From Halosimplex litoreum (GTDB lineage Archaea > Halobacteriota > Halobacteria > Halobacteriales > Haloarculaceae), in the NCBI RefSeq assembly GCF_016065055.1, contig NZ_CP065856.1, forward strand, positions 248,001 to 312,000: a stretch of 64,000 nucleotides of DNA, written 5' to 3'. The notes under the pieces are model-generated. The model ran no database searches. It had not been told where the DNA came from and was given only the letters and a program-made list of their open reading frames with translations. Of this stretch, positions 1 through 64,000 are shown piece by piece (the stretch's first letter is position 1; each line of letters begins with the position of its first letter). A program made the position numbers and the translations under genes.

Positions 1-750
1 ACCGTCCAGAGTTCCCTGGCGGAGGTAGCGGGCGCGCCCCTCACCCACGTCGAACTGTCGACCGACCACCCCGCGATGGCGCTGCTCTGTTCGCAGAAAG
101 CCGGCTGGGAACTCAGCGTCGACGGCTTCGAGGGACTGGGCAGCGGCCCCGCTCGCGCCCTCGTGGCCGAGGAGGACGAGTTCGGACGCGTCGGCTACCG
201 CGACGACTTCGAGTTCGCCGTCCTCGCGATCGAGACGGAGACGCTCCCGGACGAGGCCGTGATCGAGCACGTCGCCGAGCGCGCGGGCGTCGCCGAGAGC
301 GGCGTCTTCGCCCAGGCGTTCTCGACGGCCAGCCTCACCGGCAGCGTCGCGATGGCCGCCCGCGCGGCGGAACTGGCGACGTTCCGGCTCTCGGAGCTGG
401 GCTACGACCCGCTCGATATCCTCTCGGTGACGGGGTCGGCGCCCGTGGCGCCCGTCGCCGACGACGAAGAGGAGGCCATCGCCCGGACGAACGACGCGCT
501 GGCCTACGGCGGGCAGGCCCACCTCGTCGTCGACGAGCCGTTCGACCGGTTCGACGAGGTGCCATCGAGTGCGACCGACGAGTACGACACCCCCTTCGCC
601 GAGATCTTCGCCGACGCCGACTGGGACTTCTTCGAGGTGCCCGAGTCCGTGTTCGCGCCCGCGCAGGTGACCATCGACGTGGTCGGCGGCGACACGCACG
701 TCCTCGGCGACGTGAACGACGAGCGCCTCGCCGAAAGCTTCGGTCTCTGA
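1..750 (+). CDS. mch: Methenyltetrahydromethanopterin cyclohydrolase, C-terminal part
   Basis: The open frame runs in from the window edge and ends with TGA at 748-750, giving 249 residues of a protein normally a little over 300 long, so the N-terminus lies outside. The sequence matches the Mch family: a GLGSGPARAL segment, a central Ala-rich helix region, and a late VTGSAPVAPVA stretch. Mch hydrolyses 5,10-methenyl-H4MPT to the formyl form; methanogens use it in C1 reduction, whereas haloarchaea use it for C1 interconversion with folate-like carriers. It is cytoplasmic. The next gene begins one base after the stop, so the two are probably co-transcribed. No internal defect is seen. Confidence 0.93.
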   Translation, partial: TVQSSLAEVAGAPLTHVELSTDHPAMALLCSQKAGWELSVDGFEGLGSGPARALVAEEDEFGRVGYRDDFEFAVLAIETETLPDEAVIEHVAERAGVAESGVFAQAFSTASLTGSVAMAARAAELATFRLSELGYDPLDILSVTGSAPVAPVADDEEEAIARTNDALAYGGQAHLVVDEPFDRFDEVPSSATDEYDTPFAEIFADADWDFFEVPESVFAPAQVTIDVVGGDTHVLGDVNDERLAESFGL

Positions 751-751
751 C

Positions 752-1240
752 GTGCGCTACAAGATCGTGCCCCCGGTTCGGGATCGAGCGTTCCTCGCCG
801 ACGCCCAGCGGGCCGTGCCGCTGGTCCCGGGGACGGTCGAGGACTGCTGTCTCCGGATCGTCGACGAGACGACGGCGCCCTCGCGGGACGCCGCCCGGGA
901 GTATCTGACCTTCCTCGAAGCGCTCGAACTCGTCGCGGAGACCTCGCGCGGGTTCGAGCGACGGCGCGTCGACGCGGCGGAAGCCGACCTCGCCGACGCC
1001 TTCGAGCGCCGCGTGTTCGGCGCGAGCGAGTTGCTCGACGCCCTCCGCGAGGCGGATTCGCTGACCGTCGAGGAGGCGTTCGACGCGCTCCGCGAGCACG
1101 TCCCCCGGTGGGAACGCGACCGACACACCGACTGGGAGGCCGAGTGGCGCGAGCGAACGGAGCGGCTGCTCGACTGGAGCGTGACCCTCGGACTCGCCGT
1201 GAACGACGGCGACCGCTACCGCCCGGCCGAACGCGAGTGA
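752..1240 (+). CDS. Conserved haloarchaeal hypothetical protein downstream of mch
   Basis: A 162-residue protein starting at GTG 752, directly behind the mch stop. It is rich in Arg, Glu and Asp and predicted helical throughout, with no membrane segment, signal or cysteine cluster (only an adjacent Cys pair near residue 33). The N-terminal 60 residues have a small winged-helix-like look (helix-turn-helix spacing around TVEDCCLRIVDETTAP), but no clear domain can be named. The tight spacing suggests a role linked to mch or simple co-transcription. No function is assigned. Confidence 0.7.
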   Translation: MRYKIVPPVRDRAFLADAQRAVPLVPGTVEDCCLRIVDETTAPSRDAAREYLTFLEALELVAETSRGFERRRVDAAEADLADAFERRVFGASELLDALREADSLTVEEAFDALREHVPRWERDRHTDWEAEWRERTERLLDWSVTLGLAVNDGDRYRPAERE

Positions 1241-1258
1241 ACGGCCGAGTCCGTCGAG

Positions 1259-1635
1259 TTACGTGCCGGCGAGCCACTCGCGCGCCTCGGCCACGTCCGC
1301 CGTCAACAGCGGTTCGACCGGTGAATGGCCCCGTCGTCCACCATGTTTTCCACGTCCATTTCTGAGATCACGCTGTCGGGGTGGACCGTCGCTACGTACC
1401 CCATACCCGTCTCGTGCGCTCTCGGCATCCAGTCGGTCTGCATCCGTCGTTGGTCCTCCGCATCGTGTGCGTTGATCCCGCGCGTGTCTACCAGCGCCTT
1501 CGTCGCGTTTCGGCGTCGGATCGCGTCGAGCAGTGCCTCACACCCCTCGCGGAACGGAGCTCCCGACACGTAATTATCCCACGTAAAAACTACCGCCTCG
1601 ATCTCGTCGCCCCACTCGATCGTGAAGTTTTTCAC
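1259..1635 (-). pseudogene. SpoIIAA/STAS-like small protein, frameshifted near its C-terminus
   Basis: The ATG-started frame (1303-1635) gives 110 residues that read well as a haloarchaeal SpoIIAA-like (STAS-fold) protein: an initial strand IEWGDEIEAVVFTW, then KALVDTRGI, then YVATVHPDSVISEMDVENM. It ends abruptly in IHRSNRC. In another frame, sequence immediately downstream continues as VEPLLTADVAEAREWLAGT and stops with TAA at 1259-1261, which is the type of C-terminus these proteins have. A single indel near 1310-1325 would join the two. Either the gene is recently broken or the assembly has an indel; 19 C-terminal residues are lost. The role of such proteins is unknown; STAS folds usually bind partners. 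Confidence 0.65.
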
Positions 1636-1731
1636 CGTTAGTGATGATTTCAGCGACTATCTCTCGACAATTCGGATCATCTCTCGTAAACTGATCTGCT
1701 GTAGTTTCGATTTTGATACTGGAGCTACCGA

Positions 1732-4700
1732 TCACGGTCTGCCGGTCCGAGCCACCTGCGCGGCCGCGGAAACGGGACGATCGGGAGTGGGCGAAGTCCG
1801 CGTCGCCGGATCGGCTGAGGATCCGCCAGAAAGAGCGCCAGCCCCGGATCCACCGGTCGACGCGTTCGAGCCGTCGGTGGCCTCGCCGCGTCCGGTCGCG
1901 TTCCGGTCGATCCGGGTCGCGTTCGCCTCCTGGACGACCGAGAGCGTTGCGTTCGGTCCCACGACGACTCGGTCGGCCGTCAGGTCCTCCGTGACTCGCA
2001 GCGTCGCGCCGGACAGGACCCGCACGGTCTCGGCGGCGGTGAGGTCGCCGTTCACGACGGTCCCGTTACCGGAGACGACGACCGTCCCGTTGGCCTCGAT
2101 CCCGCCGTTGAACCGGGCGTCGCGCGCGACGACGTTGTGCCCGGAGAACGCGCCGTTGACTCGCGAGTCGGTCACCGCGACGGTGCTGTTGTCGCCCGCC
2201 CGGACGCCGGCGTTGCTGTCCCCGGTCGCGAACAGCAGCGCTCCGGCGGCGACGACTCGCCGCCCGTTCGAACGCCCGGCGGTCGCGACGCGGTCGGCCG
2301 TCACCGCCGCCCGGAGGTCCCACCGGACCGACGCCGGCAGCTCTCGGGACCGTTCGGGGAGTCGTTCTGCGACGGCCACCGAGACCGTCGCGGTGTCCGT
2401 GAACCCGTGCGCGTCGGCGACAGTCAGTCGGGGTCGGACCTGCCCGGTCGACTCGTACGTCCGACTCGCCTCCGGGACGGTCGTGACGCGGTCGACGGTT
2501 CCGTCACCGTCGAAGTCCCACCGGTACTCGGAGATCGCGAGGTCGTCGTACGCCCCCGTCGCGTCGAACCGGACCGTCCCGTTGGCGGGTAACAGCGTGC
2601 GGTCGGCCGCCAGCCGGGCCGTCGGGCGCCGACTGTCGACGACGACCGCGTCGGTGGCCGTCGTCTCGACGTAGTTCCCCGCCTCGTCGGTCACCCGGAC
2701 GGCGACGCTGAGCGCGCCGCGGTAGGACCCCTCGGACAGCGTGGCGGCGTACGTGCCGTTACCGCGAGCGTGCAGCGCCACCGAACGCCACTCCGACTGG
2801 TCCGCGAACGGGGTCGACGCGGGCGACCCGGTCGCGGTGCGCTCGGCGACGTACAGCGTCACGTTCGCGACGCCGCTGCCCGCGTCGCGCGCGCCGACGG
2901 TCACGGTGAGGTTCCCGTTGGGAACCACGTTCGTCCGGTCGAGGCCGTCGAAGGTGACGCTCGGTGTCGCCGGCGGGCGGTCGTCGTCGCCCGCGGTCGT
3001 CGCACCGAAGGTCGTCACGGTGTCGTTCGACAGCGGCGACACGTCGTGTCGGTCGTCGACGCGCAGTCGGACGGAGTCGATCCCGTCGCCGCCGAGGGTG
3101 ATCGGCACCTCGATGGCGTTGCGCGTGATCGACCGCGCCCGCTCGCCGTCGATCCAGACCGTGTACTCCTCGGACGGGCGGTCGCTGATGACGTACCCGC
3201 GCGGCGGCTGGCCGACCGTCGGGAAGACGGTGGCGCTGAACCGGTCGGCCGACAGCGACCACGACCGGAGCGTCGACCGGAACGGGTGTTTCTTGACCGC
3301 CGTCTCGACCGTCGAGTCGCCCTCGAAGCGCTGGATCAGTCGCTGGGGAGTGGCCGACCACGAGAGGAAGCCGAAAGACCCGACGGTGAAGGCGTCGTGG
3401 TACTGGGCGAGATCCGGCGAGACGTAGATCCGCTGTGCGAAGCGGTCGCCCAGCTCGCCGGTGACGTACTCCGCCGTCAGCGGCACGTCGTCGAACTCGC
3501 TGGCCGCCAGCGTGGCCGAGTACGTCTCCCCGGGGGCGCCCCTGTAGTAGCGCACCCGCTGCTCGTCGAGTCGGTCGACGTCGACCGCCAGCGCCCGGTC
3601 GCCTTCGACCCGCTCGGAGACGTGTTTCAGGTGGTAGACAGTCGGGGTATCGAACGCCCCGTCGTCGGGTGCGACCGTGAGCACGCGCCGGACCGCCACG
3701 GTCAGCGCGGGCGTCTCGCTGACTCTGACCGCCGGCGACGGCGGCCCGTTGACCACGACCCTCGCGTCGAACGGGCCGCCGTCGACGGTCGCGTTGACCG
3801 CGACCAGCCGCGTCGTCAGGTTTCCGGCCGCCACCGGCAGCGACGCCGGGTCGACGGTCCGGGTGGCCGTCCGTCGCTCGTCGAGAACGAGCCGTCCCCG
3901 CGCGTCGACCTCGGTTGCGTTGGCCGTGATCACCGGGGTCCCGTCGTCGCGACCGGTCGAGACCGCGACGTACCGACCGGGCTCGTCGACCGCGACGGTC
4001 ACCGATCCGCCCGAGAGCTGTCGGGGCCCGTAGACGGTGTCGGTGTCGGTGTTGACCAGCGTGACGGTGTCGCCGGCGACATCGTCGATCCCCCGCTTCG
4101 CGACCGTCACCGTCCGGAGCGGGACGTAGCCGAAGATCACCGTCCGATCCCCCACGGTCAGGCGTCCGGAGTGAGGCGTGTACAGTCGATCGTCCGGCGA
4201 GACGGTGAGCCGGACCGTCGCCGAGTCCCCGGCCGCGAGCCGGAGCCGCGACCGGTTGAGCACGACCGCGTCCGTCGGTCCGCCGCCGATCGGTCGAACC
4301 GTCGCGGAGAGGTTCACCGTTCGCGGGCCCGCGCCGGTGTTCGTGACGGTGACCGTCCGGCCGGTAGGGCGCCCGGCGGGGATCCGCCCGAAGTCGACGG
4401 TCCCGGGCGCGACCACGACGTCGGCCCCCACGGCCGCCGTCACGTTGAGCACGCCGGCACCCTGCGTGTAGATGTCCGCGCCGGCGATCGGGTCCGCGGT
4501 CGCGGTGAGGCCGGCGCGCACGCGGCGCGGTCCCCAGTCGGGATGGGCCGCCCGGACCAGCGCGGCCGCGCCGGACGCCAGCGGGACGGCGAAGGAACTC
4601 CCGTCGCGGGGCGCGTAGCCGCCGTCGGCCGCCGGCGCCTGGACGTCCACGCCCGGGGCGACGAGATCCGGCTTCACGAACTGTCCGTCCGGTGTCGGCC

Positions 4701-5967
4701 CCCGAAGCGAGAACGGCGCGACGCGGTCGTCCCCGTCGCTCGCTCCGACGGTCAGCGCCTCGTCGAGCGTCCCCGGAGATGTGACCGTCCCGTAGCCGCT
4801 CGTCCCGGTCCCGCGGAGATTCCCCGACGCGGCGACGACGAGCGCTCCCGAGCGCGTCGCACGCACGACCGCCTGCCGGAGCGGGTCGCCGGCGCGGTCG
4901 CCGTCCGGCGTCACCCCGAGGCTCATCGAGACGACCTCGACGTCGCGGTCGACCGCGTACCCGATTCCGGCGACGATGTCGGAGACGCGCCCCGACCCGT
5001 CGCTGCCGAGGACGCGAACGTCGAGGATCGACGCGTTCGGCGCGACGCCGACGTAGGTCCCGTTCGAGGCCGTCCCGTCCCCGACGACCAGACCGGCGAC
5101 GGCCGTCCCGTGCCCGAACCGGTCCGCGGTCGTCCCCTCCCCCGTGAAGTCCCGCTCGGCGACCTCGGCCCCGGCGATGTCGGGGTGGGATTCGTCGACA
5201 CCCGTGTCCAGGATCGCCACCGTGACACCGTCGCCCGAGACGCCGTACCGCTCGCGGGCGGCGCCGCTCTCGATGGCCGCCCTGTCGGGCGTGTCGGACA
5301 GTTCGACCGCCGCGTCGTAGTGGACTCGCTCGACCCGGTCGCTGTCCCGCAACCGCTCGTAGATCTCCCCGATCTCCGCTTTCGGGAGCGCCGCGGCGCT
5401 TCCGTTTACCAGCGCGAGCGGACGGCGGTCGGCGCTGTCGAGGTCCACCACCCGTCTGCCGCCGCCGTCGCGTGGCTGTCGGTCCGACCACTCGAGTATC
5501 ACCGGCAGGACCGCCGAGTCGCCGTCCGCTACGCCCTCTTCACGCAGCCGGTCGACGTCGAACAGCGCCCGGTCGAACCGCGTCGTGTTCACGCCCTCCG
5601 GGAAGACGTACGTCCCCGACTCGGTCCGGTGTTTGGTCACGTTCGCGTCGCCCTGGACCCGGTACAGGGTGCCGTTCGTCCCGTTTATCACCGCGACCGT
5701 GTGCCCGGTTATCAGCGTCACGCGCGCGGTCACCTCCGGTCCCGACCCGTTCGTCGGCCCGTCGGCCGCCGTCGAGGGCGGTCCCGCGTCGCTACTCTGC
5801 TTCGCGAGCGCGTCTCCCGTCGGCCCGCTCGCCTCGACCGACGCGGCCGCGCCGCCGACCGCCGCTCCGGTCGCGACCGCGATCACCGCCAGAGCCACTG
5901 CGACGACCGCGACCCCACGAACGCTACTCGCCACGACCGCTCCGGACAGCCGCGAAGTGATCTCCAT
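1732..5967 (-). CDS. Very large secreted subtilisin-like serine protease with PKD and beta-repeat C-terminus
   Basis: This 1411-residue protein begins with a short basic region and a hydrophobic segment (about residues 15-40), a Sec-type signal. An I9-like propeptide region (about 80-220) precedes the S8 domain. The catalytic triad is visible: Asp254 in AILDTGV, His286 in FGHGTAVAG, Ser458 in GSSFAVP, with oxyanion Asn383 in AASGN. The usual GTSMATP motif is altered to GSSFAVP, but the Ser remains. A long beta-rich region with Fn3-like stretches follows, then a PKD domain (about 1115-1204, WDFDGDG), then a bactofilin-like right-handed-helix region (about 1205-1340) and a Ser/Gly/Thr tail. No C-terminal anchor is seen. 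The product probably degrades or matures extracellular protein. Its TATA box lies at about 5995-5999 on the minus strand. Confidence 0.88.
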   Translation of the reverse strand: MEITSRLSGAVVASSVRGVAVVAVALAVIAVATGAAVGGAAASVEASGPTGDALAKQSSDAGPPSTAADGPTNGSGPEVTARVTLITGHTVAVINGTNGTLYRVQGDANVTKHRTESGTYVFPEGVNTTRFDRALFDVDRLREEGVADGDSAVLPVILEWSDRQPRDGGGRRVVDLDSADRRPLALVNGSAAALPKAEIGEIYERLRDSDRVERVHYDAAVELSDTPDRAAIESGAARERYGVSGDGVTVAILDTGVDESHPDIAGAEVAERDFTGEGTTADRFGHGTAVAGLVVGDGTASNGTYVGVAPNASILDVRVLGSDGSGRVSDIVAGIGYAVDRDVEVVSMSLGVTPDGDRAGDPLRQAVVRATRSGALVVAASGNLRGTGTSGYGTVTSPGTLDEALTVGASDGDDRVAPFSLRGPTPDGQFVKPDLVAPGVDVQAPAADGGYAPRDGSSFAVPLASGAAALVRAAHPDWGPRRVRAGLTATADPIAGADIYTQGAGVLNVTAAVGADVVVAPGTVDFGRIPAGRPTGRTVTVTNTGAGPRTVNLSATVRPIGGGPTDAVVLNRSRLRLAAGDSATVRLTVSPDDRLYTPHSGRLTVGDRTVIFGYVPLRTVTVAKRGIDDVAGDTVTLVNTDTDTVYGPRQLSGGSVTVAVDEPGRYVAVSTGRDDGTPVITANATEVDARGRLVLDERRTATRTVDPASLPVAAGNLTTRLVAVNATVDGGPFDARVVVNGPPSPAVRVSETPALTVAVRRVLTVAPDDGAFDTPTVYHLKHVSERVEGDRALAVDVDRLDEQRVRYYRGAPGETYSATLAASEFDDVPLTAEYVTGELGDRFAQRIYVSPDLAQYHDAFTVGSFGFLSWSATPQRLIQRFEGDSTVETAVKKHPFRSTLRSWSLSADRFSATVFPTVGQPPRGYVISDRPSEEYTVWIDGERARSITRNAIEVPITLGGDGIDSVRLRVDDRHDVSPLSNDTVTTFGATTAGDDDRPPATPSVTFDGLDRTNVVPNGNLTVTVGARDAGSGVANVTLYVAERTATGSPASTPFADQSEWRSVALHARGNGTYAATLSEGSYRGALSVAVRVTDEAGNYVETTATDAVVVDSRRPTARLAADRTLLPANGTVRFDATGAYDDLAISEYRWDFDGDGTVDRVTTVPEASRTYESTGQVRPRLTVADAHGFTDTATVSVAVAERLPERSRELPASVRWDLRAAVTADRVATAGRSNGRRVVAAGALLFATGDSNAGVRAGDNSTVAVTDSRVNGAFSGHNVVARDARFNGGIEANGTVVVSGNGTVVNGDLTAAETVRVLSGATLRVTEDLTADRVVVGPNATLSVVQEANATRIDRNATGRGEATDGSNASTGGSGAGALSGGSSADPATRTSPTPDRPVSAAAQVARTGRP

Positions 5968-5992
5968 CTCGTTCCCGGAGTGTTACGTACAG

Positions 5993-6003
5993 CACTAAAG
6001 TAA
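5993..6003 (-). promoter_or_regulatory. TATA box of the subtilase gene
   Basis: Read on the minus strand, a TTACTTTAG sequence is centred about 29 bp before the subtilase ATG, so transcription should start at or near the start codon (leaderless). Confidence 0.45.
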
Positions 6004-6114
6004 TTCGAAAACACATACCACGTTGATACGTATACGATGCAGACAGTCGATCCACGCATCAGGCCGTGTCCGACGGACTCCGGGCTGCGCCCCGCATCAA
6101 CACAAAGTGACTTC

Positions 6115-6122
6115 TTATAAAT
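6115..6122 (+). promoter_or_regulatory. TATA box for the small membrane protein gene
   Basis: TTATAAAT at this position predicts transcription start near 6146, leaving a leader of about 19 nt before the ATG at 6165. Confidence 0.5.
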
Positions 6123-6164
6123 GAATGTTAGAAAACATAGTCGGAGAGTAACACAGACAGATTG

Positions 6165-6368
6165 ATGTCACGTGCGATCGAGCGGTCGACCATGTCGATA
6201 GCGCTCGAGCCCGGCACCTGGGCCTACTTCGCGGTGCTGTTCGTCGGGATCGTCGTCGCGGTGACGCTGGTGAACGTGGTCGCGCTCGACGCGCCGGTTC
6301 CCGGTTCGGTCGTCCGCGGGATCGCGATCGGCGTCGGTGCCGTCGTCGCGAGCTGGTACTTCAGCTAG
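6165..6368 (+). CDS. Small two-helix membrane protein, hypothetical
   Basis: A 67-residue protein when started at ATG 6165 (a TTG lies one codon earlier and a second ATG at 6192). It has two hydrophobic segments, around WAYFAVLFVGIVVAVTLVNVV and VVRGIAIGVGAVVASWYF, joined by a short loop; nothing else is recognisable. A TATA box with correct spacing supports expression. Its 3' end overlaps the 3' end of the convergent membrane-protein gene by 8 bp. It sits between a secreted protease and two membrane or secreted genes, but no function can be given. Confidence 0.6.
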   Translation: MSRAIERSTMSIALEPGTWAYFAVLFVGIVVAVTLVNVVALDAPVPGSVVRGIAIGVGAVVASWYFS

Positions 6369-7602
6369 CTGACCCGGGGCGTCGGCCCCGGGTAGCGTCG
6401 ATCGCCTCCGCGATCGCCTCGGGGTCGGAGACGTGCCCGACGAGGCGGTCGTCGCCCGAGTAACTCTTCAATCGCGCTATCCCGAACCACTCGGGCAACA
6501 GCGAGCGCAGACGGCCGTCGGCGACGGTGAACTCGGAGATATTCCCCCGGGCCACCGCCCACTGCGGTTCGTCGGTGAGTTCGTTGTACTCGACGACGGC
6601 GTCGGGATAGACCCGGTAGACGGTGTAGGCCCCCATGACCCAGCCGGCGACGACCTGCACGGCGGAGCGGAGAGCGACGACGACCGCGACTCCGGCGAGA
6701 GCGCCGACGGCCGGACCGCGCGGAGGCCCCCACACCGCGCCCCCGACGAGCATCCCCGCGAGGCCGCCGAGGAGGACGAGGAAGAGGGTCACGCTGAACA
6801 CGGAGACGAGGACGCCGAACAGCGCCGCGACGACCACGACGGCGCGCCGGTCGGTACGGAACTCCGCTATCGGTTCCCCGTCGGGCGCGTCGACCGGTGA
6901 GTCCTCGCCGACCGTCTCGGCGTCGAACACAGTCGAGTGGACGAATCCGGGGTTCCGGAGTTCGAGCGCGTCGTAGGCGACCTTGGACGCGACGAGCACG
7001 AGTCCGAGGGCGATCCGGGGGAACCCGGTCGCGGTCGCGAGGCCGACGACGAACGGTGCGACGAACGCGAGGACGAACAGCAGCGACAGGTACGTCCGAG
7101 AGACCCCGCCCGTCGCGGCGACCGCTTCGTACTCACCGGTGCGGAGCCAGTCGGCGGTCTCGAACGACTGCTTGAGCAGAATCGCGAGCGCGGCGACGGC
7201 GGTCGACGCCGGCGCCACGACCGGGTCCAGCCACGACACGACCAGCCCCGAAAGCACGAGTCCCCCGAGCGGCCAGAAGGCGGCCCACGGGATCAACCCC
7301 GTCAGGACGTACGGGACGTTCCGCGGATACACCGGCGGGAGCCACCGGGTCGGTCGGAACCCGCCCCGCACGTCCGCGAGCGACGCCAGGGGGACCGGCG
7401 CCCGGAGCGGCCGATACTCGTCGGAGGGCGGCAGTTCCGCGAACAGCCCCTGCAGGGCCTCTCTGAGGACGACGACCCCCGCCTCGAACCAGTAGAGCAA
7501 GAGGAGCAACCGGGGGTTCCAGTCGAAGACGAACAGACCGACGAGAAGCACCACGTTCGAGAGCACCGCCGCGTACAGCGTTCGCCGTGACTCACCCCCC
7601 AT
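6361..7602 (-). CDS. Polytopic membrane protein, DUF6498-like
   Basis: A 413-residue protein with about seven hydrophobic segments: two near the N-terminus (SNVVLLVGLFVFDWNP, LLLLLYWFEAGVVVL), a central group, and a pair around residues 250-320. It ends in a soluble domain of about 80 residues. The NPRLLLLLYWFEAGVVVLRE pattern resembles the haloarchaeal DUF6498 family, whose role is unknown. It lies downstream of the halocin C8-like gene on the same strand with a 153-bp gap and is convergent with the small membrane gene. A role in export of, or immunity to, the neighbour's peptide is possible but unsupported by sequence. Confidence 0.75.
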   Translation of the reverse strand: MGGESRRTLYAAVLSNVVLLVGLFVFDWNPRLLLLLYWFEAGVVVLREALQGLFAELPPSDEYRPLRAPVPLASLADVRGGFRPTRWLPPVYPRNVPYVLTGLIPWAAFWPLGGLVLSGLVVSWLDPVVAPASTAVAALAILLKQSFETADWLRTGEYEAVAATGGVSRTYLSLLFVLAFVAPFVVGLATATGFPRIALGLVLVASKVAYDALELRNPGFVHSTVFDAETVGEDSPVDAPDGEPIAEFRTDRRAVVVVAALFGVLVSVFSVTLFLVLLGGLAGMLVGGAVWGPPRGPAVGALAGVAVVVALRSAVQVVAGWVMGAYTVYRVYPDAVVEYNELTDEPQWAVARGNISEFTVADGRLRSLLPEWFGIARLKSYSGDDRLVGHVSDPEAIAEAIDATRGRRPGSAS

Positions 7603-7755
7603 CGTTCACGATCGGATATAGGTCAGGCACATGTGTATAACTGTCGTTATCATTGCGGGGGAGACCGCCCGTCGAAACCCGATCCGAGCAGCCGCCGCCC
7701 GGCGGTCGACGGGTCGGTACCTCGCCGCGTCGGAGCGGGCGCTATCGGTCGGGCG

Positions 7756-9858
7756 CTAACAGACCTCCCATCCGGTCGGTTCGTTCGCGTACGAACACAT
7801 CTCCTTGGCGTCGGGCAGGAGCGTCACGGCGTACGAGCAGACGGCGCCGAGCGCGATCGTACACGGAGCGGCTCCGAGACCGAGGTTCCACCAGTTCGTC
7901 CCCGCACAGAAGGCGCCGACGCCGAACCCGCAGATGCCGACGTCGAGCACCAGACGGATGACCGAGATGCAAGCGCCACAGGACCAGTCGCCGTCCCCGA
8001 ACTCACCGAGCGCCTGGCTCGTGGCGATGGAGACGATCGAATCGTACCCCGTCAGCCGGACCTTCCAGAGAACCTTGCCCAGGTCGACGTCCTCCCACCT
8101 CGCCACGTCGTAGACGTACTTCGTGTTGATGAGTTCGGTGGCGAGGTCCTGGAGCGCCGTGATGGAGTTACAGACGATCTGGCCGCTCGTGACCGCCAGC
8201 TCGCCCATGTCCACCGGCGCCGCCTCGATGGCGTCTTGCATCATGTCACCGGTGAGCCCGGCGACGTCCCCAGCGACGTCGGTCAGGCCGTCCCAGATGT
8301 CGCCCAGAAAGTCCGTCGCGTCGTCGATCAGCCCCTGGGCCTCGACCTGCTGGGACGCCGCGCGCGCCCCGTTCTCGGAAACGTCGTACTCCGCGGTCGT
8401 CGTCTCGAACGACGCCGACTGGACGCTGGCGGCGCCGGCCAGCGCGAGTGACTCCGCCTTCACCTTCGACGTCGTTCCGTACGACGTCTTCCACTGGTAG
8501 GTGTTCTCGACGTTCGTCACGTCACCGGACCGGCGGCGCCGCGACAGCGTGACCGTCGCCTCGTCGCCCTGACCCACGTCCGTGAGCCGGTAGACGACGG
8601 AGTCGGTCCGGTCGCCGTCGGCGACGTACGAGACGGTGTAGATCCCGTCGGCGTCGTGGCGGACGCGCCCGTCGGCCTGTGCTGCCGCCCGGTCGTAGGC
8701 GTCGGTCCGTTCGAAGGCCGCGGCGGCCTGGAGCCGCGCCGAGTCCCCCGCTTCGGGGTAGCGCACGGGGTCGAACTCGGCGGTGACGCCGCCGACGCCG
8801 AGGGCGGTCACGTCGCCGAGGAACTTGATCCGCTCCGTGCTCCCCGCCGAGACGGTCGTCGTCAGCGTCTCGTGGGCGGCGTCCTCGTACAGGATCGCGT
8901 CCGTCGCGTCGATGGTGAACTCGACGGCGCCGTCGGCGGGCGCCGAGCAGATCACGCGCTTTTCCTCGACGCTGATCGTCGCGGTCGCATCGCCCTGTGA
9001 GAGCGACAGGAGGTTGCCGTCGAAGCGGGCCTCCGTGCCGCCTTCGGTCGCGGTCCCGGTGACCGTCCCGTCCTCGGCGCTGGCGGCGGTGCCGACGGCC
9101 TCGGCCCTGTCGCTGGTCTCGACCGCGAAGGACTGGCCGCTGCCCGAGACGGTGACGCCGCCGGGCATCGCCGACGGGAGCACCTCGGCGGCGTCGACCA
9201 CGTCGCCGTTCTTCCGGACGCGCACGTCGCCGTCGGCCTCGAAATGCGTCAGCTCGCCCGCGTACGACAGCGTGACCGGCGAGGAGATCGTGCCGCGGAG
9301 CGTCCGGTCGTTCACCCGGTCGAGCGGGCCAGAGCCGTCCCCGCTCGCACCGCCACCGCGGGTGCGGCGACCGCGACCGCCCCCACCGGCTTCGAGCCGG
9401 CCGCTGGCGGAGATGTCGACCGACACCGACCCGCTGGGGGCGATTTCGACGGTCTGTCGGGGGAACGAGTCGACGTAGAAGGGCTCCCCGTCGACCCGGA
9501 CCCTGGCGTCGCCGGCGAGGTCGAACGCCGTGAACTCCCCGGTGAACTCGAACGTGTGGGCGCCATCGGTCAGCGACGCGCTCGCCGCGCCGGCGTCGAC
9601 GGCGTCCTCGGGCGCGTCGGTCGCGACCAGTACGCCCGAGACCGAGAACTCGTAGCTCGCCTCCCCCGAGGCGTCGACCGTCACCGTACGCCGGTCGCCC
9701 TCGGCGTCGAGCGACCCTCGCTCCGTCGTGTCGGCCATGCCGCCGGCCGCGCTGCCGACGCCGCTCAGGCCCGTGGCCGCCGCCGCGCCGGCCGCCCCGA
9801 CCGATCGCAGAACGTTTCGCCTCGAAATGCCTTCTGATTCACCATTATTGTCTGACAT
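7756..9858 (-). CDS. Tat-exported 700-residue protein with a halocin C8-like cysteine-rich C-terminus
   Basis: The N-terminus carries a twin-arginine motif (ISRRNVLRSV) and an Ala/Gly-rich signal segment ending near residue 40, so export is folded and Tat-dependent. Residues 55-370 are beta-rich and contain three copies of a short motif (104-124, 198-218, 345-363; pattern F/Y-x-G-E-F/L-T-x-F). Residues 624-700 are hydrophobic, with eight cysteines at 627, 630, 643, 651, 666, 674, 688 and the last residue, 700. Halocin C8, released from the C-terminus of a Tat-exported precursor, has the same plan: an initial CxxC, many Cys, terminal Cys, small hydrophobic residues. The precursor here is far longer than ProC8 (about 283 residues). 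A processed peptide is inferred, not shown. Confidence 0.75.
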   Translation of the reverse strand: MSDNNGESEGISRRNVLRSVGAAGAAAATGLSGVGSAAGGMADTTERGSLDAEGDRRTVTVDASGEASYEFSVSGVLVATDAPEDAVDAGAASASLTDGAHTFEFTGEFTAFDLAGDARVRVDGEPFYVDSFPRQTVEIAPSGSVSVDISASGRLEAGGGGRGRRTRGGGASGDGSGPLDRVNDRTLRGTISSPVTLSYAGELTHFEADGDVRVRKNGDVVDAAEVLPSAMPGGVTVSGSGQSFAVETSDRAEAVGTAASAEDGTVTGTATEGGTEARFDGNLLSLSQGDATATISVEEKRVICSAPADGAVEFTIDATDAILYEDAAHETLTTTVSAGSTERIKFLGDVTALGVGGVTAEFDPVRYPEAGDSARLQAAAAFERTDAYDRAAAQADGRVRHDADGIYTVSYVADGDRTDSVVYRLTDVGQGDEATVTLSRRRRSGDVTNVENTYQWKTSYGTTSKVKAESLALAGAASVQSASFETTTAEYDVSENGARAASQQVEAQGLIDDATDFLGDIWDGLTDVAGDVAGLTGDMMQDAIEAAPVDMGELAVTSGQIVCNSITALQDLATELINTKYVYDVARWEDVDLGKVLWKVRLTGYDSIVSIATSQALGEFGDGDWSCGACISVIRLVLDVGICGFGVGAFCAGTNWWNLGLGAAPCTIALGAVCSYAVTLLPDAKEMCSYANEPTGWEVC

Positions 9859-10228
9859 CTACAACAAAATCTGTTGTCACGTATATATTAAAACTAACTA
9901 ATTCTGTTTAGATTACTATTTTGTGGTGGATAGCTGATAGACGGGCGAGAAACGTACCGCAACAAGCTGGGTAGGACGGCCGGATCGCGGTGGAGCGGGT
10001 GCACAACACGGGGGTCAGCGACCGTCGCGGCGGACGACCCTCGGACGCGGCGACGGTCCCGCTCGCGAAGGGATACCGACCGGCGTGGCGTTCACTCCCG
10101 CTCCGATGCTGGAACCACATTGTAGATACCCAACCCTCGGACCGACAGTTCGTCACTTCACCTGCATACCGCGTCCCGAGGCGTCACGTATCGAAACCGA
10201 TTAGCTATGGCCAACACAACGTGTCCTC
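9859..10228. other. Divergent intergenic region, no gene seen
   Basis: This 370-bp gap separates two divergent genes. Next to the Tat-exported gene it is AT-rich (promoter); the remainder is ordinary GC-rich sequence. Short open frames on either strand lack coding character. A weak TATA-like GATTAGCT near 10198-10205 could serve the HTH-10 gene at 10229. Confidence 0.4.
9883..9894 (-). promoter_or_regulatory. TATA box of the halocin C8-like precursor gene
   Basis: The minus strand reads TTTTAATATATAC here, centred about 30 bp before the ATG at 9858; a leaderless transcript is predicted. Confidence 0.55.
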
Positions 10229-10948
10229 ATGCGCGAGTTCGAGTTCGTCCTCACCTACCGGGCGGGTGCCGACGAGTTGATGGACGTGTTCGTCGAGCGG
10301 CCGGGGCTCCGGGCGCAGACGGCGGCGTGTTTCGCGAACGACCGGTCGATGTGGCGGGTCGACCACGTGCTGGGGTCGCCCGAGGCGCTCGACGCCGTCG
10401 AGACGCACTTTCTCGACGAGACGACGTGCAACGAGTGTCTGGACGTGGCGGGCTGTACGTCCAGCCGCGAGTACCAGGTCGTCAGTTCCGACCCCGAACA
10501 TCGCGTCTACTTCACGCGCCGCGAGGAGATCCAGCACTGCCACTCGATCCCCTACCTCGCCGTCGACCACGTCGGCGACGGCCTCCTGATCGAGGCCGAA
10601 CGACGGGACGACGAGTACGTCTGGCGGCTGTTGATCCCGGACGACTGCGCCGTCGGCGAACTGTACGACCGGATCGACAGCCAGCTTCGCGACGGCATCT
10701 CGCTGGAACTCGGCCACGTCTCCGACCCGCAGAACTGGAACGGCGGCTTCGGCACAGCCGGTCTGTTGACGCCGGAGGAACGGGAGGCCGTCGCGAGCGC
10801 GGTCGAAGCGGGCTACTACGGCACGCCACGGGACGCGACCGTCGAGGACCTGGCCGACGAACTCGACACGCCACACTCGACGGTGCAGTACCGGCTCCAG
10901 CGCGCCGAGGAGAAGATCGTCGAACGCTTCGCGTCCGAGACGCTCTGA
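10229..10948 (+). CDS. HTH-10 (Bat-type) transcriptional regulator with a Cys/His cluster
   Basis: A 239-residue protein. The last 60 residues form the HTH_10 DNA-binding domain typical of haloarchaeal bacterio-opsin-activator-like regulators (LTPEEREAVASAVEAGYYGTPR, then TVEDLADELDTPHSTVQYRL). The N-terminal sensor half contains Cys67, Cys70 and Cys76 plus His103-Cys104-His105, an arrangement able to bind a metal or sense redox state. The start at ATG 10229 is the first in frame, with a TATA-like sequence shortly upstream. The gene is followed, convergently, by an esterase. Target genes are unknown; the divergent neighbour with the halocin-like tail is one candidate. Confidence 0.85.
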   Translation: MREFEFVLTYRAGADELMDVFVERPGLRAQTAACFANDRSMWRVDHVLGSPEALDAVETHFLDETTCNECLDVAGCTSSREYQVVSSDPEHRVYFTRREEIQHCHSIPYLAVDHVGDGLLIEAERRDDEYVWRLLIPDDCAVGELYDRIDSQLRDGISLELGHVSDPQNWNGGFGTAGLLTPEEREAVASAVEAGYYGTPRDATVEDLADELDTPHSTVQYRLQRAEEKIVERFASETL

Positions 10949-10979
10949 CGGGCAAAAAAAGACGGCGTCGCCGAGCGGC

Positions 10980-11621
10980 TCAGTCGTCGACCAGATCCGC
11001 GACCATCCCGCTCACGTACTCGACCTCGTCGTCGTTGACGCCGTGGCCCATCCCCGGGTAGATGCGCTCCTCCACGTCGGCGTCCAGCTTTTCCAGCACT
11101 TCGGTCGTCACGTGGACGCGTTCCTCGGGGATGTGGGGGTCGACGTCGCTGCAGCCGACGAACGACGGCGTCCCCTCCAGCGACCCCTCGAACTCTGCGG
11201 GGTCGATCGTCTCGCCGATGAGCCCGCCCGAGAACGCGACGTGGCCGCCGTAGCGTTCGGGGTTGCGCGCCACGAACTCCGACCCGAGACAGGCGCCCTG
11301 GGAGAACCCGAGGATCAGCACCTTCTCGGTGGGGATCCCCGCGTCGTTCACCTGCTCGACGGCGTCCTCGATGGCCTGCAGGCCCGACGATCGGCCGGGC
11401 TCGTTCGTCTCGACCGGTTCGAGGAACGAGTTCGGATACCAGGTGTTGCGTGCGGCCTGGGGGGCGAGCAGGGCGACGCCCTCGGCGTGGAGTTGCCGGC
11501 CCATCCCGAGGATGCTCTGGGCGGTCGCCCCACGGCCGTGGACGAGGATCATCGCCGCCTCGGCCTCGTCCAGCGGCGTCCCGCCCGTCGCGAGCCCCTG
11601 TCCCTGGTGGGGGCCGTCCAT
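10980..11621 (-). CDS. Phospholipase/carboxylesterase family alpha/beta hydrolase
   Basis: This 213-residue protein has the oxyanion motif LVHGRGAT (residues 27-34), the nucleophile elbow GFSQG with Ser107, an Asp in the SDVDPHIP turn (probably Asp161) and His193 in GMGHG, giving a complete Ser-Asp-His triad. The family hydrolyses small carboxylic esters; members in haloarchaea often accompany a glyoxalase or dioxygenase gene, but none is adjacent here. It has no signal peptide, so it is cytoplasmic. The gene stands alone, convergent with the HTH-10 gene, with about 30 bp between the stops. Substrate unknown. Confidence 0.88.
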   Translation of the reverse strand: MDGPHQGQGLATGGTPLDEAEAAMILVHGRGATAQSILGMGRQLHAEGVALLAPQAARNTWYPNSFLEPVETNEPGRSSGLQAIEDAVEQVNDAGIPTEKVLILGFSQGACLGSEFVARNPERYGGHVAFSGGLIGETIDPAEFEGSLEGTPSFVGCSDVDPHIPEERVHVTTEVLEKLDADVEERIYPGMGHGVNDDEVEYVSGMVADLVDD

Positions 11622-11820
11622 TCAGGCCACCTCCGCGGGATTCGCGGCGGGTTCGTCGGTCGATTCGGCGCCGAACGTGCGTCGCTGGACAGTCACACCC
11701 GGTTATACGGCGCCGTCCTACAAAGGCGCTCGCCGACACCCGCGTCACCCGATGACATCGGCGTCACCGACCCGGGGCAGCCGATCGGTCGCCCGCTCGT
11801 CCGCCCTCACCCGGCGGCGC

Positions 11821-12663
11821 TCAGAGCCCCAGAATCTCACGCGCCTGTGAGGTGTCGGCTACCTCGCGACCGAGTTCCTCGGCGATCCCGACCACGCGTT
11901 CGACGAGTTGCGCGTTGCTCTCGGCGAGTTCCCCCTGCCGGTAGTAGACGTTGTCCTCCAGCCCGACCCGGACGTTCCCGCCGAACAGGGTCCCCATCGT
12001 CGCGAACGGCAGCTGGTGGCGACCGAACCCGAGCGTGTTGAACAGCGCGCCTTCGGGGAGGTCGTCGACTGCGTTGAGGAAATTGGCGGGTCGCGGTCGC
12101 GTCAGCGTCCCCGGCCCGAAGACGAGCGTCGCGTAGACCGGCTCGGCCAGGTCACGCCGCTCCAGCAGCCCGTGGACCTCGTTGCGGTGGCCGTCGTTGA
12201 ACACCTCCAGTTCGGGCTTGATCCCGCGGTCGGCCATCTCGTCATACAGCGCGTCGATCGTCGCCAGCGTGTTCTCGCTCGTGAGTCGGTCGTACCGGTT
12301 CAGCGGTCCCATATCCAGCGACGCCATCTCCGGCGGTGGGTCGGTCCGCAGCGACAGGTGTCGCTTCTCCGTCGACGCCTGTGTCGCGCCGGTCGTGTGC
12401 TGGACGATCACGTCGTCGGTGTACCGCCGGATCGCCTCGTCGATCGCCTGGAACCGCTCGGTCGAGAACGCCCGCTCCCCGTTGTCTCTCCGGGCGTGGA
12501 CGTGGACGACCGACGCGCCCGCGGCCTCGACTTCCCCCGCCGCCTTCCCGATCTCCTTGGGCGTCTCGGGGAGGTTCGGGTTGGCCTCCTTGCCGTGGAT
12601 CCCACCGGTCAGCGCCGCCGTGACGACCACCGGTTCGTCCGCGAGGAATCGCTCGTAGCTCAC
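11821..12663 (-). CDS. BKACE family beta-keto acid cleavage enzyme (DUF849)
   Basis: A 280-residue TIM-barrel protein of the BKACE family, which condenses a beta-keto acid with acetyl-CoA to yield acetoacetate and a new CoA ester. It shows the family start [10 protein letters not shown], the Zn-binding His54-x-His56 in VVHVHAR, and the late [12 protein letters not shown] motif with its Glu ligand. The substrate cannot be read from the sequence. It starts at GTG 12663, overlapping the TGA of the upstream small gene in a GTGA arrangement, so the two are translationally coupled. No partner CoA-transferase is nearby. Confidence 0.87.
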
Positions 12664-12887
12664 GCGTCGTCGCCCTCCCCGTCGTCGCCGTCGGATTCAG
12701 ATACGTCGGCGTCGGCGTGTTCCAGATATATCTCGCAGTCCTCGGCGTGGTCGAGGTCGAACCGGTCGTTGCAGATGTCGGCGCGCATCGGCTGGACGAA
12801 CCGCTCTTCGGCCTCGCAGTAGGCGCGCTCCTCGTCGAAGGACTTCCCGTCGGCCGACTCGCGGTAGGAGAGGTAGGGACAAGACAT
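12660..12887 (-). CDS. Small four-cysteine acidic protein, hypothetical
   Basis: A 75-residue protein with Cys3, Cys23, Cys39 and Cys51 spaced through a charged region ([31 protein letters not shown]), followed by a very acidic tail ([12 protein letters not shown]). Four cysteines in a small soluble haloarchaeal protein suggest a metal (Zn or Fe-S) site, though the spacing is not a standard zinc ribbon. It is the first gene of a two-gene unit with the BKACE enzyme, overlapping it by 4 nt, so it may serve that enzyme. No function is established. Confidence 0.75.
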
Positions 12888-12980
12888 ACTCGGCGTTTCG
12901 GCTACAGCGAGTTAACGGTTCGGCGGAGCGAGTCCGGAACGGGGTAGTTTGGGGACCAGCGGTGCAGAGTCGCAACATTG

Positions 12981-12986
12981 TTTATC
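12981..12986 (+). promoter_or_regulatory. TATA box of pyrF
   Basis: TTTATC is centred about 25 bp before the ATG at 13008. Together with GGGAGGT directly before the ATG this selects 13008 over the earlier in-frame start at 12978, and predicts a leaderless or near-leaderless mRNA. Confidence 0.55.
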
Positions 12987-13007
12987 GGACTCGGCGACTC
13001 GGGAGGT

Positions 13008-13865
13008 ATGAACTTCTTCGACCGTCTGGCCGACCGGATCGCGACCGTCGACAGCGTCGTCTCGGTCGGGCTGGACCCCGACCCGGCGCGGATCCCCGAC
13101 CACCTCGACGAGTACGACCTGCCCCGCTGGGCGTTCAACCGCCGCATCATCGACGCGACGCACGAACACGCCGCCGCGTTCAAACCAAACGTCGCCTTCT
13201 ACGAGGACCCCGACGGCTGGACGGCGCTGCGGGAGACCGTCGCCTACGCCCACGGCAAGGACGTGCCGGTCCTGCTCGACGCCAAGCGCGGCGACATCGG
13301 CAACACCGCCCGTCAGTACGCCGAACTGCTCGACGACGACGGGTTGGGCGCCGACGCCATCACCGTCAACCCGTACATGGGCCGGGATTCGCTCGAACCG
13401 TTCCTCTCCCGCGAGGACAAAGGCGTCGTCGTCCTCTGTCGCACGTCCAATCCCGGCGGGGCCGACTTACAGGACCTCGAACTCGAAACCGGCGAACCGC
13501 TGTACGAGCGGGTGGCCGCCACGGCCGACCTGTGGAACGCCAACGACAACGTCGGCCTCGTCGTCGGCGCCACCGCGCCCGAGGAACTCGAAGCGGTCCG
13601 CGAGATCGTCCCGGACATCCCGTTCCTCGTCCCGGGCGTGGGCGCGCAGGGCGGCGACGCCGAAGCGGCCGTCGAGTACGGCCTCGCCGACGGCGTCGGG
13701 CTCGTCAACTCCTCGCGGGGGATCATCTTCGCCGGGGAAGACAGCGAGGCGCACAGCGCCTCGGGAAGTCGAGCGGCGGAGCCGCGAGACCAGGGCGAGG
13801 GCTTCGCCGACGCGTCCGGACAGGCCGCCAAACGGCTGAAGAAGCGACTGAACCGATACCGGTAA
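13008..13865 (+). CDS. pyrF: Orotidine 5'-phosphate decarboxylase
   Basis: A 285-residue enzyme for the last step of de novo UMP synthesis: it decarboxylates orotidine 5'-phosphate. The signature LLDAKRGDIGNT contains the catalytic Asp91-x-Lys93-x-x-Asp96 group; GLDPDP near residue 21 and the phosphate-binding LVNSSRGI late in the protein also fit the long-type (PyrF type 2) family. Between LVNSSRGIIFAGED and the C-terminal helix lies an unusual stretch of about 20 residues (245-264), encoded by a segment with inverted repeats. It is outside the catalytic core, so activity is probably kept. Confidence 0.95.
   Translation: MNFFDRLADRIATVDSVVSVGLDPDPARIPDHLDEYDLPRWAFNRRIIDATHEHAAAFKPNVAFYEDPDGWTALRETVAYAHGKDVPVLLDAKRGDIGNTARQYAELLDDDGLGADAITVNPYMGRDSLEPFLSREDKGVVVLCRTSNPGGADLQDLELETGEPLYERVAATADLWNANDNVGLVVGATAPEELEAVREIVPDIPFLVPGVGAQGGDAEAAVEYGLADGVGLVNSSRGIIFAGEDSEAHSASGSRAAEPRDQGEGFADASGQAAKRLKKRLNRYR
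13741..13795 (+). repeat. Palindromic insert inside pyrF
   Basis: Within the coding frame, CGAGGCGC-ACA-GCGCCTCG forms a perfect 8-bp stem with a 3-nt loop, followed by GCGGC-GGA-GCCGC (5-bp stem). The segment encodes SEAHSASGSRAAEPRDQGEG-type residues absent from the conserved core. It resembles the palindromic GC-rich pieces common in this genome's intergenic regions. Confidence 0.5.
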
Positions 13866-13961
13866 CTGTCTGCTTCAGACACATATTTAAATTTTTGGGA
13901 CCGGTTCTGCCGTGGAAACCGAGTTCCCGTTTATACGGAATCGGGGTACGACGGTGTAGAT

Positions 13962-14597
13962 ATGACGACGACAGTCAGTACGGCGTTGCGGCGCTTCGTC
14001 GGCGTCGCGGTCGATCCGCAGACGTACAGGAACGTGACCTACCTGCTGTTGGCGTTCCCGCTGGGAGTGCTGTACTTCACGGTCCTGTGGGGCGGCGGCG
14101 TGGCGGGAGTCGCGCTCCTGCCGCTGTTCCTGCTGGGGGTGCCGATACTCGTCGGGGTACTGGCGGTGGCCGCACAGCTCGCGACTCTGGAGACGCGTCT
14201 CGCGCACGGGCTCCTCGACAGCGACGTGGGCTACGAGCGGCCCGAGCCGTCCGACGGGGACGTCGTCGAGTACATGAAAGGGATCGCGACCGATATCCGC
14301 AGCTACAGCGCCCTGGGGTACCTGCTCTCGAAGTTTCTGATCGGGACGGTCGCGTTCACGCTGCTGACGACGGCCGCGGTGCTCTCGGTCGCGTTGACGT
14401 TCGCTCCCGTCCTCTACGACGTGCCCGGGGTCCACTACGACTTCGGCGTTCTGACGGTCGAATCGTTCCCCGTCGCGCTCGGGCTCTCGGGCGTCGGCGT
14501 CCTCGTCGCCCTCCTCTCGCTGCACGCCTGCAACCTCGCGGCGCGTGCGCTCGACGAGTACGCGAAGCTGATGCTGGGGAGCGAGCGTGCGAACTGA
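13962..14597 (+). CDS. Membrane sensor-domain protein (PF13796-like 'putative sensor')
   Basis: A 211-residue protein with four hydrophobic segments arranged as two pairs: residues about 27-65 (TYLLLAFPLGVLYFTVLW, then LLPLFLLGVPILVGVLAV) and about 130-195. The NVTYLLLAFPLGVLYFTVL start after a short amphipathic leader is the hallmark of the 'putative sensor' domain that in bacteria sits in front of histidine kinases; here it stands alone, as often in haloarchaea. It has no catalytic domain. The role is unknown; membrane sensing is inferred only from the family name. Confidence 0.75.
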   Translation: MTTTVSTALRRFVGVAVDPQTYRNVTYLLLAFPLGVLYFTVLWGGGVAGVALLPLFLLGVPILVGVLAVAAQLATLETRLAHGLLDSDVGYERPEPSDGDVVEYMKGIATDIRSYSALGYLLSKFLIGTVAFTLLTTAAVLSVALTFAPVLYDVPGVHYDFGVLTVESFPVALGLSGVGVLVALLSLHACNLAARALDEYAKLMLGSERAN

Positions 14598-14651
14598 GTG
14601 AGGCCTCGCGAGCGGCGACCGATCGGCGGTCGGCACCCCACACTGCGGTGT

Positions 14652-14861
14652 TCAGAACCGGTAGATGTCGACGCCGTCCGGCATGTCGTCGCCGGTCCCG
14701 GTCGGGTCGGCGGGGTCGCCGCCCTCGATCTGGGTGACGCACTCGCTGCAGATCTCCCGTCGGGCGTCGAAGTGGCGGTCACAGACCAGGTTCCCGCAGC
14801 GGTCGCAGGTGTGGTCGACCGCGGGGCGCTGGCAGACTTCGCAGAGCCCGGATACGCTCAT
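14652..14861 (-). CDS. Small zinc-binding protein (B-box-like Cys/His pattern)
   Basis: A 69-residue protein starting at ATG 14861. It contains CEVCQRPAVDHTC, CGNLVC, DRHF and CSEC: four pairs of Cys/His ligands in the order CxxC, CxxC, CxxH, CxxC, enough for two zinc ions. The C-terminus is acidic and ends in DGVDIYRF. Such small treble-clef-like proteins are common in haloarchaea and mostly uncharacterised; protein or nucleic acid binding is plausible. It lies convergent with the sensor-domain gene and divergent from the beta-propeller gene. Confidence 0.75.
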   Translation of the reverse strand: MSVSGLCEVCQRPAVDHTCDRCGNLVCDRHFDARREICSECVTQIEGGDPADPTGTGDDMPDGVDIYRF

Positions 14862-14953
14862 GATCCGCGATCGGGCCCCGACGCGTTTAGGGGTTGGGTG
14901 GCCGGATGCTGTCGGCCACAAGACACTTATCTGACTTCGGAGTGGTCGACGGT

Positions 14954-16333
14954 ATGGACGCGCCCTCCCGTCGACGGTTCCTCGCCGTCGTCGCCGCGGC
15001 GGCCGGTGCGAGCGGTTGCCTCGGCTCCGGCGACGCAGGAACCGACCCCACGTCGACAGAGCCGTCTTCGACGACAGAGAGACCCGGGACGCCCACCGCG
15101 TCACCGACTGCGATGGCTCCGGAAACGCCGACTCCGACTGACCCACCCACGGCGACCGATCCGCCCACGGCCAGTGACACGGCCACCGACCCACCGACAG
15201 AATCGCCCACTCCGGGATCGACGGCCGTCGCGTGGCGGGACGCCTTCGACGGACCGGTGACCGCGAAGCCCGTCGTCTCCGAAGAACGGCTGTTCGCGGG
15301 GTCGGAAGCGGGAGCGCTCCGCGCCTACGCTCCGAGCGGAGACCTCGCGTGGCAGCGCGACCTCTCGTCGCAGGTACGGGACCTGACCGTCGCGGACGGG
15401 ACCCTGCTGGCGCTGGTCGGGACGGACGAACTGTGGTCCAGCCACACCGTCCACGCGCTCGACGCCGCCTCCGGTCGGGAGCGCTGGACGTTCAGCCCGA
15501 CCGACTGGTGGCTCGAAGTCATGGCCGCGTCGGACGGAACGGCCTACGTCGCGACGGCCGACGACTCGATATCCGGGTCGGGCGAGACGCTCTACGCGCT
15601 CGCGCTCGACGGCGGCGACGTGGAGTGGTCGACGGAGGTGGGTGACCCGCGCGAGGCGGTCGTGACCGACGACGGGGTGTTCGTCTCCGCGCACGGACGG
15701 GTCCACGGGTTCGACCGCGCCGACGGCCGCAAGCGGTGGGACCGGTCGGCCGAGGAGGTCTACTCGACGCTCGCTGTCGTCGACGGGACGGTCGTCTACG
15801 CCGACCAGTCGGAGGCCGACGGCGTCTACAGCGAACTCCTGGGCCTCGACGCCGCCTCGGGCGAAGAGCGGTGGCGGTTCGACTCGTGGGCGGTCACCGC
15901 GACGGTCGCCGGCGACGGCGACCTGTTCGCCGGCGGCGCTCGCACCGCCAGGCTGGACCCCGCCGACGGGTCGGCCCGCTGGACGGTCGAGAAGCCCGGT
16001 TTGCTCACCGACGCCAGCCTGATCGGGAGCCGGCTCTACGCGGGCGGCGACGAACTGCACGCGCTGGCCCGCGACGGCGGCGAACGAGCGTGGACGTGGG
16101 CCCCCGATCCGCCACAGGGCGGCGTCTCGGCGGCCGGCGTCGTCGACGGAACCCTCTACCTCGACGCGTATCACGACGCCGAAATTCGCGATCAGTACAA
16201 GTTCGCGGTCGACACCGCGACCGGGGACGGTCGCTGGACGTTCGAGACCGGCACCGAACTCACGGGTCTCGCCGTCGACACCGATCTCGCGGTCGCCGGC
16301 GGCCAGGACGGGGTCCTCTACGCGCTCCGGTAG
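14954..16333 (+). CDS. PQQ-type beta-propeller lipoprotein (Tat-exported)
   Basis: A 459-residue protein started at ATG 14954, which places a Tat motif (SRRRFLAVV) and a lipobox (GASGC) at the N-terminus, so the mature protein is a lipid-anchored extracellular protein. A long Thr/Pro-rich linker (about residues 35-90) precedes repeated PQQ/WD-like blades with the typical motif ALDAASGRERWTF, DRADGRKRWDR, GLDAASGEERWRF, DTATGDGRWTF. No PQQ-ligand or dehydrogenase catalytic residues are visible, so this is likely a BamB-like scaffold or binding protein rather than an enzyme. Confidence 0.88.
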   Translation: MDAPSRRRFLAVVAAAAGASGCLGSGDAGTDPTSTEPSSTTERPGTPTASPTAMAPETPTPTDPPTATDPPTASDTATDPPTESPTPGSTAVAWRDAFDGPVTAKPVVSEERLFAGSEAGALRAYAPSGDLAWQRDLSSQVRDLTVADGTLLALVGTDELWSSHTVHALDAASGRERWTFSPTDWWLEVMAASDGTAYVATADDSISGSGETLYALALDGGDVEWSTEVGDPREAVVTDDGVFVSAHGRVHGFDRADGRKRWDRSAEEVYSTLAVVDGTVVYADQSEADGVYSELLGLDAASGEERWRFDSWAVTATVAGDGDLFAGGARTARLDPADGSARWTVEKPGLLTDASLIGSRLYAGGDELHALARDGGERAWTWAPDPPQGGVSAAGVVDGTLYLDAYHDAEIRDQYKFAVDTATGDGRWTFETGTELTGLAVDTDLAVAGGQDGVLYALR

Positions 16334-16402
16334 CGACGAGCACCAGGGAACTCTGACCGAGCGTCCGAGACGTTTAGGGGGCACCGACGCCAAGGAGCGA
16401 TC

Positions 16403-16990
16403 GTGTACGGTTCCCGACTCGTCTCGGCGGTCGCCGCGGTGTTCGCGGCCATAGCCGTTCTCTTCGCTATCTTCGGGTTCGCCGCGAACGTCGGCTTCTT
16501 CCTCGTCGCTGCGCTGTTCGGCGCGGTCGCGTACTTCATGTGGTACCACGCCTCCGGTCGGTTCGCCCAGCGGCTCTACCGCGGCGTCGAGGAGCGGGCC
16601 GCGCCCGGTGGCGGCCGGCGTGGCGGCCGCGGCGGCTTCGGCGCCGCCCCCCGCGAGGACTGGGACCCGCCGCGCGACGAGGACGCGCGTCAGCGGGCCC
16701 GAGCGACTGGCAGCCAGGCCCGCGGCGGTCGCGCGCGCGGCGGTGGTCGACGGCGACAGACCCGCACGGGAGGCCAGCGTCGGCGCCGGCGGGCGGCCGC
16801 CGCCGCACAGCCCAGCGGTCCGACGGCCGCCGAGGCCTACGACACCCTCGAACTGGACCGCGGCGCCGACGAGGACGCCGTCAAGGCGGCCTACCGCGAG
16901 AAGGTCAAGGAGGTCCACCCCGACTCCCCCGACGGCGACGAGGATGAGTTCAAGGAAGTCCAGTCGGCCTACGAACGGCTGACGGACTGA
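16403..16990 (+). CDS. Membrane-anchored J-domain protein
   Basis: A 195-residue protein from GTG 16403. Two hydrophobic segments (about residues 5-47) form an N-terminal membrane hairpin; an Arg/Gly-rich linker (about 65-135) follows; residues 140-195 are a J domain: AYDTLELDRGADEDAVKAAY, then EVHPDSPDGDEDEF with the essential HPD tripeptide. It should stimulate an Hsp70 (DnaK) ATPase at the membrane. The basic Arg/Gly linker is unusual among the acidic proteins of a halophile and could bind nucleic acid. No chaperone genes are adjacent. Confidence 0.87.
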   Translation: MYGSRLVSAVAAVFAAIAVLFAIFGFAANVGFFLVAALFGAVAYFMWYHASGRFAQRLYRGVEERAAPGGGRRGGRGGFGAAPREDWDPPRDEDARQRARATGSQARGGRARGGGRRRQTRTGGQRRRRRAAAAAQPSGPTAAEAYDTLELDRGADEDAVKAAYREKVKEVHPDSPDGDEDEFKEVQSAYERLTD

Positions 16991-17012
16991 GTGCCACCGA
17001 GTTCAGTTCGAT

Positions 17013-17482
17013 GTACTTGTTGAGCGGGTGTTTCTGGTCGAGGAAGTGTACAAGGACGTCGAACGACCGTGACCGCACTCAACGGCAGGCGTTGAACGCC
17101 CTCGACGCGCGCGCTAGCTGTCGTCTCGGCCGCAGAGAACAGCAAGCGGTGAACCCCCTCGACGCGCTCGCGGTCGCTGAGACGGGATATCCGCGCTCTC
17201 GGCACCGCCCGCTCACGGCAGGGCCGTTCGCTTCGAGGCGCTGCGCGCCTCGCACCGCGCGGATAGTGCCCGCCCAGGCGACTACCGGCGCGAGCGCGTC
17301 TCGCCCTTTCAGTCCGCCAGGACTGCACAGCACCGCAGACAGCCTCACACCTCCCCAGCCGATTCGCTCGCCTTCGGCTCTCTCATCCCTCGCGCGACTG
17401 TTTCGAGCGGCCCGCCAGGAGGCGGGCACGCTCGACAGCGCACGCCGACCGCACAGCACCGCAACCGCACCGCTACCTCAAC
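17013..17482 (+). repeat. Intergenic element I, copy A (noncoding, stem-rich)
   Basis: This stretch between the J-domain gene and phosphoglycolate phosphatase has no credible ORF, but it is related block by block to the reverse strand of 49307-49955. Shared blocks include TTGTTGAG with GGTGTTTCTG, GTCGAACGACCG with GACCGCA, CTCGCGGTCGCTGA, CGGGATATCCGC paired with GCGGATAGTG, CAGACAGCCTCACACCTCCC, CGACTGTTTCGAGCGGCCCG and CGCACCGCTACCTC. Between the blocks the two copies differ in hairpin length. It could be a structured RNA or a non-autonomous mobile repeat. Confidence 0.7.
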
Positions 17483-17577
17483 TGCAACGACCTCACCCTG
17501 CACTGACCGACCATCGAACGCGGTGTCGCCGGCGGTTTCACACACGTTTTTGCCCACAGACCCCCGAGGAGCGACCA

Positions 17578-18249
17578 GTGACGCCACCGCTCGCCGTCGA
17601 CATCGACGGAACGCTCACCGACGAGGACCGCGCCGTTCACCCGCCCGTCCTGCCCGTCCTCCGGGAGTGGGACGCCCCCGTGGTGCTCGCGACCGGGAAG
17701 GCGCTGCCGTACCCGGTGGCGCTGTGCGAGTTCGCGGGCATCGAGCGGACGGTCGTCGCCGAGAACGGCGGTGTCGCGTTCGTCCACGCGACCGACGACC
17801 TCCTGTTCCTCGGCGATCGCGAGGCGGCCCAGCGCGTCGTCGACGAGTACGTCGAGACCGGCCACGAGCTGGGCTGGGGGTCCCACGACCTGATCAACCG
17901 CTGGCGCGAGACGGAGGTGGCCGTCAGTCGCGAGGCGCCGCTGGAACCGCTCCAGCGGATCGCCGCCGACCACGGCCTCGAAGTCGTCGACACCGGCTTC
18001 GCATACCACGTCAAATCGCCAGACGTGAGCAAGGGTCGGGCGCTCGAAGCCGTCGCCGAGCGACTCGGTCGGGACCCCGGGGAGTTCGTCGCCGTCGGCG
18101 ACTCCATCAACGACGTGTCGACGTTCGAAGTCGCGGGGCGGTCGTTCGCGGTGGCCAACGCCGACGAGCCGGCCCGGGAGGCCGCGGAGACGGTCCTCGA
18201 CACCGCCTACGGCGAGGGATTCCTCGAGGCGGTCGAGCGGGTGCGGTAG
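17578..18249 (+). CDS. Phosphoglycolate phosphatase, archaeal HAD type
   Basis: A 223-residue HAD-superfamily protein (Cof/SPP-like). The start at GTG 17578 puts the motif VDIDGTLTDE (nucleophile DxD) at residues 7-16. Motif II is VVLATGK, motif III the Lys in VSKGRALEAV, and motif IV GDSINDVSTF, with the small cap in between. It matches the archaeal phosphoglycolate phosphatase (PGP, TA0175-like) family, which dephosphorylates 2-phosphoglycolate. The preceding CACACGTTTTTGCCC carries a T-run but no clear TATA. It stands alone between intergenic element I and the GTPase gene. Confidence 0.88.
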   Translation: MTPPLAVDIDGTLTDEDRAVHPPVLPVLREWDAPVVLATGKALPYPVALCEFAGIERTVVAENGGVAFVHATDDLLFLGDREAAQRVVDEYVETGHELGWGSHDLINRWRETEVAVSREAPLEPLQRIAADHGLEVVDTGFAYHVKSPDVSKGRALEAVAERLGRDPGEFVAVGDSINDVSTFEVAGRSFAVANADEPAREAAETVLDTAYGEGFLEAVERVR

Positions 18250-18384
18250 CGCTGGGGTCGCTCCGGACCGTCGAACCCGCTCACGACCGCTGGGGACCGA
18301 TACGGAGCGCTCGGGAGTGCTACGGACGGGAATCGGGCCCAAACCCGGAGAAGGCTTTTGTACTGGCCACCGTTACCGACTCCC

Positions 18385-20067
18385 ATGAGCCCCGACCGGG
18401 CCGCCCTCGAACGCGCCATCGAGCGCGGTGAGCGCGAGGGCGGCAGCGTCGAGTTCAAAGAGCGGCTCACGAAGGACCTCCACCTGGCGGACGGCCGCCG
18501 TGAGTCGCTGGCCGCCCAACTGCGCCACCGCGTCCTCTCCGGCGACGGCGAGGCCACCTACGTCGTCGGCGTCACCGACGACGGCGCCCTCGCGGGCATC
18601 GCCCCCGACGAGTTCACCGAGTCGATGGACGTACTGAGCCTGCTGGCCGAGGAGGCCGACGCCCACATCGAGAACGTCGAGACCTGGGGCGTCGACGCCG
18701 ACGGCCGCGCCAAGCCGAAAGGTGACGCGCGCTCCGTCGAGTCCGCCGACCCGGTAGGGTCCGCAGACGCGCCCGCCGAGGGCATCGTCGGCGTCGCGAC
18801 GGTACGGGAGGGCGCGGTGCTGGAGGACGACGAGCACATCGTCGTCGGCACCGCCGGCCACGTCGACCACGGCAAGTCGACGCTCGTCGGCACGCTCGTT
18901 ACCGGCCAGTCCGACGACGGCGAGGGCGGCACCCGCTCGTATCTCGACGTCCAGCCCCACGAGGTCGAACGTGGCCTCTCCGCCGATCTCTCCTACGGCG
19001 TCTACGGCTTCGACGACGACGGACCCGTTCGGATGGACAACCCCGACCGCAAGTCCGACCGGGCGCGCGTCGTCGAGGAGGCGGATCGACTGGTGTCGTT
19101 CGTCGACACCGTCGGCCACGAGCCGTGGCTGCGGACCACGATTCGCGGCCTCGTCGGCCAGAAGCTCGACTACGGCCTGCTGACCGTCGCGGCCGACGAC
19201 GGCCCGACCAAGACCACACGCGAACACCTCGGCATCCTGCTCGCGACGGACCTGCCGACGATGGTCGTCGTCACGAAAGCCGACATCGTGAGCGACGAAC
19301 GGCTGGCGGAGGTCGAACGCGAGGTCGAACGCCAGCTTCGGGAGGTCGGGAAGACCCCCCTCTCCGTGGCCCGCCACGGGGTCGGCGCGGCCGTCGAGGA
19401 GATCGACGAGACCGTCGTCCCCGTGCTCGCGACCAGCGCGGTCACGATGGACGGGATGGACGCCCTCGACGAGCTGCTGGAGCGGCTGCCCAAGACCGCC
19501 GGCCCGACCGACGACGAGTTCACGATGTACGTCGACCGCTCGTACAAGGTCACCGGCGTCGGCGCCGTCGCCTCGGGCACCATCCGCTCCGGTCGTGTGG
19601 AGGCCGGCGACGACCTCCTGCTCGGGCCGATGCAGGACGGCAGCTTCCGCGAGGTCGAGGTCCGGTCGATCGAGATGCACTACCACCGCGTCGACCGGGC
19701 GAAGGCCGGCCGCATCGTCGGGATCGCGCTGAAGGGCGTCCGCGAGGCGGACGTCGAACGCGGGATGGTCCTCCTCCCCCGCGAGGCCGACCCCGACCCC
19801 GTCCGGGAGTTCGAAGCCGAAGTCATGGTCCTCAACCACCCGACGCGCATCGGCGACGGCTACGAGCCGGTCGTCCACCTCGAAACGGTCAGCGAGGCCG
19901 CCGTCTTCTCCCCCGAGGACGGGCGCCTGCTCCCCGGCGACTCCGGGACGACCCGCGTCCGATTCAAGTTCCGATCGTACATGGTCGAGGAAGGCCAGCG
20001 GTTCGTCTTCCGTGAGGGGCAGTCGAAGGGCGTGGGCAAGGTAACCGACGTCCGTCCCGACCAGTAG
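18385..20067 (+). CDS. GTPBP1-like translational GTPase family protein
   Basis: A 560-residue protein. Residues 1-145 form an N-terminal domain resembling the eukaryotic GTPBP1/2 region (SVEFKERLT, YVVGVTDDG). The G domain follows: G1 GTAGHVDHGKST (155-166), G3 DTVGHE, G4 TKAD and G5 TSA. Domains II and III end in FKFRSYMVEEGQRFVFREG, as in EF-Tu/EF-1alpha. It is not aEF1alpha or aIF2gamma, which are shorter and lack this N-terminus. Function in archaea is not settled; GTPBP1 relatives act in translation or ribosome rescue and mRNA decay. It is a single-gene unit. Confidence 0.88.
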   Translation: MSPDRAALERAIERGEREGGSVEFKERLTKDLHLADGRRESLAAQLRHRVLSGDGEATYVVGVTDDGALAGIAPDEFTESMDVLSLLAEEADAHIENVETWGVDADGRAKPKGDARSVESADPVGSADAPAEGIVGVATVREGAVLEDDEHIVVGTAGHVDHGKSTLVGTLVTGQSDDGEGGTRSYLDVQPHEVERGLSADLSYGVYGFDDDGPVRMDNPDRKSDRARVVEEADRLVSFVDTVGHEPWLRTTIRGLVGQKLDYGLLTVAADDGPTKTTREHLGILLATDLPTMVVVTKADIVSDERLAEVEREVERQLREVGKTPLSVARHGVGAAVEEIDETVVPVLATSAVTMDGMDALDELLERLPKTAGPTDDEFTMYVDRSYKVTGVGAVASGTIRSGRVEAGDDLLLGPMQDGSFREVEVRSIEMHYHRVDRAKAGRIVGIALKGVREADVERGMVLLPREADPDPVREFEAEVMVLNHPTRIGDGYEPVVHLETVSEAAVFSPEDGRLLPGDSGTTRVRFKFRSYMVEEGQRFVFREGQSKGVGKVTDVRPDQ

Positions 20068-20333
20068 CGCCCGCACTCGCACGCCGCGTCGATCACCGCC
20101 CGCATACCCGATCTACTCGTCGGTATCCGGGGCCAACCGACCGTCGGTTACTGCGTAGGCTCTCGCTACGATCGTCGTAGCCGGCAGAACGGAATCCAAC
20201 TCCCGTCCTTCGATTCCTACCGGCACGCTACCGCTCGAACAACCGGCCGGTAACTTTGACCGGTGGCGACCAGGGCACCACACGCGTGCGGGACGGCGCG
20301 ACGAGCGCGCGTCTCACGCGCGAGAGATCACCC

Positions 20334-21182
20334 ATGAACTTCGAACAGCAGCCCAACCGACAGGAACCGTTCGAGCAGCAACAACTGAGCCAGCAGCCCC
20401 AGTCGCAGCAGATCGGTCGGCAGCCCCAGACACAGCAGCCCCAGACACAGCAGCCCCAGACACAGCAGCAGGGGTCCATCCCGGCCACACAGCAGCCGAG
20501 CGGCCAGCAGGCAAGCTTCTCCGGCCAGCAGATCCAGAGCGCCGATCAGGGCGTTCAGGGTCGCGGCCACTCCCAGCAGTTCCGGCAAGGAACGAGCCCG
20601 CTCGCCCAACAGCGGTCCCACGACCCCCAGACCGAGCAGTTCCTGCCGACGGAACCGGAGGGCGCTCGACAGCAGCGCCAGCAGCCGAGTCGCCAGCCGC
20701 CAACGCTGCAACCCGGCCAGCAGCCACAGGCCCAGCAGATGGACCAGCACCCACAGGCCCAGCAGATGAATCAGCAGCCACAGGCCCAGCAGATGAATCA
20801 GCAGCCACAGGCACAACGGATCCAGACTCAGCAACCCCAGGCCCGGCAACTCGGCCAGCAATCCCAGAGACAACAGCAGGGATTCGTTCCCGCGGCTCGG
20901 CAGCCGAGCAGCCAGCCGGCCGGCTTCTCCGACCAGCAGCGCCTCGGCGCCGACCAGGGGGTTCGGGGCCGAGGCCAGTCCCAGCAGTTCCGACAGCAGG
21001 CTCACGAGGGGGCCGAAAACCAACCGCGAGACATCCAACCCAGCCAGTTCCCCTCCGAGAACCAGGAGGCTCGGCAGGGGCAGCAGCGCCGCCAGGGTCA
21101 GTCCGGCGGTCAGATGTACGCCCAGCGCTCGGAGCAAGCCCACCAGCCCGACGTCGGGTCCCAGCAGGAGAACTGGCCGTAA
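20334..21182 (+). CDS. Gln-rich tandem-repeat, prion-like protein, hypothetical
   Basis: A 282-residue protein started at ATG 20334. Gln makes up a very large share, with Pro, Ala, Ser and Arg; acidic residues are few, unlike almost every other protein here. It contains QPQTQ repeats and nine-residue QQMNQQPQA repeats, and two related blocks of about 40 residues, each reading GFxx or SIPA...QPS, then ADQGV-x-GRG-x-SQQFRQ (roughly residues 45-87 and 180-222). No signal, membrane segment or folded domain is visible. The low-complexity composition suggests a disordered or self-assembling protein. The long open frames on the opposite strand are hydrophobic shadows of this repeat. Confidence 0.7.
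   Translation: MNFEQQPNRQEPFEQQQLSQQPQSQQIGRQPQTQQPQTQQPQTQQQGSIPATQQPSGQQASFSGQQIQSADQGVQGRGHSQQFRQGTSPLAQQRSHDPQTEQFLPTEPEGARQQRQQPSRQPPTLQPGQQPQAQQMDQHPQAQQMNQQPQAQQMNQQPQAQRIQTQQPQARQLGQQSQRQQQGFVPAARQPSSQPAGFSDQQRLGADQGVRGRGQSQQFRQQAHEGAENQPRDIQPSQFPSENQEARQGQQRRQGQSGGQMYAQRSEQAHQPDVGSQQENWP
20421..20465 (+). repeat. 15-bp tandem repeat, three exact copies
   Basis: CAGCCCCAGACACAG is repeated three times without change and encodes QPQTQ each time, inside the Gln-rich gene. Exact copies point to recent expansion. Confidence 0.9.
20733..20813 (+). repeat. 27-bp tandem repeat, three copies
   Basis: Three adjacent 27-bp units (20733-20759, 20760-20786, 20787-20813) each encode the nine-residue QQM-N/D-Q-x-PQA motif; the last two are nearly identical and the first differs by a few bases. 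Confidence 0.88.
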
Positions 21183-21309
21183 GCCCCCGAACGACCGTCA
21201 CCGTCCGTCGCCGGTCGACACCGCGAGACCGGTTCTCTTTCGGGTCGCGTTCGCCGTAGCGTCGGATGGCGGCGGCGCGCGTTCGTGGAAGAGAGCGACG
21301 ATACCAGCG

Positions 21310-21585
21310 TCAGGAATCCATCTTCGCGACGATTTCGTCGGCCGCGTCGCGCCCTTCGCTCTCGTCGGCCACGCCGTCGACGGGGATCAGGACGCTCTGG
21401 GCCGTCCACTCGTCGTTGCCGTGCTCGTCGCCGGTTCGGACCTCGGCGCCCGAGACGACCGACCCGGCGACCGTCGCCGCCCAGTCGGGCGTTCGGATCT
21501 CGTCGAACTCGTCGGGGTCGCGATAGCGCACGTGGTAGTAGTTCTCTGTCCGTTCGACCCCCTGAATCGATCGGGAACTCGCCAT
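21310..21585 (-). CDS. Small conserved haloarchaeal hypothetical protein
   Basis: A 91-residue soluble acidic protein with a conserved-looking core, NYYHVRYRDPDEFDEIRTPDWA, then alternating strands (SGAEVRTGDE, WTAQSVLIPVDGVADE). No catalytic motif, cysteine or membrane segment is present. The compact beta pattern suggests a small barrel. It is likely monocistronic, with the next gene downstream on the same strand 78 bp away. Function unknown. Confidence 0.72.
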   Translation of the reverse strand: MASSRSIQGVERTENYYHVRYRDPDEFDEIRTPDWAATVAGSVVSGAEVRTGDEHGNDEWTAQSVLIPVDGVADESEGRDAADEIVAKMDS

Positions 21586-21663
21586 ACCGAACGGTAGGAC
21601 CGCCTCGACCGAGAACCGTTTGCCGGCAGTGGAAAGGACCGTCCCCGGTTCGGAACACGGCCG

Positions 21664-22326
21664 CTACTCCCCGCGCAGGACGGCCCGGAGGAGCTTCGAC
21701 TCGGCCTTGCGCAGGTGCTCGGCGGCGGTGCTGGGCGAGCACGCCAGGGCGTCGGCGACCGCCTCGTGGTCGGCGGTCCGGGGCACGTCGTAGTAGCCCA
21801 GGTCGATCGCGGCCTCGGCGGCCTCGCGCTGGCGGTCGGTGAGCCGCGCCGTCGGAGCGACTCGGGAGGTCGCCAGCGACCCGACCGCCTCGACGGTCAC
21901 CTCGATGGCGTCGGGGATCTCGTTCATCGCCGCCTGTAGCTCCTCGTCCGGGCCGAAGACCGTGAGCGTCACCGCCCCGTCGGCGCCGTAGACGATCGGC
22001 GGGACGACGACGAGCCCGCCCCGGCTGACCGGGCCGAACAGCTCCGCCAGCGACTCCGTGGTCGCGTCGCGGACGTAGGCGTAGAAGGCGTCGTCGCCGG
22101 CGGGTTCGATATCGTAACCCACCACCACCTCGATGTCGTCGGCCGCCGCGGCGAAGGCTTCGGCGTCGCCCTCGACGTAGTGGAGGATCCCCAGCGCGTC
22201 GCCCGTGAAGTTCCACTGCAGCGCCGTCGCCCGCTCGACGAACGGCGACCGCGTCAGCACGCCGTACATCGGGTGGATATCGCCCTCCCGCCCGTCGGCC
22301 GTGATCGAGACGCGAAGCCGCTTCAC
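21664..22326 (-). CDS. HTH-10 (Bat-type) transcriptional regulator
   Basis: A 220-residue protein from GTG 22326, chosen because a TATAAATT box lies 28 bp upstream at 22351-22358; the longer frame to 22584 would run through that promoter. The N-terminal half is a sensor-like domain; the last 60 residues are HTH_10: LTDRQREAAEAAIDLGYYDVPR and then DHEAVADALACSPSTAAEHL with the recognition helix. It has no cysteine cluster like the other HTH-10 protein in this window. It is divergent from the NAD-binding protein gene, and could regulate it. Confidence 0.87.
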   Translation of the reverse strand: MKRLRVSITADGREGDIHPMYGVLTRSPFVERATALQWNFTGDALGILHYVEGDAEAFAAAADDIEVVVGYDIEPAGDDAFYAYVRDATTESLAELFGPVSRGGLVVVPPIVYGADGAVTLTVFGPDEELQAAMNEIPDAIEVTVEAVGSLATSRVAPTARLTDRQREAAEAAIDLGYYDVPRTADHEAVADALACSPSTAAEHLRKAESKLLRAVLRGE

Positions 22327-22350
22327 GGTCGCCGTTCGTTCGGATTCGGT

Positions 22351-22358
22351 TATAAATT
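22351..22358 (-). promoter_or_regulatory. TATA box of the HTH-10 gene
   Basis: AATTTATA on the minus strand, 28 bp before the GTG start at 22326; supports leaderless transcription and decides the start. Confidence 0.55.
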
Positions 22359-22411
22359 CCCCGGATAGATGCGGCAGTGTCGACTCGGTGGTCGCCGGCG
22401 TGTGTCCGAGT

Positions 22412-23251
22412 ATGAGCGACGTACTCGTGACCGGTGCGACGGGGACGCTCGGCGGGGCGCTCGTCGACCGGCTGGCCGACGACGGGTGGCGGGTGCGCGC
22501 GGCGAGCCGGACGCCGACGGACGCCCCGACATCGGGGGACGGGCCCGGCGACGGAGCCATCGAGTGGATCGAGTTGGACCTCACCGCGGGGACGGGGATC
22601 GAGGCTGCGGTCGCCGACGCCGATGCCGTCGTCCACGCGGCGACGGCACCGCGGGGCGACGCGGCGGCAGTCGACGTTCGGGGGACCGAGCGCCTGCTCG
22701 CCGCAGCCGAGTCCGCGGGCGTCGGGCACCTCGTCTATCCCTCGACCGTCGGCGTCGACGCGATCCCGTTCTCCTACTACGAGCGCAAGCGCGAAGCCGA
22801 GCGGGCGGTTGGGGCCAGTCCGGTCCCGTCGACGGTCCTGCGGGCGACGCAGTTCCACGCGTTCGTCGACGAGATCCTGAGCGCCGTCGCGAAGCTCCCC
22901 GTGTGGCCGCTGCCGACGAGGCTGCGGGTCCAGCCGGTCGACCACCGGGAAGTGGCCGATGCGCTCGTCGACCGTCTCACCGACGACCCTCGCGGCCGCG
23001 CCGACACTGTCGGCGGGCCCGCCGTACACACGCTCGGCGACCTGGCGAGGGCCTACCGCGAGGCGAGGGGGCTGCGGCGGGCGATCGTTCGACTCCCGGT
23101 CCCCGGGGGCGTCGCGAACGGGTTTCGCACCGGGGAGGCCACCTGCCCGGACCGCGCCGTCGGGACCGTCACCTGGGAGTCGTGGCTGGCGGAGCGATAC
23201 GGCGGCTCGACGGAGGCGTCGACCGAACGGACGGGCGCGGCCTCCGGGTGA
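22412..23251 (+). CDS. NAD(P)-binding atypical SDR / NmrA-like protein
   Basis: A 279-residue Rossmann-fold protein: dinucleotide-binding VLVTGATGTLGGALV at the N-terminus, DLTAGTG for the adenine pocket, VVHAATAPRG, and YYERKREAE where extended SDRs have YxxxK. It matches the NmrA / atypical SDR a5-like group often annotated as NAD-dependent epimerase. Its substrate cannot be named; many relatives act as NADPH sensors or on quinones and ribityl groups. It is divergent from the HTH-10 regulator, with about 85 bp between starts, and convergent with the HAD gene downstream. Confidence 0.83.
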   Translation: MSDVLVTGATGTLGGALVDRLADDGWRVRAASRTPTDAPTSGDGPGDGAIEWIELDLTAGTGIEAAVADADAVVHAATAPRGDAAAVDVRGTERLLAAAESAGVGHLVYPSTVGVDAIPFSYYERKREAERAVGASPVPSTVLRATQFHAFVDEILSAVAKLPVWPLPTRLRVQPVDHREVADALVDRLTDDPRGRADTVGGPAVHTLGDLARAYREARGLRRAIVRLPVPGGVANGFRTGEATCPDRAVGTVTWESWLAERYGGSTEASTERTGAASG

Positions 23252-23290
23252 CGGCACCGGATCGGACGCGGCCGCGGCTCCGGACCGCTC

Positions 23291-23971
23291 TCAGCCCCAG
23301 GGCTCTTCGGCGAGTTCGTGCAGCGACTCGACGACGTGGTGGGGTTCGGGGTCGAGTGCGGCGGGGCGGTCACCGTCGGCGAGCCAGACCGAGCGCAGCC
23401 CCGCGGCGTGGGCGCCGGTCACGTCGGCGGCGTGGGAGTTGCCGACGTGGACGGTCCGGTCGGCGGCGACTCCGAGTTCGTCTATGGCCAGATGGAACGG
23501 TTCGGGGTCGGGCTTGTACGGCGCGTCGTGGCCGCCGTGGACGACCACCTCGAAGTGGCTCTCGATGCCGAGGCCGTCGAGTTTCTGGGACTGCATCCAC
23601 GGGTCGCCGTTCGTGACCATGCCGACCCGGTAGGCGTCGGTCAACGCGTCGAGCGCGCGCTCGGCGCCGTCGAGGAAGCGGACGTTCGACTGGTCCCGTT
23701 CGTCGGTGTAGATGTCAGCGATCTCCTCGCCGACGGTCTCGCCGTGGCCCGCCTCGGCGGCGAAGGTGCCGAACGCCGCCCGACGGGTACCGCGGATGTC
23801 GTCGCCGGCGTCGGCGAACTCGCCCAGCCGGCCGACGTACTCGGCGCCGTCGAAGAACGGATCGACGCCGACGCGGTCGAAGGCGAGCGCGAGGATATCG
23901 TCGGCGCTGCGCTCGTACGTACAGATGGTGTCGTCTAGGTCGAAGAGGACCGCCTCTACTGGCCCCGTCAT
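23291..23971 (-). CDS. HAD-superfamily hydrolase (subfamily IA)
   Basis: A 226-residue phosphatase-like protein. Motif I is VLFDLDDTICTYERS (Asp nucleophile and Asp acid/base), motif II VGMVTNGDP, motif III the Lys in APYKPDPEPFH, motif IV VGNSHAADVTGAHAAG. A helical cap sits between motifs I and II, as in haloacid dehalogenase-like and phosphoglycolate phosphatase-like enzymes. Substrate is unknown. It is a separate unit, with its own start 29 bp upstream of the convergent region to the next gene. Confidence 0.85.
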   Translation of the reverse strand: MTGPVEAVLFDLDDTICTYERSADDILALAFDRVGVDPFFDGAEYVGRLGEFADAGDDIRGTRRAAFGTFAAEAGHGETVGEEIADIYTDERDQSNVRFLDGAERALDALTDAYRVGMVTNGDPWMQSQKLDGLGIESHFEVVVHGGHDAPYKPDPEPFHLAIDELGVAADRTVHVGNSHAADVTGAHAAGLRSVWLADGDRPAALDPEPHHVVESLHELAEEPWG

Positions 23972-24040
23972 TGCACGATAGGAGCCGCCCGGCGGTCAAA
24001 AACTGGTCGGTCCCCTACGACCCGTGCGGAGCGACCGAAC

Positions 24041-24445
24041 TCAGTCCTCGTCCGAGAGCCCGGCCACCAGCGCGTCCACCGCCCGCTTGACCGCGGCTCC
24101 CGACTCGATGCGGACCGCCCCGTCTTCGGTCACGGACAGGTCCGGCCCCGCGACCGCGTCGGCCACTCGCTCGGCGAGCGAGTGGTCGGTCGCCGGACCG
24201 TCGTCCGTCGGGTCTACGGCCGATTCGACCGTCAGTGCCGCCGCGTCCGGGTAGATGCGGACGGTCCCGACCCGCTCGTCGCGGTAGGCGACGCCGTAGC
24301 CGACGGTGCCCTCGGGCGAGGGCTCTGCGTCGGGGTCGGCGTCGACGACGGCCACGTCCCCGAGGGTGTCCCGGTCGCGCCCGGAGAGCTCCGAGGAGAG
24401 CAACTGTGCGACGCGCTTGCCGTCTGTGACGCGGTCTTCGACCAT
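24041..24445 (-). CDS. Conserved haloarchaeal hypothetical protein behind a DUF2240 gene
   Basis: A 134-residue acidic protein. The start is ATG 24445, which shares one base with the TGA of the upstream gene (TGATG); a GTG one codon earlier is also possible. The conserved-looking N-terminus VEDRVTDGKRVAQLLSSELSG is followed by a beta-rich middle and a helical C-terminus (AAVKRAVDALVAGLSDED). No catalytic residues, cysteines or membrane segments are present. The coupled overlap with the DUF2240 gene suggests the two proteins act together. Function unknown. Confidence 0.72.
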   Translation of the reverse strand: MVEDRVTDGKRVAQLLSSELSGRDRDTLGDVAVVDADPDAEPSPEGTVGYGVAYRDERVGTVRIYPDAAALTVESAVDPTDDGPATDHSLAERVADAVAGPDLSVTEDGAVRIESGAAVKRAVDALVAGLSDED

Positions 24446-24894
24446 CACTCGCCCCCCAGTTCCCCCGCGGCGCGGTCGGCCAGGTCGCCGAGTTCGACGC
24501 CTTCACGGCGCGCGTAGACGACTGCAGCGGCCTCGACGGTGACGCCCAGCTCCGACTGCAGGCGGTTGACCGCGGCGACGGCGTCCTGTTTGTCGACGTC
24601 CGACTGGACGATCGCGTCGAGCGCCCGCTCGAAGTTCGACCGCTGGCGCAACACGTCGTCGCCCGGGACGAATTCGTCGGGGATCGTCACCTCCCGCGGT
24701 TCGAACGTCGGTCGGAGCTCGTCGTCCTCGCGGTCGAGCAGCCCCTCGGTGGCGGCCACGTCGACGAGGCGCTTTGCCTGATCGGGGGAGAACCACTCGC
24801 GGTCGAGCGAGAGCGCGACGACGAACTCGCTCTCGGAGAGGGACTCGCGACCCTTCGCCCGGAACGGAACGGCGACGGCGCGGCGCAGACTCAT
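24445..24894 (-). CDS. DUF2240 family protein
   Basis: A 149-residue protein started at ATG 24894. It resembles the archaeal DUF2240 family: MSLRRAVAVPFRAKGRESLSE at the N-terminus, then a winged-helix-like region (SLDREWFSPDQAKRLVDVA, ATEGLLDREDDELRP) and a C-terminal helical segment. The family is conserved in euryarchaea with no known role; the winged-helix look suggests nucleic acid binding. It is divergent from rps8e, about 135 bp away, and overlaps the next gene by one base. Confidence 0.82.
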   Translation of the reverse strand: MSLRRAVAVPFRAKGRESLSESEFVVALSLDREWFSPDQAKRLVDVAATEGLLDREDDELRPTFEPREVTIPDEFVPGDDVLRQRSNFERALDAIVQSDVDKQDAVAAVNRLQSELGVTVEAAAVVYARREGVELGDLADRAAGELGGE

Positions 24895-25029
24895 CGTCCG
24901 TCGATGGGCGCGCCCCGGAACGTAACACTGCCGGTCGCCGGCCGCCGCCCGGATCCGACTCGGCCCGAGCGGGGTCGACGGCGAGCGGGAGTCGAGAGGT
25001 TCAAGTAGACGCTGGGCGACAGCACGGGT

Positions 25030-25401
25030 ATGAAGTACCAGGGACGCTCCCCGCGCAAGCGTACCGGCGGTCGCCGCCGGAACTTCCGGAAGAAGAAAAA
25101 GCACGAACTGGGCGACCAGCCGACCGAGACCCGCGTCGGCGAGACGAGCCTGAAGACGGTCGAGGCCCGCGGCAACACCGAGAAGGTCCGCGCGGTCACC
25201 GCCGACACCGCCAGCGTCGCCACCGACGGCGAAGTCGTCGCCGCCGAGATCGAAGACGTCGAGGAGAATCCCTCGAACCCCAACTACGTCCGCCGGAACA
25301 TCATCACCAAGGGTGCGATCGTCTCCACCAGCGAGGGCCGCGCCCGCGTCACCTCCCGCCCCGGCCAAGACGGCCAGATCAACGCCGTCCTCGTCGAGTA
25401 A
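25030..25401 (+). CDS. rps8e: Small ribosomal subunit protein eS8
   Basis: A 123-residue ribosomal protein of the archaeal/eukaryotic S8e family. The basic N-terminus MKYQGRSPRKRTGGRRRN is diagnostic, followed by NFRKKKKHELG and the later NPNYVRRNIITKGAIV and VTSRPGQDGQINAVLVE. Length is normal for the archaeal form. A TTCAAGTAG sequence about 29 bp before the ATG probably acts as its TATA box, so the mRNA is likely leaderless. It is a single gene with no other ribosomal gene nearby. Confidence 0.96.
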   Translation: MKYQGRSPRKRTGGRRRNFRKKKKHELGDQPTETRVGETSLKTVEARGNTEKVRAVTADTASVATDGEVVAAEIEDVEENPSNPNYVRRNIITKGAIVSTSEGRARVTSRPGQDGQINAVLVE

Positions 25402-25815
25402 CGGCAGTCTTCTCTCCGATTTCACGCGTCCGACAGCATCGGCCCCGTGGCCCGCTTCGGTCGAGTCTATATAGCGTTCCGGTGCCCCACGTGCCGGTGG
25501 GGAGCCGCCCGTACCCCTCTTAGCGACCCTTATACCGGTCGGTCTCCCAGGCAGCAGTGGCGTGCGGCGTCGACCACCGAGCACGCACCGAACACTGCCA
25601 CCTCGTTCGACGCGCGTGCCGCACGTCCCACTCGCGACTGCCACTTCGTCCGGGGCACCCATCCCCGTTTTCGTACTCCCGGTAGCCGCGGCTCGGGGAC
25701 TCTCGTGAGCGACGGGGACAACGACAGGTCGAACTCGTTTCCGTCGACTACCGGGTGTTCGGAAGTTTCCGCAGCGATCGAACCCGCTCGGGTGACGAGC
25801 GGGACAGTCGCCGGC
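25402..25815. other. Intergenic region of 414 bp, no gene recognised
   Basis: The region separates rps8e from the convergent phoU1 gene. Short frames exist on both strands but have no coding character. It contains a CCCCACGTGCCGGTGGGG stem and a TATA-like CCTTATACC near 25528-25536 with no start codon at a suitable distance. No tRNA or repeat family of this window is present. Confidence 0.4.
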
Positions 25816-26814
25816 TCAGGGAGAGGGTGCCGCTTTCTGGAGGGCGCTCTCGGCGATGTTGCCGCCGTAGTCGGCGGTGCGGGAGAGGGAGTCGACGACG
25901 AGCCCGAGCGACTGGGCGAGTTCGGGGTCGTCGAGGTCGCGGATCACGTCGTCGACGTCGCGGGCGCGCTCGTCGATATCCGGCAGGTCGGCTCGCGCGT
26001 CGGTCGCGAGCGAGACCGCCTCGTCGGGGTCGTCCTCGAGCAGGGCGTCCATCGCCGTCTCGGGGACGGTGACCGCCGCGGTCTGGAGGTCACTCAGCAC
26101 CTCGGCGACGGACTCGTTGACCGGGCCGATCTCCAGGGCGATGCTGGCGATCTTCGTCGCGTGGTCGGCGATCCGCTCCAGCTGGCGGGCGCTGGACTGG
26201 TAGTCGAAGACGGTCTCGCGGGGAAACCCGATCTCGGTGGCGGCGGCCGGGTTGCGCAGGACCGTGCGGAACACCCGGGAAACCATGTACCACAGGCGGT
26301 CGACGTCGTCGTCGCGCTCGATCACGTCGTGGGCGAGCTCGTCGTCGTCCTCCAGCAGCGCGGTCACCGCGTCCGAGAGCATCGTCAGCGAGACCAGCCG
26401 CATCCGCGTGATGGCGTTGTGAACCGACAGCTCCGAGGAGTCGAGGAGATCCTGCAGGACGACCCGCTCGCCGGTCTCCTCGATGACCTCCAGGCCGACC
26501 AGGCCCTGGGTCGCCTCGCGGATGGTGCGGCGCTGGCCCGCGGTGACGCGGGGCGCCTCGAAGTTGATGACGTCGAAGCCGCTGACGTACATCGTCATGA
26601 CGGCGCGCGTGAGTCGATCGCCCTCGAGTCCGTCGATCTCGATCGACCCCTTCTCCCGTTCCTCCTCGCTCTTGGGCGAGAGCAGGAGGATGTCCTCCTC
26701 GGAGTGGAACTCGACGACGCTCCCCGCGCTCACGTCGTTCTCCGTCGCCCAATCCTTCGGCAGAGACACCGTGTACGTGGACCCGCCCGTGACCTGGACC
26801 TTGCGCGTCTCCAT
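25816..26814 (-). CDS. phoU: AbrB-PhoU phosphate-signalling regulator (first copy)
   Basis: A 332-residue protein. The first 45 residues form an AbrB/SpoVT-type swapped-hairpin DNA-binding domain (METRKVQVTGGSTYTVSLPK). The rest is two PhoU helical repeats with the metal-binding signatures: HDVIERDDDVDRLWYMVSR and RQLERIADHATKIA. AbrB-PhoU proteins are the archaeal version of the Pst-associated regulator, thought to report PstSCAB flux and to repress the pho genes. It is divergent from pstS. A TATA box (26839-26845) lies 28 bp upstream, so the mRNA is leaderless. Confidence 0.9.
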   Translation of the reverse strand: METRKVQVTGGSTYTVSLPKDWATENDVSAGSVVEFHSEEDILLLSPKSEEEREKGSIEIDGLEGDRLTRAVMTMYVSGFDVINFEAPRVTAGQRRTIREATQGLVGLEVIEETGERVVLQDLLDSSELSVHNAITRMRLVSLTMLSDAVTALLEDDDELAHDVIERDDDVDRLWYMVSRVFRTVLRNPAAATEIGFPRETVFDYQSSARQLERIADHATKIASIALEIGPVNESVAEVLSDLQTAAVTVPETAMDALLEDDPDEAVSLATDARADLPDIDERARDVDDVIRDLDDPELAQSLGLVVDSLSRTADYGGNIAESALQKAAPSP

Positions 26815-26838
26815 AGGGAGGGGTCGTCCGCACTGACC

Positions 26839-26845
26839 AATAAAT
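26839..26845 (-). promoter_or_regulatory. TATA box of phoU1
   Basis: ATTTATT on the minus strand about 28 bp before the ATG at 26814. Confidence 0.55.
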
Positions 26846-26863
26846 CAACCCCTTTCTATATAT

Positions 26864-26872
26864 TTACAACTA
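26864..26872 (-). promoter_or_regulatory. Candidate Pho box upstream of phoU1
   Basis: On the coding strand this reads TAGTTGTAA, followed by ATATATAG. The same nine bases in the same orientation relative to the gene occur upstream of the pstS TATA box (27228-27236). Shared placement in a divergent pho pair suggests an activator or repressor site. Confidence 0.4.
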
Positions 26873-27227
26873 CATACCAGTATATTGCGGAATATATCGA
26901 CCAGAATCGGCTCGCCTCCGTCGGATATCCGCGACGAACTCTGAGACACGCGATTTCCTACCGTCGTCTATATATCCATCAGTGGTAGGTATGATGGGCG
27001 TATTCGGCCGATCGAGCGAATCCGTCGGGACACCGATTCGACCCGCGACGGCGGAGCGCTTCGAGCTACCGCTGACTCCGTGGTGGGTCGGGATGTCGTC
27101 CGTCCGCGCGCGTCTTCCGACGCGGTGGAGTCCCGAAATCCGGCGTTGGACGCGTTCGTCGGCGATACGCTCCCCCTACCGACGCTGGCCCGTTCCGGAC
27201 CGGTACGCATGAGTATATATGTCTATA

Positions 27228-27236
27228 TAGTTGTAA
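27228..27236 (+). promoter_or_regulatory. Candidate Pho box upstream of pstS
   Basis: TAGTTGTAA, embedded in CTATATAGTTGTAATAG and lying about 9 bp before the pstS TATA box at 27245-27251. It matches the phoU1 site at 26864-26872. Confidence 0.4.
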
Positions 27237-27244
27237 TAGTAGCG

Positions 27245-27251
27245 TATTTAG
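27245..27251 (+). promoter_or_regulatory. TATA box of pstS
   Basis: TATTTAG centred 29 bp before the pstS ATG at 27277, giving a leaderless pst mRNA. Confidence 0.5.
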
Positions 27252-27276
27252 TTAATCTGGGGGCACTGATCGGGTA

Positions 27277-28362
27277 ATGCGGGACACACCTGTAACCCGC
27301 CGACAACTGTTGGCGGGCGCGGCTGGCGTCGCCGCGTCGCTGGGTGGCTGTATCAGTACGAGTCCGACACCGCCGGGACAGGCCGCGGGCGGGGCCGGTG
27401 GCGGCGGCGGCTCGAGTACCGAACTGCTCAAGGCGGGCGGCTCGTCGACGCTGTTCCCGATGGTCCAGCGCGCCGCGTCGTACTGGGCGTCGAACTACCC
27501 GCCGACGGACCGGGAGTACTGGGGTCCCGGTCAGTACGACATCGAGACCGACATGCGCCTGGCCGACTACTGGGCGAGCAAGTACGGCTTCGAGGCCGAC
27601 GGCGACGTGTCCCCGCCGTTCGAGGTCAACGTCGGGCTCAGCCACTCCGGGACCGGCCTGGAGAAGCTCCGCGACCAGCAGATCGACATCGGGAACGCGA
27701 GCGCGTCCGCGAGCGCGGAGTTCCCCGACGAGTCCGAGGAGGAGCTGTCGAAGTTCACCGAACACGTCATCGCCGTCGACGCCCAGCCCATCGTCGTGAG
27801 CACGGATATCTACGACGCGGGCGTGACGAAGCTCACCGCCGAGCAGGTTCGGGGGATCTACACCGGCGAGACAACCGAGTGGTCGCAGATCCCGAGTTAC
27901 GACGGCCCCGACAAGGAGATCCAGGCCGTCGGGCGTGCCGAGGGGTCCGGGACCGACACCGCGTTTCGGTCGAACATGCTGGGCGACCCCAACGCTCCGA
28001 TGGACGGCGTCGACGCGCGGAAGGGACAGAACCAGCAGGTCAAGACCACCGTCTCGAACTCCAACAACGCCATCGCGTACATGGCGCTGGCCTTCACCGA
28101 CGACTCGGTCCCGGCAGTCGAGCTCGAGTTCGACGGAACGACCTACACGCCGGGCGAGAACCTCTCGGACGCCTCCTACCCGCTCGCGCGTGACCTCCAC
28201 TGTTACACCTGGGAGGGGACCTCGGAGATGGAGGCCGCGTTCCTCCGGATGATCCTCAGCGACTTCGGCCAGCAGAACTTCGTCGAGGTCGAGGGGTACT
28301 CGAAGCTGACGGCCGAGCGCCAGCAGGCCGAGTTCGAGAAGCTGCCGGAGCCCGAAGCATGA
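27277..28362 (+). CDS. pstS: Phosphate ABC transporter substrate-binding lipoprotein
   Basis: A 361-residue protein with a Tat motif (VTRRQLLAGA) and lipobox ending at Cys25 (SLGGC), followed by a Gly-rich linker; the mature protein is lipid-anchored outside the membrane. The phosphate-binding signatures are clear: AGGSSTLFPM, then GLSHSGTGLEKL, IGNASASAS and GRAEGSGTDTAFR. It captures inorganic phosphate for PstCAB. Its 3' end overlaps pstC by 4 nt (ATGA), so pstSCAB is one operon. Tat rather than Sec export is normal in haloarchaea. Confidence 0.95.
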   Translation: MRDTPVTRRQLLAGAAGVAASLGGCISTSPTPPGQAAGGAGGGGGSSTELLKAGGSSTLFPMVQRAASYWASNYPPTDREYWGPGQYDIETDMRLADYWASKYGFEADGDVSPPFEVNVGLSHSGTGLEKLRDQQIDIGNASASASAEFPDESEEELSKFTEHVIAVDAQPIVVSTDIYDAGVTKLTAEQVRGIYTGETTEWSQIPSYDGPDKEIQAVGRAEGSGTDTAFRSNMLGDPNAPMDGVDARKGQNQQVKTTVSNSNNAIAYMALAFTDDSVPAVELEFDGTTYTPGENLSDASYPLARDLHCYTWEGTSEMEAAFLRMILSDFGQQNFVEVEGYSKLTAERQQAEFEKLPEPEA

Positions 28363-29402
28363 GCGTCGCGACGCGACTCGGTGGCCTGGACACCCGGACG
28401 AGCGTGATCGGCGGTGTCGGGACCGCCCTCGTCGCGGCCGCGATCCTCTCGTTTCTTGTCGCACCGGCGCTGACGTGGCCTATCGCGGTCGCGTTCGCCG
28501 CGTTCGTCGTCGTGAGCTACCTCGTCGCCGAGGGGAGTACCGCCCGCTTTCTCCTCTTCCTGACGACCACCTCGACGGTGCTGATACTCGGGTTCATCAC
28601 CGTCTATCTGGTCATCAACGCGCTCCCGGTCGCCCGGGAGATGGGACTGTACCTGCTCGTCGGTTCCGACCCGTTCTGGAACACCGGCACGAACGTCTAC
28701 TCGCTCGTCCCGATGATGTGGGGGACGCTGGTGACGACCGTCATCGCGACGCTCGTCGCGGCGCCGCTCGGCGTCGCCGGCGCCGTCTTCATCAGCGAGA
28801 TCGCCCCAGCGTGGGCCCGGGAGATCGTGAAGCCGGCCGTCGAGATGCTGGCGGGCATCCCCTCGATCGTCTACGGTTTCATCGGCTTCACGCTCATCAA
28901 CCAGTTCATGCAGCAGGAACTTTCCCTGCCGACGTTCGGGAGCCTCTTCGTCACCGGGCTCGTCATCGGCGTGATGGCCCTGCCGACGGTCGTCTCCGTC
29001 GCCGAGGACGCCATCGCGAGCGTCCCGGACCCGATGCGCGACGGCGCGCAGGCGCTGGGCGCGACCGACTGGCAGACGACCACCAGCGTGACGCTGCCCG
29101 CCGCCTTCTCCGGCATCTCCGCGGCCGTCCTGCTGGGCGTCGGCCGCGCGGTCGGCGAGACCATGGCCGCGACGGTCATCCTCGGGAACGTCACGAACCT
29201 GCCGGACCCGCTGATGGACGTGTTCGGCAACACCATCACGCTGACGAGCCTCATCGCCAGCCAGTACGGCGCCGCCAGCGGCCTCCAGTTCTCCGCGCTG
29301 TTCGCGGCCGGCGTCGTCCTGTTCGTCACCGTCATGGGATTCAGCATCGGCTCGCAGCTCATCGAGCGCCGCATGCGCCGGACGCTGGGGGGTGACTCGT
29401 GA
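28359..29402 (+). CDS. pstC: Phosphate ABC transporter permease PstC
   Basis: A 347-residue membrane protein with about seven hydrophobic segments. The permease core reads VTTVIATLVAAPLGVAGAVF and the EAA-like cytoplasmic loop (MRDGAQALGATDWQTTTSV) that contacts PstB is present, as is EMLAGIPSIVYGFIG. It forms the transmembrane channel with PstA. It overlaps pstS by 4 nt before and pstA by 4 nt after. Length is slightly above the bacterial norm because of two extra N-terminal hydrophobic segments. Confidence 0.94.
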   Translation: MSVATRLGGLDTRTSVIGGVGTALVAAAILSFLVAPALTWPIAVAFAAFVVVSYLVAEGSTARFLLFLTTTSTVLILGFITVYLVINALPVAREMGLYLLVGSDPFWNTGTNVYSLVPMMWGTLVTTVIATLVAAPLGVAGAVFISEIAPAWAREIVKPAVEMLAGIPSIVYGFIGFTLINQFMQQELSLPTFGSLFVTGLVIGVMALPTVVSVAEDAIASVPDPMRDGAQALGATDWQTTTSVTLPAAFSGISAAVLLGVGRAVGETMAATVILGNVTNLPDPLMDVFGNTITLTSLIASQYGAASGLQFSALFAAGVVLFVTVMGFSIGSQLIERRMRRTLGGDS

Positions 29403-31039
29403 GCCTCGGTACCCCCGGCGACACCGCCGACGCGCTGGTCGCGGGCGACTCCTCGACCCGCGAACTGGTCGGCGGCGGCCTCTCGGCGCTGTCGTTCGCC
29501 GCCTTCGTCGTCGGACTGGTCGCGCTCTTCCAGTACGTCCCCGTCGACACGAGCGTTGCCGGCGTCTCCGTCGCCACCGCGATCGGCGGGGCGCTGACGC
29601 TCGTCGGCGTCGGCGTCGTCGCGCTCGGTGCGGCCTCCTACGGCGGCGTCTTCGAGACCGAACCCGGCCACACGGGCGGCGTCCTCTCCGCCGCGTTCCT
29701 CGGTCTCCTGTGGTTCGGCGTCGGCGGTCTCGTCGGCGCCCAGACGCTCGGGCTCTCGACCGCCTGGCCGGCCGCCGCGCTGGCCACCGGCGGCCTCGGC
29801 GCCGGCGTCGCGCTGTTCGCCCGCGAAGATATCGGTGTCACGCTCTCGGCCGGCCTGTTCGTACTCCTGTCCGGCCTCGTCGTCGTGACGGGACTGGTCG
29901 GCCCCGGCTGGTCGTGGGACCCAGCGGGCTTCTCGGTCGTCGTGACCGGCGCCGTCGGCGTCCCGGTCGTCGCGCTGTTCGCCGGGCTCGTCGGCGCGTG
30001 GACCGCCGCCCGCGTCTACGGCGGCTTCGGCGCGCAGGGCCGACAGACCGGCGCGTACGTCCTCGTGACCACCAACGCCGCGGCCATGATCGCCCTGCTC
30101 GGTTCCATCGTCGGATTCATCGCCGTCCGCGGCTTCGGCCCGATGACCGAAGGGGTCGAGTACGGCCTCTTCTGGGGACCATGGACGTGGTTCAACCCGC
30201 CCCTGCTGGACAGTTGGGTCGTCGTCGAGGGGCCGATCGTCTGGTTCTACTGGCCGTTCGTCATGGAGGGATACAGCTCGCTCGGCGGTGGCATCGACGG
30301 GGTTCTGCCCGCCATCGTCGGGACCGTCTGGCTCGTCGTCGGCGCGGTCGCGCTCGCGGTGCCGCTGGGCGTCGGCGCGGCCGTCTTCCTCACGGAGTAC
30401 GCCGAACAGGGCCGGTTCACGGCGCTGGTCGAGGTCTCGACGAACAGCCTCTGGAGTACGCCGAGCATCGTCTACGGCCTGTTCGGCCTGGCGTTTTTCG
30501 TCCCGCGGCTCGGCAACACCAACTCGATCCTCGCCGGCCAGCTCGTCCTCGGGTTCATGCTGCTCCCGCTGGTGGTCATCACCAGCCGCGAGTCGCTCAA
30601 GAGCGTCCCCGACGAGTACCGCGACGCCAGCGCGGCGCTGGGCGTCTCGAAGTGGGAGACCATCAAGAGCGTCGTCCTCCCGGCGTCGCTGCCGGGGGTC
30701 ATCACCGGCGTCATCCTCGGCATCGGCCGCATCGCCGGTGAGACGGCGCCCATCCTGCTGGTCACGACCAGCTCTCCGTTCCCCTCGGAGGTCGCCGGGG
30801 TCGTCGAGGGCGGGTTCCGGTTCACCTCGGCGTTCCCCTTCGTCGCCGTCCCCGACCTGAACCTCGTCCAGTCGTCGAGCGCGCTGCCCTACCAGCTGTT
30901 CGCGGTCATCGGCGCCGGGCTCGGGGAGAACCTCGACTTCGCGTGGGCTACGGCGCTGGTGCTGTTGCTCGTCGTCATGAGCTTCTACGCGGTCGGCATC
31001 GGCTCGCGGATCTACTTCAGGAGGAAACTCGACCAATGA
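29399..31039 (+). CDS. pstA: Phosphate ABC transporter permease PstA, enlarged
   Basis: A 546-residue membrane protein, nearly twice the size of bacterial PstA (about 280-300). The C-terminal half is the standard permease: [20 protein letters not shown], then [15 protein letters not shown] and the EAA loop [19 protein letters not shown]. The N-terminal half (about residues 1-250) adds several further hydrophobic segments with no second permease signature. Start is GTG 29399, overlapping pstC by 4 nt; pstB overlaps its stop. It forms the channel with PstC. The N-terminal extension's role is unknown. Confidence 0.92.
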
Positions 31040-31965
31040 GCGAAACGGACTTCACCCAGACCGACACCGACGAACCGACAGCCGAAACTGACGCGGCCGC
31101 AGAGAGCGAGACCACGGCCGGCGAGACCGACGAGCGCGTCCGCGAGGAGTGGCGTGACTACGAGTTCGCCGGCGAAGCGAAGCTCAGCGTCGAAGACCTG
31201 GACGTCCACTACGGCGACGACCACGCGCTGAAGGGCGTCTCGATGGACATCCCCGAGGAGAGCGTCACCGCGCTCATCGGCCCCTCGGGCTGTGGCAAGT
31301 CCACGTACCTCCGGTGTCTCAACCGGATGAACGACCGGATCGAGGCCGCTCGCATCGACGGCTCCGTGCAGCTCGACGGCGAAGAGATCTACCAGGACGG
31401 CGTCGACCTCGTCGAACTCCGCAAGCGCGTCGGCATGGTGTTCCAGGCCCCGAATCCATTCCCGAAGTCGATCCGCGACAACATCTCCTACGGCCCGCGC
31501 AAACACGGCGACCTGGACACCGGGCTGGTCGCTCGCCTGCTCGGCCGCGACGACACCGACGACGAGCTCGAACTCGTCCAGCAGTCGCTCCAGCAGGCCG
31601 CGCTGTGGGACGAGGTCAAAGACCGGCTGGACGACAACGCGCTCGGCCTCTCCGGCGGCCAGCAACAGCGGCTGTGTATCGCCCGCTGTCTCGCCGTCGG
31701 TCCCGACGTGATCCTCATGGACGAGCCCGCGTCGGCGCTGGACCCGGTCGCCACCTCGAAGATCGAGGACCTCATCGAGGAGCTGGCCGAGGACTACACG
31801 GTCGTCGTCGTCACCCACAGCATGCAGCAGGCCGCACGCATCTCCGACCAGACCGCCGTCTTCCTGACCGGCGGCGAGCTGGTCGAGTACGACGACACCG
31901 ACAAGATCTTCGAGAACCCCGAGAGCCAGCGCGTCGAGGACTACATCACCGGGAAGTTCGGGTAG
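31036..31965 (+). CDS. pstB: Phosphate ABC transporter ATP-binding protein
   Basis: A 309-residue ATPase. An acidic N-terminal extension (about 45 residues, rich in Glu and Thr) is followed by the ABC domain: Walker [12 protein letters not shown]-loop [10 protein letters not shown], signature [16 protein letters not shown], Walker [14 protein letters not shown] and the H-loop [12 protein letters not shown]. It powers phosphate import with PstCA. The ATG at 31036 overlaps the pstA TGA (ATGA); the earlier in-frame start at 30943 would lie inside pstA. It is followed by the convergent phoU2 gene. Confidence 0.95.
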
Positions 31966-32001
31966 TCCCCTCTTTCGACGCCGATGTGACGCCCGGACCG
32001 G

Positions 32002-33039
32002 TCACCGCGGGGTCGCCGCGGCCCGGTCGAGGTCGAGTTCCTGTCGGGACACCTGCTGGATAGCGACGGCCGCGACGTTCGCCCCGTACTCGGCGGTTCG
32101 CCGGAGGCTGTCGAGCAGGAGCCCGGCGGTGTGTGCCTCGCCGGGGGCGTCGTGGTCGTAGAGGTCCCGGTCGAGGCGCTCGATGGCGGCGACGAGGTCG
32201 TCGCGGCTGGACAGCGCCGAGTGGGCGGCCTCGACCCCGGCGTCGGCGAGGATCACGTCGCCGGCTTCGTCGACGACGCCGCAGGCGTCTTTACCGAGCG
32301 AGACGATCCGGTCGGCGAACCCGTCGGGCAGCGCCGCGTCGGGGTCGAGCGCGAAGCGGGCCACCTTCACCGCGTGGTCGGCGACGCGCTCGAACTGGCG
32401 GCAGGCGTAGTAGTACTCGAACAGCTCGTCGCGCTGGTGGTCGAGCTTCTCGACCTCGTGGAGGTCGGTGAGCGCCCGCCGGAAGTGCCGTGTCACCATC
32501 GCGAACAGCTTGTCGGCCTCCGCGTCGCGGTCGACCACGCGCTCGGCCAGCGCCGCGTCGCCATCGACGACGGCCGTCACCGCGTCGCGGTGCATCGCCA
32601 GCGTCACCAGCCGGAGCCGGAGCGCGCTCTTGCGCACGTCCACGTTCTCGGCGTCGATGAGGTTCGTCAGCCGGATCCGCGTCTCCGAGACCTCCAGGAG
32701 CTCGAACCCCGAGAGCTCGCCGACTGTGTCCTCGACCAGCGCGCGGCGGTCGCCGCCGTGACCGCTCGCGTCGACGAGCGTCACCTCGTCGAACCCCACC
32801 GCGTGCAACGCCTGGATCCGCTGTTCGACCGCGCTGTCGCTGCTGGTCGACACGTCGACCGTCGCCGACCGCGTCTCGTCGGCGCGCTCGGCCGCCGCCT
32901 CGACGAGCAGCGACCCGTCGGCGTTCGGGTACAGCGACAGCACCGACCCCGCCTCGATCCCGTGTTCGTTCGCCCAGGCCTTCGGCAGCGACACCGTGTA
33001 CGTCGTCCCCCCGGACAGCTGGACCTTTCTCGTCTCCAT
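32002..33039 (-). CDS. phoU: AbrB-PhoU phosphate-signalling regulator (second copy)
   Basis: A 345-residue paralogue of phoU1, started at ATG 33039. The N-terminal AbrB domain (METRKVQLSGGTTYTVSLPK) is almost the same as in the first copy; the PhoU repeats diverge, with AERVVDRDAEADKLFAMVTR and RQFERVADHAVKVAR as signature helices. It is convergent with pstB, 37 bp away, and divergent from the HTH-PhoU gene. A TATAAACG box on the minus strand near 33076-33083 fits a short leader. Two AbrB-PhoU paralogues flanking one pst operon suggest a regulatory pair. Confidence 0.9.
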   Translation of the reverse strand: METRKVQLSGGTTYTVSLPKAWANEHGIEAGSVLSLYPNADGSLLVEAAAERADETRSATVDVSTSSDSAVEQRIQALHAVGFDEVTLVDASGHGGDRRALVEDTVGELSGFELLEVSETRIRLTNLIDAENVDVRKSALRLRLVTLAMHRDAVTAVVDGDAALAERVVDRDAEADKLFAMVTRHFRRALTDLHEVEKLDHQRDELFEYYYACRQFERVADHAVKVARFALDPDAALPDGFADRIVSLGKDACGVVDEAGDVILADAGVEAAHSALSSRDDLVAAIERLDRDLYDHDAPGEAHTAGLLLDSLRRTAEYGANVAAVAIQQVSRQELDLDRAAATPR

Positions 33040-33165
33040 ACGCGATTGTATCCCCACCGGCCCCAACTTAACGTTTATATTAACTGAACGTTCCGCTCCA
33101 GGGCCATATATATCCGTACGAGATCGACGACGGGAGGATAGAGACGAGCGCCGTCGATTCGCGAA

Positions 33166-33186
33166 CGGACGTTATATAGCCGTCCG
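33166..33186 (+). promoter_or_regulatory. Inverted repeat around the TATA box of the HTH-PhoU gene
   Basis: CGGACG and CGTCCG (perfect 6-bp arms) flank the nine bases TTATATAGC, so a dimeric regulator bound here would cover the TATA box and block TBP. The start codon of the HTH-PhoU gene lies at 33235, giving a leader of about 33 nt. Confidence 0.5.
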
Positions 33187-33234
33187 GACACTCCGTGGAG
33201 CACCCCTTTGTCCCGACCGGTCACACGGCGGAGT

Positions 33235-34167
33235 ATGGCTCGCAGAACCTGGCACCGCTCGCGCGACGCGACCCGCCAGGGCCGTGACGCGACGCTCGCC
33301 CACGTCGTCGAGGCGATCGACCGGACCGCCCCGGAGACGAAGGCCGACCTCGCCGAGACGGTCGGCATCTCCGAGCAGTACCTCTCGGAGTTGCTCCAGG
33401 AGCTCAAGCGCGACGACGTGGTGACCAAGGCCTACGTCGTCGACGACGAGGCCGTCTACGAGACCGCCGAGAGCGTCTCCCGGCTCCTCGAACCTGTCGG
33501 CGCGCCCCGACCCGAGACGGACGAAGCCGGGGCGAACGGCCACAGCCCGGCCGGCGAACGCCGCGGCCCCGCCGTCCTCGACCTGCTCGAACGCCTCGAC
33601 GAGGTGACCGCCACCCAGTTCGAGGCCGCCCGGCTGGCCGTCGTCGGCGACGAGCCCGACCAGCCCGCGGGCGCGCTCGAATCGTTGACCAACGAGCGGT
33701 ACTTCGCCGTTCTCGAAGAGCTCAAATCCTACACGCTGACGAACGACTGGCCCGGCAACCGCGTCGCCTCCGACCTGGCGACCGTCGCGACGAATCTCGA
33801 GATCGTCGGCGACCGCGCCTGCTTCATCGCCGACGTGACCGACCGCCAGGCCGTCGCGACGACCGGCGTCGTCGAGGAGCGCGTCCTCGACGTGTTCGCC
33901 GCCGGCACCCGCATCAACGAGCACTTCCGCGACGTGCTCTTCGAGGCGGAACTGGCCGCCTACGACCGGCTCCACGCCGAGGAGGAGACCGTCCACCGCG
34001 ACCTGGACGAGCTGTTCGAGCTCGTCACCGCCTACGACCCCGAACTGTACGGCTCGCTGGTCACCGTCACGCGGGCGCTCGAACGCGCCATCTACTACTG
34101 GGTCGACGCCGCCGAGATCGCCGTCCGCCTCCACGCCGGCGTCGAAGCCGACCACGCGATGATCTAG
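33235..34167 (+). CDS. HTH-PhoU hybrid regulator
   Basis: A 310-residue protein. Residues about 15-70 are a winged helix-turn-helix (HVVEAIDRTAPETKADLAET, VGISEQYLSELLQELKRDDVV), and residues about 110-310 are PhoU-like helices (SLTNERYFAVLEELKSYTL, LATVATNLEIVGDRACFIAD, RALERAIYYWVDAAEIAVR). It replaces the AbrB domain of the other two copies with a different DNA-binding domain. It probably represses its own promoter through the CGGACG inverted repeat. It is divergent from phoU2. Start is the ATG at 33235. Confidence 0.87.
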   Translation: MARRTWHRSRDATRQGRDATLAHVVEAIDRTAPETKADLAETVGISEQYLSELLQELKRDDVVTKAYVVDDEAVYETAESVSRLLEPVGAPRPETDEAGANGHSPAGERRGPAVLDLLERLDEVTATQFEAARLAVVGDEPDQPAGALESLTNERYFAVLEELKSYTLTNDWPGNRVASDLATVATNLEIVGDRACFIADVTDRQAVATTGVVEERVLDVFAAGTRINEHFRDVLFEAELAAYDRLHAEEETVHRDLDELFELVTAYDPELYGSLVTVTRALERAIYYWVDAAEIAVRLHAGVEADHAMI

Positions 34168-34173
34168 GAACCG

Positions 34174-34316
34174 TCTTTTTCTCCGACGGGTGTCCTCGGT
34201 CGCCTCCGGCGACCTGCGGGCACCCGTCGAACAAAAACATGGGTGAAAAAGCGCGGACTCGGCCTTCGGCCTCGCCCGCGTGAACCGCGCGCCTGCGGCG
34301 CGCGGATGCTCAGTAC
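34174..34316 (+). ncRNA. Intergenic element II, copy C1: candidate three-stem RNA
   Basis: The element follows the HTH-PhoU stop by 7 bp. It comprises a T-run; P1, an outer 12-bp stem (34184-34195 with 34218-34229) enclosing GGTCGCC-TCC-GGCGACC; the linker AAAAACATGGGTGAAAAAG; P2 (CGCGG/CCGCG enclosing GGCC-TTC-GGCC); TGAACC; P3 (CCGCGCGCC-TGC-GGCGCGCGG); and the tail GGATGCTCAGTAC. Copy B1 at 49076-49288 has the same plan with different stem bases. The 5' T-run may also terminate the upstream gene. Confidence 0.6.
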
Positions 34317-34332
34317 AGATGGTAGGCTTACC

Positions 34333-34490
34333 GCGACAGCGTCCGCCGAGCGAACGGAGTGGGCGAGGCGGTTGACCGGACGCGAGGGAGCGAAGCGACC
34401 GAGCCGTCCGGCCTTTTCCCCAAGTTTTTTCGACGGAGGATTCCCGCAGCGGCCCGCAGGGCCGCGAGGAACTCTCCGTCGAAAAAAGTG
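34333..34490 (-). ncRNA. Intergenic element II, copy C2, inverted and diverged
   Basis: Read on the minus strand it repeats the plan of C1: T-run, outer stem CGACGGA/TCCGTCG, inner GCGGCCC-TGC-GGGCCGC, the TC/TGC asymmetric loop, an A-run with ACTTGGGGAAAAG, P2 CCGGACG/CGTCCGG, TCAACC, P3 CCGCC/GGCGG and GGACGCTGTCGC at the end. It faces copy C1 tail to tail, with about 16 bp between the conserved ends. Confidence 0.5.
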
Positions 34491-34523
34491 GGTTTGCAAC
34501 TCGAATCGAGCACGACCAAAGAC

Positions 34524-34549
34524 CTATATTGGAAGCTGCTAATATTAGC
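34524..34549 (+). promoter_or_regulatory. arsR promoter and palindromic operator
   Basis: A CTATATT TATA box (34524-34530) is followed by the perfect 12-bp palindrome GCTAATATTAGC (34538-34549), ending 10 bp before the arsR ATG. The palindrome would cover the transcription start, a typical operator for an ArsR repressor dimer released by arsenite. Confidence 0.6.
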
Positions 34550-34559
34550 GAACACTAAA

Positions 34560-34931
34560 ATGAATCGGGGACCGGAAACAGCGACCGAGAGAGAACCCAC
34601 ACCGGAGGAGGGGTCCTGCTGTGACGTCGACCACGCGCTGACCGAGTCCGAACTCGCCGCGGACGTGCAGTTGCTCGCGGCGGTCGGTAACGACACGCGC
34701 TACGAGGCGCTCAGGCTGATCGCCGACGCCGACGGCGAGGTGTGCGTCTGCGAGCTTGAGCCCGCGCTGGGGGTCAGCCAGGGCGCGGTCAGCCAGGCGC
34801 TCTCGCGGCTGTCCACCGCGGGACTCGTCTCCCGGCGCAAGGAGGGGCGGTGGCGATACTACTCGGTCACGCCCCGAGCGAACGCGTTGCTGAACGCGCT
34901 CGACGAGACGCGGGAGGCCGTCGATGAGTGA
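34560..34931 (+). CDS. arsR: ArsR-family arsenic-responsive repressor
   Basis: A 123-residue winged-helix repressor started at ATG 34560. The HTH region is CELEPALGVSQGAVSQALSR followed by the wing RRKEGRWRYYSV. Metal-sensing cysteines are visible: Cys62-x-Cys64 (VCVCEL, the ELCVC-type site of ArsR) and an extra Cys20-Cys21 pair in the N-terminal tail. It should repress itself and arsM until As(III) binds. The longer frame reaching back to 34359 runs through intergenic element C2 and the promoter and is rejected. It overlaps arsM by 8 nt. Confidence 0.9.
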   Translation: MNRGPETATEREPTPEEGSCCDVDHALTESELAADVQLLAAVGNDTRYEALRLIADADGEVCVCELEPALGVSQGAVSQALSRLSTAGLVSRRKEGRWRYYSVTPRANALLNALDETREAVDE

Positions 34932-35787
34932 GCGCTCCGAGTCGGCGGACCCGGAGACCACCGGCTCGACGCCGGGCGAACCGGACGCCGACGAGCAGCG
35001 CCGCGCCGTCCGGCGGCGCTACGCCCGCATCGCCGAGGCGTCGTCGAGTTGCTGCGGCGACGAAGCGGACGCAGAGGCGTCGTCGAGCTGTTGCAGTGAC
35101 GGAGCGGACGCCGAGGAGGATCTGAACCGTCAGCTCGGCTACTCCGAGTCCGAGACCGAGTCCGTGGCGGGCGACGCGAACCTCGGCCTCGGCTGCGGGA
35201 ACCCGAACGCCATCGCGTCGCTCGAACCCGGAGAGACGGTCCTCGATCTGGGCTCGGGCGCGGGCTTCGACTGCTTCCTCGCCGCGCAGGAAGTCGGCGA
35301 CGAGGGCCAGGTGATCGGCGTCGACATGACCCCCGAGATGGTCGAGAAGGCGAGGGACAACGCCGAGGCCAACGACGCGACGAACGTCGAGTTCCGGCTC
35401 GGCGAGATCGAACACCTGCCCGTCGCCGACGGAACGGTCGACGCCGTCGTCTCGAACTGCGTCGTCAATCTCTCGCCGGACAAGCCACAGGTGTTCCGCG
35501 AGGCCTCCCGCGCGCTCCGTCCCGGCGGCCGGCTCGCGATTTCCGACGTGGTCCTGACCGCCGAGCTACCGAAGGAGGTGTACACCGATCTCGAATCGGT
35601 CGCCGCCTGCGTCGCCGGCGCCTCGCCGGTGGCCGACCTAGAGCGGATGCTCGCAGACGCGGGGTTCGAACGGATCCGTATCGAGGCCGACGAGGACAGC
35701 GAGCAGTTCATCAGCGAGTGGGACGACGAGCGCGACGTGAGCGAGTACGTCGTCTCGGCGACCATCGAAGCCGAGAAGCCTGCCTGA
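34924..35787 (+). CDS. arsM: Arsenite S-adenosylmethionine methyltransferase
   Basis: A 287-residue methyltransferase. The SAM-binding motif is VLDLGSGAGFDCFLA, with IGVDMTPEMVEKA next. The three ArsM cysteines that bind As(III) are Cys91 (GLGCGNP), Cys179 (SNCVVNLSPDK) and Cys229 (AACVAG). An N-terminal addition carries two SSSCC motifs (Cys43-44, Cys56-57) that may capture arsenic first. ArsM methylates As(III) to volatile or less bound forms. It overlaps arsR by 8 nt. The pair lies inside a phosphate island, in keeping with arsenate entry through Pst. Confidence 0.92.
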   Translation: MSERSESADPETTGSTPGEPDADEQRRAVRRRYARIAEASSSCCGDEADAEASSSCCSDGADAEEDLNRQLGYSESETESVAGDANLGLGCGNPNAIASLEPGETVLDLGSGAGFDCFLAAQEVGDEGQVIGVDMTPEMVEKARDNAEANDATNVEFRLGEIEHLPVADGTVDAVVSNCVVNLSPDKPQVFREASRALRPGGRLAISDVVLTAELPKEVYTDLESVAACVAGASPVADLERMLADAGFERIRIEADEDSEQFISEWDDERDVSEYVVSATIEAEKPA

Positions 35788-35837
35788 GAGCGGTCTAACA
35801 GATTTTTGAGGGGGGTTCTGGTCACGAACTGCGGCGG

Positions 35838-36665
35838 TCAGGGCGGCTCGTGGTCGAGGCGCGTTCGCCGAAGCCCGCTCCAGCCGCGGCGGCACAGCAG
35901 CGCGCCGACCGCGACCTGGACGAGACCGCTCGCCCACCGCACCAGCGGTCGTCGGTCGCGAGTTCGATCGCCCACGACCGCGACGTAACCGTCGTCGGTC
36001 TCGACGACGGTGCCCCTCGTCCCGAGCCGTCTGTCGACCGTCACCGTCCCGCCGTCGACCACGCGACGGAGGGGTGGGTCGAGGGCCGAACGGTTCGTCG
36101 CGAGCGCGTCGATCACCGACTCGCAGTCGACCGGTTTCAGCGTGAGTTCGATCCGCTCCGAGGACCCGTTACGGTCGAACGCCAAGGACCGCCGGTAGAA
36201 CGTCCCGTCCAGCGCGACGAACCGCGCTATCGCTCGCTCGTAGCGATCGGGATACGACGGCTCGTACAGGGAGACATGCTCCGCCTCGACCGGCGCTTCG
36301 ACCGTGACGGACGCGGGTTCGCCGTCGCTGCGCTCGGCCGACTCGACCAGCGACGCCTCGTAGTGGCAGAGCCGCGGGCGTTCGACCGCCCAGAGACACC
36401 CGATCCCCCGGATCCGCTCGGGGCCGTCGACCAGGTCCGACTCTCCCCAGACGAACGTCTCGTCTTCGGTGTCTAACTCCTCGAAGACGAACGTCTCGCC
36501 GTCGGCGTCCCACTCCAGTTCGACCGCGCTGTACCGGTAGCGCTCGCCGCCGAGGTCGAAGGCGTGGACGGTCGCCGAGTTCGCAACGAGTGCGACGCCG
36601 ACCACCAGCGCGACCGCCGTGAGGAGTCGAGCGGCCCGCCGCTCGCCCGGTGACCGGTCGCCCAT
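35838..36665 (-). CDS. Membrane-anchored hypothetical protein
   Basis: A 275-residue protein from ATG 36665. An N-terminal hydrophobic segment (AARLLTAVALVVGVALVANS) acts as signal or anchor; a second near the C-terminus (LVRWASGLVQVAVGALLCR) would hold a large central domain outside the membrane. The central part is beta-rich and Glu/Asp-rich, with three cysteines but no known motif. It ends 50 bp from the convergent arsM stop, and its start lies 2 bp after the hexapeptide transferase stop, so it may be the last gene of the phn importer operon. No function assigned. Confidence 0.7.
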   Translation of the reverse strand: MGDRSPGERRAARLLTAVALVVGVALVANSATVHAFDLGGERYRYSAVELEWDADGETFVFEELDTEDETFVWGESDLVDGPERIRGIGCLWAVERPRLCHYEASLVESAERSDGEPASVTVEAPVEAEHVSLYEPSYPDRYERAIARFVALDGTFYRRSLAFDRNGSSERIELTLKPVDCESVIDALATNRSALDPPLRRVVDGGTVTVDRRLGTRGTVVETDDGYVAVVGDRTRDRRPLVRWASGLVQVAVGALLCRRGWSGLRRTRLDHEPP

Positions 36666-36667
36666 CC

Positions 36668-37339
36668 TCAGTCCGCGTTCGCCTCGGCGACCGCTTCTGG
36701 CTCGGGCGCGTATCGGTCGAGGAAGGTGTCGAGGTCGCGGAACGCGTCCAGGCGCTCGGCGAGCGTCTCGTGGTCCCAGTCCCACCACTCGGTCGCCTCG
36801 ATGCGTGCGGCCACCTCCTCGGGGAACCGCCGCCGGATCGGCTCGGCGGGCACGCCCGCGACGACGGAGTACGGCTCGACGTCGTGGGCGACGACCGCAC
36901 CGGCGCCGACGACGGCGCCGTTGCCGATCTCCACGCCGGGCAAGACGATCGCGCCGTGGCCGATCCACACGTCGTGGCCGAGGGTGACTGGCTGGTCTGC
37001 CCGCCATTCGAAGATCGACTCGTCGTCCTCGCCCAACTCGTACATCGCCGCCCGGTAGGTGAAGTGGTGAGCCGTCGGGCGGTCGATCGGGTGGTTCGTC
37101 GGGCCGAGCCGCGCCTCGCTGGCGACGTTGCCGAACTTTCCGACAGTCGCGTAGTCCAGTTGCGCGCGCTCCATCAGGTACGTGTAGTCGCCGATCGCCG
37201 ACTCGGTGAGGCGCGAGCCCGAGCGCACTTCCGTCCACGCGCCGAGTTCGCTCTCGGTGATGGACACGGGGTCGTGGATCGTCGGCTCGGGCGAGAGGTC
37301 GCCGGTGCGGTCGGGGCCGTAGGATTCGAAGTAGGTCAT
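36668..37339 (-). CDS. Left-handed beta-helix acyltransferase of the phosphonate-cluster type
   Basis: A 223-residue hexapeptide-repeat protein: repeated turns such as IGDYTYLMERAQLDYATVGKF, then VTLGHDVWIGHGAIVLPGVE and IGNGAVVGAGAVVAHDV. The order of domains and the NHPIDRPTAHHFTYR segment match the xenobiotic acyltransferase-like family repeatedly found in phn clusters (annotated as phosphonate metabolism transferase). Its acceptor is unknown. It is downstream of phnE, 28 bp away, on the same strand. Confidence 0.85.
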   Translation of the reverse strand: MTYFESYGPDRTGDLSPEPTIHDPVSITESELGAWTEVRSGSRLTESAIGDYTYLMERAQLDYATVGKFGNVASEARLGPTNHPIDRPTAHHFTYRAAMYELGEDDESIFEWRADQPVTLGHDVWIGHGAIVLPGVEIGNGAVVGAGAVVAHDVEPYSVVAGVPAEPIRRRFPEEVAARIEATEWWDWDHETLAERLDAFRDLDTFLDRYAPEPEAVAEANAD

Positions 37340-37367
37340 TGCTGTGAGGTCATCGGTTGAGGGGTAG

Positions 37368-38486
37368 TCAGGGCCGCTCGCGCCGACCGAGCGTCGACGT
37401 GAGGATGTTCCGCGGGACGTTCACGAACGCTTCGACGACGCCGGTCTCCGACCCCGATTCTTCCTCTTCGCGCAGGTACGACCGGACGCGCTGGCTCGCG
37501 AGCTCGACCGAGCCCGCCAGCAGGAAGATGAGGATGATGCAGGCCATCATGTCGGTGTATCGGAACAGCTGGCGCTGGGTGTACAGTTCGAGCCCGAGGC
37601 CGCCGCCCCCGATGAGACCGAGGCCGATGGCGGCCCGGACGTTGTGTTCGAGGTCGAAGGCGATCCAGGCGATGAACTGCCGGAACACCTGACTGAGCAT
37701 GCCGAAGGGGACGATCTGGGTCTTGCTCGCGCCGGTCGAGCGGATGCCCTCGATCGGGCCGTCGGAGATCTCCTCCAGCTCGTCGGTGAACAGCCGGCCG
37801 AGGTAGCCGGTGGTGTCGACCATGATCGCCAGCGCGGCGGTGAACGTCGACACGCCGGCCAGCGGGATCAGGATCAGGAACCAGACCAGTCCCGGAATCG
37901 CACGGATGAGGCTCATCGTCCCGCGGAAGAGGAAGTTGAACGGGTACGGGACGACCCGCTCGCTCGACATGACGCCGAAAAACAGCGCCAGCGGCAGGCC
38001 GAGCACCGACCCCGAGACGGCGACCGCGAGGGTCGCGAACATCGCGCCCGGGACGATCGTGACCCCGTCGTAGAACAGCGGCGGCAGGACACCCAGTCCC
38101 AGCAGGCTCCCGCCCGACTCGATCTGGAGGATCAGGTTCTCCTCCATCATGAACGCCCAGTACTGGCCGAGGTCGACGAACGGGATCGCGAGCCCGGTGA
38201 ACGGGACGGCGATCGACCCGGGCGGGAAGTACGGGGACTCCCCGATGGTGAGCGCTTCGAGGAACTGGGGCCACTGCACGATCAGCTCGCGGACGGAGAA
38301 GCCGATGACGTTCAGGCTCAGTCCGAACACGACGCCGACGCCGACCAGTCCGACGAGCGACAGCAGGCGCCGTTTCGTCGAGCGCCACTTCAGCTCCGTC
38401 AGCTTCTGCTCGACCGGCGAGTCGCCGATCTCGTCGAGCCCGAAGTACTCCCGCGGCGACCGGTCGCCCGACGTGCGCCCGCTCAT
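37368..38486 (-). CDS. phnE: Phosphonate ABC transporter permease PhnE
   Basis: A 372-residue permease, longer than bacterial PhnE (about 260-280) because of an N-terminal extension of roughly 50 soluble residues and a longer first loop. Core features are LAVAVSGSVLGLPLALFFGV, FLFRGTMSLIRAIPGLVWF and the EAA-like loop IEGIRSTGASKTQIVPFGML. It carries phosphonate through the membrane with PhnC as ATPase. The start at ATG 38486 overlaps the phnC stop by 4 nt. Confidence 0.92.
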   Translation of the reverse strand: MSGRTSGDRSPREYFGLDEIGDSPVEQKLTELKWRSTKRRLLSLVGLVGVGVVFGLSLNVIGFSVRELIVQWPQFLEALTIGESPYFPPGSIAVPFTGLAIPFVDLGQYWAFMMEENLILQIESGGSLLGLGVLPPLFYDGVTIVPGAMFATLAVAVSGSVLGLPLALFFGVMSSERVVPYPFNFLFRGTMSLIRAIPGLVWFLILIPLAGVSTFTAALAIMVDTTGYLGRLFTDELEEISDGPIEGIRSTGASKTQIVPFGMLSQVFRQFIAWIAFDLEHNVRAAIGLGLIGGGGLGLELYTQRQLFRYTDMMACIILIFLLAGSVELASQRVRSYLREEEESGSETGVVEAFVNVPRNILTSTLGRRERP

Positions 38487-39301
38487 CGCGAGACCGCCCG
38501 TTCGGTCTCGGGCTCGTGCTCGACGCTTTCCGGCTCGCTCTCGACGCGCACCGACTCGGCGTCGGCGCTGTCGGCCAGGCCGACCGTCTCGACGTCGCCG
38601 TAGAGGTCGTCGATCAGCTCCGGGGTGAGGTCGTCGCGGCGCACGTCGAAGAGCAGGTCACCGTCCCGCAGGCCGATGAACCGCTCGCCGAAGTACGCAG
38701 CGATGTTGACCTGGTGAAGGCTGACCAGCGCCGTCACGTCGTGTTCGGTCGCGGCCTTCTTCAGGTAGCCCATCACCGTCTCGGCGCTCGCGGGGTCGAG
38801 ACTGGCCACCGGCTCGTCGGCCAGCAGCAGTCGCGGGTCCTGCACCAGCCCGCGGGCGATCCCGACGCGCTGTTGCTGGCCGCCGCTCATCTGCGAGACG
38901 CGCTGGCCTGCCTCGTCGAGCAGGCCCACGGTCTCCAGCGCGTCGAGCGCGCGCAGCTTGTCCTCGCGGGACTGCCACTGCAGCAGGCTCGTCAGCACCG
39001 ACACGCGGTCGAGCGACCCAGTCAGCGCGTTCAGGTACGCCGAGACGCCCTCGACGAGGTTGTGCTGCTGGAAGATCATGCCCACGTCCGACCGCGAGCC
39101 GGATATCGGCTGGCCGTCGAGGCGGATCGACCCCGCCGTCGGCTCGGTCAGCCCGTTCACACACCGCAGCATGGTCGACTTGCCGGCGCCGGACTCGCCC
39201 AGCAACACCGCGAACTCGTCTTCGATCTCGAACGACACGCCGTCGAGCGCGGTGACGTCGCCGTACTCTTTTCGCAGGTTTTCGACTTTCAGTGTACTCA
39301 T
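38483..39301 (-). CDS. phnC: Phosphonate ABC transporter ATP-binding protein PhnC
   Basis: A 272-residue ATPase: Walker A LGESGAGKST, Q-loop IFQQHNLVEGVSAYLNAL, signature MSGGQQQRVGIARGL, Walker B LLLADEPVASLDP and switch His in VSLHQVN. The N-terminus (LKVENLRKEYGDVTALDGVS) and the region after the Q-loop match the PhnC type rather than PstB. A C-terminal acidic tail of about 30 residues is added. The start lies 30 bp downstream of phnD and the stop overlaps phnE by 4 nt. Confidence 0.93.
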   Translation of the reverse strand: MSTLKVENLRKEYGDVTALDGVSFEIEDEFAVLLGESGAGKSTMLRCVNGLTEPTAGSIRLDGQPISGSRSDVGMIFQQHNLVEGVSAYLNALTGSLDRVSVLTSLLQWQSREDKLRALDALETVGLLDEAGQRVSQMSGGQQQRVGIARGLVQDPRLLLADEPVASLDPASAETVMGYLKKAATEHDVTALVSLHQVNIAAYFGERFIGLRDGDLLFDVRRDDLTPELIDDLYGDVETVGLADSADAESVRVESEPESVEHEPETERAVSR

Positions 39302-39330
39302 TGTGAAAGTGGTGTGGCCGGTGGCGTCGG

Positions 39331-40446
39331 TCAGGCCGCAGGGTCGATCCCGACGGCGTTCATCCGCTCGATCACCGGCTGGTAGGTCTCCATGTCGGTG
39401 TCCTGCAGCGTCGTGAACGGCAGCTCCTCGTCGTTGTAGTCGCTCGGGTAGTACTGTTCGATCAGATCCTTATCGGAGTTGACCAGCACCTCCCCGATCT
39501 CCGCTTTCTTGTCCGAGTCCCAGGTCTTGCGCGCGTAGACCGGCTGTTTCGGGATCGGGAACGAGAACCAGACCGGGCGCAGCTTCGGCTCCTCGGTGTC
39601 GATGGTGTCGAGGAACGAACTCTTGTTCTTGACGCGGTCCGGGAAGTCCGACTCGTGCTCTTCCGGGATGTGCGGGATGCCGTTGCCGCCCCAGGTGGTC
39701 GCGCCGATGGCCTTGTCGTTGCCGACGCGCTTGATCGCCTGGTTGTGGTCCGTCCAGCTCCCCTCGAAGTCGACGGGGTCGCCGGTCGGCGCGTCGCCGA
39801 TGTCGAGCCCCGCCTCCTGCAGCGCGTAGAGGGCGAAGATCGACCCGCTCGTCGACAGGCGGTCCGCGAACGCCCAGGTCTTGCCCTCCACGTCCGTCGG
39901 CCCCTCGACGTTCGAGTCCGGCTGGGTGAGCATCACGGAGAAGTAGAAGGCCGACCCGCCGGTGACGGTCGTCCCGTACACGTCCATGATGTCGGGGTTG
40001 GAGATCAGCGTCACGTCGTCCATACCGATCTCGGCCTGTTCGCTCTGGAGCGCCGGGCGGATCGCCGAGTAGTTCAGCGGAACGCGCATCGTGACGTCGA
40101 CGCCGTCGACCTCCCCCTCGATGAGGTTCTTCATCGGCATGTACCGGCGCTTGGCGTCGCTGGGCGTCCCCGGCGTCAGCACCATCGTGATCTCCTCGGC
40201 GTTCGGACCGGGCGTGCCGACGACCGCACCGCCGGAATCGGTGCCCGACGAGCCGCCCGAGCCGCTACCGCCGTCGGAGGAGCCGCCGTCCGTGCTCCCC
40301 GAACCCGAGGAGCTGCTACACCCCGACAGCGCCACGAGCGCGGCGACGCTCGACGCACCGCCGGTCAGGAACTTCCGTCGACCCACTCGACCGCTAGCTT
40401 TCGAACCCGTCCCTGTAGATCCCTGGCCGCAATTCTGATCTGACAT
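39331..40446 (-). CDS. phnD: Phosphonate-binding lipoprotein PhnD
   Basis: A 371-residue solute-binding protein started at ATG 40446 (a GTG one codon earlier is possible). It has a Tat motif (VGRRKFLTGG), a lipobox ending in Cys43 (ALSGC) and a long Ser/Gly linker. The mature part has the PhnD/SsuA/transferrin-like fold: EITMVLTPGTPSDAKR at its start, and WAFADRLSTSGSIFALYAL for the substrate loop. It binds organophosphonate for PhnE. It is the first gene of the minus-strand importer operon. The TATA box at 40471-40478 is 28 bp upstream. Confidence 0.93.
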   Translation of the reverse strand: MSDQNCGQGSTGTGSKASGRVGRRKFLTGGASSVAALVALSGCSSSSGSGSTDGGSSDGGSGSGGSSGTDSGGAVVGTPGPNAEEITMVLTPGTPSDAKRRYMPMKNLIEGEVDGVDVTMRVPLNYSAIRPALQSEQAEIGMDDVTLISNPDIMDVYGTTVTGGSAFYFSVMLTQPDSNVEGPTDVEGKTWAFADRLSTSGSIFALYALQEAGLDIGDAPTGDPVDFEGSWTDHNQAIKRVGNDKAIGATTWGGNGIPHIPEEHESDFPDRVKNKSSFLDTIDTEEPKLRPVWFSFPIPKQPVYARKTWDSDKKAEIGEVLVNSDKDLIEQYYPSDYNDEELPFTTLQDTDMETYQPVIERMNAVGIDPAA

Positions 40447-40470
40447 CACCTGAACGGGGTTCTGGGGGAG

Positions 40471-40478
40471 AAATAACC
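40471..40478 (-). promoter_or_regulatory. TATA box of phnD
   Basis: GGTTATTT on the minus strand about 28 bp before the phnD ATG at 40446; leaderless transcription predicted. Confidence 0.5.
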
Positions 40479-40661
40479 GTTGGCTGAGTAGAGTCCGGAG
40501 TCGTCGACGGACGACGCTGAAGCCCCTTCTCGCCTCGCGGTAGTCCGTACCGGTCCATACTCGACGAGACGGGAGGTGGGTACGACCGCGGACGGACGCG
40601 CGGAATAGAGAGTACCCAGTGAAGACTTACCCGGCCCGTTTCGCTTGGTCGGACCGATCAC

Positions 40662-41105
40662 ATGGACGATCCACGCAACCGGTCGGACCGCTTCGAACTG
40701 ATCGCCGCGACCGACGGCGACGTCCTCGAACGATTCGCCGACTCGGTGCTCGCCGAGGAGCCCGCCCTGCGGGTGCTCCAGGAGCCTCGCCCGCAACTGG
40801 TCATGCAGCGGGTCCGCGAGCCCGTCGAACGTCGGCCGTTCAACCTCGGGGAAGTCGTCGCGACACCGGCGGAAGTATCGCTCGACGGCACGCGCGGGTT
40901 CGCGATGGTCCCGGGCAAGGCCGAGCGGGCCGCCTTCTCGGGCGCAGTCGTCGACGCCGCCGTCGCCGCCGACCACGCCGTCACCGAGAAGGTGGTCGCG
41001 GCGCTGTCGCGGACCGCCGACGCCTACAAGGACGAGCGCCGTCGCGAGTGGGCCGAGAGCCGCCACACGACCGTCGAGTTCGAGACGATGGAGGACGACC
41101 TGTGA
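40662..41105 (+). CDS. phnG: C-P lyase subunit PhnG
   Basis: A 147-residue protein of the PhnG family: RFELIAATDGDVLERFADSV, VLQEPRPQLVMQRVREPVE and the FNLGEVVATPAEVSLDG motif. PhnG is part of the PhnGHIJ core complex, and with PhnI helps attach phosphonate to the 1' position of ATP ribose. It is the first gene of the C-P lyase operon, divergent from phnD. Length is normal. The stop overlaps the phnH start (GTGA), as in other phn operons. Confidence 0.92.
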   Translation: MDDPRNRSDRFELIAATDGDVLERFADSVLAEEPALRVLQEPRPQLVMQRVREPVERRPFNLGEVVATPAEVSLDGTRGFAMVPGKAERAAFSGAVVDAAVAADHAVTEKVVAALSRTADAYKDERRREWAESRHTTVEFETMEDDL

Positions 41106-41653
41106 GAGCGCTCGGACTCGACCCCGTCCACGACACGCGCCGGACCTTCCGGGCGCTGTGCGACGCGACGAGTCGCCCCGGCACCGTCGTCTCCGTCGGC
41201 TCCGACCCCGCCGACCACGCGGTCGTCGCCACGCTCGTCGACCACGAGGTGACGACGTGGACACCCGACGAGCGCCTTCGAGAGGCGCTGGAGAACCAGG
41301 GGCGACTCGACGCGGCGTCGCCGACGAGCGCCGACGTGGTCCACGCCGTCGGGCGCCCCGACTGGGACGTGCGCGAGTGCGACCGCGGGACCCTCGTCGA
41401 ACCCAGCGAGGGCGCGACCGTCGTCTACCGTGTCGACGATCTCGGTGGGCCCGAGGACCCCGGGCTCACCGGCGTCGAACTCGCCGGTCCAGGCGTCGAC
41501 GGCGCCCGCCGCTTCGGTGTCGGCCTTCGGGTCGGCGAACTCGAACGGCTCGGCGAGGCCCAGTCGACCTATCCCCGCGGCGTCGACGCCTACCTCGCGG
41601 TCGGCGAGCGCGTCGCGGCGATCCCGCGGTCGTCGGACCTGGAGGTGCTGTAG
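41102..41653 (+). CDS. phnH: C-P lyase subunit PhnH
   Basis: A 183-residue protein from GTG 41102, which overlaps the phnG stop by 4 nt; the longer frame starting at 40619 lies mostly inside phnG in another frame and is rejected. PhnH family features: GLDPVHDTRRTFRALCDATSRPG at the N-terminus and the late GPGVDGARRFGV with YPRGVDAYLAVG. PhnH is a structural subunit of the C-P lyase core that dimerises and supports PhnG-PhnI. The phnI ATG directly follows the stop. Confidence 0.92.
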   Translation: MRALGLDPVHDTRRTFRALCDATSRPGTVVSVGSDPADHAVVATLVDHEVTTWTPDERLREALENQGRLDAASPTSADVVHAVGRPDWDVRECDRGTLVEPSEGATVVYRVDDLGGPEDPGLTGVELAGPGVDGARRFGVGLRVGELERLGEAQSTYPRGVDAYLAVGERVAAIPRSSDLEVL

Positions 41654-42934
41654 ATGGGGTACGTCGCGGTCACCGCCGGCGAGGAGATCATCGGTCGCGC
41701 CGAAGACCTCTTCGAGAAGCAACGTCTGGAGGGTGACTCCGAGACGCTGTCGGTCGACCAGCTCGACGACCAGCTCTCCCGGCTCACCGCCCAGGCGATG
41801 AGCGAGGGCGGCCTCTACGCGCCGCGCCTCGCCGCGCTCGCGGTCAAGCAGGCCCAGGGCGACACCGTCGAGGCCGCCTTCCTCCTGCGAGCCTACCGCT
41901 CGACGCTCGAACGGTGGGAGGAGACCGAACCGGTCGACCCCGACGAGCTGTTCGCGACCCGCCGGGTCTCCCCCGCCTACAAGGACGTGCCCGGCGGCCA
42001 GATCCTCGGGCCGACGAAGGACTACACCCAGCGCCTGCTCGATTTCGACCTCGACGGCGAGGCGAACGGAACCGAGTCGGCCGACGGCGACGACGCGGCG
42101 GACGAGCCCTCGGACCCGACCGCCGACTGGGACCTCCCCGACGGCGAGCCGACGACCGTGCAGAACGTCATGGAGGTCCTCCGCGACGACGGGCTCGTTC
42201 ACGATCCGGACGAGACCGCCGACGGTGCCGACGAGGGTGCGGACGCCGACGGTGCCGACGACGGAACAGACGACGAGTACGAGGAGCCCGCGGACACGAC
42301 CCGGGAGCCGGTCACGCATCCGCCCGACCGCGACGAGGTGCTGCAGGAACTCGCCCGCGGCGAGACGGGCGCCGTGACCGCCCTGGGCTACTCGGCGATG
42401 CGCGGCTACGGCCAGGTCCACCCGACGCTGGCCGAGGTGCGCGTCGGGAAACTCCCCGTGCGGATCACCCACCCCTACACCGGCGACGCCGTCCGCGTGA
42501 CCGACGCCGAGGTGACCGAATCGGAGGCGGTCGTCCCGGTCTACGAGAAGCGCGAGGACCCGCAGTTCGCCTTCGGCTACGGACTATCCTTCGGCCGCAA
42601 CGAGCGCAAGGCCATCGCGATGACCATCCTCGACGCCTCGATCCAGCTCGACGGCGCCGACGAGCCCGCCGAGAACCCCGAGTTCGTCCTCGACACCGTC
42701 GACGGGATGGATTCCTTTGGCTTCATCGAACATCTCAAACTCCCCCACTACGTCACCTTCCAGAGCATCCTCGACCGCATCCGTGCGATCCGAGAGCGAG
42801 GGGAGATCGACGGTGCCGACGCGGACGTCGACGGTGCGCCCGAGGCGGACGCCGACGTCGACGGAGCGCCCGAGGCGGACGACCGGCCGGAGACCGACGA
42901 CCCGGTGGCGGCCACGGGAGGCGACGATGACTGA
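41654..42934 (+). CDS. phnI: C-P lyase subunit PhnI
   Basis: A 426-residue protein of the PhnI family: MGYVAVTAGEEIIGRAEDLF, SLDQL-type SVDQLDDQLSRLTAQAMSE, GLYAPRLAALAVKQAQGD, and RRVSPAYKDVPGGQILGPTKDYTQRLLDF. Late motifs include LGYSAMRGYGQVHPTLAEVR and FGYGLSFGRNERKAIAM. PhnI is the nucleosidase that swaps adenine of ATP for phosphonate. Two acidic low-complexity inserts are present (about residues 140-225 and 390-425), the second with DVDGAPEAD twice. It overlaps phnJ by 8 nt. Confidence 0.94.
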   Translation: MGYVAVTAGEEIIGRAEDLFEKQRLEGDSETLSVDQLDDQLSRLTAQAMSEGGLYAPRLAALAVKQAQGDTVEAAFLLRAYRSTLERWEETEPVDPDELFATRRVSPAYKDVPGGQILGPTKDYTQRLLDFDLDGEANGTESADGDDAADEPSDPTADWDLPDGEPTTVQNVMEVLRDDGLVHDPDETADGADEGADADGADDGTDDEYEEPADTTREPVTHPPDRDEVLQELARGETGAVTALGYSAMRGYGQVHPTLAEVRVGKLPVRITHPYTGDAVRVTDAEVTESEAVVPVYEKREDPQFAFGYGLSFGRNERKAIAMTILDASIQLDGADEPAENPEFVLDTVDGMDSFGFIEHLKLPHYVTFQSILDRIRAIRERGEIDGADADVDGAPEADADVDGAPEADDRPETDDPVAATGGDDD

Positions 42935-44090
42935 ACGGTCCGCCGAACCGACCGCCGCCTCGGCGGGAGACGGCGACGCGTCCGCCAGCGACGATACGCC
43001 TGCCGCTGCCGACTCCACCGGCGAGCCCGTCGGCGAAGCGGTCTCGGCGCTCACGGTCGCCGACGCCGTCGACGACCGCTCGGGCGATGGCCTGTCGGGG
43101 TACAACTACGCCTACCTCGACGAACACACCAAACGCGAGGTGCGCAGGGCGGTCCTGAAGGGGATCGCGATCCCCGGCCACCAGGTCCCGTTCGCCTCGC
43201 GACCCATGCCGCTCGCCCGCGGTTGGGGCACCGGCGGTATCCAGGCCTCGCTGTCGCTGCTGGGCCCCGAGGACGCGTTCAAAGTCATCGACCAGGGGAG
43301 CGACGAGAGCGTCAACGCCGCCAACATCCGCCGGCTCGCGGAGACGACGGCCAACGTCGAGACCACGACCGACACGACCGAAGCCGACGTGGTCCAGACC
43401 CGCCACCGCATCCCCGAGGAGGTGCTGACCGACGAGCAGATCGTCGTGTTGCAGGTGCCGATCACCGACGCGCTCCGGTCGGTCGACTCCTCGGACGCCG
43501 CCAACCGCCGCCGCCACGCCCACGCCAACTACGGGAAGATGTGGGTCCACCTCTACGAGAACGTCGTCGAGTGGGGCGAGATCCAGATCGCCAGCCGCTA
43601 CCCGACGATGGTCGCCGGCCGCTACCTCATGGACCCCTCGCCCATCCCCCGCTGGGACGTACCCAAACTCGACGATGCGGACAACCTCTTCGTCTTCGCC
43701 GCCGGCCGCGAGGCGCGTATCTACGCCGTCCCGCCCCACACCGAGGTCGAGCCGCTCGCCTTCGAGGACGAGTCCTTCCAGGTCGAGCGCTTCCCCGATC
43801 AGGGCTGCCGGTCCTGTGGCTCGACGGACACCTACCTCACGGAGATCGAGACCGACGACGGCGACCGGCTGTACGTCTGCAACGACACGAGCTTCTGCCT
43901 CAAGCGCCAGGACGACCCGGCGCTCGCGAAGGACCACCACCTCGATCGGTCGGGCGTCAACTGGGGACCGGGAACGCCCGGCGGGCCGCCGTTCGACGAG
44001 GATCCGGAAGACGCGAACGGCGGAGAGACGCCCGTCGAGGACGCGGACAGCGGAGAATCGGTCGACGACGCCGGGGGTGGTCCGGCGTGA
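42927..44090 (+). CDS. phnJ: Carbon-phosphorus lyase, radical SAM subunit PhnJ
   Basis: A 387-residue protein, against about 280 in E. coli; both ends have acidic extensions (residues 1-50 and 345-387). It breaks the C-P bond of ribosyl-phosphonate phosphate. The core begins with SGYNYAYLDEHTKREVRRA and includes GWGTGGIQASLSLLG. The unusual radical-SAM cluster is complete: Cys294 and Cys297 (CRSC), Cys318, and Cys324 (CNDTSFC), matching the CxxC plus C-x5-C arrangement. Start is ATG 42927, inside the end of phnI by 8 nt. Confidence 0.95.
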   Translation: MTERSAEPTAASAGDGDASASDDTPAAADSTGEPVGEAVSALTVADAVDDRSGDGLSGYNYAYLDEHTKREVRRAVLKGIAIPGHQVPFASRPMPLARGWGTGGIQASLSLLGPEDAFKVIDQGSDESVNAANIRRLAETTANVETTTDTTEADVVQTRHRIPEEVLTDEQIVVLQVPITDALRSVDSSDAANRRRHAHANYGKMWVHLYENVVEWGEIQIASRYPTMVAGRYLMDPSPIPRWDVPKLDDADNLFVFAAGREARIYAVPPHTEVEPLAFEDESFQVERFPDQGCRSCGSTDTYLTEIETDDGDRLYVCNDTSFCLKRQDDPALAKDHHLDRSGVNWGPGTPGGPPFDEDPEDANGGETPVEDADSGESVDDAGGGPA

Positions 44091-44917
44091 CGCTCCTCGA
44101 AGCGACCGACCTTCGGACGGTGTACGGCGACTCCTGCGGCGAGTGCGTCGAGCGCACCGGCGACGAGGCGGGCCGGAACCAGTGCCCGGTCTGTGGCTCG
44201 GTCGTCGCCTGCGCGGACGTGTCGCTCGACGTCGAGCCCGGCGAGGTGCTTGGGATCGTCGGCGAGTCCGGCTCGGGCAAGTCCAGCGTCGCGGAGCTGC
44301 TCGCGCTCGAACGGAACGCCGACGCGACGACCGCCGGTGACGTGCGCCTCCGGGGTCAGGACGGCAATCTCCTCGACGCCGACTACGAGACGCGCCACCG
44401 CCTGCGGACGGGCGAGATCGGCCTCGTCCACCAGCACATCCGCGACGGGCTGAACCTCGAATTCACGGGCGGCGGCAACGTCGCCGAGAAGCTGCTGGCG
44501 GCCGGCGAGCGCAACTTCGGCGACGTGCGCGAGCGCGTCCGCGACCGCTTCGCGGAGACGGAGATCCCCGTCGACCGGATGGACGACCCCGCCGAGACCT
44601 ACAGCGGCGGGATGCAGCGCCGGGTCCAGATCGCCCGCGCGCTCGCCACCGACCCCGAGGTCGTCGTCCTCGACGAACCGACGACCGGGCTGGACGTGAG
44701 CGTTCAGGCGCGCGTGCTGGACATGTTCCGGCGCATCCAGCGCGAGGAGGACGTGGCCGCCGTCGTCGTGAGTCACGACCTGGGCGTCGTCCGACTGCTC
44801 GCCGACCGGACGCTTGTCATGCGCCACGGGCGCGTCGTCGAGACCGGGCTGACGGACCGCGTCATGGAGGACCCGCACCACGAGTACACGCAGACGCTGA
44901 TCAATTCAGTCATATGA
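44087..44917 (+). CDS. phnK: C-P lyase ATP-binding protein PhnK with a cysteine insert
   Basis: A 276-residue ABC-type ATPase from GTG 44087. Walker A VGESGSGKSS (58-67), signature YSGGMQRRVQIARAL, Walker B VVVLDEPTTGLDV and VSHDLGVVRLLAD are all present. PhnK sits on the PhnGHIJ complex and is needed for C-P cleavage rather than import. Unusual: between the first strand and Walker A the protein inserts Cys17-x-x-Cys20 and Cys33-x-x-Cys36, a likely zinc site that is absent from E. coli PhnK. It overlaps phnJ and phnL by 4 nt each. Confidence 0.92.
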   Translation: MTLLEATDLRTVYGDSCGECVERTGDEAGRNQCPVCGSVVACADVSLDVEPGEVLGIVGESGSGKSSVAELLALERNADATTAGDVRLRGQDGNLLDADYETRHRLRTGEIGLVHQHIRDGLNLEFTGGGNVAEKLLAAGERNFGDVRERVRDRFAETEIPVDRMDDPAETYSGGMQRRVQIARALATDPEVVVLDEPTTGLDVSVQARVLDMFRRIQREEDVAAVVVSHDLGVVRLLADRTLVMRHGRVVETGLTDRVMEDPHHEYTQTLINSVI

Positions 44918-45645
44918 CAGCCGTTCTCACCGTCGAGGGGCTCTCGAAGACCTTCGACATGCACGCGCTCGGCGACAAGCGGGTCGTCGGGCTGGACGAC
45001 GTATCGTTCTCGGTGCGCGCCGGGGAGTTCCTCGCCGTCGTCGGCGAGTCCGGCAGCGGGAAGTCCTCGCTGCTCAAGTGTCTCTACCGCACCTACGACC
45101 CGACCGCCGGCTCGGCCGAGTATCACCCCGAAGACGTGGATCTCGCGACCTGCGACGACCGGACCGTCATGGCCCTCCGCGATTCGGCCGTCGGCTACAC
45201 GTCGCAGTTCCTCGACGAGATCCCGCGCGTCCCCGCCGTCGACGTGGTGTCGCGGCCGCTGCGCGAGCGCGGGACCGACCCCGAAGCCGCCCGCGAGCGC
45301 GCCCGAGAACTGCTCGACGCGCTCGGGCTCCCCGAGGAACTGTGGGACGCCTACCCGGCGACCTTCTCCGGCGGTGAGCGCCAGCGGGTGAACCTCGCAC
45401 AGGCGCTCGCGCCCGAGCCGGACCTGTTGCTGCTTGACGAGCCGACGAGCGCGCTCGACCCCGAGACCCGGGCCGCCGCGGTCGACCTGCTCTCGACCGC
45501 GACCGGCGCGGAGACGACCGTCATCGGCGTCTTCCACGACCGCGAGGTCGTCGAGTCGGTCGCCGACCGGGTGGCCGTTCTCGACAGTGGACGGATCCAG
45601 CGCGTGGTCCCGGTCGCGGAGTTCTCCGGGGAGGTGGTGGCGTGA
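44914..45645 (+). CDS. phnL: C-P lyase ATP-binding protein PhnL
   Basis: A 243-residue ABC-type ATPase, paired with PhnK: Walker A VGESGSGKSSLLKCLY, Q-loop YTSQFLDEIPRVPAVDVVSRP, signature FSGGERQRVNLAQAL, Walker B LLLLDEPTSALDP and FHDREVVESVADR. The N-terminus TVEGLSKTFDMHALGDKRVVG matches PhnL. It acts with the C-P lyase core; its exact job is less clear than PhnK's. It overlaps phnK and phnM by 4 nt. Confidence 0.92.
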   Translation: MTAVLTVEGLSKTFDMHALGDKRVVGLDDVSFSVRAGEFLAVVGESGSGKSSLLKCLYRTYDPTAGSAEYHPEDVDLATCDDRTVMALRDSAVGYTSQFLDEIPRVPAVDVVSRPLRERGTDPEAARERARELLDALGLPEELWDAYPATFSGGERQRVNLAQALAPEPDLLLLDEPTSALDPETRAAAVDLLSTATGAETTVIGVFHDREVVESVADRVAVLDSGRIQRVVPVAEFSGEVVA

Positions 45646-46820
45646 GCCCCAGCGCCGAGTCCGTCGCGACGGCCGCCGACGAGGATGCCGCCTTCGCCGT
45701 CACCGACGCCCGCGTCGTCACGCCCGAGACGGTCGTCGACGGCGGCGTCCGGGTCGAGAGCGACCGGATCGTCGACGTCGGCGAGGTGGAGACCGACGGA
45801 GCCGTCCAGATCGACGCCGACGGTCGATTCGTCCTCCCCGGACTCGTCGACCTCCACGGCGACGATATCGAGTCCCACCTCCACCCGCGGTCGGGCGCTC
45901 GCATGGACACGCACGTGGCGCTGGCCGCCGCCGACCGCTCGAACCTCGCCGCGGGGATCACGACGAAGTTCCACGCCATCTCCTTCGAGACCGACCCCGA
46001 CTCGGACCGCTCGCCGGAGCTCGGCGCCGAGCTGACCGAGGCCGTCGACGCGGCCGACGACCTGATGGCCGACCACCGGATCCACGCCCGCTGTGAGGTC
46101 ACTCAGCCCGAGTGCGTCGAGGCGGTCCTCGAGGTCGTCGAGGCGGGCGACGCCGACCTCGTCTCGGTGATGAGCCACATTCCGGGGAAGGGGCAGTTCC
46201 GCGACCAGGAGGCGTTCGTGGAGTACTACCGCGACTCGGCGGACCACACCGTCGAGGAGGCCGAGGAGATGATCGCCGAGCGCGGCGACGTCGAGATGGC
46301 GACGCTCCGCGAGCGCGTCGAGCGCGTCGTCGACAGAGCGCACGACGCCGGCGCCGTCACGGCTTCCCACGACGACGAGGACCCGACCGAGGTCGAGCGC
46401 CTCGCCGAGACCGGCGTCGACGTGACCGAGTATCCGATCACGATGGAGACGGCCGAACGCGCCGCCGACCTCGGGATGACGGTCGCGATGGGCGCGCCGA
46501 ACCTCGTCCGCGGCGAGAGCCAGTGGGGCAACCTGGAGACCGCCGCGGCCATCGACGCCGGCGTCGTCGACGCGCTCGTCGCCGACTACCACCCCCCGTC
46601 GATGCTCGCCGGCGCGTTCGTCGACACCGGCGAACCGCTCCCGGATCGGGTCGCCCGCGTCACCGCCAACCCAGCCGCGGCCGTCGGCCTGCCCGACCGC
46701 GGACGGATCGAAGCCGGCGCCCGCGCCGACCTCGTGCTCGTCGACCGCGATCCCTCGCCGACCGTGCACCGCGCGTTCGTCGCGGGCGAGCCCGTCTACC
46801 GCGCGGAGGGGTCGCGATGA
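45642..46820 (+). CDS. phnM: Alpha-D-ribose 1-methylphosphonate 5-triphosphate diphosphatase PhnM
   Basis: A 392-residue amidohydrolase-fold enzyme from GTG 45642. It removes pyrophosphate from the PhnI product to give the 5-phosphate substrate for PhnJ. Signatures: LPGLVDLHGDDIESHLHPRSG (metal-binding HGDDIESH typical of PhnM), SVMSHIPGKGQFRD, TASHDDEDPTEVERLAE, ADYHPPSML and the C-terminal VTANPAAAVGLPDRG. Length is about normal. It overlaps phnL before and the TIM-barrel gene after by 4 nt. Confidence 0.94.
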   Translation: MSPSAESVATAADEDAAFAVTDARVVTPETVVDGGVRVESDRIVDVGEVETDGAVQIDADGRFVLPGLVDLHGDDIESHLHPRSGARMDTHVALAAADRSNLAAGITTKFHAISFETDPDSDRSPELGAELTEAVDAADDLMADHRIHARCEVTQPECVEAVLEVVEAGDADLVSVMSHIPGKGQFRDQEAFVEYYRDSADHTVEEAEEMIAERGDVEMATLRERVERVVDRAHDAGAVTASHDDEDPTEVERLAETGVDVTEYPITMETAERAADLGMTVAMGAPNLVRGESQWGNLETAAAIDAGVVDALVADYHPPSMLAGAFVDTGEPLPDRVARVTANPAAAVGLPDRGRIEAGARADLVLVDRDPSPTVHRAFVAGEPVYRAEGSR

Positions 46821-47620
46821 GGTCCGTCGGCGCCGCAATGGACGTGCGCTTCGGCGCTACCGTCGAAGAGTTCGTCACCTATCTCGACGACCTGGGTCTC
46901 TCCCATCTCGAACTCAAGCGGGAGTACCTCTGCGGCCACCCAGAGACCCCCGAGCCCGAGACCATCGGCGAGATCGCCGACCGCCACGACGTGACCGTCA
47001 CCTACCACGCCCCGTTCCGCGACTGGAACGTGGGTAGCTTCAACGACGCCGTCCGCGAGGCGTCGGTCGACATGGTCAAACGCACCATCGACGACGCCGA
47101 AGCGGCCGACGCGGGCGCCGTCGTCGTCCACGGCGGCGCCGTCCCGACCCGCTACCCCGAATGGGTCCGCGAGAAGGCCCGCGAACACGCTCACCGCTCG
47201 CTCGGGGAGTGCGCCCAGTACGCCCAGCTCGTCGGCGTCCCGCTCTGCCTGGAGAACCAGCCCGTCGACGACGACAAACGCCGCTACACCACGACCCCCG
47301 AGGACCTCGAAGCGATGCTCGACGATGTCGCCGTGGCGCCCGAGTACCTCGGCGTCACGCTCGACGTGGGCCACGCCAAGGTCAACGGCTACCACTGGCG
47401 GGACTTCGTCGACCGCTTCGGCGACCGCATTCAGGTGTGTCACCTCTCGGACAACGACGGCACCGCCGACGACCACGAACCGATCCCGGACTACCAGCGC
47501 GTCGTCGACGCCGTCCCCGCCGACTACTTCGCCTTCGAGATGAAGTCCGTCGCCGACATCGCACGATGTATGGGAATCGACCCCGAAGCGTCGGGTGACT
47601 CCCTCGCGACTCCGGAGTAA
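46817..47620 (+). CDS. Sugar phosphate isomerase/epimerase-like TIM barrel in the phn operon
   Basis: A 267-residue protein of the AP-endonuclease-2 / xylose isomerase-like TIM-barrel superfamily: LSHLELKREYLCG, DVTVTYHAPFRDWNVGSF, AGAVVVHGGAVPT, VPLCLENQP, LGVTLDVGHAKVNGYHWRDF and IQVCHLSDNDGTADDH. His, Glu and Asp residues at strand ends (YHAP, LENQ, DVGH, CHLSDN) form the usual metal site. It overlaps phnM by 4 nt. It could act on a ribose phosphate produced after C-P cleavage, a step normally done by PhnP/PhnN, but the reaction is not known. Confidence 0.8.
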   Translation: MRSVGAAMDVRFGATVEEFVTYLDDLGLSHLELKREYLCGHPETPEPETIGEIADRHDVTVTYHAPFRDWNVGSFNDAVREASVDMVKRTIDDAEAADAGAVVVHGGAVPTRYPEWVREKAREHAHRSLGECAQYAQLVGVPLCLENQPVDDDKRRYTTTPEDLEAMLDDVAVAPEYLGVTLDVGHAKVNGYHWRDFVDRFGDRIQVCHLSDNDGTADDHEPIPDYQRVVDAVPADYFAFEMKSVADIARCMGIDPEASGDSLATPE

Positions 47621-47623
47621 CTC

Positions 47624-48286
47624 ATGACAGGAACCTACGACGCGGTCGTCTTCGACAACGACGGCGTGCTCGTCGAACTCACCGAGATGGACGTGCTTCG
47701 CCGCGCAGCCCGCGCAGCCTTCGAGGACCACGGCGTCGCCGACCCGCCAGAACCGCTCGTCGAACACGCAGCCAACGGCAACCTCGACGACCTCGCCCGG
47801 GTCGAGGACGACCTCGACCTCGCGCTGGCCGACTACTGGGCCAGCCGCGAGGACCACGCCGTCGCCCACCAGACCGACGCCATCGAATCCGGCGAGAAAC
47901 CACTCTACGACGACGTGACCGCGCTCGCGGACCTCTCTCACCGGAAGGCCGTCGTCAGCAACAACCAGCACGGCACGGTCCAGTTCATCGTCGACCACTA
48001 CGGGCTGGGCGACCACTTCGAGCACGTCGCCGGCCGCGACCCCACGCTGGCGGGCGCCCGTCGTCGCAAGCCCGAGACCCATTACCTCGACGCCGCGCTC
48101 GACGAACTCGGCACCCGCGACGCCGTCTACGTCGGTGACTCACCGAAGGACGTGGAGGTCGCCCACCGCGCCGGCGTCGACAGCGCCTTCCTCCGCCGGA
48201 GCCACCGCACCGACACCGTCCTCGACCGCGAACCGACGTACGAGGTCGAGACCCTGACCGCGCTGGCCGAGCGACTCGCGGACTGA
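47624..48286 (+). CDS. HAD-superfamily phosphatase, end of the C-P lyase operon
   Basis: A 220-residue HAD hydrolase: motif I VVFDNDGVLVEL, motif II AVVSNNQHGTV, motif III Lys in ARRRKPETHYLDA, motif IV YVGDSPKDVEVAHRAG. The Asn in place of the first-loop Leu in DND is common in phosphoglycolate phosphatase-like members. It begins 3 bp after the TIM-barrel gene and completes the operon. It may dephosphorylate a ribose phosphate released by the C-P lyase pathway; the substrate is inferred only from context. Confidence 0.82.
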   Translation: MTGTYDAVVFDNDGVLVELTEMDVLRRAARAAFEDHGVADPPEPLVEHAANGNLDDLARVEDDLDLALADYWASREDHAVAHQTDAIESGEKPLYDDVTALADLSHRKAVVSNNQHGTVQFIVDHYGLGDHFEHVAGRDPTLAGARRRKPETHYLDAALDELGTRDAVYVGDSPKDVEVAHRAGVDSAFLRRSHRTDTVLDREPTYEVETLTALAERLAD

Positions 48287-48379
48287 CGGCTCGCGCGGCT
48301 CTCCTTTCTCGGACCTTCGGGACCGGAAACACCCGCAGGCGTCGCAACATACAAACCCTCGCCGCAAGTGCGACTACGT

Positions 48380-49060
48380 ATGCCACGGGAAGGATATCAA
48401 GAGAAACTGGAAGCCCTGCGAGAGGACGTCCTCTACATGAGCGAAGTCGTCCTCGAACGGCTCCGGATGGGACTTGACGCTCTCGAAACGAAAGACGAGG
48501 ACCTCGCCTGGGAGGTCATCGACGGCGACGACGAGGTCAACCAGCTGTATCTCGACCTCGAACAGGACTGTATCGACCTGCTCGCGCTCCAGCAGCCCGT
48601 CGCCTCGGACCTCCGGTTCATCGCCGCCTCGTTCAAGATCATCACCGACCTCGAGCGCATCGCCGACCTCGCGACGAACCTCGGGGAGTACACCCACGAG
48701 GCCGAGCGCGACCTCTACCCCGACGTCGACATCCAGGAGATCGGGACGCTCGTCATCGAGATGGTCGAGGCGTCGATGGACGCCTACGACGAGGAGGACC
48801 CCGACGCCTGTCTCGCCATCTCGGAACAGGACGACACCATCGACGAGCGCTGCGAGGCCGCCTCCAGCACCATCGTCCGCGACCTCATCGAACGCGAGGT
48901 CGACGACGAGACCGGTGAGGCGGAGATCGAGCAGCTCATGGCCGACGTGTCGCGCCTGCTGCTCACGGTTCGGGACCTCGAACGCGTCGGCGACCACGCC
49001 GTCAACATCGCCGCCCGCACCCTCTACATGGTCGAGAACGACGACGAACTGATCTACTAG
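48380..49060 (+). CDS. phoU: PhoU-family phosphate-signalling protein (classic form)
   Basis: A 226-residue protein without DNA-binding domain, started at ATG 48380. Two PhoU repeats with their signatures: LEALREDVLYMSEVVLERLRM, IDGDDEVNQLYLDLEQDCID, and FKIITDLERIADLATNLGE and VRDLERVGDHAVNIAARTLYM, with Glu/Asp metal ligands. It probably links PstSCAB to phosphate control like bacterial PhoU. It is the fourth PhoU-domain gene of the island. The transcript probably ends in the T-run of intergenic element II at 49079-49084. Confidence 0.93.
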   Translation: MPREGYQEKLEALREDVLYMSEVVLERLRMGLDALETKDEDLAWEVIDGDDEVNQLYLDLEQDCIDLLALQQPVASDLRFIAASFKIITDLERIADLATNLGEYTHEAERDLYPDVDIQEIGTLVIEMVEASMDAYDEEDPDACLAISEQDDTIDERCEAASSTIVRDLIEREVDDETGEAEIEQLMADVSRLLLTVRDLERVGDHAVNIAARTLYMVENDDELIY

Positions 49061-49075
49061 AGCCCACCTCGTTTC

Positions 49076-49288
49076 CATCTTTTTCCCGCCCGGGTTTCCT
49101 CGCGCGCCAGAGGCGCGCTGCGGGGAACCCGGGCGGCAAAAACATGGGTGAAAAAGCCGGACGACTCGCTCACTTCGTTCACGGGTCGCTTCACTCCCCG
49201 TTCACAACGAGGTGCTCCCTTCGGTCGCACCTCGCACCGTTCGCTCGCGTCCGGTGAACCGGCGCCTGCGGCGCCGGATGCTCAGTAC
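49076..49288 (+). ncRNA. Intergenic element II, copy B1: candidate three-stem RNA
   Basis: The element starts 15 bp after phoU. It has a T-run; outer stem 49087-49099 with 49123-49135 (13 bp with one T-G wobble); inner GCGCGCC-AGA-GGCGCGC; the TC/TGC asymmetric loop; linker AAAAACATGGGTGAAAAAG; P2 CCGGAC/GTCCGG; TGAACC; P3 CCGGCGCC-TGC-GGCGCCGG; and tail GGATGCTCAGTAC (49276-49288). Copy C1 at 34174-34316 has the same linkers but other stem bases. P2 is longer here, with extra arms. Confidence 0.6.
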
Positions 49289-49306
49289 GGGTGGCGGCTG
49301 TCGCAT

Positions 49307-49955
49307 TTCGAGGTAGCGGTGCGGCTGGCGCGTGCTGTCGAGCGGTGCGAGGTCGACCGCAGGGAGACCTCGATGCGAGCGGGGAACGAAGTGACCCGCG
49401 AGCGTGCCCGCCTCCTGGCGGGCCGCTCGAAACAGTCGCGCGTGGTCTGCGGGCGACCCGAGCGTCGCCCGCATGGCCCGAGGGACCTTCGGTCCCTCGC
49501 TGTCTTCGCGAGTCTCGCGAGCGAAGGCTCGTCAGAGCTTGCCTCTGACGGTGGATGAGTAGCGCAGCTTGCGAGCAACGCAAGCGGCTGGGGAGGTGTG
49601 AGGCTGTCTGCGGTTGCTGTGCGGGGCGGTTGTGGTCCCTGGTGTCCTCGTGAGCGAAGCGAGCGAGGGCTCGGAAGACGAACGGAGTGAGTCTTCCGGC
49701 GGACTGAACGGGCGAGGCGCGCGTGGCGGCGTAGCCGCCACGGACTGTGGCGGTCGGCGGAGCCGACCGCCCGCTCGCGCTTGCGTGGTCGCCTGAGCGG
49801 GCCACTATCCGCGCGGGCGGTGCCGAGAGTGCGGATATCCCGCTTCAGCGACCGCGAGCGGGTCGAGGGCTTTCATCGCCTGCCGTCGACTGCGGTCGCG
49901 GTCGTTCGACTTCAGTCCGGGACTCGCTCAACAGAAACACCTACTCAACAAGCAC
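49307..49955 (-). repeat. Intergenic element I, copy B (inverted relative to copy A)
   Basis: Reading the minus strand from 49955 downward gives the same ordered blocks as 17013-17482: TTGTTGAG with GGTGTTTCTG, GTCGAACGACCG, GCAGGCG, CCCTCGAC, CTCGCGGTCGCTGA, CGGGATATCCGC, CTCTCGGCACCGCCCGC, GCAGACAGCCTCACACCTCC, CGACTGTTTCGAGCGGCCCG, then CGCACCGCTACCTC. It is longer than copy A mainly because the GC-rich hairpins between blocks are longer. No ORF on either strand looks coding. It directly adjoins element II copy B1. Confidence 0.7.
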
Positions 49956-49991
49956 AGAGACCGAACGGAGAGACGACGTCCTCCCGACAGA

Positions 49992-50678
49992 CTACCGTGA
50001 CTCGCCGCTCACGAGCCCCTCGTCCGTAATTTTGAACTGCGCCGTCTCGCCGGCGGCCTTGGCGCGGTGTTTCTCCAGGGTCGCCCGGCGATTACCACCT
50101 CGAAACCGATCGACGCGGAGGATGGTCGCCGACCAGTGGTTCAGCGTGTGGCCGCCGAGCGCGCGGGCCTGCTCGGAGTCGATGTCGGTGTACACCTGGT
50201 TGGTGAACGCGACGGCGATGTCGTGTTTGCGGGCCAGCGAGAGCAGGTGCGCTAACTGTCGCCCCACCGCACGCAGCGCCTCGCCCTCGTCCTGTTCAGT
50301 GCGCTGGAGGCGATAGAAGCCGGTCGCGCTGTCGACGGCGATGAAGTCGACGATGTCGGAGAACTCCTCGGTGTCGCGGACGGCCTCCTCCTGCTCCTCG
50401 AAGGTGTAGGCCTCGGTGACGATGAGCCGTGAGGCCACGTCGTCGGCGTCGCGGTCGCCGGCGCCGGCGAGTTGCTCCATCCGGTCGACCGAGAGGCCCT
50501 CGGTGTCGACGACGAGCGCGGAGTCGCCGGCGGCGGCCAGCTCCGTCGCGGCCGAGAGGACGATGTTCGTCTTGCCCGCGGCCGGCGGGCCGTAGACCTG
50601 CGTGACCGCGCCGCGCTCGAACCCGCCACCCAGCAGGTCGTCGATGGCCTCGCAGCCGGTCGGAATGCGCTCGCTCAC
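49992..50678 (-). CDS. radB: DNA repair and recombination protein RadB
   Basis: A 228-residue RecA-superfamily protein from GTG 50678; the longer frame to 50861 has no conserved content. Walker A GPPAAGKTN (residues 30-38), a Walker B-like hydrophobic strand ending in DSATGFYRL, and the TNQVYTD motif mark RadB, the RadA paralogue of Euryarchaea. It lacks the N-terminal helix-hairpin-helix domain of RadA, as expected. RadB assists RadA and interacts with Hjc in homologous recombination. It is divergent from the next gene by about 145 bp and convergent with element I. Confidence 0.92.
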   Translation of the reverse strand: MSERIPTGCEAIDDLLGGGFERGAVTQVYGPPAAGKTNIVLSAATELAAAGDSALVVDTEGLSVDRMEQLAGAGDRDADDVASRLIVTEAYTFEEQEEAVRDTEEFSDIVDFIAVDSATGFYRLQRTEQDEGEALRAVGRQLAHLLSLARKHDIAVAFTNQVYTDIDSEQARALGGHTLNHWSATILRVDRFRGGNRRATLEKHRAKAAGETAQFKITDEGLVSGESR

Positions 50679-50822
50679 GCCCGAGGATTGGCCGTCACCC
50701 GACAAAAACGCTCGTACTCGGGCCCGGTGCCTGTAGGCCTGGGCCCCCAGCGGCGACGACTCCGACCGATGTCCGTGTCGCACTACTCGAACACTTAGGT
50801 GGGAGGGCCGCCAACTCGGGGT

Positions 50823-51554
50823 GTGATAGTCGTCGCGACGGCGGATTTCGAGGTCTACCACGGCGTGGTCAACGAGCTACGGGACCGCGGTGTCACGTTC
50901 ACGACGATCGAACTCGACGACACACTCCCCGAGCGAACGACCGTCGTCGTCAGCGCAGCCGGCGAGGAACCGCCCACCCCCGACGACGTGCCGGTCGTCC
51001 GCGCCGACCCCGACGACCCCCGCCGCGCCGTCGACGAGGTGCTCGCCACTCTGCGAGGCGGCAGCGGCCGCACCGTCGTCGGCGTCGATCCCGGGGAACG
51101 GCCGGGCGTCGCCGTCTGCTCGGGCGAGATGGTCGTCGCCACCTTCCACGTCCCGCTGGCCGACGCCGCCGAAGTCGTCCGCGAGGAAGTCGACGACGCC
51201 GTCGATCCCCTGGTCCGCGTCGGCGACGGCGCCCGCCTCCAGGGCGCGAAGATCATCGACGACCTCGAAGAGATACCGGTCGAACTCGTCGACGAGACCG
51301 GGACGACGCCGTATCTGGGCACCGGCGCCCGCGGCATGGGCGACGTGCTCGCGGCGGTCAACATCGCCCGCCTGGAGGGCGAGCGCGTCGAGTCCCGGAC
51401 CATCGAACCGACGACCGGCGAACTCCAGCGGATCAAGGAGCGCTCCCGTGAGCGCAGCGAGGAGAACCGCGCAATCGACGAGGAACTCGCCCGGCGGGTC
51501 GCGCTGGGTGAACTCAGCCTAGACGAGGCGCTGGGCGAACACCGCGAGGACTGA
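50823..51554 (+). CDS. RNase H-fold-like hypothetical protein divergent from radB
   Basis: A 243-residue protein from GTG 50823 (an earlier GTG at 50799 is possible). The N-terminal 75 residues form a small alpha/beta domain (VVATADFEVYHGVVNELRDR). After it comes RTVVGVDPGERPGVAVCSGEMVVATF, which looks like the first strand of the RNase H/RuvC fold: an Asp (Asp89) followed by GxRxGVA. The C-terminal region is helical and charged (RIKERSRERSEENRAIDEEL). It could be a nuclease or resolvase partner for radB; only one of the catalytic acids can be placed with confidence. Confidence 0.68.
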   Translation: MIVVATADFEVYHGVVNELRDRGVTFTTIELDDTLPERTTVVVSAAGEEPPTPDDVPVVRADPDDPRRAVDEVLATLRGGSGRTVVGVDPGERPGVAVCSGEMVVATFHVPLADAAEVVREEVDDAVDPLVRVGDGARLQGAKIIDDLEEIPVELVDETGTTPYLGTGARGMGDVLAAVNIARLEGERVESRTIEPTTGELQRIKERSRERSEENRAIDEELARRVALGELSLDEALGEHRED

Positions 51555-51563
51555 GCGGCCGTC

Positions 51564-52445
51564 TCACTGGCCGTCCTCGCCCGAGTCGACCTGCGAGCGG
51601 AGTCCCGCCGCGACGGGCGACGGCTCGAAGTCGACCAGCGAGTCGAACCGCTGGGAGGCGAGCGAGCTGTCCGGCGCCACGTCCATGTCTTCGGGGATCG
51701 GTTCGGCGTCGACGAGCGAGGGGTCGTAGCCGAGCGCCGCCATCGCCTCGCGGTGGAACTCGTGGACGCTGACCCGCGGGGCTGGGACGTGGAGGACGCC
51801 CGTGGCGTCGCCGGCGACCAGCGTCGCGACCGTCTCGGCGGCCTCCGTCACGAGGACCGGGCTCTTGTACATGTCCGAGAAGTACGCGACCGACTCGCCG
51901 CGGTCGAGGTGGTCACGGGTGCGCGCGAGACGGTGGTCGAGTCGGCCGGTCGAGAAGCCGAACAGGTAGCTCGTCCGAAGCACCGCCGCGTCGTCACAGT
52001 GGGCGTCGACGGCGTCCTCGAAGGCGACGAGCCGCCGGCCGTAGCCCCCGCGGGGCGAGCGCGAGTCCGACTCGCTGTAGGGTGCGTCCCGCCCGTCGAA
52101 CACCGCGGCGCTGGAGACGTAGACGAGCCGTACATCCTCGCAGCCAGCGGCGAACCGCTCGGCGCGCTCGGCGAACGCCGCGTCGACTCCGGACGCGCCG
52201 GTGTCGCGGTCACCGCCGTACTCCACCGCGGCCGCGAAGACGACCGTGTCCACGTCGTACTCGTCGACCAGGTCGCCCACGTCGTCGGTCCAGAAGTCGA
52301 ACTGGACCTCCGCAGTCGGCCCCGGCTCCGAGCAGTAGGTTCCGAGGACGCGGCGGTCGGACCGGTCGGCGCGCTCCCGGAGCCGCCAGGTGACCGACCG
52401 ACCGAGGAAGCCGCTGGCGCCGACGACGAGGACAGTCTCGGTCAT
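51564..52445 (-). CDS. NAD-dependent epimerase/dehydratase (RmlD-like extended SDR)
   Basis: A 293-residue Rossmann protein: ETVLVVGASGFLGRSVTWRL at the N-terminus, VVFAAAVEYGG, VRLVYVSSAAVFDGRD and GGYGRRLVAFEDAV, which matches the YxxxK region of extended SDRs in weakened form (the expected Tyr is present, Lys replaced by Arg-Arg). It resembles dTDP-4-dehydrorhamnose reductase-like proteins. It starts at ATG 52445, overlapping the larC stop by 4 nt, so both are in one transcript. Substrate unknown. Confidence 0.83.
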   Translation of the reverse strand: MTETVLVVGASGFLGRSVTWRLRERADRSDRRVLGTYCSEPGPTAEVQFDFWTDDVGDLVDEYDVDTVVFAAAVEYGGDRDTGASGVDAAFAERAERFAAGCEDVRLVYVSSAAVFDGRDAPYSESDSRSPRGGYGRRLVAFEDAVDAHCDDAAVLRTSYLFGFSTGRLDHRLARTRDHLDRGESVAYFSDMYKSPVLVTEAAETVATLVAGDATGVLHVPAPRVSVHEFHREAMAALGYDPSLVDAEPIPEDMDVAPDSSLASQRFDSLVDFEPSPVAAGLRSQVDSGEDGQ

Positions 52446-53779
52446 TCTCGCGCCGCGGCCTCCGCCCGGCGGGCGACCTCCCGCACGGGCAGATCCGTCT
52501 CTCTCGCCACCGCCGCGGCGTCGTCGTACTCCGCGCTCACGTCGAAGACCGTCCCCTCGTCGTCTTTCCCGACCTTGACCGCCACCTCGTAGGTCTCCCT
52601 ATCGACCGCCAGCTCGACCGTCCGGACCTCGCGGTCGGCGATCCAGCGGTGACCGGCGCCGTGCTCGCGGACGCCCAGGGTTCCGGTCTCCTCGGCCAGT
52701 CGACGAGCGACCCGCTCGGCGTCCTCGGGCTTGACGACGACCTTGACCAGGTGACCCGGTCGGGCTTTCTTCATCGTCGCCGGCAGGACCGACACGTCCC
52801 GCGCGCCCGCGTCGGCGAGCGACTCCTGTAGCCCACCCAGCACCTCGGGGGTCGCGTCGTCGAGGTTCGTCTCCAGCACCGTGATCGCGTCCTTCGAGAG
52901 GCCGCCACGGCTCTCGCCGACGAGCGCGCGGAGGACGTTGGGGTAGCGCTCGAAGTCGTAGCCGCCCGCACCGTAGCCCGAGGCGGTCACGTCCAGGCCG
53001 GGCAGCGAGTCGGCGCCGTCGGCGTAGTGGGCCAACAACGCCGCGCCCGTGGGCGTCAGTAGCTCCATCTCGACCGGCCCGCCCGTCAGCGACCAGTCGG
53101 CGCGCTCGGCGAGTTCGACGACCGCCGGCGCCGGGACGGGGTAGGTGCCGTGACTCATCGACACCTCGCCGCCGCCGCCCGCGAGCGGCGTCGTCACCAC
53201 GCGCTCGACGCCGAGGTCGTCAACTAACAGGGCGACGCCGACCACGTCGGCGATGGCGTCGTCGGCGCCCACCTCGTGGAAGTGCGTCTCGTCGATGCCC
53301 GTGCCGTGGACGCTCGCTTCCGCCTCGCCGAGCAGCTCGAAAACCGCCAGCGCGTCCGACTCGACCTCGCCCGGGAGGCCCATCTCCTCGACGAGGTCGA
53401 CGACTTCCGCGTACGTTCGGTTCGGTCCCGCGCCCTCCGCGTGGCCGTGATCGTGGCTGTCGTGGTCGTGTCCGTGATCGCCGTGATCGTGGCTGTCGTG
53501 GTCGTGGTCCTCGTGACCGTGACCGTCCTCGCCGTCGTCGCTCCCGGCTTCGTCGCTGTCGTGGCAGCCCTCGTCACTCTCACTGGACTCGTCGGCGTGG
53601 CGCACGTCGACGGCGGTCGCTGCGATACCGTTCTTCTCGACCGACCGGACCTCGTAGCGGACGGGCAGGACCGCCTCGACGCGGTCGAGTACCGCCGGGT
53701 CGGCGCCGGCCGCCACGAGCGCGCCCAGAAGCATGTCGCCGCTGGCACCCATCCGACCGTCGAACGCGAGGGTTCGCAT
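52442..53779 (-). CDS. larC: Nickel-pincer cofactor biosynthesis protein LarC
   Basis: A 445-residue protein of the LarC family, which inserts nickel into the pyridinium-dithiocarboxylate mononucleotide cofactor of lactate racemase-type enzymes. [21 protein letters not shown] starts the family; [15 protein letters not shown] and [15 protein letters not shown], then [15 protein letters not shown], follow. A His/Asp-rich loop (about residues 86-113, mostly HDH and HGH repeats) would hold nickel. Start is ATG 53779. No larA, larB or larE is in the window. It overlaps the epimerase gene by 4 nt. Confidence 0.92.
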
Positions 53780-53938
53780 TGTACGATCGTACGCGCACGG
53801 TGACGGGAAAAGCGGTCCGGTCACTCCGGGACTCGGCGGCGTCGGTGCGCCCTCCACGCTCGCTCGCGCGGCGATACCTGACGGGAGACTGACCGACCTG
53901 TGGGTGTCGCTCGAGCGAGGGAACCGCCGGAGGCAAAA

Positions 53939-53946
53939 AGCATATC
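53939..53946 (+). promoter_or_regulatory. Possible TATA box of cdc48
   Basis: GCATATCC lies about 43 bp before the ATG at 53985, predicting a start near 53969 and a leader of about 15 nt. Confidence 0.35.
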
Positions 53947-53984
53947 CGCGGGGGTACCCGAGTGAGACACACTCCCACTCCACT

Positions 53985-56210
53985 ATGAACGAAGTGCAAC
54001 TAGAAGTGGCGAAAGCGTACCCGAACGACTCGGGGCGCGGCATCGCCCGGCTGGATCCCGACACGCTCCTCCACCTCAAGCTCTCTCCCGGCGACATCAT
54101 CGAGATCGAGGGCAGCGAGGTGACCGCGGCGAAGGTCTGGCGCGCGGACCGACAGGACTGGAACACCGACACCGTGCGCATCGACGGCTTCACGCGTCAG
54201 AACGCCGACGTGGGGATCGGCGAACGCGTCGAGATCCGCAAGGCCGACGCCGAGAAGGCCGACAAGCTCGTCCTCGCACCGCCCGAGGAGGCGTCCGTCC
54301 AGTTCGGCTCCGACGCCGCCGGCATGGTCAAACGGCAGATCTTGAAGCGGCCGGTCGTCGAGCGCGACATCGTCCCGGTGATGTCCTCGACGAACCATCC
54401 GTTCATGCGCTCGCCCGGCCAGGCGATCCCGCTGATCGCCGTCGAGACCGAACCCGAGGGCGTCTGTCTCATCACCGAGGACACCGAGGTCGAACTCCGC
54501 GAGGAACCCATCTCCGGCTTCGAGAAGACCGGCGGCGGGATCACCTACGAGGACATCGGCGGCCTCCAGAACGAGATCCAGCGCGTCCGGGAGATGGTCG
54601 AGCTCCCGATGAAACACCCCCAGATATTCAAGAAGCTCGGCATCGAGCCACCCCAGGGGGTCCTGCTGCACGGCCCGCCCGGCACCGGGAAGACCCTGCT
54701 CGCCAAGGCCGTGGCCAACGAGACCTCCGCGAGTTTCTTCTCTATCGCCGGCCCCGAGATCATCTCGAAGTACTACGGCGAATCGGAGCAACAGCTACGG
54801 GAGATCTTCGAGGACGCCAGCGAGGAGTCCCCCTCTATCATCTTCATCGACGAGCTGGACTCCATCGCTCCGAAGCGCGAGGACGTGACCGGCGAGGTCG
54901 AACGCCGGGTCGTCGCCCAGTTGCTGACGATGATGGACGGCCTCGAATCGCGCGGCCAGGTCATCGTCATCGCCGCGACCAACCGCGTCGACAGCGTCGA
55001 CCCCGCGCTGCGCCGCCCGGGTCGGTTCGACCGCGAGATCGAGATCGGCGTCCCCGACGAGGTCGGCCGCGAGGAGATCCTCCAGATCCACACCCGCGGC
55101 ATGCCGCTGTCGGACGACGTGACGCTCGGTCGCCTCGCCGACGAGACCCACGGCTTCGTCGGCGCCGACATCGAGAGTCTGACGAAGGAGGCCGCGATGA
55201 AGGCGCTGCGTCGGTACCTCCCGGAGATCGACTTAGACGAGGAGGACATCCCACCGAGTCTCATCGACCGGATGATCATCAAGCGCGAGGACTTCCGCGG
55301 CGCCCTCAACGAGGTGAGTCCGAGCGCGATGCGGGAGGTCCTCGTCGAGCTGCCGAAGGTCTCCTGGGACGACGTGGGCGGCTTAGAGGAAGCCAAGGGC
55401 AAGGTCCAGGAATCGGTCGAGTGGCCGCTGAACAAGCCCCAGAAGTTCCAGCGAATGGGCATCGATCCGCCGAGCGGCGTCCTGCTGTACGGCCCGCCGG
55501 GCACCGGGAAGACGCTGATGGCCAAGGCCGTCGCCAACGAGACCGACGCCAACTTCATCTCGGTGAGAGGGCCGCAGCTGCTCTCGAAGTGGGTCGGCGA
55601 GTCGGAGAAGGCCATCCGCCAGACGTTCCGGAAAGCGAAGCAGGTCGCCCCGACGGTGATCTTCTTCGACGAGCTGGACTCGCTGGCGCCCGGCCGCGGC
55701 GGCGACGTGGGCAGTAACGTCTCCGAGCGCGTCGTCAACCAGCTGCTGACGGAACTGGACGGGCTGGAGGACATGGAGGACGTGATGGTCATCGGCGCGA
55801 CCAACCGCCCGGACATGATCGACCCCGCGCTCATCCGCTCGGGTCGGTTCGACCGGCTCGTGATGATCGGCGAGCCCGACGTCGAGGGTCGCGAGCAGAT
55901 CCTCCGCATCCACACGGAGGCCCAGCCGCTCAGCCCCGACGTGAGCCTGCGCGAACTCGCCGAGATCACCGACGGCTACGTCGGCTCCGACTTGGAGTCG
56001 ATCGGCCGCGAGGCCGCCATCGAGGCGCTCCGCGAGGACGACGACGCCGAAGTCGTCGACATGCGCCACTTCCGCCAGGCGCTGGACAACGTCCGCCCCA
56101 CGATCACCGACGACATCCGCGACTACTACGAGCAGATGGAAGAGGAGTTCAAGAGCGGCGGCCAGAGCCGACAGGGCCCCCGCTCGGGCGGCCGGATCGG
56201 CTTCCAGTAA
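53985..56210 (+). CDS. cdc48: AAA+ ATPase Cdc48/VAT (p97)
   Basis: A 741-residue protein with the N-domain (about 1-185; double-psi barrel, [19 protein letters not shown]) and two AAA modules. D1: Walker A GPPGTGKT (230-237), Walker B IFIDE, and [24 protein letters not shown]2: Walker A GPPGTGKT (503-510), Walker [28 protein letters not shown]. It unfolds tagged or damaged proteins and feeds the proteasome. The C-terminus is a short Gly/Arg tail. The start ATG 53985 has the correct N-domain; the longer frame from 53733 is rejected. Confidence 0.96.
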
Positions 56211-56521
56211 GGGCGCTATCCTTCGCTCCCGAATTTTCTCGGTCGCGTCGATTTTTCGCGTCTCGTGGATCACCCCGAACCCCGAGCGCCGACGGCGTTC
56301 CTTTAAGTCATTCTCGTCACAACGGATAGTAGTAAGAGGAGTTCTGCCGAGTCTCAGGCGTCTAGCAGTTGCTTCGTCCCCGCTAACCCGCGAAGGTGTC
56401 ACGGACCATCTCGCACGGCTACGCGCAGCCTGGCGGACGGGACGAGCGACGGACAAGCAGGTCGTGCCACAGAAAGTGACGACTCCCCAACACTGAATAT
56501 CGAGCCGGCGAGACAGCGTGT
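56211..56521. other. Gap between cdc48 and the membrane-protein gene, with promoter repeat R1
   Basis: The first 90 bp hold T-runs (ATTTTCTC, GATTTTTCGCG) suited to termination of cdc48. Repeat R1 (56301-56346) follows. The rest, about 175 bp, is GC-rich leader sequence with no recognisable gene. Confidence 0.5.
56301..56346 (+). promoter_or_regulatory. 46-bp promoter-like repeat R1
   Basis: CTTTAAGTCATTCTCGTCAC, then AACGG, six AT-rich bases (ATAGTA), then GTAAGAGGAGTTCTG. The TTTAA at 56302-56306 has the place of a TATA box, with a start expected at GTAAGAGG. It would give the membrane-protein gene at 56522 a leader of about 190 nt. Confidence 0.65.
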
Positions 56522-57121
56522 ATGCAGCGAGTCGTGGGGCGATACGTCGACGACCTGACGAGCGAGACGGAGGTGCGCTGGGTGTTCTACCGGGTCGCGG
56601 CCGTCTTTACCGCGCTGTGGGTCGCGGTCGTGCTCCTCGCGCAAATCGTCCTGTTTCTGTGGACAGGAGAAAGCGGGGCCGTGGAGGCGGGGCTTCCTGG
56701 CCCCATCGAGGTGCCCCTCGGGGCGGCTATCGTGAGCGCCGTCTGTATTCCGAACGCCGGGCTCGTCGGCGGGTGGGTCTGGAGCCGGCTGACCCGACGG
56801 TGGCCACCGGTGACGGCGAGGCGCGGGACGGTTCTGGGCGCGGTCATCGGACTCTCGACCTACGTCACTGCGACGGTTCCGTTCGCCGCCGCGTTCGCCC
56901 TGTGGGACCACGGATGGCGGGGATTCGGACTTCGAGCGTTCCTGTGGGGCGACTTCACGACCGCCCCGTCGGTCTTCCTCGACGACGTGACCGAAGCGCT
57001 GATGCGATTCCCCGGCTTCCTGCTCGTCGGCTCGGTCGTCACCCTCGGGATACCGCTCCTCCTCAGTACCGCCGTCGGACGCGCGCTCGGAACGGCCGCC
57101 GAACGCGAGCGAGCGACGTGA
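56522..57121 (+). CDS. Four-helix membrane protein, hypothetical
   Basis: A 199-residue protein from ATG 56522. Hydrophobic segments lie at about residues 25-47 (FTALWVAVVLLAQIVLFLW), 68-88, 105-127 (GAVIGLSTYVTATVPFAAAF) and 163-185 (PGFLLVGSVVTLGIPLLLST). A short cytoplasmic N-terminus (QRVVGRYVDDLTSETEVRW) and an Arg-rich loop give the topology. No known domain was found. It is preceded by promoter-like repeat R1 and followed at once by the array R2-R5; whether it is co-regulated with the downstream RNA polymerase-associated gene is open. Confidence 0.7.
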   Translation: MQRVVGRYVDDLTSETEVRWVFYRVAAVFTALWVAVVLLAQIVLFLWTGESGAVEAGLPGPIEVPLGAAIVSAVCIPNAGLVGGWVWSRLTRRWPPVTARRGTVLGAVIGLSTYVTATVPFAAAFALWDHGWRGFGLRAFLWGDFTTAPSVFLDDVTEALMRFPGFLLVGSVVTLGIPLLLSTAVGRALGTAAERERAT

Positions 57122-57181
57122 GCTTCGGGACCCCTCCCGACTGCTCGGTCACGTCACGAACTTCGACCGCTGACGGTGTTG

Positions 57182-57227
57182 GTTTAAGTCACTCTCGTCA
57201 CAACGGGTTAAAGTAAGAGGAGTTCTG
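57182..57227 (+). promoter_or_regulatory. 46-bp promoter-like repeat R2
   Basis: GTTTAAGTCACTCTCGTCAC, AACGG, variable GTTAAA, GTAAGAGGAGTTCTG. Same plan as R1 with three differences outside the variable six. Confidence 0.65.
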
Positions 57228-57309
57228 TGGGAATCGGAAAGCGATCAGCGGACGATCTCCCCCGATTGGCCGACCGGAAGACGACGCTCCGAGCCCCCAC
57301 CGAGAGCTG

Positions 57310-57355
57310 CTTTAAATCATTCTCGTCACAACGGTATTTAATAAGAGGATTTTTG
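57310..57355 (+). promoter_or_regulatory. 46-bp promoter-like repeat R3
   Basis: CTTTAAATCATTCTCGTCAC, AACGG, variable TATTTA, ATAAGAGGATTTTTG. Confidence 0.65.
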
Positions 57356-57441
57356 CGGAACCCACGACCGGCCAGCGACCGCGCCGTGTCGGGCCGCTCG
57401 GTCCACGCCGTCTCCTGATCCCGTTCCGCTCGCCGCCGATT

Positions 57442-57487
57442 CTTCAAATCATTCTCGTCACAACGGGATACAATAAGAGGAGTTCAG
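57442..57487 (+). promoter_or_regulatory. 46-bp promoter-like repeat R4
   Basis: CTTCAAATCATTCTCGTCAC, AACGG, variable GATACA, ATAAGAGGAGTTCAG. Confidence 0.65.
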
Positions 57488-57601
57488 TGGGACCTGCGAC
57501 CGGCCAGCGGTCGCACAGTCACTGTTCGTCCGACGCCGACCGCGCGACCCGGGTCCGTCGGTCCGGCCCACGAATCAACGTTCGGGTCGTGCAGTTCTAT
57601 T

Positions 57602-57647
57602 CTTTAAGTCGTTCTCGCGACAACGGTCTACAGTAAGAGGAAGTCGT
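57602..57647 (+). promoter_or_regulatory. 46-bp promoter-like repeat R5, nearest the rpo-epsilon gene
   Basis: CTTTAAGTCGTTCTCGCGAC, AACGG, variable TCTACA, GTAAGAGGAAGTCGT. A start at about 57633 would give the next gene (ATG 57717) a leader of about 85 nt. Confidence 0.65.
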
Positions 57648-57716
57648 CGATTCTCACTGCGCCATCTCACTGCCTAGCCGGAGGTTTCTATAGTCGCGAG
57701 GGAGAAGGCGGACGAA

Positions 57717-58481
57717 ATGAACGGGGGACGCGACAGGGCCGACCACGGACTGCGGACCAGCAGCGAGCCGGTCGACCCGCGCGCGGAACGGGACGTGAGC
57801 ACGCGGCCGGGCGACGGGTCGCTCGGGCGAGTCGAGGCGGTCAAAGACGAGGCGTTCCGGCGCTGGGACGTGACGACGCCGAGCGCGACGCTCATCGGTC
57901 GGGCCGAGAACCCCGACGAGGACGTGAGCGAGAACCTCCGGCGGCTGCACGACGAGCAACACCCGGCGATGGCGGGCCACGCCGAGCGGATGCACCGCCT
58001 GGAGAAGGCGCGGATCACCCACGCGTTCTGTAATCGGCTGGCGCTGACGCCGTGGGAGCGCGACCGAGCGCTGGGCATCATGACCGATCTGGACCTCACC
58101 GTCTTCGGCAGCCAGCGCGCCATCCAGAAGGTCGCGCTGGTCGTGATCCAGCACGTCGTCGACGACGAGCGCCAGCGTATCCTGGGGCTGCAGGACCAGG
58201 AGTGGATCGCCGAGCAGCCGCCCGAGTCGCTGGCCGACCTCCACGAGCGCTTCGACTCGATCAAGGAGGACCCCCGGTATCGGACGCTGATGGACCTGGT
58301 CGGCCTGGACGTGACGAGCGTCAACCGGTTGGCGCGGACGCTCCGGGAGCAACTGGACGAGCAGGACCTGCGCGGGGCGGTCTTCGGTCGGAACCCGCAC
58401 CGCGACCCGAGCCTGCCGCAGATCCGCGACCGTGACCCGACCGAGGTTCCGAAGTCCGACGGCGATCCGACCGCCGAGTGA
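57717..58481 (+). CDS. RNA polymerase-associated epsilon-type protein with TFB-like helical core
   Basis: A 254-residue protein very like the haloarchaeal protein annotated as DNA-directed RNA polymerase subunit epsilon: DRADHGLRTSSEPVDPRAER at the N-terminus and RRWDVTTPSATLIGRAENPD. Residues about 98-160 (ITHAFCNRLALTPWERDRAL, then GIMTDLDLTVFGSQRAIQKV) resemble a cyclin fold of the TFB type, so it may act in transcription initiation. Its role in RNA polymerase is not firmly established; the name rests on recall of the family. Five promoter-like repeats precede it. Confidence 0.75.
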   Translation: MNGGRDRADHGLRTSSEPVDPRAERDVSTRPGDGSLGRVEAVKDEAFRRWDVTTPSATLIGRAENPDEDVSENLRRLHDEQHPAMAGHAERMHRLEKARITHAFCNRLALTPWERDRALGIMTDLDLTVFGSQRAIQKVALVVIQHVVDDERQRILGLQDQEWIAEQPPESLADLHERFDSIKEDPRYRTLMDLVGLDVTSVNRLARTLREQLDEQDLRGAVFGRNPHRDPSLPQIRDRDPTEVPKSDGDPTAE

Positions 58482-58606
58482 CTCGCCGGCCGGCTCCCCG
58501 GCAGGAACCCTCAGCGACCCCGTTCTCGTCTCCCCCTGGCCGTGACCTTGCCGAGGCCCCCATCAGGTTCTTCTCCGTCGCCGTCCAACGGTAGCTACGG
58601 TTCCAC

Positions 58607-58756
58607 ATGACAACCACAATCGAGATCGACGACGACCTCGCCGAGCGCATGGAGGCCCACCTCGAAGCGGACGAATCGCTCGCCGAACTGGTCGAAGAGC
58701 TCGTCAACGTGTACGAGGCGGAAGGCGCCTTCCTCCAGGAAGGCTACTCGGAGTAA
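58607..58756 (+). CDS. 49-residue antitoxin-like or DUF7557-like protein
   Basis: A short gene starting at ATG 58607: TTTIEIDDDLAERMEAHLEA, then a helical segment SLAELVEELVNVYEAEGAF and the end LQEGYSE. The beta strand followed by two helices is the shape of a ribbon-helix-helix antitoxin, and haloarchaea have a small family of such proteins with this ending (DUF7557-like). No toxin gene (PIN, RelE, HEPN) is next to it. The ATG has a CGGTAGCTACGG sequence upstream and no strong TATA. A regulatory role is plausible but unproven. Confidence 0.7.
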   Translation: MTTTIEIDDDLAERMEAHLEADESLAELVEELVNVYEAEGAFLQEGYSE

Positions 58757-58859
58757 CGTCGTCGGTCGACCGAGAAGCGGGGACGGGGCGTTCACAGCGA
58801 GCCGCCGCGGCGTCGGTCGGTTCGTCGAGTCGGTCGACGACCTGGTGTCGTGGACGGGA

Positions 58860-60003
58860 CTACAGCTCGCCGAGCTTGCGGAGCAGCTGGCCGCGGTACT
58901 CCTCGTCGGCCTGAACGTCCTTCAGTTCGAGGACGTTGCGTTCGAGCTTGTCGAGGGCGACGCCGAAGGCGGAGTCGGCGCCGTACCCCTCGCCGGAGCC
59001 GGCGGCCTGACCCTTGTTGGTGCGCAGGCGGATCTGCGCGCGGATCAGCGGCGTGCCGCGAAGCTTCTCCTTGTGCTCGTGGAAGCGAACGTGGCAGTGC
59101 TGGACCTGCATGGCCTGGTACTTGTCGGCGACGCGCTCGATGCGCTGGCGGATGTCCTCGCGGCTGATCGTGTCCAGCAGCTTGATGTTCGTGATCTGGA
59201 CGTCCATGTGCTCCTCTTCGGTGAACGTCAGCGCGCGGAGCACGTCGGTCTTGGTGAGGATGCCCTCGACGACGCTGTCGTCGTCTTCCGGCGTGACGAC
59301 GAGCCCGGCGTAGTCGCTGTCGAGCATGCGCTGGACGGCGTCGCGGACGGACTCGTCGAGCGTCGTCGTGGCGACCGGACTGGACATCTCGTCGTAGACG
59401 GGCAGGTCGAGCACCCGCTCGATGTCACCGGCGCGCTCGCCGCGGGTGGCCTTGTCCATGTCGCGGACGACGATGTCGACGATGTCGTGGCGGGTGACCA
59501 TCCCCGAGAGGGTGCCACCCTCGTCGAGCACGGGGAGCCGGGAGATCCCGTGTTCGCGGAGGAGGTTGATCGCCTGGCCGACGTTGGTGTCCTCGGTGAC
59601 CGTGATCACGTCGTCCGTGTAGATGTCGCCGACCGCGAGGGCGTCGAGGTTCTCTAGGACCGCCTCGAGGATCGCGTCCTCGGTGACGATCCCCCAGAGA
59701 CGACCGGCCTCGAAGACGGGGGCGACCTTGGTCCCGCCTTCGACGAGGACGCGGGCGACCTCGCGCACGTCGTCGGTGCGCTCGACCTTGGGGGCCGGCT
59801 GCATCATCGCGCTGGCCTTCGTGTTGTCTTCGATGTGAGACTGCACCAACTGTTTCTGCGTGACGATCCCAGCGTACTCGCCGTCGTCGGTGACGATCAG
59901 GCCCTTGGGGTTCTCTCGCTCGAACTTCGACCGGACTTTGCCCAGGCGCTCGTCCACGTCGACCGTGACGTACTCGCTGGTGGCAATATCAGCAATATCC
60001 ATC
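58860..60003 (-). CDS. Four-CBS-domain protein with a hibernation-factor-like C-terminal domain
   Basis: A 380-residue protein from ATG 60003. It has two CBS pairs: about 1-60 (IADIATSEYVTVDVDERLGK), 65-120, 125-180 and 200-262. These usually bind adenine nucleotides. The C-terminal domain (about 265-365: HMDVQITNIKLLD, then HCHVRFHEHKEKLRGTPLIR) has the beta-alpha pattern of the HPF/YfiA ribosome hibernation fold. So it may adjust translation to cell energy level. The long frame to 60308 is rejected because its extra residues are not conserved-looking. No neighbour explains its substrate. Confidence 0.83.
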
Positions 60004-60459
60004 TGAATCTCCCATTCCGAAAGTTCGACGCCGACACTATTCAAACTTGGCGAACCCTCCCACGAACCGACAATCCCGGGACCGGACCCTCCTCGCCCGA
60101 TCGACCACCCACATCCCGACCCGTCTCGGTCCGCGACCCCGCAGGGTAGTAGGTCCCTTCCGTGCAGTACACTACACCTAACTCCGCGATCGATCCGCTG
60201 GTGCGACCGATCGCCGTCTCCGCCCGTCTCCCGGCCGGATACTGCTCGCGACCCGGCGAATTGATTTCGACGATAGTCGAATAATATTACGACTTTAATC
60301 GAAGACAACTGTTCGCCGGAATATCGAAAGCAGTCCGGAACTGGAGTTTACGTTCGTTCAAATTCTGGCCCGTATTGGCGGCATGACAAACACAAACATG
60401 GGCAAATCGGGAAAAACAGCAGAAGTTTTTTCATCTCCCCGCTCACTGGATAGTGTACG
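60004..60459. other. Divergent intergenic region, no gene seen
   Basis: A 456-bp gap between the CBS protein and the hypothetical gene at 60460. It contains an AT-rich block (GATAGTCGAATAATATTACG, 60273-60292) and a later ACAAACATGGGCAAATCGGG block near 60390-60410 with AGTTTTTTCATC, probably the promoter side of the gene at 60460. No repeat of elements I or II is present. Confidence 0.4.
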
Positions 60460-60948
60460 ATGACGGGGACACAGCCGCGGATCGAACTGTACGTCCGGTC
60501 GCTGCTTCCGGACGGCGCCCACAATCGACAGGAAGCGGTCGTCGACCGTCTCGAACGCCTCGACGCCGAGGGCGAGATCGAGGGGTACTCGGTCATCGTC
60601 TGGGGCAAACAGATCGCACGCGACTCGACGGGTGCCCGCACCGAGGAAGGCGAGTACATCCTGAATCGCGTCGCGGAGTTCAAGCAGTGGGCGCTGTCGA
60701 ACAACGTCTCGCTGGAGTCGTTCTACCAGAAACACGACGTCGCCAACGACGCGACCGACGAGCCTTACTCGGCCATCGTCCTCCCCGTGATGGGCCTGGC
60801 GGAGTACGAGGGCGAGGAACTGCGCCACGTCGCCCCCTGTACCGCGGGCGACGAAGTCCACACCATCATGGACCGCCTCGACCGCCTCGAGCGCGGCGAA
60901 CCGGCCGCAGTCGAGCAGTCCCGCGACGTATCGATCCTCTCCGACTGA
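60460..60948 (+). CDS. Haloarchaeal hypothetical protein, HTH-like N-terminus
   Basis: A 162-residue soluble protein from ATG 60460. The N-terminus (IELYVRSLLPDGAHNRQEAVV) is a strand followed by helices, then DRLERLDAEGEIEGYSVIVWG; the second half includes LSNNVSLESFYQKHDVAND and YSAIVLPVMGLAEYEGEEL. One Cys (APCTAGDEV). The pattern is that of a haloarchaeal small protein family, probably a regulator or stress protein; no name is certain. An AT-rich block lies upstream. It stands alone. Confidence 0.7.
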   Translation: MTGTQPRIELYVRSLLPDGAHNRQEAVVDRLERLDAEGEIEGYSVIVWGKQIARDSTGARTEEGEYILNRVAEFKQWALSNNVSLESFYQKHDVANDATDEPYSAIVLPVMGLAEYEGEELRHVAPCTAGDEVHTIMDRLDRLERGEPAAVEQSRDVSILSD

Positions 60949-61077
60949 CCGGTCTCCCCCGTCACTCACGCTCTCTCACCGGCGAGCGGTAGCGAACGCG
61001 CCGCCGGCCGTCGCTTGCCCACCCCTGCGCTCGCAGGGGCGCGACACATCTATCCGACGCCCCTCCTCCCGAAGGCA

Positions 61078-61272
61078 ATGGCAAACCGCACCGCGGGCTC
61101 GCTGAACAAGCTCGGTATCGTCTCGACGCTCGTCGACGCCGCGCTGGCGTTCGCACGCGGCCGCCCCAAGAGCGGCGCCCTCCTCGTCGCCGCCGCGGCG
61201 CTCTCCTCGAAGGTGCCCGGGCTCGGCACGCTCACGTCGGTCGCGCTCCGAATCGCCCGCCGACTGCGGTGA
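61078..61272 (+). CDS. Small Ala/Leu-rich hypothetical protein
   Basis: A 64-residue basic protein from ATG 61078: NRTAGSLNKLGIVSTLVDAA, then GALLVAAAALSSKVPGLGTL and TSVALRIARRLR. Two amphipathic or hydrophobic helices and an Arg-rich end suggest a peripheral membrane protein. The longer frame from 61015 adds only the unlikely N-terminus. No function known. Confidence 0.6.
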   Translation: MANRTAGSLNKLGIVSTLVDAALAFARGRPKSGALLVAAAALSSKVPGLGTLTSVALRIARRLR

Positions 61273-61311
61273 CGGCTCGGCCCCGCCCCCGAGCGCTCGG
61301 GTGACGACGCC

Positions 61312-62205
61312 TCAACAGACGACTACAGTCGTGTAGACGGCGTCCTCGGGGCCGGCGTGGACGTCGACGCCGACCAGTTGGTTCTCGGGTTCGACGAACC
61401 CGCCGGCCTCTGCGGCGTAGCCGTCGGCCAGCGCTCCGGCCAGCGCGTCGGGCGAGTCGAGCGCCGCGTCGTCCTCACCGAACGAGCGGTCGAACACGGT
61501 GAGTCTGCCGATCTGCTCGCCGCAGGTACCGTCGAGTGCTCGCCCAAACCGCTCGTCGCTCGGTCGCGACCCGGTACCGGCGAGTTCGCTGACCCACCCC
61601 TGATTGTACAGCCGGGCCGCGTCGTCCACGTTCCCGTTTCGCTCGTACTCGCCCAGTCCCGCCCCGGCTCGTCGGTCGTTCAACTCGGCGACGAACGCCG
61701 TCTCCGTCTCGCCCAGGTCGACGCCGCGATACTCGCTCGCGCTGCCCGGCACGCTGTCCATCCCGGGGAGGGTGATAATCCCCAGCAGCGCGAGCACGAG
61801 GACCGTCCCGGCGACTAGCGCGAACGCCAGCCCGACGGCGTAGCGGGCGTTCAGCAGATCGAGGTAGGAGGTCCCGCCGAGTTCCTCGGCGTAGTCGGCC
61901 TCGTCGGGAATCGTCCGCTCCAGCTCGGCGTTCCCGCAGCGACTGCACGGCGGCGAGTTCTTCTGGTGGACTCGCCCGCACTCCGGACAGACCCACACCG
62001 GTTCGCGCTCGTGGTCGGGGTCCTCGGGCGCGACCGGGACGACGGCCTTCTCGAACTTGTGGTGGCCGCAGTTGTCACACGGCGGGTCGTTGCGCTCGTG
62101 CGGCTTGTCGCACCACGCGCAGCGCCACTTGGCCGACCCACCGGTGTCGGTCCCGGAGGCCCCGCTCGCACCGTCCGCGCCGTCCGGACTGTCGCCCTCG
62201 CTCAT
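61312..62205 (-). CDS. Zinc-ribbon/CAP-domain membrane protein
   Basis: A 297-residue protein from ATG 62205. Two zinc ribbons lie in the cytoplasm: Cys29, 32, 43, 46 (CAWC, CDNC) and Cys73, 76, 87, 90 (CPEC, CSRC). One membrane segment (about 122-146, VGLAFALVAGTVLVLALLGI) follows. The rest (about 160-297) lies outside and resembles a CAP/SCP-type domain (ETAFVAELNDRRAGAGLGEY, ARLYNQGWVSELAG, FDRSFGEDDAALDSPDALAG). It is downstream of hisF on the same strand, 1 bp after the hisF stop. The ligand is unknown. Confidence 0.8.
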   Translation of the reverse strand: MSEGDSPDGADGASGASGTDTGGSAKWRCAWCDKPHERNDPPCDNCGHHKFEKAVVPVAPEDPDHEREPVWVCPECGRVHQKNSPPCSRCGNAELERTIPDEADYAEELGGTSYLDLLNARYAVGLAFALVAGTVLVLALLGIITLPGMDSVPGSASEYRGVDLGETETAFVAELNDRRAGAGLGEYERNGNVDDAARLYNQGWVSELAGTGSRPSDERFGRALDGTCGEQIGRLTVFDRSFGEDDAALDSPDALAGALADGYAAEAGGFVEPENQLVGVDVHAGPEDAVYTTVVVC

Positions 62206-62206
62206 C

Positions 62207-63022
62207 TCACAGTCGAACGGGCACGTCGTGGTCGTCCAGGTAGCCCTTCGCCTCGTCGATCGAGTACTCGTCGAAGTGGAAGATCGACGCCGCCAGCGCC
62301 GCGTCCGCACCGGCGTCGGTGAACACCTCTTGCATGTCTTCCGGGCCGCCACAGCCAGAAGAGGCGATCACGGGCGTCGAGACGGCGTCACAGACCGCCG
62401 CCGTCAGCGGTACGTCGTAGCCGTCTTTCGTCCCGTCGGCGTCGATCGAGTTGACGAACAGCTCGCCCGCGCCGCGTTCCTCCGCTTCCTCGGCCCACGA
62501 CACCACGTCCGTGCCGGTGCCTTCGCGGCCGCCCTTGACCGTGCACTCGAACCAGCAGGACTCGCCGTCGACCTCGACGTAGTGCTCGCCGCCCTCGTCG
62601 AAGCGCCGTCGCGCGTCCACGCTGATGACGATACACTGGTTGCCGAAGGCGCGAGCGCCCTCGGTGATGAGTTCCGGGCGCTCCAGCGCGCCCGTATTGA
62701 TCGACACCTTGTCCGCGCCCGCCCGGAGCGTCTCCTTGACGTCTTCGCGGGTGCGGATGCCGCCGCCCACGGTCAGTGGGATGAACACCTCGTCGGCGAC
62801 CTGCGAGACGGTGTCGAGCATCGTCTCGCGGCCCTCGGCGCTGGCCGTGATGTCGAGGAAGACGAACTCGTCCGCGCCGGCCTCGTTGTACTTTTTGGCC
62901 ATCTCTACGGGGTCGCCCGTGTAGGCCAGGTCCTCGAAGTTCACCCCGGTGTACACCGCCGCCTCCCCGTCGTCGTCGAGATCGACGTCGATACAGGGGA
63001 TGATCCGCTTCGTCAGTCCCAT
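62207..63022 (-). CDS. hisF: Imidazole glycerol phosphate synthase cyclase subunit HisF
   Basis: A 271-residue (beta/alpha)8 enzyme from ATG 63022. Signature motifs: [21 protein letters not shown] with the catalytic Asp11-type residue (Asp in CIDVD), [37 protein letters not shown] with the second catalytic Asp, [15 protein letters not shown] and [12 protein letters not shown]. It cyclises the PRFAR intermediate to IGP and AICAR with HisH. The His pathway partner HisH is not in the window. It is followed by the zinc-ribbon/CAP gene, 1 bp apart. Confidence 0.95.
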
Positions 63023-63184
63023 CGATACGTACGACTCGGGCGGCGAGTGGCAAAAGGTATCCGCTCTCCCCGGCCGGCCGCTCCGAGCCCGGCGCCGACT
63101 ACGCGACGCTGCCCGACCGCGAGACCGGTCTGCCCGGTGGTATCCGGAGAATACTTTTGAGGCGGATCGGCGATAGCCCGGACG

Positions 63185-63604
63185 ATGAACCGGCCAGTCA
63201 GTGCGGTCGCCGCCGGCGCCGTCGGGACGATGGTCATGTCGGCGGCACTGGCGATCTTCGAGGTCCAGACCCGCTACGCCATCGGTATCTTCGCAGCCAT
63301 CGCCCGGTTCGTTCGGGTGCCGGACAACCTCTTCGCCGGCTTCCTCGTCTACGTCCTGGTCGGGACCGTCGCCTGGCCGCTGTTGTTCGTGAGTCTGAAG
63401 CCGTACGTCCCGCTGGATCTCGACCCCGCCGTCGCGGGCATGCTGTTCGCGCTCCCGCTGTGGATCGCCTTCGCGATCGTCGGCCGCGGCGACGTCACCG
63501 GCGCGATCGTCGTCCTCTTCGTCGCGTTCACGCTGATCGCCCACCTCGTCTACGGGTTCGTCCTCGGTGCGGTGTACGCGAGCCTCGCCGACGAACACGC
63601 GTAG
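63185..63604 (+). CDS. DUF6789-like four-helix membrane protein
   Basis: A 139-residue protein with four hydrophobic segments: AVAAGAVGTMVMSAALAIFE, NLFAGFLVYVLVGTVAWPLL, AGMLFALPLWIAFAIVG and GAIVVLFVAFTLIAHLVYGF. The family (DUF6789) is seen next to respiratory genes in haloarchaea; here it precedes the oxidase subunit I gene by about 105 bp on the same strand. Function unknown; a respiratory chain or quinol-related role is only contextual. Confidence 0.75.
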   Translation: MNRPVSAVAAGAVGTMVMSAALAIFEVQTRYAIGIFAAIARFVRVPDNLFAGFLVYVLVGTVAWPLLFVSLKPYVPLDLDPAVAGMLFALPLWIAFAIVGRGDVTGAIVVLFVAFTLIAHLVYGFVLGAVYASLADEHA

Positions 63605-63711
63605 GCGCTCGTTAGGTCGACCCCATCGGCGGGTAAGTCGAGCCGACCGGACGATGCCCGACGTATACTTTTCCCGCCGCTTTCGCAACACTCGACAGCA
63701 CCCGGGGCCCC

Positions 63712-64000
63712 ATGTCCGCACTACTCTCGACCCTCGCGGTGATCGCCCCCTGTATCCTCGTGGCAGCCGTCTGGCACCGAACGGACCCCTTCGCCGACTC
63801 CCGGGGACGAGGAGACGCGTCCGCCGGCCAGCCTGTCGACGGCGGTTCCGCCGACGCCACACCGACCACCGACGGCGGGACGATGCGGACGAAGCCCCTC
63901 GGTCCGCGCCGCTGGCTGACGACCGTCGACCACCGCGACGTGGGCCTGCTGTACCTGGCGTTCGGGACTATCGCCGGTCTCTGGGGCGGGATGGACGCGA
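63712..64000 (+). CDS. Haem-copper oxidase subunit I, N-terminal part
   Basis: The frame from ATG 63712 is cut off by the window end after 96 residues. A first hydrophobic segment (LLSTLAVIAPCILVAAVW) is followed by a Gly/Asp-rich loop, then RTKPLGPRRWLTTVDHRDVGLLYLAFGTIAGLWGG, the start of the cytochrome c/quinol oxidase subunit I catalytic core (TTVDHRxVGxxY). The extra N-terminal membrane segment is seen in several haloarchaeal oxidases. An alternative start is ATG 63883, which would omit it. It receives electrons for oxygen reduction. Confidence 0.85.
   Translation, partial: MSALLSTLAVIAPCILVAAVWHRTDPFADSRGRGDASAGQPVDGGSADATPTTDGGTMRTKPLGPRRWLTTVDHRDVGLLYLAFGTIAGLWGGMDA

Follow-up and report, generated by a model that had tools for sequence, protein, structure and literature searches.

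A rigidly spaced candidate promoter element accompanying the RNA polymerase epsilon gene of haloarchaea

Introduction

Haloarchaeal rRNA genes carry tandem promoters, TFB paralogues are general in haloarchaea, and many archaeal regulators act near the TATA box. The closest described repeats are the class I intergenic repeats of halovirus HF2, which are repeated promoters with a CTTTAAGTC TATA box and a TAGAG-type start, dispersed between viral genes, and whose promoter activity and start site were shown by reporter and primer extension (PMC8707807). The mapped start of one of them, IR4, lies 26 nt from the TATA box, and the repeats are active in Haloferax volcanii without viral factors (PMC8707807).

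Epsilon is an extra RNA polymerase subunit of Hbt. salinarum (rpoeps, OE_1279R) and a subset of haloarchaea, and its role has been called enigmatic (PMC8305020). That paper relates that it was described in 1983 as the component enabling Halobacterium RNA polymerase to work on native DNA, that it co-purifies with RNA polymerase in Halobacterium (from literature cited there), and that polymerase with epsilon transcribes native templates efficiently in vitro (citing Madon and Zillig 1983). The searchable literature, which returned only PMC8305020, contained no target sequence or promoter class tied to rpoeps. Here we describe a repeated element upstream of an epsilon gene in a 64-kb stretch of Halosimplex litoreum DNA (hereafter the window), and follow it through the order.

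Results

Five promoter-like repeats upstream of epsilon

A repeat search recovered five repeats at the same start coordinates as those of the preliminary description, all on the + strand and downstream of a CDC48-family AAA ATPase gene: copy 1 at 56301..56340, copy 2 at 57182..57221, copy 3 at 57310..57349, copy 4 at 57442..57481 and copy 5 at 57602..57641, with spacings of 881, 128, 132 and 160 nt. The repeat unit is 40 nt long, with the Halosimplex consensus CTTTAARTCRYTCTCGTCACAACGG-N6-RTAAGAGGA, and identity to copy 1 is 80–85%. The 46 bp originally given as the repeat length hold for copies 1–4, though copies 3 and 4 differ within the last six bases, and fail for copy 5, where the likeness ends after ...AAGAGGA and TCTCGCG stands instead of TCTCGTC. 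Copy 1 consists of the TATA box TTTAAG, the block TTCTCGTCACAACGG, N6 and GTAAGAGGA; copy 5, the closest to epsilon, has a divergent block, TTCTCGCGACAACGG, and its downstream sequence differs from that of copies 1–4. Copies 3 and 4 have ~78 bp in common at 81% identity. A relaxed scan of both strands of the window (up to 8 mismatches) found no further copies, and the full pattern occurred nowhere else in the whole 4.16-Mb genome in scans for exact or near-exact patterns, which divergent copies may escape; the reversed-pattern control gave 0 matches. The element was present at the same locus in all eight Halosimplex genomes searched, in one to five copies each, the species among the locus matches including H. 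carlsbadense, H. pelagicum, H. aquaticum and H. salinum.

The proposed archaeal-promoter layout was borne out, in that TTTAAG is followed by an N6 with four to six A/T bases in every copy and by RTAAGAGG at the expected distance, the TATA-like box lying ~26–30 nt before the predicted start in an AT-rich start-proximal region. An ordinary archaeal core promoter (BRE, TATA, proximal promoter element, initiator) has the AT-rich TATA-like box and the AT-rich pre-start stretch in common with the element, which however adds a 14-nt block at a fixed distance and forms a sub-class found only with epsilon. No purine-rich BRE was seen, the weight matrix described below having C/T-rich bases directly upstream of TTTAAG, but this is not decisive because BRE mutations in HF2 IR4 left activity unchanged (PMC8707807).

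A hydrophobic ORF of 199 aa (56522..57121, + strand), probably cargo, separates copies 1 and 2; no convincing family match was found for it, and H. pelagicum has a different gene there. Elsewhere, the genes between copies include a nucleotidyltransferase-like gene in Natrialbaceae and a DsbA-like gene in Halobacterium; since different groups have different genes between copies, the arrays seem to collect cargo genes.

The element is order-wide and rigidly spaced

A sister genus carries a single, divergent copy, and in two more genera of the family a related sequence occupies the same place. Exact matches to the general search pattern derived from these relatives, TTTAAGTNNYTCTNGNNAYAANG, occurred in 41 of the 99 order genomes and 18 of the 77 family genomes, against 0 for the reversed pattern. 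This haloarchaeal motif search, suggested in the preliminary description, was strongly positive: the motif, TTTAAGT-NN-YTCTSGYNAYAASG-N6-TA-rich start region, is rigidly spaced, order-wide and exclusive to epsilon-positive genomes, and the Halosimplex unit is one dialect of it. A weight matrix built from 183 distinct instances distinguished true copies from background across the fetched loci, with a bimodal score distribution (160 hits >12, vs 0 in reversed sequence).

To avoid circularity in measuring the spacing, the block was searched without its TATA box in loci retrieved through similarity to epsilon protein rather than by the motif. TTYAAR stood exactly 9 nt upstream in 159 of the 169 blocks so found and at no other distance within 40 nt, and the reversed versions of these loci contained 0 blocks. 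With motif-fetched loci included, the box stood at 9 nt for 295 of 306 blocks; of the remaining eleven, ten had a TATA with one or two changes at the same spacing. The 14-nt block between TATA and expected start, previously singled out as unusual, is thus confirmed as a rigid order-wide element. The further suggestion that it could be an operator is conceivable, but a block that shows no clear dyad symmetry and keeps a fixed distance from TATA looks more like a core-promoter element. As far as could be found in the literature searched, the element is a previously undescribed promoter-like one of salt-loving archaea, and in our judgement it is very probably a functional promoter class.

The element occurs only with the epsilon gene

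Of 78 named epsilon loci, 70 had one to six copies within 3 kb upstream of the gene and on its strand. Epsilon adjoins the element at nearly all loci, and the relation to rpo-epsilon is supported. Epsilon was called with a profile of 27 epsilon proteins, genomes being positive at E below 1e-60 and distant paralogues being scored negative. Of the 44 epsilon-positive genomes in the order set, 41 had the exact pattern, and of the 55 epsilon-negative ones none did; the overlapping family set gave 18 of 26 epsilon-positive genomes against 0 of 51 epsilon-negative ones (Fisher 1e-24 and 1e-11, respectively, with phylogeny ignored). In several families, and also inside one genus (g34), the presence of epsilon and that of the motif change together: two g34 genomes have both (G116 and G138) and three neither (G047, G105 and G125). 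With up to 2 mismatches allowed, the motif was still missing from some epsilon-positive genomes (two Halorussus, the Halapricum-like g4 and G158), among them the three motif-negative ones in the order set and the tested g4 genomes, and the best matrix scores in motif-negative epsilon-positive genomes were background-like, except for a weak one in L268. Epsilon therefore does not need the element, and the implication is one-way: in two genome samples, the motif implies epsilon.

At variable positions, the dialect of distant copies matched that of epsilon-adjacent copies at 78% within the same genome, 75% within the same family and 51% in other families (label permutation p < 0.0005), and the flanks of distant and epsilon-adjacent copies were 29% identical vs a background of 27%. 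Dialects common to distant copies without common flanks would be the trace expected of a co-evolving DNA-binding factor. Its restriction to genomes with epsilon and its mostly tandem position upstream of that gene make the element the strongest candidate so far for the DNA on which epsilon would act.

Epsilon genes are themselves multiplied in Halococcus-type genomes, with up to four genes or fragments each (L179, L180, L182 and L188). A plasmid of Halobacterium hubeiense (L172) encodes a divergent epsilon paralogue (~35% identity) with one element ~270 nt upstream of the matched part; a DNA similarity search of plasmids with one unit gave no useful match.

Copies stand apart from epsilon's own start

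The repeats were initially read as leading into epsilon, in effect as five promoters of the gene, a reading that is not supported: epsilon probably has a leaderless promoter of its own, with the TATA-like box TTTCTATAG at 57685..57693 (+ strand), a position conserved across 48 epsilon starts as an AT-rich peak at −32 to −25 from the ATG, and copies also occur elsewhere. The copy closest to epsilon is usually 112–279 nt upstream of the ATG; others are downstream of epsilon, convergent in Halorussus and Haladaptatus or co-directional in Halococcus, or near unrelated genes, which from their sequence we take to resemble menA, serS, prs, a GNAT acetyltransferase and DsbA. The next gene usually begins about 95 nt or more from the element, whatever its orientation. 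Because copies lie after, convergent to or far from epsilon, each looks like a self-contained promoter followed by ~70–100 nt of gene-free DNA, and we regard the repeats as candidate stand-alone upstream promoters. They resemble the tandem haloarchaeal rRNA promoters in forming a series of similar promoters, but differ in preceding a gene that keeps a separate leaderless promoter. After copy 3, a short transcribed region is predicted at 57340..57415 (+ strand; approximate extent) with weak GTTCT-like and CCAGCGR blocks, and analogous stretches follow copies 1, 2 and 4. The alternative offered at the outset, several short transcripts, fits this arrangement well, with the RNAs as predicted products.

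In Halorussus, Haladaptatus and Halorientalis (L154, L155, L157, L159 and L160; L244, L246, L248, L249 and L258) a copy sits just downstream of epsilon and points back; the transcript of a copy pointing into epsilon would be antisense to its 3' end. Small genes convergent to a copy, mostly stopping ~100–200 nt away, occur in one genus and, in Halococcus, adjoining epsilon (L168, L169, L170 and L186); on their sequence they are presumably TRAM-domain proteins. In the window, epsilon is followed at 58608-58757 by the gene of a small DUF7557 protein (Pfam PF24434).

The epsilon protein

The product of the gene at 57717..58481 (+ strand; 254 aa, helical core at residues ~85–215) shares 59–61% identity, at 83–90% coverage, with records named epsilon from Halorussus, Halococcus and Halocatena, and identity across 27 members of the family is 47–88%. 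VNG0315 was considered as the NRC-1 epsilon locus and rejected, as it is tfbF. No Pfam family fits epsilon, and there is no Pfam TFIIB match. AlphaFold models are essentially all-helical (pLDDT 70 at full length, 85 in the core), and their top Foldseek matches in the PDB are yeast TFIIB and cyclins (probability 0.91–0.98), which are individually non-significant (E 0.17–0.7, TM below 0.5). When compared by profile with four TFB proteins encoded in its own genome, epsilon showed no relationship to them (hhalign prob 0.1–0.2), and neither the two repeats nor the zinc ribbon of TFB-type proteins were found, epsilon having one helical core only. In a column-shuffle test, Z reached 4 against TFB repeat 1, with no signal against repeat 2, a value to which we give little weight because column shuffling also destroys helical periodicity. 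Epsilon may weakly resemble TFIIB/cyclin, which we take as a lead from the models.

Discussion

We propose that the repeats belong to a haloarchaeal core-promoter class, in which YTCTSGYNAYAASG is placed rigidly, beginning exactly 9 nt downstream of the TATA box's first T, and that each copy would launch a short RNA of roughly 70–100 nt. RNA polymerase carrying epsilon would be the factor that reads the element, akin to an extra initiation factor, with recognition probably through the TFIIB/cyclin-like helical core. At the epsilon locus, where the tandem copies stand upstream of a separate, probably leaderless promoter, firing of the copies triggered by epsilon would tune its own expression; negative feedback seems most likely, by reading into or occupying the epsilon promoter, although the sign is a guess. 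Taken together, a core-promoter class read with help of epsilon, launching short RNAs and providing feedback at epsilon's own gene has, in our judgement, an even chance of being right. The stricter version, in which epsilon is a dedicated TFIIB/cyclin-like promoter-recognition subunit and the tandem copies, through short upstream transcripts, make up an autogenous circuit, we put forward tentatively, as it is somewhat more apt to fail than to hold. Such an arrangement would resemble those of bacterial alternative sigma factors and TFB-specific promoters, in which a factor has its promoter class at its own gene and at scattered further sites; the likeness to TFB factors does not extend to sequence, where epsilon has no detectable relationship to them, and recognition of the element by epsilon would be its functional counterpart.

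The repeats might instead be an array of small-RNA genes, whose function lies in the ~70–100-nt RNAs and whose block is merely a common promoter. Units recur with a period of ~111–191 nt (median 132), carry two loose blocks in the transcribed part (GTTCT at +40–50 and AGCGR at +62–74 from the TATA start) and usually leave the gap to the next gene noted above, all of which such genes would be expected to do, yet sequence divergence is much faster in the transcribed parts than in the promoter, even inside one array. Folding was no more stable than that of shuffled sequence (mean z 0.06, n=160 units) and no Rfam family passed its cut-off. A structured RNA was rejected on these grounds, and we think small-RNA genes in general a rather unlikely answer.

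Unlikely, too, is that some other regulator or one particular TFB/TBP pair binds the block, with epsilon merely in the same regulon. Halosimplex has at least eight TFB-type proteins, and archaeal regulators acting near TATA are plentiful, but TFB paralogues are general among haloarchaea whereas the element is confined to epsilon-positive genomes, and the block seems asymmetric with invariant spacing, unlike most dimeric operators.

Promoter repeats derived from a virus or mobile element, like those of HF2, and captured beside epsilon would account for one specific likeness, as HF2 IR4 contains CTTTAAGTCATT, the first 12 bases of copy 1, and later TTAGAGTGAGGAG (PMC8707807). IR4 has no TTCTSGYNAYAASG block, however, and of the class I motifs, beta (TCTTTAAGTC) and gamma (CGTCTNNTAGAG), the element has a beta-like box and no gamma, which places the element outside that class. 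The 42 exact motif matches on viral contigs, nearly all low-GC, had matrix scores of at most 18 vs about 25–70 for nearly all haloarchaeal copies, no epsilon homologue was found in viral contigs or phages, and order-wide conservation with dialects also speaks against capture; we rejected a viral origin, which appears very improbable. The 12 bases including the TATA box that IR4 (L365:580-636) has in common with copy 1 may reflect mimicry of a host promoter class. The HF2 repeats bear on the epsilon reading as well: Haloferax volcanii, to judge from the wording 'a subset of haloarchaea', would lack epsilon, and the activity there of repeats with the same TATA box and without the block counts against it.

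Ordinary duplicated promoters of no special role can hardly be the explanation, although tandem duplication is common and copies 3 and 4 are alike over a long stretch: the block is conserved order-wide while its flanks are randomised and the element occurs only with epsilon, a pattern that already disfavours plain duplication.

What gives the reading of the element by epsilon-bearing polymerase its significance is that this subunit now has a concrete candidate target, the first that could be found: a precisely defined DNA sequence that occurs only alongside epsilon and has further copies elsewhere in many genomes. The region between TATA and the start is usually thought to be poor in sequence information. 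Should the proposal hold, archaea would possess a functional counterpart of the alternative sigma factor: a specificity subunit, linked to the polymerase, that acts on the DNA of just this region.
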